Of a stretch of DNA of 20,877 bases, positions 1 through 20,877 are shown one piece after another. Origin of the DNA: a virus. Made by a program: the position numbers and the translations under genes. The stretch is taken from IMG/VR virus record IMGVR_UViG_3300009154_000338, positions 1 through 20,877 of that record. One strand, written 5' to 3'. A model generated the notes under the pieces. The model was not told where the DNA came from. It did no database searches and worked only from the letters and a program-made list of their open reading frames with translations. Position 1 is the stretch's first letter. Each line of letters starts with the position of its first letter.

Positions 1-2
1 AT

Positions 3-983
3 ATTGCTAGAGAATACAGGAAAAAATATCCTGATTATCCAACTTTAAAGTTGGCAAGGATAATGTATGTCGAAAATAAATTAAGCTTTACAAATGTTGA
101 AGATAGCAGAAGTGCATTAAGGTATATTGAAGGTAAAAATGGTATTCGTTTAAGAAAATATGTAAATAAATCAGATTTTTTTATGAAAGAAAATAGACCA
201 AAAAACCCTTATAATTTACCTGAATCTTATGAAGAACAACGTGAACCTTATATTTTGCCTGTACATTGCAACAATATTCTTCTTATTAGTGATCTGCATA
301 TTCCTTACCATAACATACCTGCAATCACTATAGCATTGGATTATGGTAAAGCACAAAAAGTAAACACGATTTTTATCAATGGTGATCTGATTGATATGCA
401 CCAGGTGAGTAAATTTGAACATGATCCTAAGAAAAGAAGTATTAAACAGGAATTCGATGCAACAAAAGAATTTTTAGTTCAGTTACGCAAAGCATTTCCA
501 AAAGCCGAAATATTTTGGCTTAAAGGTAACCATTGCGTAAGATGGGAGAAGTTTTTACTTACAAAAGTTCGTGAAATATGGGATGATGATTATTTCTTTT
601 TGGAAGAAAGATTGCAACTTAACCAGGTGAAAGTTAAAATACTTGATGACAAAGTTTTAGTTAAGGCAGGTAAGCTTTCAATCACACATGGTCATCATAT
701 TTTCAAAGGTGCATTTACACCGGTAAATCCATCACGTGGCGCATTTTTAAGGGCTAAGCAGTCCGTAATTGTCGGACATCTGCATAGACCTTCACATCAT
801 CCTGAAACTGATTTAGATGGCAAAATAATCAGTTGCTGGAGTACAGGATGTTTATGTGAATTAAGGGCTGATTATTCACCATTGGTTGGAAATACAATGC
901 ATGGATTTGCACACATACAAATTGCCAACGATGGAGATTACACGGTTAAAAATTATTCAATCATAAAAGGCAAATTATGTTAG
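3..983 (+). CDS. Metallophosphoesterase (calcineurin-like), 5'-partial
   Basis: Calcineurin-like metallophosphoesterase, a di-metal phosphodiester or phosphomonoester hydrolase. The metal-binding motifs appear in order: DLH at about nt 291, GD at 381, GNH at 525, HGH at 687 and GHLH at 774. The reading frame is open to the window edge without a stop, and residues encoded before the TTG at 51 (AREYRKKYPDYPTLKLARI) read as genuine protein, so the true start lies upstream. The N-terminal part before the first motif (about 95 visible residues) may be a DNA-binding or adaptor segment. It precedes the lysis genes, overlapping the next gene by 7 nt. Phage members of this family are common but substrates are rarely known; a role in nucleic-acid or nucleotide processing is inference only. 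Confidence 0.88.
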   Translation: MAREYRKKYPDYPTLKLARIMYVENKLSFTNVEDSRSALRYIEGKNGIRLRKYVNKSDFFMKENRPKNPYNLPESYEEQREPYILPVHCNNILLISDLHIPYHNIPAITIALDYGKAQKVNTIFINGDLIDMHQVSKFEHDPKKRSIKQEFDATKEFLVQLRKAFPKAEIFWLKGNHCVRWEKFLLTKVREIWDDDYFFLEERLQLNQVKVKILDDKVLVKAGKLSITHGHHIFKGAFTPVNPSRGAFLRAKQSVIVGHLHRPSHHPETDLDGKIISCWSTGCLCELRADYSPLVGNTMHGFAHIQIANDGDYTVKNYSIIKGKLC

Positions 984-1210
984 ATGAAGAAATTGAATTT
1001 TATGATAGAAGTAGTGAATACATAGCAGCTGCATTTAATTCACTTGGTGCAATTGATTTACTTGATACCGGGTTAATGGATGAAGATGAACGAGCGATAA
1101 TTAATACAATAAAATTTCAAGCAATAAGTATAATTAGTGAATCTTTAAATAATATATACAATGAAATATTTGATACCAGTGTTGATGATGGGGATGATCT
1201 TGTCTTGTAA
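977..1210 (+). CDS. Small acidic protein of unknown function
   Basis: A 77-residue acidic protein, not recognised. It is rich in Asp and Glu, has no membrane segment or signal peptide, and ends in an acidic tail (DDGDDL). Predicted helical from its pattern of hydrophobic residues. The start overlaps the phosphoesterase stop by 7 nt and its 3' end overlaps the candidate spanin gene by 50 nt, which supports co-translation in the late operon. Its position just before the lysis genes would suit a holin, but the lack of any membrane segment argues against that. Confidence 0.6.
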   Translation: MLDEEIEFYDRSSEYIAAAFNSLGAIDLLDTGLMDEDERAIINTIKFQAISIISESLNNIYNEIFDTSVDDGDDLVL

Positions 1211-1658
1211 TCCAAGCAAGAAACTTGACAAAATAAATGAAAAACATCCCGAACTACTTGCCAAATTCTGCAAGGATTCATTCCCGTGTATAACATCAAA
1301 AGTTGATACTATTACAAGTTTTGATACTGTTTATTCTGCAATCAAAATAAATGAGTATGAAGAACTTCCAAAGGACACAATTTGGCTTATAAAAAACAAA
1401 CCAACACTAATCAATAGACCTGTAATACTTGCTACAAAACAACCTGTTAAAACTATTGTGAAGGTGATTAAAGATTCAGCTGAAATAACCAGTGTAAGAT
1501 TTGATTTGATTAAGTGCAATGAAGAAAGTAATAAATTAATTACCGAGAACAGTAAACTACACAGTAAAGTGACTACAAAAAATCGTTGGATAATGTGGCT
1601 TATAATAGCACTTTTATGTTCGATATTGTGTAATGTAATACAATTTAAAAAATTATGA
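1161..1658 (+). CDS. Candidate unimolecular spanin (lipoprotein with C-terminal membrane anchor)
   Basis: A 165-residue protein with a lipoprotein signal at the N terminus (residues 1-15, lipobox-like ILSC with Cys16 as the acylated residue) and one hydrophobic segment near the C terminus (about residues 143-161), followed by a basic tail. The roughly 125 residues between, including a likely coiled coil at 115-140, would span the periplasm. Outer-membrane lipid anchor plus inner-membrane segment is the architecture of u-spanins such as T1 gp11, which fuse the two membranes in the last step of lysis. The gene overlaps the lysozyme start by 4 nt (ATGA). No sequence family was recognised, so the call rests on topology and neighbourhood. 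An ordinary phage lipoprotein is the alternative. Confidence 0.62.
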   Translation: MKYLIPVLMMGMILSCNPSKKLDKINEKHPELLAKFCKDSFPCITSKVDTITSFDTVYSAIKINEYEELPKDTIWLIKNKPTLINRPVILATKQPVKTIVKVIKDSAEITSVRFDLIKCNEESNKLITENSKLHSKVTTKNRWIMWLIIALLCSILCNVIQFKKL

Positions 1659-2104
1659 CAGCATCACAGAACTGCATCAACATTATAAAAATGTTTGAAG
1701 GTTATAAATCAAAAGCATACTTATGTCCTGCATCAGTAGTAACCATTGGATTTGGTTCAACAATGTATACAGATGGACGCAAAATAAACATAAATGACAC
1801 TATCAATGAACAGCAAGCAAATGAATTATTGATGTGGGAATTAAAGAACAAATCAATATCTTTGCATGGGTTAAATTTGAATCAGAATCAGTTTGATTCT
1901 TGCTTATCATTTGTCTATAATGTTGGTATTGGTGCATTCACTAAATCAACACTTAGAAAAAAGATATTACTTAACCCAAATGATCAGTCAATAAAAGATG
2001 AATTTTTGAAGTGGAATAAGGCAACTGTAGATGGTAAGTTAATAGAGTTAAAAGGATTGACTAAGCGCAGAACTGCAGAAGCAGAATTGTACTTTAAAGT
2101 TTAG
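1655..2104 (+). CDS. Endolysin, GH24 lysozyme (T4/P1-type muramidase)
   Basis: A 149-residue phage lysozyme that cleaves the glycan strands of peptidoglycan. The GH24 catalytic pattern E-x8-(D/C)-x5-T is complete: Glu15, Cys24, Thr30, with Cys replacing the T4 Asp, as in several P1/P21-type enzymes. The IGFG motif follows, then the Q-x-FD-x-L-x-S-FVYNVG segment, and a C-terminal GLTKRRTAEAELY tail typical of the family. Length is normal. There is no signal peptide or signal-anchor segment, so release to the periplasm should need a holin, and none is adjacent. Translation is coupled to the preceding gene by an ATGA overlap. It is the last gene before a strong terminator. Confidence 0.93.
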   Translation: MTASQNCINIIKMFEGYKSKAYLCPASVVTIGFGSTMYTDGRKININDTINEQQANELLMWELKNKSISLHGLNLNQNQFDSCLSFVYNVGIGAFTKSTLRKKILLNPNDQSIKDEFLKWNKATVDGKLIELKGLTKRRTAEAELYFKV

Positions 2105-2146
2105 TTTGTTTTCGTTTTATAGATTTTAGTTTAGTGAATGAAAGTT

Positions 2147-2178
2147 ATCCTGGTGTTTCTACACCGGGATTTTTTTTT
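2147..2178 (+). terminator. Rho-independent terminator after the lysis genes
   Basis: A 10-bp stem (2147-2156 with 2161-2170, one G-T wobble) with the four-base loop TTCT is followed directly by eight T residues. It lies 43 nt after the lysozyme stop and before the promoter at 2198, so it separates the late operon from the next transcription unit. Confidence 0.88.
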
Positions 2179-2197
2179 AAAATAATTTGAAAAATGT

Positions 2198-2228
2198 TTT
2201 GCAGTTTCAAATATTACCTTTAGTTTTG
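2198..2228 (+). promoter_or_regulatory. Bacteroidota-type promoter (TTTG / TAGTTTTG)
   Basis: TTTG at 2198-2201 and TAGTTTTG at 2221-2228 are separated by exactly 19 nt and match the known Bacteroidota sigma-ABfr consensus (-33 TTTG, -7 TAnnTTTG) at every defined base. Transcription would start near 2234, leaving a leader of about 60 nt before the gene at 2294. The -33 box sits in GTTTTGCAG, which recurs at the second promoter. Confidence 0.8.
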
Positions 2229-2247
2229 AATTACCAAAGACGTGGGG

Positions 2248-2266
2248 GTGCGACCAATCAACGCAC
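2248..2266 (+). promoter_or_regulatory. Leader hairpin downstream of the first promoter
   Basis: GTGCG (2248-2252) pairs with CGCAC (2262-2266) around a 9-nt loop, preceded by a G-rich run (GTGGGGG from 2242) that stands out from the AT-rich surroundings and followed by an AT-rich stretch with five T. It falls inside the predicted 5' leader. It could be an attenuator-like or mRNA-stabilising structure, or a protein-binding site. The stem is short, so function is uncertain. Confidence 0.35.
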
Positions 2267-2293
2267 ATATTTTTAAAACTAAACTAAACTAAA

Positions 2294-2578
2294 ATGAACA
2301 CGAAAGAAATTGAAAAATTAATTGAAACACGTAAAATTTATAATAATCAATCTGGTTTAGATAGATTTCCAGGCGAATTATTATTTTTAGATTCAGACGA
2401 AATTGATTATGAAGACGATGTAATAGAATTAAGACTTTATGCTTGGTATAATAAAAAATCTACAAGGGCAAGTTCATTTATAATATCATATCGTTCTAAT
2501 TATATTATTTTAGATTTTCATTATGAAGCCGTACTTGTGTATCAAAATCTACTTACCAAATATAAAATAGAAGAATAA
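2294..2578 (+). CDS. Unknown protein, first gene after the early promoter
   Basis: A 94-residue protein, not recognised. The N-terminal third is charged and probably helical, the middle is acidic (DSDEIDYEDD, residues 33-42), and the rest alternates hydrophobic residues as expected for a small beta-sheet fold. It has no signal peptide or membrane segment. It is the first gene behind a perfect promoter match and a structured leader, and starts after an A-rich leader made of AACTA repeats. That position is typical of phage early proteins that act on the host, but nothing in the sequence shows a function. Confidence 0.72.
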   Translation: MNTKEIEKLIETRKIYNNQSGLDRFPGELLFLDSDEIDYEDDVIELRLYAWYNKKSTRASSFIISYRSNYIILDFHYEAVLVYQNLLTKYKIEE

Positions 2579-2584
2579 TTTTTT

Positions 2585-3208
2585 ATGACTAGAAACTTTT
2601 ATACAGAACAAGAAATACAATTCTTAAAAGACAACTACAGCGACATGAAAACAAAAGATATTGCTGCAATTATGAATAGACCAATATGGAGTATTAACAG
2701 CAAATCTTATGAATTGGGATTAAAGAAATCATTTAAGCACATGAAAGCACTGCTTGAAATTGAAGCAGAAAGATTGAGATCATCAGGAATAAGACATCAA
2801 TTTAAGAAGGGACAACCGTCACACAACAAAGGTAAAAAAATGCCACCTGAATTGTATGAGAAAGTTAAGCGCACAATGTTCAAACCTGGTAACAAACCAG
2901 GTAACATCAAAAAGGTTGGTGCTGAACGTATAGATTATGAAGGTTACACCTATATAAAAATTGCTGATGGTGATTGGCGTTTAAAACATCGGCATATTTA
3001 CGAAAACGTAAACGGTCCAGTGCCTGATGGTCATGTTGTAATATTTAAAGATAACAACATGCACAACTTTGACATCAGCAACCTGCAGATAATCAGTCAA
3101 GCGGATAACATGTTAAGGAATACCATTCATCAATATCCTGAACAAATACAAGAATTAATCAAATTAAAAAACAAACTAAAAAAGAAAATTAATGAAAAAC
3201 AAAATTGA
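2585..3208 (+). CDS. HNH homing-type endonuclease with N-terminal helix-turn-helix
   Basis: A 207-residue putative site-specific DNA nuclease. Residues 5-48 resemble a Myb/SANT-like helix-turn-helix (FYTEQEIQFLKDNY with later W and L positions), a DNA-recognition module often found on free-standing phage HNH enzymes. Residues 70-110 form a basic linker with repeated PGN. The HNH core lies at 115-170: the YEGYTYIKI strand, HRH at 135-137, a DGHVVIF strand with His150, then Asn158 and the DISNL motif (163-167) common in HNH_3-type enzymes. It begins 6 nt after the previous gene and overlaps the next by 17 nt. It could be a selfish homing enzyme or contribute to phage DNA processing. Confidence 0.85.
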   Translation: MTRNFYTEQEIQFLKDNYSDMKTKDIAAIMNRPIWSINSKSYELGLKKSFKHMKALLEIEAERLRSSGIRHQFKKGQPSHNKGKKMPPELYEKVKRTMFKPGNKPGNIKKVGAERIDYEGYTYIKIADGDWRLKHRHIYENVNGPVPDGHVVIFKDNNMHNFDISNLQIISQADNMLRNTIHQYPEQIQELIKLKNKLKKKINEKQN

Positions 3209-3413
3209 AGATTTACGCAATCATTTATTCGCTGCACTGGAAGCATTATCAGACACTGAAAATCCAATGGATTTAGACCGTGCAAAAGCAATCTGCGAAG
3301 TTGGTCAAGTCATTATTAACAGCGCAAAAGTTGAAGTTGATTTCATCAACAAAGTTGGTGGTGTTGGAACGAATTTCATTCCACAGGAACAAAGGCAAAA
3401 ACATATTTCATAA
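3192..3413 (+). CDS. Small conserved-type phage protein of unknown function
   Basis: A 73-residue, mostly helical protein. The N-terminal pattern (IEDLRNHLF, then ALEAL, then a DLDRAKAICEVGQVIINSAKVEVDF stretch with alternating charge) resembles small unnamed phage proteins that often sit beside HNH genes; I recognise the pattern but know no function for it. The start overlaps the endonuclease gene by 17 nt, implying coupled translation. It is the last gene before the second promoter. Confidence 0.75.
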   Translation: MKNKIEDLRNHLFAALEALSDTENPMDLDRAKAICEVGQVIINSAKVEVDFINKVGGVGTNFIPQEQRQKHIS

Positions 3414-3429
3414 TAAACTTGAAAAAAGT

Positions 3430-3460
3430 TTTGCAGAATAAAAACATTACTTTACATTTA
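3430..3460 (+). promoter_or_regulatory. Second Bacteroidota-type promoter (TTTG / TACATTTA)
   Basis: TTTG at 3430-3433 and TACATTTA at 3453-3460 are spaced by 19 nt. The second box differs from TAnnTTTG only at the last base. The surroundings match the first promoter: an A-run, GTTTTGCAG over the -33 box and ATTAC just before the -7 box. It should drive the recombination and replication genes from 3499 onward. Confidence 0.62.
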
Positions 3461-3498
3461 CATTCTAAACCAATTTACAAAAAACTAAAACTTTTCAC

Positions 3499-3615
3499 GT
3501 GAAACAAAAAACTAACTATCAGAAAGAATCATTGACTTCAACACAGGCAACAATCATTGTCATCATTTCATTGTTGATTGCATTATTAGGTAACTTCATT
3601 TTTAACCTATTTTAA
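3499..3615 (+). CDS. Small single-span membrane protein (38 aa)
   Basis: A 38-residue protein starting with GTG, about 35 nt after the predicted transcription start. The first 17 residues are polar and basic (MKQKTNYQKES); residues 18-38 form one hydrophobic segment (ATIIVIISLLIALLG) that would cross the inner membrane. It ends 10 nt before the next gene. Not recognised. Support is its position directly behind a promoter and its clean membrane-protein composition; a GTG start makes it less certain. Confidence 0.5.
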   Translation: MKQKTNYQKESLTSTQATIIVIISLLIALLGNFIFNLF

Positions 3616-3625
3616 ACTAAAAATT

Positions 3626-3910
3626 ATGTTACTTATTACTATTACTACAATTACAGTTATTGCAATTTATGTCTACATATTTGCAAAGTTCTTACAAAAA
3701 GCAGCAATCAAATCAATTGTATTTGATAATGAAGATGATGCATTTGCAACAATATTATCACAGATATTTAAATCTAAATCTGAAAACGAATTAAGAAAAA
3801 TGATTGATTATATTCTTGCTTATGATGACCAGTTCAACAATGAGAAAGATTTAGATTACTTCATTGATATTTGGGATAAACGAATGAAAGCTTTAAAACC
3901 AACTAATTAA
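3626..3910 (+). CDS. Membrane-anchored small protein, unknown function
   Basis: A 94-residue protein with one N-terminal membrane segment (about residues 2-23) followed by an acidic, probably helical cytoplasmic or periplasmic domain (FDNEDDAFATILSQIFKSK and onward). It has no lipobox. It is one nucleotide from the ribbon-helix-helix-like gene that follows. Function is not recognisable; it is probably part of the early membrane-targeted set together with the 38-residue protein before it. Confidence 0.68.
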   Translation: MLLITITTITVIAIYVYIFAKFLQKAAIKSIVFDNEDDAFATILSQIFKSKSENELRKMIDYILAYDDQFNNEKDLDYFIDIWDKRMKALKPTN

Positions 3911-3911
3911 T

Positions 3912-4088
3912 ATGAAAACAATGCACGGTGGGAAACGCACCAATTCAGGCAGAAAAAAGAAAGAAGAAACAATCAGCACAGGATTCAGAATTAATGCAGA
4001 AAGTTTAAAGACCTGCAGAAAAAACAAGATCAAACTAAATTCAGAAATCAATGAGTTTGTAAAGAAAAGAGCAAACGATTTGAAATAA
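3912..4088 (+). CDS. Small basic protein, ribbon-helix-helix-like
   Basis: A 58-residue basic protein. The N terminus is a flexible Lys/Arg tail with GKRTNSGRKKKEE. Residues 20-29 (TISTGFRINA) fit the beta strand of an Arc/MetJ-type ribbon-helix-helix fold, and residues 30-55 fit its two helices (ESLKTCRKNK, then LNSEINEFVKKRA). Such proteins bind DNA as dimers and often repress their own operon. The start is ATG one nucleotide after the previous stop; a second ATG at codon 4 is possible. Its place just upstream of the ATPase suits an early regulator. The fold call is by pattern only. Confidence 0.58.
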   Translation: MKTMHGGKRTNSGRKKKEETISTGFRINAESLKTCRKNKIKLNSEINEFVKKRANDLK

Positions 4089-4114
4089 CTTTTTATTCAC
4101 TAAAACAAAAAAAC

Positions 4115-5020
4115 ATGTTACGTCAAGCAACAAGAACAAAAGCAAAAATCCGTCTAGGCCTATCGGCAGTATCAGGCGGTGGTAAAACCTATTCTGCAAT
4201 ACTAATTGCAAAGGGATTATCAAATGGTGACTTGTCAAAAGTCGCAATTATTGATACAGAAAATGGCAGTGCTGATCTGTATGCACACATGGGTAATTAC
4301 AATGTATTTACATTGAATGCACCATTTTCACCTGAACGTTATATTGATGCCATAAAAACCTGTGAAGATGCAGGAATGAATGTTATCATCATTGATTCCA
4401 TTACACACGAATGGGACGGCAAAGGTGGATGTTTACAGATACAGGAACAATTAGGTGGTAAGTATCAGGATTGGGCAAAAGTAACACCACGTCATCAAGC
4501 ATTTATAGATGCAATCCTACAATCAAAATGCCACGTTATTACTACCGTAAGACGTAAGCAAGATTATGAAATGACAAAAGATGCAGGCGGTAAAATGAAA
4601 GTCGAGAAAGCAGGATTGAAAGAAGTTACACGTGAAGGTTTTGAATACGAACTTACTGCAAACATTGAATTGGACATCAGGCACAATGCAACTGCATTAA
4701 AAGACCGTACTGGGTTATTCATGGACCAACCACAATTTATTCCATCAGAAGAAACAGGAAAGAAACTTCTTGAATGGTGCGAGAATGGAACACCAACAAC
4801 TGCTGAGAAGATTGAATTGATTAAGACCAAACTTAACATGCAAGAAGTTACTGATGCATGGTTTTTAACTGATGATGTTAAAAAGGAAATTGAAACACTT
4901 ATCAAGAATTCAACACTTGAAGCTGCACGTAAAACAGTTGCACGTAAGAGTTTAGCAACATGTGTAAATGATAAAATGGTTGATCATATTAGACAAGCAC
5001 TTCTTAAATTTCAAAACTAA
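4115..5020 (+). CDS. RecA-like/AAA ATPase, Sak4-type recombination protein
   Basis: A 301-residue P-loop ATPase. The Walker A motif is SGGGKT (residues 20-25) and Walker B is IIIDS (91-95), with the ITHEWDGKGG segment that is typical of phage AAA_24/Sak4-type proteins. A further shared feature is the VTREGFEYEL stretch after the core, around residue 175. Family members act as RecA-core single-strand annealing or strand-exchange helpers in phage recombination and replication. The C-terminal 80 residues are helical and probably specific to this group. It starts an array with the SSB-like protein (5905) and the VRR-NUC nuclease (6372), the usual partners of such recombinases. Confidence 0.85.
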   Translation: MLRQATRTKAKIRLGLSAVSGGGKTYSAILIAKGLSNGDLSKVAIIDTENGSADLYAHMGNYNVFTLNAPFSPERYIDAIKTCEDAGMNVIIIDSITHEWDGKGGCLQIQEQLGGKYQDWAKVTPRHQAFIDAILQSKCHVITTVRRKQDYEMTKDAGGKMKVEKAGLKEVTREGFEYELTANIELDIRHNATALKDRTGLFMDQPQFIPSEETGKKLLEWCENGTPTTAEKIELIKTKLNMQEVTDAWFLTDDVKKEIETLIKNSTLEAARKTVARKSLATCVNDKMVDHIRQALLKFQN

Positions 5021-5026
5021 AAAACA

Positions 5027-5500
5027 ATGGAAAATGTAAATTTACCGGTCGCCTTTGCCGGAATGACAAAGACACAAATTACAATTGCTGCTGACTTAAT
5101 AGTTCAGAATGTTCTTGAAACAGGTAACATTCTTGAAGTAGTTGAACAGATTGCAGCACTGGAAGCTTTCATCAAGCAAATCAAAAGCAGTGATGAATTT
5201 AAATCTTATGCACTTGATGAAGTTGCTAAGTATGGCAAAGAATTCAAATCACCATCAGGCGCAAAGATTTCACCAATGGAATCAGGAATCAGTTACACTT
5301 ATGAATTTTGTGGTGATCCTGAACTGCATGAACTACTTGAACAACAAGAACAACTTGACATCAAAATTAGTGATCGTAAAGCATTCTTAAAAACATTACC
5401 TGATTGTGGAATGGATATTTTAAAAGATGATGAAGTGTGCAAGATATTCCCCCCATTTAAGACATCAACATCTACTTACAAAGTAACACTTGCGAAATGA
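5027..5500 (+). CDS. Unknown protein of the recombination operon
   Basis: A 157-residue protein, not recognised. Residues 15-55 are helical and rich in Ile, Leu and Val; 60-90 contain basic and Gly/Ser turns (GKEFKSPSGAKI); 95-130 look like a coiled coil with a QEQLDIKISDRKAFL stretch. The last part is beta-rich. No membrane segment. It sits 6 nt after the Sak4-type ATPase and overlaps the next gene by ATGA, so it is produced with the recombinase. Coiled-coil proteins in this position often act as recombinase partners or as nuclease inhibitors like Gam, but no motif here shows either. Confidence 0.72.
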   Translation: MENVNLPVAFAGMTKTQITIAADLIVQNVLETGNILEVVEQIAALEAFIKQIKSSDEFKSYALDEVAKYGKEFKSPSGAKISPMESGISYTYEFCGDPELHELLEQQEQLDIKISDRKAFLKTLPDCGMDILKDDEVCKIFPPFKTSTSTYKVTLAK

Positions 5501-5679
5501 CAGGATATTTGACCATTGAATACAATGATGAAGTTGTTGATGCACGTTATTTCAAAGGCAAACATCGAATGAAGCAAGTGCTTGAAATTTGGAAAAAACG
5601 TTACGCACACCTGTACTACGCATCAAATGTTTATATTACTTTACAATCAAAAATGAATCGTTTAAATTATGACTATTGA
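5497..5679 (+). CDS. Small basic unknown protein
   Basis: A 60-residue basic protein, not recognised. It has a short beta-type start (GYLTIEYNDEVVDARYF), a basic central helix (KHRMKQVLEIWKKRYAHL) and an aromatic C terminus. Translation is coupled to the previous gene by ATGA and overlaps the next by 11 nt. No membrane segment or signal peptide is present. Confidence 0.6.
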   Translation: MTGYLTIEYNDEVVDARYFKGKHRMKQVLEIWKKRYAHLYYASNVYITLQSKMNRLNYDY

Positions 5680-5887
5680 GAATAACCCAACAACCTTAGC
5701 AGTGACACATTGTGGTGTCACTGCATCGTTTACAACTACAGAAACAGACATTGAAACAATGTTTGTGCTATTCAAAGCAGCATTAATCGCAATGACTTAT
5801 CAGCAAAGCACCATTGATGATGAAATTGTAAGAATGGCAGAATCAATTAATGATGATCAACAACCTTTAACAAATCCCTTTAAATAA
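5669..5887 (+). CDS. Small unknown protein with a perfect hairpin in its 5' coding region
   Basis: A 72-residue acidic protein, not recognised. The N-terminal half is Thr-rich and probably beta-structured (TTLAVTHCGVTASFTTTETD); the second half is helical and acidic. The start overlaps the previous gene by 11 nt. Codons 11-19 contain a perfect 10-bp inverted repeat (5699-5724), an odd feature for such a short gene that may affect its translation. The gene ends 17 nt before the SSB-like protein. Confidence 0.6.
   Translation: MTIENNPTTLAVTHCGVTASFTTTETDIETMFVLFKAALIAMTYQQSTIDDEIVRMAESINDDQQPLTNPFK
5699..5724 (+). repeat. Perfect inverted repeat inside a small gene
   Basis: GCAGTGACAC and GTGTCACTGC are exact reverse complements separated by ATTGTG. 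This 10-bp stem with a 6-nt loop lies near the start of the gene at 5669. No T-run follows, so it is not a terminator. It could be an mRNA hairpin or a dimeric-repressor site. Confidence 0.75.
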
Positions 5888-5904
5888 CAATTAAAACAAA
5901 ACAC

Positions 5905-6372
5905 ATGGATTTAAAATGTAAATTTAAACAACAGAATGATGTTGTAGAACGTGGCACATTTAAGTCACGCAAAGTATGGGTAATCACAGAAGATGATACC
6001 AAATACCCACAAACAATTGAAGTTGAAGTTGCACAGGACAAAATTGATTTATTCAATACCTGCAGACCTGGTCAACCATTGACAGTATCAATAAATCTTC
6101 GTGGTAGAGAATGGACCAACCCACAGGATGAAGTGAAAGTATTTAACACCCTGCAGTGTTGGAAAGTAGTTTATGATGTTCCTGATCAGCAGGAAGAAGA
6201 AGCACAAAAAATGAAAGCATCACCAAAAATGCAATTAATTCATGATGAATTTAATAAGTTAGATGACATGCCATTTTCAAAACCTTCAAAAAAGAAAGGT
6301 AATATTGAACAAAATTTTGAAAATGAATTTATTCAAGAAATCACAAACGATAACAACGACTTACCATTCTAA
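5905..6372 (+). CDS. SSB-like protein, DUF3127-type OB fold
   Basis: A 155-residue probable single-stranded-DNA-binding protein. Residues 1-90 match the DUF3127 pattern of Bacteroidota: basic strand start, GTFKSRKVWVIT, YPQTIEVEV, KIDLF, a PGQPLTVSINLRGREW segment, then a W-containing strand (CWKVV) closing an OB-like barrel. Residues 95-145 are a charged linker. The end, DNNDLPF, copies the acidic tip of bacterial SSB that recruits other repair and replication proteins. It lies between the Sak4-type ATPase and the nuclease and abuts the nuclease with a 1-nt overlap (TAATG). The binding role is inferred from fold and tail, not from a named homologue. Confidence 0.8.
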   Translation: MDLKCKFKQQNDVVERGTFKSRKVWVITEDDTKYPQTIEVEVAQDKIDLFNTCRPGQPLTVSINLRGREWTNPQDEVKVFNTLQCWKVVYDVPDQQEEEAQKMKASPKMQLIHDEFNKLDDMPFSKPSKKKGNIEQNFENEFIQEITNDNNDLPF

Positions 6373-6872
6373 TGACCTGGAAAGAACGTTACTGCAAAGC
6401 ACACGAAGAAGATTTCAAAAAGAAATACCCTTCTGCCTATTCATCAGGTCATTACTTTCAACCTGCTTTACCAAAGTACAAGACAGCAAACGGATTGACA
6501 ACACTAATCTGTAATGTCATGAAGTGGACCGGTCACCATGCAGAACGTACCAATAACATGGGTAGACCTATAAAAAAGTATTTTGAGAAATTTAATATCC
6601 TAACCGGCAAACTTGAAAGAATTGAAAACGGAATCGAATGGCAGAAGGGAACAGGTGACAGGGGAACATCCGACATTAAAGGACATTTCAGAAATAAAAA
6701 CTTTGCATTCAGTATTCCAATTTATATTGAAGTAAAAGTTAACAAAGACCGAATGTCTGAAGAACAAAAGCAATATGAAAGAAATGTCACACTTACTGGG
6801 GCCTTATACCTTATTGCAAAAACACCGGAAGATTTTTTTACTTTTTATGATTATCTATTATCTTTGAAGTAA
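6372..6872 (+). CDS. VRR-NUC-type PD-(D/E)xK nuclease
   Basis: A 166-residue putative nuclease. The catalytic signature is GTSDI (residues 98-102, Asp101), IEVK (119-122, Glu120 and Lys122) and a following Q-x-x-Y helix (EEQKQYERN, 130-138), ending in a strand (LYLIAKT). These are the marks of VRR-NUC enzymes, which cut branched DNA such as flaps and junctions. The first 90 residues are an extra basic region with several aromatics. It is the last gene of the recombination operon, directly before a strong terminator, and a Holliday-junction or flap role during replication would suit its neighbours. Confidence 0.8.
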   Translation: MTWKERYCKAHEEDFKKKYPSAYSSGHYFQPALPKYKTANGLTTLICNVMKWTGHHAERTNNMGRPIKKYFEKFNILTGKLERIENGIEWQKGTGDRGTSDIKGHFRNKNFAFSIPIYIEVKVNKDRMSEEQKQYERNVTLTGALYLIAKTPEDFFTFYDYLLSLK

Positions 6873-6885
6873 ATTCACAACTTTT

Positions 6886-6919
6886 AATGATGGCATTATT
6901 ACAATGCCATCATTTTTTA
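6886..6919 (+). terminator. Rho-independent terminator after the nuclease
   Basis: A perfect 12-bp stem (6886-6897 with 6903-6914) encloses the five-base loop ATTAC. The 3' arm ends in TT and runs into four more T residues. It starts 13 nt after the nuclease stop. No promoter is evident between it and the primase-helicase start at 6933, so some read-through is implied. Confidence 0.87.
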
Positions 6920-6932
6920 TCTAAACTAAACG

Positions 6933-8672
6933 ATGCAATCACTAAAGAACCAAATTGAAATAATCAGTTTGATTGAACAATACATCAAACTAAAACGAAC
7001 AGGATCAAATGCAGTTGGATTGTGTCCATTCCATCAAGAAAAAACACCATCATTCAATGTATCAAATGACAAAGGTATTTATAAATGTTTTGGTTGTGGC
7101 AAGACCGGTGATGTTATCCAGTTCATCATGGAACATCAAAGCAAATCTTACTATCAAGCAATTACATTTCTTGCTGATAAATACAACATTGAACTTAATT
7201 TAAAAAAGAAAGTTTATGAACGTCCTATTGAACGATTAACGAAGCTTTCAGAAATATCCATAAAATACTTTGAAACACGTGGCATAAGCAATAACACCCT
7301 ATTAAGATTTAATGTCACAGAATCGCTTGAATACATGCCGAAAGCACAGGCAGAAGTACCTGCAATATGTTTTAATTACTATCGTGATGAAGAACTTATC
7401 AATATTAAATACAGGGCAAAGGACAAAGATTTTAAGCTTGCAAAGAATGCAGAACTAATCTTTTACAACATTGATGCAATCAAAGACACAACAACAGCAA
7501 TAATTGTTGAAGGTGAAATTGATGCACTTACCTTGTACGAATGCGGATATTACAATGTTGTTTCTGTTCCAAATGGTGCAGGTAATAACTTGCAATATCT
7601 TGACAACTGTTATAAGTATTTTGAGAATAAAACAAAGGTTATTATTGCCACAGATAATGATGAACCAGGTAATAATCTTTGTGAAGAACTTGCAAGAAGA
7701 ATCGGCAAAGAAAAGTGTTACAAAGTTTTATACCCTGATGATTGCAAAGACATCAACGATGTACTTGTAAAGCATAGCAAGGCAATTGTTGACAATGTAA
7801 TCAATAAAGCAGAATGTTTTCCTATTGAAGGAATTCATACAATGGATGACATGTATGAAGAAGTTTGTAATTACTACTTGAATGGTTATCCCAAAGGTGC
7901 AGAAACATGTATCACAGGACTTGATGAACTACTTACATTTGCAGGCGGACAGATCACAATGGTTACAGGTGTTCCTGGATCCGGAAAATCCGAATTTCTT
8001 GACTACATCATGACTAAGCTTGCAATGAATCACAGATGGAATTGGGGAGTTTGTTCTTTTGAGAATCAACCATCTGCATTTCATGTCACAAAATTACAAG
8101 AAAAGGTGACAGGCAAAGCATTCCAATTTAGAGATGAACCTGAATATAGATTGAATGAAGATGAATTTAGATACAGCATTGGTGTTATCAACGAGCATTT
8201 CAGTTTCATAAACATTAATAAAGTTGATGTTACTGTTGATGGGATCATTGACAAGGCACGTGAACTGGTCCATCGCAAAGGAATCAAAGGTCTTATCATT
8301 GATCCTTGGAATTACATTGAACACAAAGTTCCACCAAACCAAACTGAAACACAATACATAAGTGAATCATTAACAAAGTTTAAAGCATTTGCACTGCTTT
8401 CAAACATACATATTTTCATTGTAGCACATCCAACTAAGATTGCAAAAAGTAAAGATACAGGTGAATATGAAGTACCAACACTTTACAATATTAGTGGTTC
8501 TGCTCATTTCTTTAATAAGACAGACAACGGTATCTGTATGCATCGTTCATTTAAACCACCATTTCTTGTTACCTGTTATGTGCAAAAAGTAAGATATTCA
8601 TGGTTGGGCAGAGTGGGAAATGCAGCATTTACTTATGACATTAAAAAAAGACAATACTTACCATCAATTTAA
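6933..8672 (+). CDS. Bifunctional DNA primase-helicase (T7 gp4-like)
   Basis: A 579-residue replication enzyme that makes primers and unwinds DNA at the fork. Residues 31-55 form the CHC2 zinc finger (Cys31, His34, Cys52, Cys55 with CPFH and CFGC). The TOPRIM catalytic part has VEGEIDA (192-198, Glu193) and ATDNDEPG (Asp241, Asp243). A DnaB/RecA-type helicase domain follows, with Walker A GVPGSGKS (346-353, Lys352) and Walker B LIIDPW (Asp457). Domain order and length match the T7 gp4/Twinkle family. A 12-nt leader of CTAAACTAAACG precedes the ATG. It follows a terminator without a visible promoter and is directly ahead of the DUF4373 gene. Confidence 0.94.
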   Translation: MQSLKNQIEIISLIEQYIKLKRTGSNAVGLCPFHQEKTPSFNVSNDKGIYKCFGCGKTGDVIQFIMEHQSKSYYQAITFLADKYNIELNLKKKVYERPIERLTKLSEISIKYFETRGISNNTLLRFNVTESLEYMPKAQAEVPAICFNYYRDEELINIKYRAKDKDFKLAKNAELIFYNIDAIKDTTTAIIVEGEIDALTLYECGYYNVVSVPNGAGNNLQYLDNCYKYFENKTKVIIATDNDEPGNNLCEELARRIGKEKCYKVLYPDDCKDINDVLVKHSKAIVDNVINKAECFPIEGIHTMDDMYEEVCNYYLNGYPKGAETCITGLDELLTFAGGQITMVTGVPGSGKSEFLDYIMTKLAMNHRWNWGVCSFENQPSAFHVTKLQEKVTGKAFQFRDEPEYRLNEDEFRYSIGVINEHFSFININKVDVTVDGIIDKARELVHRKGIKGLIIDPWNYIEHKVPPNQTETQYISESLTKFKAFALLSNIHIFIVAHPTKIAKSKDTGEYEVPTLYNISGSAHFFNKTDNGICMHRSFKPPFLVTCYVQKVRYSWLGRVGNAAFTYDIKKRQYLPSI

Positions 8673-8676
8673 TTTT

Positions 8677-9162
8677 ATGACAAAAGACACGTTTTATTTC
8701 ACACATGATTTCAATGCTAGGACCGATGTTAAGATTAAAAAACTTATACAAAAACACGGTCTTTTGGGTTACGGAATTTATTGGGCATTGGTTGAAGATT
8801 TATACAATAATGCGAACGCATTGCCAACGGATTGCGAATGCATTGCGTTCGATATGCGAACGCATTGCGACATAATTAAGAGTGTAATACATGACTTTGA
8901 CCTGTTTATAATAGGTAAGAAAACATTCAAATCTATGAGCATAGAAAAGCGGTTAAATGAAAGAAAAGATAAATCTATAAAAGCAAGTAAATCAGCTAAT
9001 AAGAGGTGGGAAAATGCGAACGCATTGCGACCGCAATGCGAACGCAATGCTATAAAGGAAAGGAAAGGAAAGGAAATAAAAAAGAAAGGGAATAATTTTT
9101 CGCCTTCGGCTGATTTAAAAAAACCACATGGAAATGTAGATACACAACCAATGGTTTTTTAA
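8677..9162 (+). CDS. DUF4373-type replication protein containing iteron-like repeats
   Basis: A 161-residue protein. The start is ATG at 8677, 4 nt after the primase-helicase, rather than the in-frame ATG at 8620 inside that gene. Residues 3-45 (TFYFTHDFNARTDVKIKKLI, then LGYGIYWALVEDLY) match the DUF4373/Lin1244 N-terminal domain, a winged-helix-like unit found in phage and conjugative-element replication proteins. The domain is interrupted around residues 45-65 and followed at 113-125 by similar segments (NANALP, NANALRPQ, CERNA) coded by GC-rich repeats. Residues 126-137 are a Lys/Glu run coded by a purine tract. The C terminus looks disordered. A role as initiator or helicase loader is inferred from family and position beside the primase-helicase. 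Confidence 0.78.
   Translation: MTKDTFYFTHDFNARTDVKIKKLIQKHGLLGYGIYWALVEDLYNNANALPTDCECIAFDMRTHCDIIKSVIHDFDLFIIGKKTFKSMSIEKRLNERKDKSIKASKSANKRWENANALRPQCERNAIKERKGKEIKKKGNNFSPSADLKKPHGNVDTQPMVF
8809..8870 (+). repeat. Iteron-like repeat cluster 1
   Basis: Copies of AATGCGAACGCATTGCG or close variants lie at 8809-8824, 8832-8847 (one base different) and 8854-8869, with a reversed partial copy at 8840-8851. The core AATGCG-AA-CGCATT is an inverted repeat. GC-rich repeats in an AT-rich gene for a replication protein suggest initiator-binding sites. Confidence 0.7.
9013..9050 (+). repeat. Iteron-like repeat cluster 2
   Basis: Two more copies of the same element: 9013-9029 (exact AATGCGAACGCATTGCG) and 9032-9050 (variant ending CGCAATGC). 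They are separated from cluster 1 by about 140 nt and sit directly before the purine tract. Confidence 0.7.
9054..9093 (+). repeat. Purine tract with tandem AAAGG units
   Basis: Four tandem AAAGG units are followed by an A-rich run; all 40 bases except one T (9077) are purines on this strand. It codes for Lys, Glu and Arg residues. Placed just after the iterons, it resembles the purine-rich, easily unwound region of the lambda origin. Confidence 0.7.
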
Positions 9163-9177
9163 ATCAAATTAATTTCT

Positions 9178-9185
9178 TATTTTTG
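9178..9185 (+). promoter_or_regulatory. Possible Bacteroidota -7 box before the sigma-like gene
   Basis: TATTTTTG matches TAnnTTTG completely. At the 19-nt spacing the -33 position reads TTTT (9155-9158) rather than TTTG. Transcription would start near 9190, which makes the GTG at 9201 the sensible start codon; the TTG at 9183 lies inside this box. Confidence 0.45.
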
Positions 9186-9200
9186 GTAAACACATTTTCT

Positions 9201-9695
9201 GTGAAAACTAAAAACGAAATTATTACAGCACTGTACAACAGCAATGAAGTAAATGATTTGATTTGTAAAATAAAACCAGCTGAATTACAAGATGACTTGA
9301 AGCAATATGCTTTCACCGTACTATGTGAAAAAACTGATGAATTCATTATTGAACTAAACAGCAAAAGACAATTAAAATTCTTTCTAGTGAAGATTATTTC
9401 AAATTCAGTATTCAGCAATAGGTCCGGATTCCTAACACAACACAAACTGAATGATGAACTTCATCATGATGTCATGGAACAACAGATTGATACATCAGAC
9501 AACTACCATGAATTGATTGACAAATGTGTAAACGAATCAAAGAATCTGTACTGGTATAATCAGGAACTGCTGAATCTTTATTCAATACATGGATCATACA
9601 GGGCAGTATCAAACATTACCAAAATACCAGTGAAATCAATTTACAACGCAATCAAAAAAGCTAAACAACAAATAAAAAAATCATTATGGAAATAA
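9201..9695 (+). CDS. Sigma-70-like/helix-turn-helix regulatory protein
   Basis: A 164-residue protein, mostly helical. The order of segments resembles small phage sigma-like factors of Bacteroidota: an N-terminal helical part with FTVLCEKTDEFIIEL, a KRQLKFFLVKIISNSVFS segment like region 2, a variable acidic linker (residues 85-110), and a C-terminal helix-turn-helix (LLNLYSIHGSYRAVSNITKI then VKSIYNAIKKAKQQIKK) like region 4. Such proteins direct RNA polymerase to phage late promoters. The GTG at 9201 is preferred over the TTG at 9183 because a -7 promoter box covers the latter. It starts the third gene block and overlaps the next gene by 10 nt. It could instead be a plain DNA-binding regulator. 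Confidence 0.62.
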   Translation: MKTKNEIITALYNSNEVNDLICKIKPAELQDDLKQYAFTVLCEKTDEFIIELNSKRQLKFFLVKIISNSVFSNRSGFLTQHKLNDELHHDVMEQQIDTSDNYHELIDKCVNESKNLYWYNQELLNLYSIHGSYRAVSNITKIPVKSIYNAIKKAKQQIKKSLWK

Positions 9696-9910
9696 TCTAT
9701 GCAGTTGCACTTTCATTTGTTTGGATTAACATTCTGCAAATGCCTTACCGATTCAAAGCTAAACTAAACTTTAAACCTTTAAACTGTCACACATGTCTAT
9801 CCGGTTGGTTATGTTTGTTCCTTACTGGGTTTCATTGGATTGCAATTCCTTACATGTGTCTTGCAATGATTCTTTCAATTATCGTTGACGGTGTAATCAG
9901 AAAATTATAA
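9686..9910 (+). CDS. Small membrane protein with a Cys-x2-Cys motif
   Basis: A 74-residue inner-membrane protein with two hydrophobic segments (about residues 2-18 and 40-66) joined by a basic loop carrying KPLNCHTCLSGW (Cys34, Cys37). The C-x2-C-L-S/G-x-W pattern resembles small DUF1360-like phage and bacterial membrane proteins of unknown role. It overlaps the sigma-like gene by 10 nt and is followed 3 nt later by a glycosyltransferase. With two segments it could be a holin candidate, but the basic Cys-containing loop is not typical of that. Confidence 0.66.
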   Translation: MEIIYAVALSFVWINILQMPYRFKAKLNFKPLNCHTCLSGWLCLFLTGFHWIAIPYMCLAMILSIIVDGVIRKL

Positions 9911-9913
9911 CAC

Positions 9914-10921
9914 ATGAAGATAATCGGAATCATAAACCAACGTGCAGGATCATGTTATCACAGGGTGTACACACCCCTTATGAACATGGACCATGACACA
10001 CATATCACCAACAAGCTTACAGAAGAAGCTATTGAAAAATTTGGTTGTGATCTGTTAGTGTTCAATCGTTATGCAAATTTTAATCAAGCAAAAGAAATCA
10101 ATGAACTACGTTTAAAGTATGGTTTTAAGATTGCAATTGACATTGATGACTACTGGCACCTTTCAGAAAATCACATTTTAAAACCACATTGGGACGCAGA
10201 TGGAGTTTCAAACGCAATCATCAATAATATGATTGATGCAGACATTGTCACTTGCACACATGAAAGATTAGCAGATGCAATAAAAGTTTACAATAAGAAT
10301 GTTTACGTCTTACCCAATGCCATACCAGGTGGATTTGAACAGTTCAATCTTAATCCGCAAAAGTGCAACAAAATTCAGATTCTTTATCAAGGTTCAATTA
10401 CCCACAAAGATGATGTTGGTTTGCTCAAGAATCCTATGAAACGTGTGGCATCAGATTCACAATTGCTTAAGAAAATCAAGACAACATTCGGTGGTTATGT
10501 TGCCGACATGCCTGAATCAAACATGATGTTGTCTGCATTTACCTGTGGATTGAAGCTTGATCCATTGGTATTTCCTGCAATGAAACCAACAGAATATTAT
10601 CAAGTGTATAACAATGCAGACATTTCAATTGTTCCATTGATAGCAAACAAATTTAATTCGTATAAGTCAAACCTTAAAATATTAGAATCTGCTTATGCCG
10701 CTGTTCCAGTGATTGCATCACGTGTTGATCCTTACCTTGACTTTCCTGAAGATTGCGTGATGTATGTTAATAATCAAAGGGAATGGTATCAGCATATCAA
10801 ACTTTTGACTGATTTTGATTACACACGTGAAATGTATGGCCGAAACTTAATGGAATACTGCAACGAGCATTACAACTTTAAAAACATTAATGAACAAAGA
10901 AAACAAATTTATGAAAGTTGA
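9914..10921 (+). CDS. Glycosyltransferase, GT-B fold (GT4-like)
   Basis: A 335-residue predicted glycosyltransferase that would move a sugar from an activated donor to a glycan or protein acceptor. The N-terminal half has the CYHRVYTPL start and the DIDDYWHL segment common to phage and bacterial GT-B enzymes that use a GT4-like fold; VLPNAIP marks the domain junction near residue 135. The C-terminal half has a YQGSITHKDD strand and the donor-binding region SNLKILESAYAAVPVIAS (about residues 257-274), which matches the E-x7-type motif. No signal or membrane segment. It may act with the GT-A enzyme and FkbM methyltransferase located 3.4 kb downstream. Acceptor and donor are unknown. Confidence 0.85.
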   Translation: MKIIGIINQRAGSCYHRVYTPLMNMDHDTHITNKLTEEAIEKFGCDLLVFNRYANFNQAKEINELRLKYGFKIAIDIDDYWHLSENHILKPHWDADGVSNAIINNMIDADIVTCTHERLADAIKVYNKNVYVLPNAIPGGFEQFNLNPQKCNKIQILYQGSITHKDDVGLLKNPMKRVASDSQLLKKIKTTFGGYVADMPESNMMLSAFTCGLKLDPLVFPAMKPTEYYQVYNNADISIVPLIANKFNSYKSNLKILESAYAAVPVIASRVDPYLDFPEDCVMYVNNQREWYQHIKLLTDFDYTREMYGRNLMEYCNEHYNFKNINEQRKQIYES

Positions 10922-11216
10922 AAATAGACAATTCTTAGATTTCAATAGGTCGCATCATCACACATTGGTTGTTGCAGGATTCCTTACAAACCTAACAAAT
11001 GAAACAAGACAAACAATGCTTAACATCATACGTGAAGAATTCAGTCCTGGTTATCTTTGTTGCCTGCATTGCAGTGCTGACGTTGCACAAATGATAAAAT
11101 ATGTTTATGGTCAATACGATCAGTTATTGAAACAGGAAGCAGAAGCACCCTCAATTGCACCCTCAATTGCACCATCAAAACCAAAGCGAAATGAAAAACG
11201 AACAAAGAATACTTAA
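10911..11216 (+). CDS. Unknown protein with a repeated APSI tail
   Basis: A 101-residue protein, not recognised. The first 75 residues are helical with a short central CCLHC motif (FSPGYLCCLHCSADVAQMI). The C-terminal tail has three near-identical APSI/APSK units coded by a 12-base tandem repeat, followed by a basic end (KRNEKRTKN). The ATG at 10911 is chosen over an upstream one at 10890 because it reduces overlap with the glycosyltransferase to 11 nt. The 3' end overlaps the terminase-small-subunit candidate by 26 nt. Function is not visible. Confidence 0.6.
   Translation: MKVENRQFLDFNRSHHHTLVVAGFLTNLTNETRQTMLNIIREEFSPGYLCCLHCSADVAQMIKYVYGQYDQLLKQEAEAPSIAPSIAPSKPKRNEKRTKNT
11145..11180 (+). 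repeat. 12-base tandem repeat in a coding tail
   Basis: GCACCCTCAATT occurs twice in tandem (11145-11168) with a third degenerate copy (11169-11180). It codes for APSI, APSI and APSK. Repeat number could vary by slippage without shifting the frame. Confidence 0.8.
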
Positions 11217-11652
11217 ACTTGCTGATGAACTTGAAAAGCAACAAAAGGATAATTCGTATAAAAATGCGAATATTTGCGAAGAAATGCAAATATCGGTGGC
11301 AATGTTTCACAGATTGAAACCTAAAGCACTCCTTGAGCTACAGAAACGTGCCGAATTTAAACGTTCTTTGATAAATGATACATACACACACGAAATAAAC
11401 GAAGGTCTTAGAAACGGCTTAAAATCGGATTTAGAGATAGAACAGCAACTTTGCAAGATTGCATTTGGGGAAATAGATGTGATGGAAACAACATCAACAC
11501 CAGACGGATTGATTGAATTTAATCGCAAACCAACACCAGGTGAAATGATTAATGCCATGAAAGAACTATGGAAGAAGCGGGGGACCTATGCACCGGATAA
11601 GATTGATGGAATCATTTCTGCATACAACGTAACACTAAACTTAAATAAGTAA
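11191..11652 (+). CDS. Probable terminase small subunit
   Basis: A 153-residue protein. The ATG at 11191 is favoured over the earlier 11155, whose His/Gln-rich extension looks like read-through of the previous frame. Residues 25-55 resemble a helix-turn-helix (YKNANICEEMQISVAMFHRL), and the rest follows the terminase-small pattern: a central helical oligomerisation region, IAFGEIDVMETTSTPDGLI around 90-108, and the KPTPGEMINAMKELWKKRGTYAP module (113-134) seen in small terminase subunits that recruit phage DNA for packaging. It would bind the pac or cos site. It is 3 kb from the large subunit, an unusual separation. A different DNA-binding protein is possible. Confidence 0.6.
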   Translation: MKNEQRILKLADELEKQQKDNSYKNANICEEMQISVAMFHRLKPKALLELQKRAEFKRSLINDTYTHEINEGLRNGLKSDLEIEQQLCKIAFGEIDVMETTSTPDGLIEFNRKPTPGEMINAMKELWKKRGTYAPDKIDGIISAYNVTLNLNK

Positions 11653-11655
11653 ACT

Positions 11656-11928
11656 ATGACTATTAAATTTGTAACTGGTTGTTTATGGGAAGGCGGCGGA
11701 TTTGAAATTGATCTTGATCATGAAGTTGATGAAAGCAATGGTGACATCTGCAAACATTGTCATTCTAAACATATAGAAGAAAATAAAAGATTTAATAAAA
11801 CATCTTATTACATAACAAAATGGATATGTCCAAAGGTTGTAATTGCCTATAATGAAGGCGGTTATAATTCAACAGGTGTTTGTTTGGATTGTATTATTGA
11901 AGCAAATGAAACACTTAAACAACTTTAA
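11656..11928 (+). CDS. Small protein with two CxxC pairs (possible zinc binding)
   Basis: A 90-residue acidic protein. Cys32-x2-Cys35 and Cys76-x2-Cys79 could form a zinc ribbon-like site, with Cys58 and His36 as further candidates. The spacing of 40 residues between the pairs is large but allowed for a ribbon with an inserted hairpin. No membrane segment. It is 3 nt from the previous gene and 4 nt from the next, so it is part of the same operon. No family was recognised. Confidence 0.62.
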   Translation: MTIKFVTGCLWEGGGFEIDLDHEVDESNGDICKHCHSKHIEENKRFNKTSYYITKWICPKVVIAYNEGGYNSTGVCLDCIIEANETLKQL

Positions 11929-11932
11929 ACTT

Positions 11933-12253
11933 ATGAACAACTTCACAGAAACAACATTCAGTTTAGCAAAGGCACTGCATCACATCAACAACGCAAAGGA
12001 ATACTTCACCGATGTTAAACGTGACTGCAATTCAAGTATTAAGAATCAGTTCACACAGTACATTCAGAAGTGTGACTTCATTATTGATTCCATTACTTGC
12101 AAGCTTACAGCACAGAACAAACTGGTCCTTAAGAAAGAACTGGCAGATTCATTCCTGATTGAAGGGATTAATGATAAGTTGATTTATTTGGATGAAGCAC
12201 AACGCAATCAGGTTGAAAACTTTATTGATGAAATATTAAAGAAAAAATCTTAA
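11933..12253 (+). CDS. Helical unknown protein
   Basis: A 106-residue, mainly helical, charged protein with no clear family. The ATG at 11933, 4 nt after the previous stop, is the start; the longer in-frame ORF would begin inside the previous gene with an unlikely hydrophobic extension. Residues 9-60 contain several helices with Cys22 and Lys/Asp pairs, and the C terminus ends in a Lys-rich helix. It has no membrane segment. It is followed by a set of small membrane proteins. Confidence 0.66.
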   Translation: MNNFTETTFSLAKALHHINNAKEYFTDVKRDCNSSIKNQFTQYIQKCDFIIDSITCKLTAQNKLVLKKELADSFLIEGINDKLIYLDEAQRNQVENFIDEILKKKS

Positions 12254-12269
12254 TTTTAAAATAAAAAAT

Positions 12270-12539
12270 ATGAAAGTAATTAAGAACTTATTAGGCATGG
12301 CCTTACTTGCTGGATTCATTAACCCTGTATTTTTTCCCGACAATCAGTATTGGTTCCAAGGGTTTGCCGGGATGGCAGCTGCATTCATTGGATCAGGATT
12401 AATCTTTGGGTTTAAGGATTATGCAGTTGGTCCACGAGATATTGGAAATGTAGGTGTAATGCCTAAAATTAACCAATCGTGGATGTTTTTTTTTATTGGG
12501 GCTGTTGCTAATTTATTGTGGGCAACATTATACGTGTAA
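12270..12539 (+). CDS. Three-span membrane protein, unknown function
   Basis: An 89-residue inner-membrane protein with three hydrophobic segments at about residues 5-22, 29-48 and 71-88. A loop at 49-70 contains GPRDIGN. It starts after an A-rich leader, 16 nt after the previous gene. Size and number of segments would fit a class I holin, but no gene for an endolysin is next to it and other small membrane proteins follow. Function is unknown. Confidence 0.68.
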   Translation: MKVIKNLLGMALLAGFINPVFFPDNQYWFQGFAGMAAAFIGSGLIFGFKDYAVGPRDIGNVGVMPKINQSWMFFFIGAVANLLWATLYV

Positions 12540-12550
12540 ACAAATAAATT

Positions 12551-12664
12551 ATGTACGGATTACCAACAAATAAACAACAACGTAAAGAAGGTTGTATAAT
12601 GATGATTATCATAGGAACCATTCTATTAATTGGATTCATTATTTTATTAATAATTAACAAATGA
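12551..12664 (+). CDS. Small single-span membrane protein (37 aa)
   Basis: A 37-residue protein: a basic start (MYGLPTNKQQRKEG, inside-positive) and one hydrophobic span of about 20 residues (MMIIIGTILLIGFIILLII). It starts 11 nt after the previous gene and ends 21 nt before the next. The organisation in a run of small membrane genes and the positive-inside design support it. It could be a modulator of a neighbouring membrane protein. Confidence 0.5.
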   Translation: MYGLPTNKQQRKEGCIMMIIIGTILLIGFIILLIINK

Positions 12665-12685
12665 CTTTAAAAAAATCAATCAAAT

Positions 12686-12910
12686 ATGCCAATAGATAAA
12701 CAATACCATTTTATTGCAGGATTATGCATCTACACAATTGCACAAATATTCATGCCTGCAATATGGGCAATGGTTCCAGTGATAGCAATTGGAACAGGTA
12801 AAGAAGTTTACGATTATGTAAGTGGCAAAGGTACACCCGACATCAACGATCTACTTTATACAATCTACGGTGCAATGCCTATTTTAATTCTTAAATTGAT
12901 ACTATCATGA
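12686..12910 (+). CDS. Small membrane protein with HFIAG and GKEVYDY motifs
   Basis: A 74-residue inner-membrane protein with hydrophobic segments at about residues 9-37 and 56-73. It carries HFIAG (8-12), GKEVYDY (38-44) and PDINDLL (51-57), a pattern I recognise from small phage membrane proteins whose function is unknown, with some likeness to VanZ-type proteins. It is translationally coupled to the secreted SprB-repeat protein by an ATGA overlap. As a two-span protein it could be a holin candidate. Confidence 0.7.
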   Translation: MPIDKQYHFIAGLCIYTIAQIFMPAIWAMVPVIAIGTGKEVYDYVSGKGTPDINDLLYTIYGAMPILILKLILS

Positions 12911-13350
12911 GATTACTAATTGCCATCTTGTTAATGTCAACAACATGCTATGCACAGGAGTTTGAAGGCGGATTTATAAAAGTAAGAAGCACTGGCGGAA
13001 CACCACCATTCACATATTCAATTGATAATGGTTCATATCAAACAACAGATACTTTTTTTAATGTACAACCTGGTGTACATACCATTAGAACTATGGATGC
13101 AAACAAATGTATTAATACTTCATCATGTACAATGTACAATACATTAAGCATGTCTGTATTACGCAATACAACTTCATCTGTTACATTCAAAGCTACTGGT
13201 GGCAAACCACCATATTATTTTAGTAAGAATTCAACATCAAATTGGATATTAAACAAAACTAAATGGAGTGGTTTGAGTCAATTAAGACAATACACTTTCC
13301 GAGTTAAAGATGCACTAGGTTATATTTATTTCATTAACGTAACATTATAA
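12907..13350 (+). CDS. Secreted protein with SprB-type repeats
   Basis: A 147-residue secreted protein. Residues 1-16 are a Sec signal peptide with cleavage expected after Ala16 (CYA-QEF); no lipobox fits. Residues 24-68 match the SprB repeat of Bacteroidota cell-surface proteins (VRSTGGTPPFTYSIDNGSYQ, then a GVHTIRTMDANKC end), and residues 92-138 form a second, weaker repeat (FKATGGKPPYYF, then YTFRVKDALG). The mature protein is therefore two small Ig-like beta domains. SprB repeats occur in gliding and adhesion proteins of hosts; no type IX sorting domain is present here. It overlaps the membrane gene before it (ATGA) and precedes the GT-A gene by one base. It may decorate the host surface or the virion. 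Confidence 0.75.
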   Translation: MRLLIAILLMSTTCYAQEFEGGFIKVRSTGGTPPFTYSIDNGSYQTTDTFFNVQPGVHTIRTMDANKCINTSSCTMYNTLSMSVLRNTTSSVTFKATGGKPPYYFSKNSTSNWILNKTKWSGLSQLRQYTFRVKDALGYIYFINVTL

Positions 13351-13351
13351 T

Positions 13352-14008
13352 ATGAAAATACTTATAATCTTCTTGGATTATTTAAGGCATGACTTCACCA
13401 AACAATCTTTAAGAGCAATAGCAAATGCCGGTTATCCATTTGACTTAATTACTATTGATAAACTTGGAATTGCAACTGCAACAAATGATGGTTTTGACTT
13501 TGCCAAAAAGAATGGATATGATGCCATTGTGTATGGTGCTAATGACATTCAACTTCCGGATGATTGGTTAAGGCATATGGTTCATTATGCACAAACAATT
13601 CCCAATACCGGCATGTGTGGTATCCATTGTGTTGAAGGTTTGGCAGATCAGATTGAAATGAATGGAATTATGATTCATCCAACATACACTGCATTTGCTA
13701 ATGTACTTATACCTATGAAGGTAATTGAAGAAATTGGATACATGAATGAAGATTATGATCCATACGGAATGCAAGATGCAGACTATGCATTGAGATTGAA
13801 CAATTCTAAATACATCAACTACTACATACCAAATCTTAAGCAAGAACACATTGGACATGATGTTGGGAATGAAACTGAATATAGAAAGATGAAAGATGAA
13901 GGGTTAGCATTAGCAGATGAGAAATGGCAATATTGGGAAAAGTATTATAAAGAGAATGGATATTCAATACAAGACAGAAGTATATTTAACTTTAAAAAAA
14001 CAATATGA
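13352..14008 (+). CDS. Glycosyltransferase, GT-A fold (GT2-like)
   Basis: A 218-residue predicted GT2-type glycosyltransferase. The first strand and helix (KILIIFLDYLRHDFTKQSL) and the ITIDKLGI-ATATNDGFDFAK segment resemble the nucleotide-binding half of GT-A enzymes; AND at 63-65 takes the place of the DxD metal motif, a common GT2 variant with an Asp in the last position. The acceptor side shows NEDYDPYGMQDADYALRL (about residues 131-150), a GT2 signature with the ED pair. No signal or membrane segment. It shares an ATGA overlap with the methyltransferase gene, suggesting the two act on the same glycan. Acceptor unknown. Confidence 0.83.
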   Translation: MKILIIFLDYLRHDFTKQSLRAIANAGYPFDLITIDKLGIATATNDGFDFAKKNGYDAIVYGANDIQLPDDWLRHMVHYAQTIPNTGMCGIHCVEGLADQIEMNGIMIHPTYTAFANVLIPMKVIEEIGYMNEDYDPYGMQDADYALRLNNSKYINYYIPNLKQEHIGHDVGNETEYRKMKDEGLALADEKWQYWEKYYKENGYSIQDRSIFNFKKTI

Positions 14009-14643
14009 GAAACGAAAGAATAAACATGGCAATGTTTGCTGAACTGGCAAAACAACACTTTGATGAAAGTGAGATAAAAAACATCATGGAAATTGGTTCA
14101 ATGGATGGTGCTGATGCATTATTCTTGAAAAGTCAATTTGCAGATTCCAATGTATTTTGTATTGAAGGATTGCCTGACAACTACAACAACTTTTTAAAAG
14201 ACCTAAAAACCATTACACCAATCAATGCAGTAGTTGCAGATTATGATGGTGAGATAACCTATCATCAAAAAAACATCAATGGAATTCATGGCATATTTGA
14301 TAGGGGTGAATATTTTGGAACAACTAAATTAAATCTAAAATGTTTTACCATGAAATCAATATGTGAAAATTACAAGATAGATTCACTTGACATGGTAAAA
14401 ATTGATGTTGAAGGTGCAACCTTTGAAATATTCAAAAGTATGGGTGATATGTTGAAGACCATCAAAATAATGCACATTGAAACTGAAACATATGAATTCT
14501 TTAAGAATCAGAAATTGCATAATGTGGTTGTTGATTTTTTAATTCAAAACGGATTTACTATGATTGACATAACTTATGAAGATTTCAATGATGGTTATCA
14601 GCATGATTCTATTTGGATTAACAATGACTATATTAAAAAATAA
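14005..14643 (+). CDS. FkbM-family methyltransferase
   Basis: A 212-residue SAM-dependent methyltransferase. The SAM-binding motif I is IMEIGSMDGADALF (27-40), with the acidic loop CIEGLPDNY (52-60) that follows in FkbM proteins. The family signature VKIDVEGATFEIFKSMGD (131-148) and the MHIETETYEFF strand-helix are both present. FkbM enzymes usually O-methylate sugars or glycan-linked groups. The ATGA overlap with the GT2-type gene makes capping or masking of a transferred sugar the simplest idea. It ends 5 nt before a small membrane gene and 91 nt before the large terminase. Confidence 0.87.
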   Translation: MRNERINMAMFAELAKQHFDESEIKNIMEIGSMDGADALFLKSQFADSNVFCIEGLPDNYNNFLKDLKTITPINAVVADYDGEITYHQKNINGIHGIFDRGEYFGTTKLNLKCFTMKSICENYKIDSLDMVKIDVEGATFEIFKSMGDMLKTIKIMHIETETYEFFKNQKLHNVVVDFLIQNGFTMIDITYEDFNDGYQHDSIWINNDYIKK

Positions 14644-14648
14644 TAACT

Positions 14649-14747
14649 ATGTGGCGTGTTTATCTATTTGAATTTATTGTTGTTGTAATCGTTTCTGTAT
14701 TATGGGCGCATCTTTTAGATAAAACAAATAACGATGAAACAGATTAA
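14649..14747 (+). CDS. Small single-span membrane protein (32 aa)
   Basis: A 32-residue protein with one hydrophobic span (LFEFIVVVIVSVLWAHLL) and an acidic tail. It begins 5 nt after the methyltransferase and its 3' end overlaps the terminase start by 14 nt. Small size makes it uncertain; the tight fit between two well-supported genes and the clean membrane span speak for it. Confidence 0.42.
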   Translation: MWRVYLFEFIVVVIVSVLWAHLLDKTNNDETD

Positions 14748-15924
14748 CTATACACGGCCATTCTTATATGAATATCAGAAAGCAATACTTAATTCAGAAG
14801 CAAGGTTCACAGTTACAGAAGCATCAACAAAGGTTGGTAAAACTGCCAGTCATATCATTTGGTTATTTGAACAAGCATTGACACTTAAAGAAAATCAATC
14901 TGTTTGGTGGGTTGCACCAGTGTATTCTCAGGCAGAAATTGCGTTTAATAGGATGAAAGCACAGGTTACTGATAAGACATTCTTTAAGGCAAATGAAACA
15001 AAGTTAAAGTTGACACTGCCAACAGGTGCGATCATACAGTTTAAGTCAGCTGAGAAACCCGACAATCTTTATGGTGATGATGTTTATGCATGTGTGTTTG
15101 ATGAGTTTACCCGGTCACGTGAAGAAGCATGGTTTGCACTTAGATCAACACTTACAGCCACAAATGGATGGTGCAAGTTTATAGGAAACGTAAAGGGTAA
15201 AAAGAATTGGGGTTATAGAATGGCACAACGTGCAAAGCAAGGTGAACAGAACTTTGAACACTTCAAAATTACTGCATATGATGCAGCACGTGAAGGTTTA
15301 CTTACAATGGACGAAATTGAGCAAGCGAAACGTGATCTGCCGGAATCAGTATTCAAAGAATTATACTTAGCTGAAGCTGCAGAAGATGGCAGCAATCCGT
15401 TCGGCATTTCATACATTCAGCAATGCACTTATCCAATAACATCAGGACCTGCCATTTGTTATGGCATTGACCTTGCAAAGTCAAGTGATTACACGGTAAT
15501 TATTGGATTAGATCAGAACGGAAGCGTATGTGATTACAGAAGATTTCAAAAAGATTGGCGACAAACTACAATGGAAATACTTTCTTTACCAAATGCACAA
15601 ATAGCAATCGATTCAACAGGTGTTGGTGATCCAATTGCAGAAGACATTGCAAGGGTTAAGGATGTTGAACTATTCAAGTTTACTTCACAAAGCAAGCAAC
15701 AGATTATGGAAGGGTTATCACTTGCAATCCAACAAAGAAAAATCACATTCCCTGAAGGGCAAATCAAAGATGAACTTGAACAATTTGAATTCGAGTACAC
15801 ACGAACTGGAGTTCGTTATTCTGCACCTGTAGGTTTGCATGATGACTGTGTTTGTGCATTAGCACTTGCATGGCATAAGTTTAGGACATCAGCCGGGATG
15901 TCGGGGCATTATGCAATAATTTAA
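14734..15924 (+). CDS. terL: Terminase large subunit (packaging ATPase/nuclease)
   Basis: A 396-residue packaging motor protein that pumps DNA into the procapsid and cuts it. Walker A is the terminase-type STKVGKT (residues 31-37), Walker B is ACVFDE (119-124), and the coupling region follows with GNVKGKKNWGY. The C-terminal RNase H-like nuclease has its acidic residues in GIDLAKSSDY (244-253, Asp246), AIDST (291-295, Asp293) and HDDC (369-372, Asp370/Asp371). The length is close to that of smaller siphovirus enzymes. It starts inside the tail of a small membrane gene and is followed 17 nt later by tail-type genes rather than a portal, which is unusual. Confidence 0.93.
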   Translation: MKQINYTRPFLYEYQKAILNSEARFTVTEASTKVGKTASHIIWLFEQALTLKENQSVWWVAPVYSQAEIAFNRMKAQVTDKTFFKANETKLKLTLPTGAIIQFKSAEKPDNLYGDDVYACVFDEFTRSREEAWFALRSTLTATNGWCKFIGNVKGKKNWGYRMAQRAKQGEQNFEHFKITAYDAAREGLLTMDEIEQAKRDLPESVFKELYLAEAAEDGSNPFGISYIQQCTYPITSGPAICYGIDLAKSSDYTVIIGLDQNGSVCDYRRFQKDWRQTTMEILSLPNAQIAIDSTGVGDPIAEDIARVKDVELFKFTSQSKQQIMEGLSLAIQQRKITFPEGQIKDELEQFEFEYTRTGVRYSAPVGLHDDCVCALALAWHKFRTSAGMSGHYAII

Positions 15925-15941
15925 GAAACAAATCAGCATTT

Positions 15942-16676
15942 ATGATATTTATTAAGAGATTGAGGATTCCAACTTGGGATAAGATAACCGTTGAAATGTA
16001 TCAGTACATAAACGAAATAAACGAATCACAAATGGACCAGGTTGATAAGGTGTTGTATACAATGGCATTCTTAACAGGTAAAAGTGAAGAGGAGTTTGAT
16101 AAGATTAATAAGCACAAATTTGCACAACTGCAAAGGCAGTTTCAGAACAGATTTGCACAACTGAAAATGCAAGGCAAAGAAAAAGAACGTATCAAAAGAT
16201 TTAAGTTCAACTTTGACATTCGCAAAGTAACACTAGGGCAGTTCATTGAAGTGCAGCATTTTTATAAAAACAATTACATGAACAACCTTCATTTAATTGC
16301 TGCATCATTTTCAACCTGTGACAAGTTATCACACGTTGAACGTGCTGATAAGATATTTAAGATGCCATTATTACCAGTGCTGTATAATGTCACAAAGTTT
16401 TTAGAGGTAATAAAGAAGCTTAGCAGTGAATACAATGGTTTGTTTGGCATTGAAGATATGGAAGAAGAAGATTTGAAACCATTGACAAACGGATTTAATG
16501 AGCAGTACGGTTGGATTTATTCTGCACAAAAGATTGCAGAATTTGAAAAGATTAAACTAGATGAAGCTTATGATCTGCCAATTATTCAAGCGTTCAATGA
16601 CTTGGCATTCTTGAAAGCACATCAGGAATACGAGGCAGAAATAAATAAAAGAAACATTAATGCAGTCATTCAGTAG
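15942..16676 (+). CDS. Tail-region protein, possibly tail-assembly-chaperone-like
   Basis: A 244-residue helical protein. Two segments of similar design, TWDKITVEMYQYINEI with VLYTMAFLTGKSEEEF (10-55) and VTLGQFIEVQHF with a following helix (96-115), resemble the TVGxF-type helical modules of phage tail-assembly chaperones and related tail proteins. The middle has Lys/Arg-rich helices, and the C terminus (GWIYSAQKIAEFEKIKLDEA, then ALNDLAFL-type helix) is also helical. No membrane segment. It follows the large terminase by 17 nt and overlaps the next gene by 17 nt, in a different frame and without a slippery sequence that I can see. Role uncertain. Confidence 0.55.
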   Translation: MIFIKRLRIPTWDKITVEMYQYINEINESQMDQVDKVLYTMAFLTGKSEEEFDKINKHKFAQLQRQFQNRFAQLKMQGKEKERIKRFKFNFDIRKVTLGQFIEVQHFYKNNYMNNLHLIAASFSTCDKLSHVERADKIFKMPLLPVLYNVTKFLEVIKKLSSEYNGLFGIEDMEEEDLKPLTNGFNEQYGWIYSAQKIAEFEKIKLDEAYDLPIIQAFNDLAFLKAHQEYEAEINKRNINAVIQ

Positions 16677-17310
16677 AAGGCAACAACAGGTAATAAACAA
16701 CAAGATCATTGACTTGAACAGTGATCTAGCATCTGATTACACAACATTTAATGGTAAGGCATTAGAAACAGCACTTTACAATATTGCAGTTGAGTTCATC
16801 AATTCAGCAGTTGACAACTTAAATGCAGCAGACCGTGTTGCATCGGGTGGATTGCTAGAATCAATAAAACCATCTGAAATTATTGTACTGGGTAAGAAGA
16901 TGACAATTAATATTAGTGTTCTTGATTATTACAAATTTATTGACAAGGGTGTCAAAGGTTGGAGATCAGGAAAACCAGGGGATTCACCTTATGCATTCAA
17001 AGCACCGGCAGGCAAGAGTGGTAAGAAATCATCAGAAATGGTGACTGCCATTAGAAAGTGGTTGATTAAAGAAGGGTTGAAAGCAAAGGCAACAAGTAAG
17101 AATCCAAAGCATGCAATTAGTATAAGAGAATCAAGACGGCAGAAAATAACAGATACAGCAACATCAACTGCAATAATGATTGCCGGAATGGTAAGAAGCA
17201 AGGGATTAAAGAAAACAAACTTTTGGACGGATGCAGAAGCAACAGCATCAGCATTTGCTGAAAAGGAATTCGAAACAGCATTAACAATATCAGTAATAAA
17301 TAGTTTATAA
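16660..17310 (+). CDS. Tail-completion protein, HK97 gp10-like
   Basis: A 216-residue protein with a helical start, then a beta/alpha core containing VLDYYKFIDKGVKGW (about residues 87-101), a glycine- and lysine-rich loop and AIRKWLIKEGLK, ending in a helix after TNFWTDA. The YYxFIDKGVKG element followed by a basic patch and an aromatic end is what I associate with HK97 gp10-type head-tail or tail-completion proteins. It overlaps the previous gene by 17 nt and precedes the next by one base, so it is in the same structural run. This is a recognition by pattern, not by full alignment. Confidence 0.6.
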   Translation: MQSFSRRQQQVINNKIIDLNSDLASDYTTFNGKALETALYNIAVEFINSAVDNLNAADRVASGGLLESIKPSEIIVLGKKMTINISVLDYYKFIDKGVKGWRSGKPGDSPYAFKAPAGKSGKKSSEMVTAIRKWLIKEGLKAKATSKNPKHAISIRESRRQKITDTATSTAIMIAGMVRSKGLKKTNFWTDAEATASAFAEKEFETALTISVINSL

Positions 17311-17311
17311 A

Positions 17312-18547
17312 ATGGCATTAACAATAACAAATCAACCTGTTTTATTATCATCTGCAAATGATGATCTTGTTTACACATGTCTTGAATCAAGCTTGTATAC
17401 ACAAACGAATTTTAAGTATATCTGTGACATTTATGTTGGTGGTGTAAAGGTTGCACAATTAAAAGCATTTCCTAACCCTGTATCGCATTATGGTGTGTTT
17501 AACATTGGTAACGTGATGCGTAACTATGTACAATCAAATTTAACTTACTTACCATACACTGCAGGAATAAGAGTTGATAAATTTCTTAGTCATACAACAT
17601 TTGTTGAATGTAAATTTGGTTATGAGTACGGAACAAATGTTGCACAATACTTAAATATTCAATCACGTACAAACTATTTTTCAAATACATACAACAAAAG
17701 AAGGACAACAAATATCTTATCAAATCCAATTTTATCTTATAAGACGGATAATTTTGCTACAAATAGACCTACAAAAACTGATGTGTATGTTGTAACAACT
17801 GGAAATTCACCTGTGCTGATTCCTTTCTTTAGTGGTCTTATTTATCCATCATCACCACAGAATCTTGTTTTTAGAGTTAATAAATACAATAAGGATGGAA
17901 CTTTTGCATTATCATCTGCAATCACTTCAACAGGATCAGCAATTGATTATACAATGATTCAATTGGATTTATCAGCTGCATCATTAAATGCTGCACTGGG
18001 AACAACATTTATTGATGATAATGTATTGTATTATAATGTGTTTGCAAATATTCAAATTTCTGCAGGTTCAAATATAACTTCAACAAGTCCTAATTTTTAT
18101 CCGTTCTGTGAAAATAAATATGAAGTGTTTACACTTGTTTGGATGAATCAGTATGGTGGATATGATTCATACCAGTTCTCAAAGAAATCTAAACGGTCAT
18201 ATGCATCTGAAAAGAAAACATTTGAACGCATACCATATTCAATAAATTCATCTACAGGGGCAATGACATATTTCAGTCAAGGCATTATGAATGAAAGTAC
18301 AATTGTGTATGATAGCAAGTTTAAAGAATCAATGTCATTTAACACAAACATTTTGGATGAAGTTACTTATGAATGGTTAGCTGAATTGATACTTAGTCCA
18401 TCTGTATTTGTAGTGATTGATTCTGCATTTATACCTGTTGTAGTCAAAGAAACTAATTATGATTTTAAGAAAAGAGTAAATGATAAGATTTACAATCTAG
18501 CAATAAACGTTGAATTGAATCAGCAAATGAACACACAATACAGATAA
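17312..18547 (+). CDS. Structural protein, probable tail or tail-tip component
   Basis: A 411-residue protein of alternating beta-strand pattern, rich in Ser, Thr, Asn, Tyr and Phe, and without signal peptide or membrane segment. It has a regular start (ALTITNQPVLLSSANDDLVY), a mid-section with YDSYQFSKKSKRSY, and a C-terminal part ending in IYNLAINVELNQQMNTQY. Such composition fits virion tail-tip or fibre-attachment proteins, and it lies between a tail-completion-like gene and a very large structural gene with which it shares a one-base gap. No known family could be named, so its role is inferred from composition and position. Confidence 0.66.
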   Translation: MALTITNQPVLLSSANDDLVYTCLESSLYTQTNFKYICDIYVGGVKVAQLKAFPNPVSHYGVFNIGNVMRNYVQSNLTYLPYTAGIRVDKFLSHTTFVECKFGYEYGTNVAQYLNIQSRTNYFSNTYNKRRTTNILSNPILSYKTDNFATNRPTKTDVYVVTTGNSPVLIPFFSGLIYPSSPQNLVFRVNKYNKDGTFALSSAITSTGSAIDYTMIQLDLSAASLNAALGTTFIDDNVLYYNVFANIQISAGSNITSTSPNFYPFCENKYEVFTLVWMNQYGGYDSYQFSKKSKRSYASEKKTFERIPYSINSSTGAMTYFSQGIMNESTIVYDSKFKESMSFNTNILDEVTYEWLAELILSPSVFVVIDSAFIPVVVKETNYDFKKRVNDKIYNLAINVELNQQMNTQYR

Positions 18548-18548
18548 C

Positions 18549-20877
18549 ATGATAACAGAATTATTTGTTGAGAATTACCAGGTAGATATTACATCAGACA
18601 TTGATGCAATGATGACTTATGCTATTGATGACATCAAGGATTTTAGCGCACGTAATACATCATTTAGCAAGACCATTGTAATACCAGGGACCGCAAACAA
18701 CAATAAAATATTTGGAAATGTGTTTGATCCTAATCAATCAAATTATAGTGATCCTAATCAACCGAACATCAACTACAACTTTGACATTTCACGTTCTGCA
18801 TCATGCATATTGTTTCAAGGAAATATGCAGGTGTTTAAAGGCATCATCAGAATACTGCAGATTGTAATTGATAAAGATAATATACAGTATGAATGTTCAC
18901 TATTTGGTGAACTTGGCGGATTGATTCTTGCATTAGGAACTAAGAAGCTTGAAGAACTTGATTTTAGTTTGTATGATATTCCTTACAATATAACAAACAT
19001 TACAAACACTTGGAATCCGGGTTTTCAAAATTACCCTATTGATTCAGGACCATTTGGTGTTGATTTCGTAAACTTTACATTAGTATTTCAAAATGGGGAC
19101 ATAACACAATATTTGGCTGTTGGTGATGTAAACAACATTTATTCAACAGATGTTCCATCTAACAATGGGAATTACACAATTGCATCATTTTCAACAAATG
19201 GAACAAGCACCACAATTGTTTATACATCGCCATTTGCAACATGGGTAAATGGATCAGCAACGATAACTGTGAAAGATAAACCTGGTTATGGGCCATTATT
19301 CCCTTTGATTGATTATGGAACATATTCAACAGATAAAATCAATTGGGATTATCAAACATTCAGACCTGCATTATTTGTGTATGAATACATAAAAAAAATA
19401 TTTGAAGGTGTAGGTTATAAGTATGTAGCACCATTGTTTGAATTAGCATTCTTTAAAACATTGATTATTCCACACAATCAGAAAGTTCTTACAGGAACAA
19501 AGACAAATATATTTTTAGGTGGTAAAACTGCATTAATATCTTATAGTGTTCCTTATGGAACATCTGTCAATGGTATAAAGATGCAATATAAATCAACAAC
19601 AGTTACAACATCAGACAATATTATTTTCACATATAATGGAACGAATTCAAGATTTAAATTGCATTTTGTAGAAACTTATAACATCAGAAATTTAACAACC
19701 ACAATTGATAAAATAAGAATAAATGTTTATAGACGTGTAAGCGGTGTTGATACATTGGTTGCACAATCATTACAATATAATTATGTAACTGGAACACTTC
19801 TTTATCCATTTGATTTTACTGCTGAATTTGATTTGTCAACATCACAACAATTTTGGTTTGGATTAGAAATAAGTCATTTACCGCCTGTCCCATCAACTGG
19901 AAGCATTACATACAAATCACAATACAATCAATTGTCAATCAGCATTGATTCATTAACACCATTAATTCAACCATTGGTTAACGGTGATACTATTACAATA
20001 AATGATACAATCCCAAAGAATATAATGCAGAAGGATTTCTTGTCATCAATTATGAAGATGTTCAATCTTTATTTATATGAAGATACAACACTGCAGAAAA
20101 TGATTAAGATTAAACCTTATGTTGATTTCTTTGATACTGATGTAAACAATGCACTTGATTGGACATATAAAATGGATGTAAGCAAACCATTGGTATTGAA
20201 ACCGATGTCTGAATTAAATGCAAGGTATTATCTGTTTAAGTACAAGGATGATTCTGATTATTACAATGACCAGTATAAAAAACGATTTAATCTTACTTAT
20301 GGCACAAATAGATTTGATACTGGGTTTGAGTTTGCTAAAGAAGAAACAAGTGTTGACTTGATATTTTCTTCAACACCTTTACTTGGTTATGAAATAGGTG
20401 GTAAGATTTATCCGACAATATTTAAAAGAAAAGGTGATGTTGTTGGAGTTGATGAAGAAACAATGGATCATAACATCAGGATAATGCAGTCAAAACTTAT
20501 TACAGGTGTTGCATCTTATAACATTACAAATGCTGGTTCAACTCTTACAACAAAAACTGAATATCCGTATGCTGGTCATTTCAATGATCCATATACACCA
20601 ACAATTGACATCAATTATGCAATCCCTAATTTATTATACTATCAACCAACAAACATTGATAACATAACTGTCAATTTATTTACCCTGTATTGGATTCAGT
20701 ACATGTATGAAATCATTGACCAGGATTCAAGATTACTTGTTGCAAACTTCAGATTGAATGAACAGGACATCAACCAGCTTGATTTCAGCAAGTTAATCTA
20801 CATTCAAGGGGTATTGTATAGGTTGAATAAAATAATTGATTATAACGCAACAAGACGTGATACATGTAAAGTTGAAT
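18549..20877 (+). CDS. Large structural (tail-tip/hub or fibre-associated) protein, 3'-partial
   Basis: An open frame of at least 776 codons from the ATG at 18549 to the window end without a stop. It begins with LFVENYQVDITSDIDAMMTY and IDDIKDF-ARNTSFSKTIVIPGT, an N-terminal pattern seen in large virion proteins of Bacteroidota phages. The rest is strand-rich and full of Asn, Thr, Ser and Tyr, with a Gly-rich middle (NGTSTTIVY, NGSATITV). No signal peptide or membrane segment. It follows the previous structural gene by one base. A tail hub, baseplate or receptor-binding role is plausible; the missing end prevents a firm choice. Confidence 0.72.
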   Translation, partial: MITELFVENYQVDITSDIDAMMTYAIDDIKDFSARNTSFSKTIVIPGTANNNKIFGNVFDPNQSNYSDPNQPNINYNFDISRSASCILFQGNMQVFKGIIRILQIVIDKDNIQYECSLFGELGGLILALGTKKLEELDFSLYDIPYNITNITNTWNPGFQNYPIDSGPFGVDFVNFTLVFQNGDITQYLAVGDVNNIYSTDVPSNNGNYTIASFSTNGTSTTIVYTSPFATWVNGSATITVKDKPGYGPLFPLIDYGTYSTDKINWDYQTFRPALFVYEYIKKIFEGVGYKYVAPLFELAFFKTLIIPHNQKVLTGTKTNIFLGGKTALISYSVPYGTSVNGIKMQYKSTTVTTSDNIIFTYNGTNSRFKLHFVETYNIRNLTTTIDKIRINVYRRVSGVDTLVAQSLQYNYVTGTLLYPFDFTAEFDLSTSQQFWFGLEISHLPPVPSTGSITYKSQYNQLSISIDSLTPLIQPLVNGDTITINDTIPKNIMQKDFLSSIMKMFNLYLYEDTTLQKMIKIKPYVDFFDTDVNNALDWTYKMDVSKPLVLKPMSELNARYYLFKYKDDSDYYNDQYKKRFNLTYGTNRFDTGFEFAKEETSVDLIFSSTPLLGYEIGGKIYPTIFKRKGDVVGVDEETMDHNIRIMQSKLITGVASYNITNAGSTLTTKTEYPYAGHFNDPYTPTIDINYAIPNLLYYQPTNIDNITVNLFTLYWIQYMYEIIDQDSRLLVANFRLNEQDINQLDFSKLIYIQGVLYRLNKIIDYNATRRDTCKVE

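Follow-up and report, generated by a model that had tools for sequence, protein, structure and literature searches.

The stretch from 8809 to 9092 of the virus record IMGVR_UViG_3300009154_000338 is very probably a phage replication origin placed inside the gene of its own initiator, a DUF4373 winged-helix protein that would bind the iterons it contains. The record is a single contig of 20,877 bp and was analyzed at its full length (hereafter, the window). By comparing sequences, we identified repeats that are conserved at the DNA level and confined to this gene, a family-wide layout of array, spacer, array and tract, and several interchangeable iteron sequences.

Iteron arrays and purine tract in the DUF4373 gene

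The protein encoded by the gene that holds the repeats is assigned to Lin1244_N/DUF4373 by Pfam (PF14297, 39.4 bits against a cut-off of 25) and matches PHROG 2562, replication initiation protein (1.2e-13). The gene starts at an ATG that follows the stop codon of the primase-helicase gene by 4 bp (Table 1). This agrees with a preliminary description of this DNA, which had placed the repeats within a replication-type gene right after the primase-helicase. Neither Pfam nor PHROG assigns the downstream gene to a family.

Table 1. Coordinates of the candidate origin, its gene and the adjoining primase-helicase gene in the window
Feature	Position	Strand	Basis
Primase-helicase gene (DnaG zinc ribbon, Toprim, DnaB_C)	6933-8672	+	Pfam; PHROG 239 (1.4e-101)
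Candidate initiator gene, 161 aa, Lin1244_N/DUF4373 winged-helix protein	8677-9162	+	Pfam, PHROG, AlphaFold
Iteron array 1 (11-bp units, about 5.5 copies), encodes residues 45-65	8809-8870	+	Repeat register; synonymous-codon invariance
Spacer between arrays, encodes most of recognition helix, wing and long helix	8871-9012	+	Core spacing
Iteron array 2 (11-bp units, 3.5 copies), encodes linker after winged-helix domain	9013-9050	+	Repeat register; synonymous-codon invariance
A/G tandem tract (TATAAAGGAAAGGAAAGGAAAGGAAAT...), proposed unwinding/loading element	9051-9092	+	Synonymous-codon invariance; purine/AT content

The iteron unit is 11 bp long (AATGCGAACGC or ATTGCGAACGC) and carries a TGCG-NN-CGCA dyad. 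The GC-rich repeats with an inverted-repeat core that had been noticed in two clusters are thus real, although their true unit is shorter than the 17 bp first quoted. In register, array 1 reads AATGCGAACGC (8809), ATTGCCAACGG (8820), ATTGCGAATGC (8831), ATTGCGTTCGA (8842), TATGCGAACGC (8853) and a partial ATTGCGA (8864); array 2 reads AATGCGAACGC (9013), ATTGCGACCGC (9024), AATGCGAACGC (9035) and a partial AATGC (9046). The first core of array 1 (8810) and the first core of array 2 (9014) lie 204 bp apart, a distance shared by most relatives. Directly after array 2, positions 9054-9092 form 39 nt of A and G interrupted by one T, with 4.6 copies of AAAGG; the earlier account gave 40 bases, one T and four AAAGG units.

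These features stand out from the rest of the window. The iterons are the largest direct-repeat family of its 20.9 kb, the perfect dyad TGCG-AA-CGCA occurs four times in the arrays and nowhere else, and the only pure-purine run of at least 20 nt falls in the tract. For controls we used two kinds of synonymous-codon shuffle and one dinucleotide shuffle, 2000 of each. The repeated 8-mer content was reached by none of the 2000 in any kind, and the lag-11 periodicity by 0, 7 and 0 of them, respectively. A separate tandem repeat lies at 11145-11178, where 2.8 copies of a 12-nt unit (GCACCCTCAATT), in frame and close to where a small ORF ends, encode a repeated APSI.

The tract has an AT content of 74% (67% for the window) and a predicted duplex stability about 1.3 sd below the window mean; in 28 relatives it averages 85% purine and 75% AT. 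Because this AT-richness and the drop in predicted stability are moderate, we base the label of unwinding element on conservation and position.

AlphaFold predicts a confident winged helix at residues 20-110, with helix-turn-helix helices at 53-60 and 64-73, a strand at 83-85 and a long helix at 87-114, followed by a low-confidence tail. The codons of array 1 run up to the predicted recognition helix and cover its first residues; those of array 2 and the tract specify the first part of the tail. The two arrays flank the DNA that codes for the wing and for most of the recognition helix. The closest structural neighbours among viral proteins are Lin1244_N and DUF1376 proteins, and replisome organizers match more weakly. 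Against solved structures, the fold search gave weak winged-helix matches, including transcription regulators, none of them at E <= 0.001, and the sequence search gave no match for the window protein. Aligned with hhalign, the DUF4373 and DUF1376 profiles match at 97.7%, a value to which the iteron-encoded residues contribute.

Selection on the DNA and confinement to one gene

Relatives were gathered by protein similarity and not by DNA motif. For 30 non-redundant DUF4373 genes and 61 DUF1376 genes, we asked how often the same codon is used at a shared amino acid, beyond the codon usage of the family. In DUF4373, the excess codon identity is about 0 over codons 7-40, reaches 0.91 at codon 49, falls to 0.1-0.3 over codons 64-94, climbs to 0.94 at codon 115 and 1.0 at codon 127, and returns to about 0 by codon 154. 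Synonymous codons are accordingly near-invariant at the centre of array 1 (0.77-0.91), in array 2 (0.74-0.94) and above all in the tract (0.98-1.0). DUF1376 peaks at codons 55-61 and 109-133, with slight rises in a few other places and a long, flat C-terminal half. Since the peaks of both families coincide with the arrays and the tract, these three elements are held by selection at the DNA level. The preliminary description had proposed that the same DNA repeats should recur at the same position in relatives even where the protein differs; this was strongly borne out in these genes and in IMG/VR.

We counted 181 exact copies of the 10-mer core in 64.6 kb of DUF4373 and DUF1376 genes and none in 506.6 kb of flanking sequence. 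Exact cores are read in all three codon phases, which argues for selection on DNA rather than protein, and their spacings within an array are 11, 22 or 44. By these comparisons, the arrays and the tract are under selection on DNA independent of the protein. Chance, or low complexity at the protein level, is scarcely conceivable as the source of the repeats. Array 2 does encode a linker whose sequence is free to drift, but an 11-bp unit read in three frames, near-invariant synonymous codons and a core absent from the flanks do not fit such an origin; the codon profile, together with the core counts, phases and spacings, refutes it.

In array 1 of DUF1376 genes, the central AA is often TT (TGCGTTCGCA, 34 copies), which turns Thr into Ser and leaves the dyad arms unchanged. 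Such a swap is expected of a dyad that is read from either strand. Iteron copies within one gene change in concert, at times in both halves of the dyad (TGCG..CGCA to TACG..CGTA). Could the repeats act as hairpins in mRNA or single-stranded DNA instead of as duplex sites for a protein? We regard this as very unlikely. The window arrays fold better than shuffles (z of -2.75 and -3.80), as do those of several relatives, but any array of dyads would be expected to. Folding is no better than that of shuffles in four other relatives (L220, z +0.64; L296, -0.98; L393, -0.84; L418, -1.1), which nevertheless share the 11-bp direct repetition, and a search of Rfam gave no match. The RNA-hairpin reading was rejected as not general across iteron classes.

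The pattern is present in 13 of 14 whole virus records of up to 70 kb, where the exact or strong sites fall in one short region per locus and weaker matches are scattered. This fits the earlier suggestion that the gene moves together with its origin as a unit. In IMG/VR, among the matches listed, the 16-mer ATGCGAACGCATTGCG lies inside a DUF4373 or DUF1376 ORF in 107 of 120 contigs, and at 122 of 123 sites it is oriented in the coding sense; the reversed 16-mer, used as a control, was found in 13 contigs and never in a family gene. One record, IMGVR_UViG_3300032323_002596, carries the locus twice in opposite orientation (20866-21105 and 38804-39043), probably through a chimeric assembly or an inverted duplication.

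Confinement bears on a further explanation, in which the arrays are an operator through which the DUF4373 protein or a host factor regulates transcription through the DUF4373 gene, the origin lying elsewhere. Plasmid iterons can also serve autoregulation, and the protein is a winged helix whose best matches among solved structures, all weak, include transcription regulators. An operator would, however, sit oddly 130-375 nt inside the coding sequence, away from a promoter. Nor does it account for the coupling of the sites to an invariant tandem A-rich tract, or for strong sites confined to this gene in whole records up to 70 kb. We therefore consider the operator improbable, and an origin remains our preferred reading of the arrays.

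Iteron classes, tract types and two protein families

Three iteron classes are found at this place in the gene. The class TGCGAACGCA is nearly confined to DUF4373 and DUF1376 genes (107 of 120 contigs among the matches listed), TACGAACGTA lies in a family gene in 62 of 71 IMG/VR contigs, and GACCGTTCAAC in 113 of 116. Each class is present in both families. Further iteron sequences occupy the same place in the sampled genomes (TTCAACCACAG, ACGACCGTGCA and CCAACGGCGTT). A fourth candidate class, TGCAAACGCA, was rejected; only 23 of its 63 contigs have it in a family gene, so most of its matches are due to chance. Within the lineage of the window's primase-helicase, the copies change together, to TGCAAACGCA in one relative (L218) and to TACGAACGTA in another (L220).

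Near-identical 11-bp iterons occur in phages of Bacteroidota and Proteobacteria whose proteins share little identity. For instance, exact or near-exact iterons lie in genes of Vibrio phage 1.052.A (host Enterovibrio), Acinetobacter phage phiAC-1 and Paracoccus phage Pkon1. They are also found in contigs of Dysgonamonadaceae, Candidatus Azobacteroides and Paludibacteraceae MAGs and of Rhizobiales and Burkholderiaceae genomes. The preliminary description had looked to Bacteroidota phages; the element does occur there but is not restricted to them.

The layout is not uniform. When sampled family genes were tested for repeat families, only about half of them showed a clear signal; some members therefore have no array that can be recognised. 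Two members of the window's primase-helicase lineage (L215 and L217, DUF4373 gene at 5734-6210) have array 2 and the tract intact but no array 1, which may thus be dispensable. In another contig (L116, 7303-7375), iterons TATGCGAACGCATTGCGAATGCATATGCGAAAGCAATGC precede a (TAAGATAAGGTAAG)-like tract, and the block lies outside any family ORF, possibly an origin of the same kind outside the initiator gene.

Another explanation is that the repeats form a recombination joint, at which N-terminal DNA-binding domains would be swapped onto other C-terminal domains, array 2 marking the domain border. Array 2 does fall in the predicted low-confidence linker, all three classes occur in both protein families, and the C-terminal parts differ among relatives, the window protein being shorter than most of them and lacking that part. 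A joint would leave unexplained, however, why array 1 lies within the DNA-binding domain, why the 11-bp register is strict and the tract invariant, and why all copies in one gene change symmetrically and in concert. We give this explanation very little credence as an alternative to an origin.

The type of tract follows the protein family. Counted by contig, which does not amount to independent events, A/C tracts are found in 66 DUF1376-like and 0 DUF4373-like contigs, and A/G tracts in 102 DUF4373-like and 15 DUF1376-like contigs. For this table, families were assigned with profiles from which the array and tract residues had been left out, a step that moved some TACGAACGTA genes between families. 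On these counts, tract type appears to go with the protein family and iteron class does not. We tentatively propose, at somewhat less than even confidence, that DUF1376 and DUF4373 belong to a single superfamily whose initiator genes each contain an origin in two parts. One part would be an 11-bp iteron of a class that can be swapped, determines the specificity of protein-DNA binding and is common to phages of different phyla; the other would be a tandem A/G or A/C tract whose type goes with the protein family, and probably with the replication machinery of the host. In this reading the tract would signal loading and be read separately from the iterons.

An origin in these genes would give a likely job, as origin-binding initiators, to two Pfam families for which no function has been described and which many phages and prophages encode, and the likely origin of many phage genomes can be located from sequence alone. 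Near-identical iterons, together with natural variants in which both half-sites have changed, are ready material for studying DNA recognition by a winged-helix initiator. With the iteron swappable and the tract specific to the family, one can also test directly what reads the unwinding/loading tract.

Proposed mechanism and comparison with known origins

By analogy with lambda O (PMC7466680) and SPP1 G38P (PMC6316719), we infer that the DUF4373 protein would bind the 11-bp iterons as dimers or arrays. Because one iteron spans about one helical turn, the protomers would be aligned on one face of the DNA, and could bend or wrap it across both arrays. Strain from the complex would open the A-rich tandem tract next to the arrays, a helicase would be loaded on the strand freed in this way, and synthesis would start within 8809-9092. 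Here, the machine loaded is likely the primase-helicase encoded just upstream. In other phages, DnaC-like loaders come after the DUF4373 genes, and the helicase loaded there would be of DnaB type. The pairing with the primase-helicase is not obligate, and we rejected that idea: DUF4373 lies downstream of it in 22 of 70 relatives with room, and at one locus (L210, 5732-7600) a primase-helicase 71% identical is followed by no DUF4373 gene. Cumulative GC skew had been expected to switch near 9050. No switch was seen in the window, and the skew rises steadily in a 33.9-kb relative with terminal repeats; it is uninformative, because nearly every gene lies on one strand.

Origins inside initiator genes are already known. 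We found no earlier description of these DUF4373/DUF1376 in-gene iterons in the open-access literature. The iteron strings are absent from the open-access papers searched, and the open-access papers that name DUF4373 or DUF1376 do not, to judge from their titles, concern origins. As far as this literature shows, what is new is the proposed origin role of both families, iteron classes that span phyla, two arrays flanking the recognition-helix region, and a family-linked tract.

The window resembles lambda O in having the proposed origin inside the candidate initiator gene, with iterons followed by a tract. Lambda iterons are longer than 11 bp, and the window has its 11-bp units in two arrays, one on either side of the recognition-helix region, rather than in one block. 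By Pfam, the window protein is not a lambda O homologue: hmmscan assigned it to Lin1244_N only, and 34 relatives to Lin1244_N or DUF1376 alone, bar one weak DUF6431 match. Nor is there a gene for a P-like helicase loader beside the window initiator, which adjoins a primase-helicase instead. In lambdoid phages the in-gene origin is proven: the ori of lambda and Stx phages, in gene O, has four or six iterons in one block and then an AT-rich tract, and binding by the initiator is established (PMC7466680).

SPP1 offers a second proven case, oriL in gene 38, with direct repeats and an AT-rich unwinding element inside the gene of the replisome organizer (PMC6316719). The window likewise has direct repeats and a tract inside a candidate initiator gene. 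SPP1 differs in having another origin, oriR, and a loader of its own, gp39, whereas no second iteron locus was found here; replisome organizers are among the weaker structural neighbours of the DUF4373 protein.

The Rac prophage of E. coli K-12 provides a comparison within the proposed superfamily. Its ydaU gene (NC_000913, 1421119-1421976) encodes a DUF1376 protein and contains, at the corresponding place, TGTTCAAACA-like repeats followed by AAAGATACAGATAAAGAT; the iteron sequence is other than that of the window. From its sequence, this block is a candidate for the location of oriJ, the origin of the Rac prophage.
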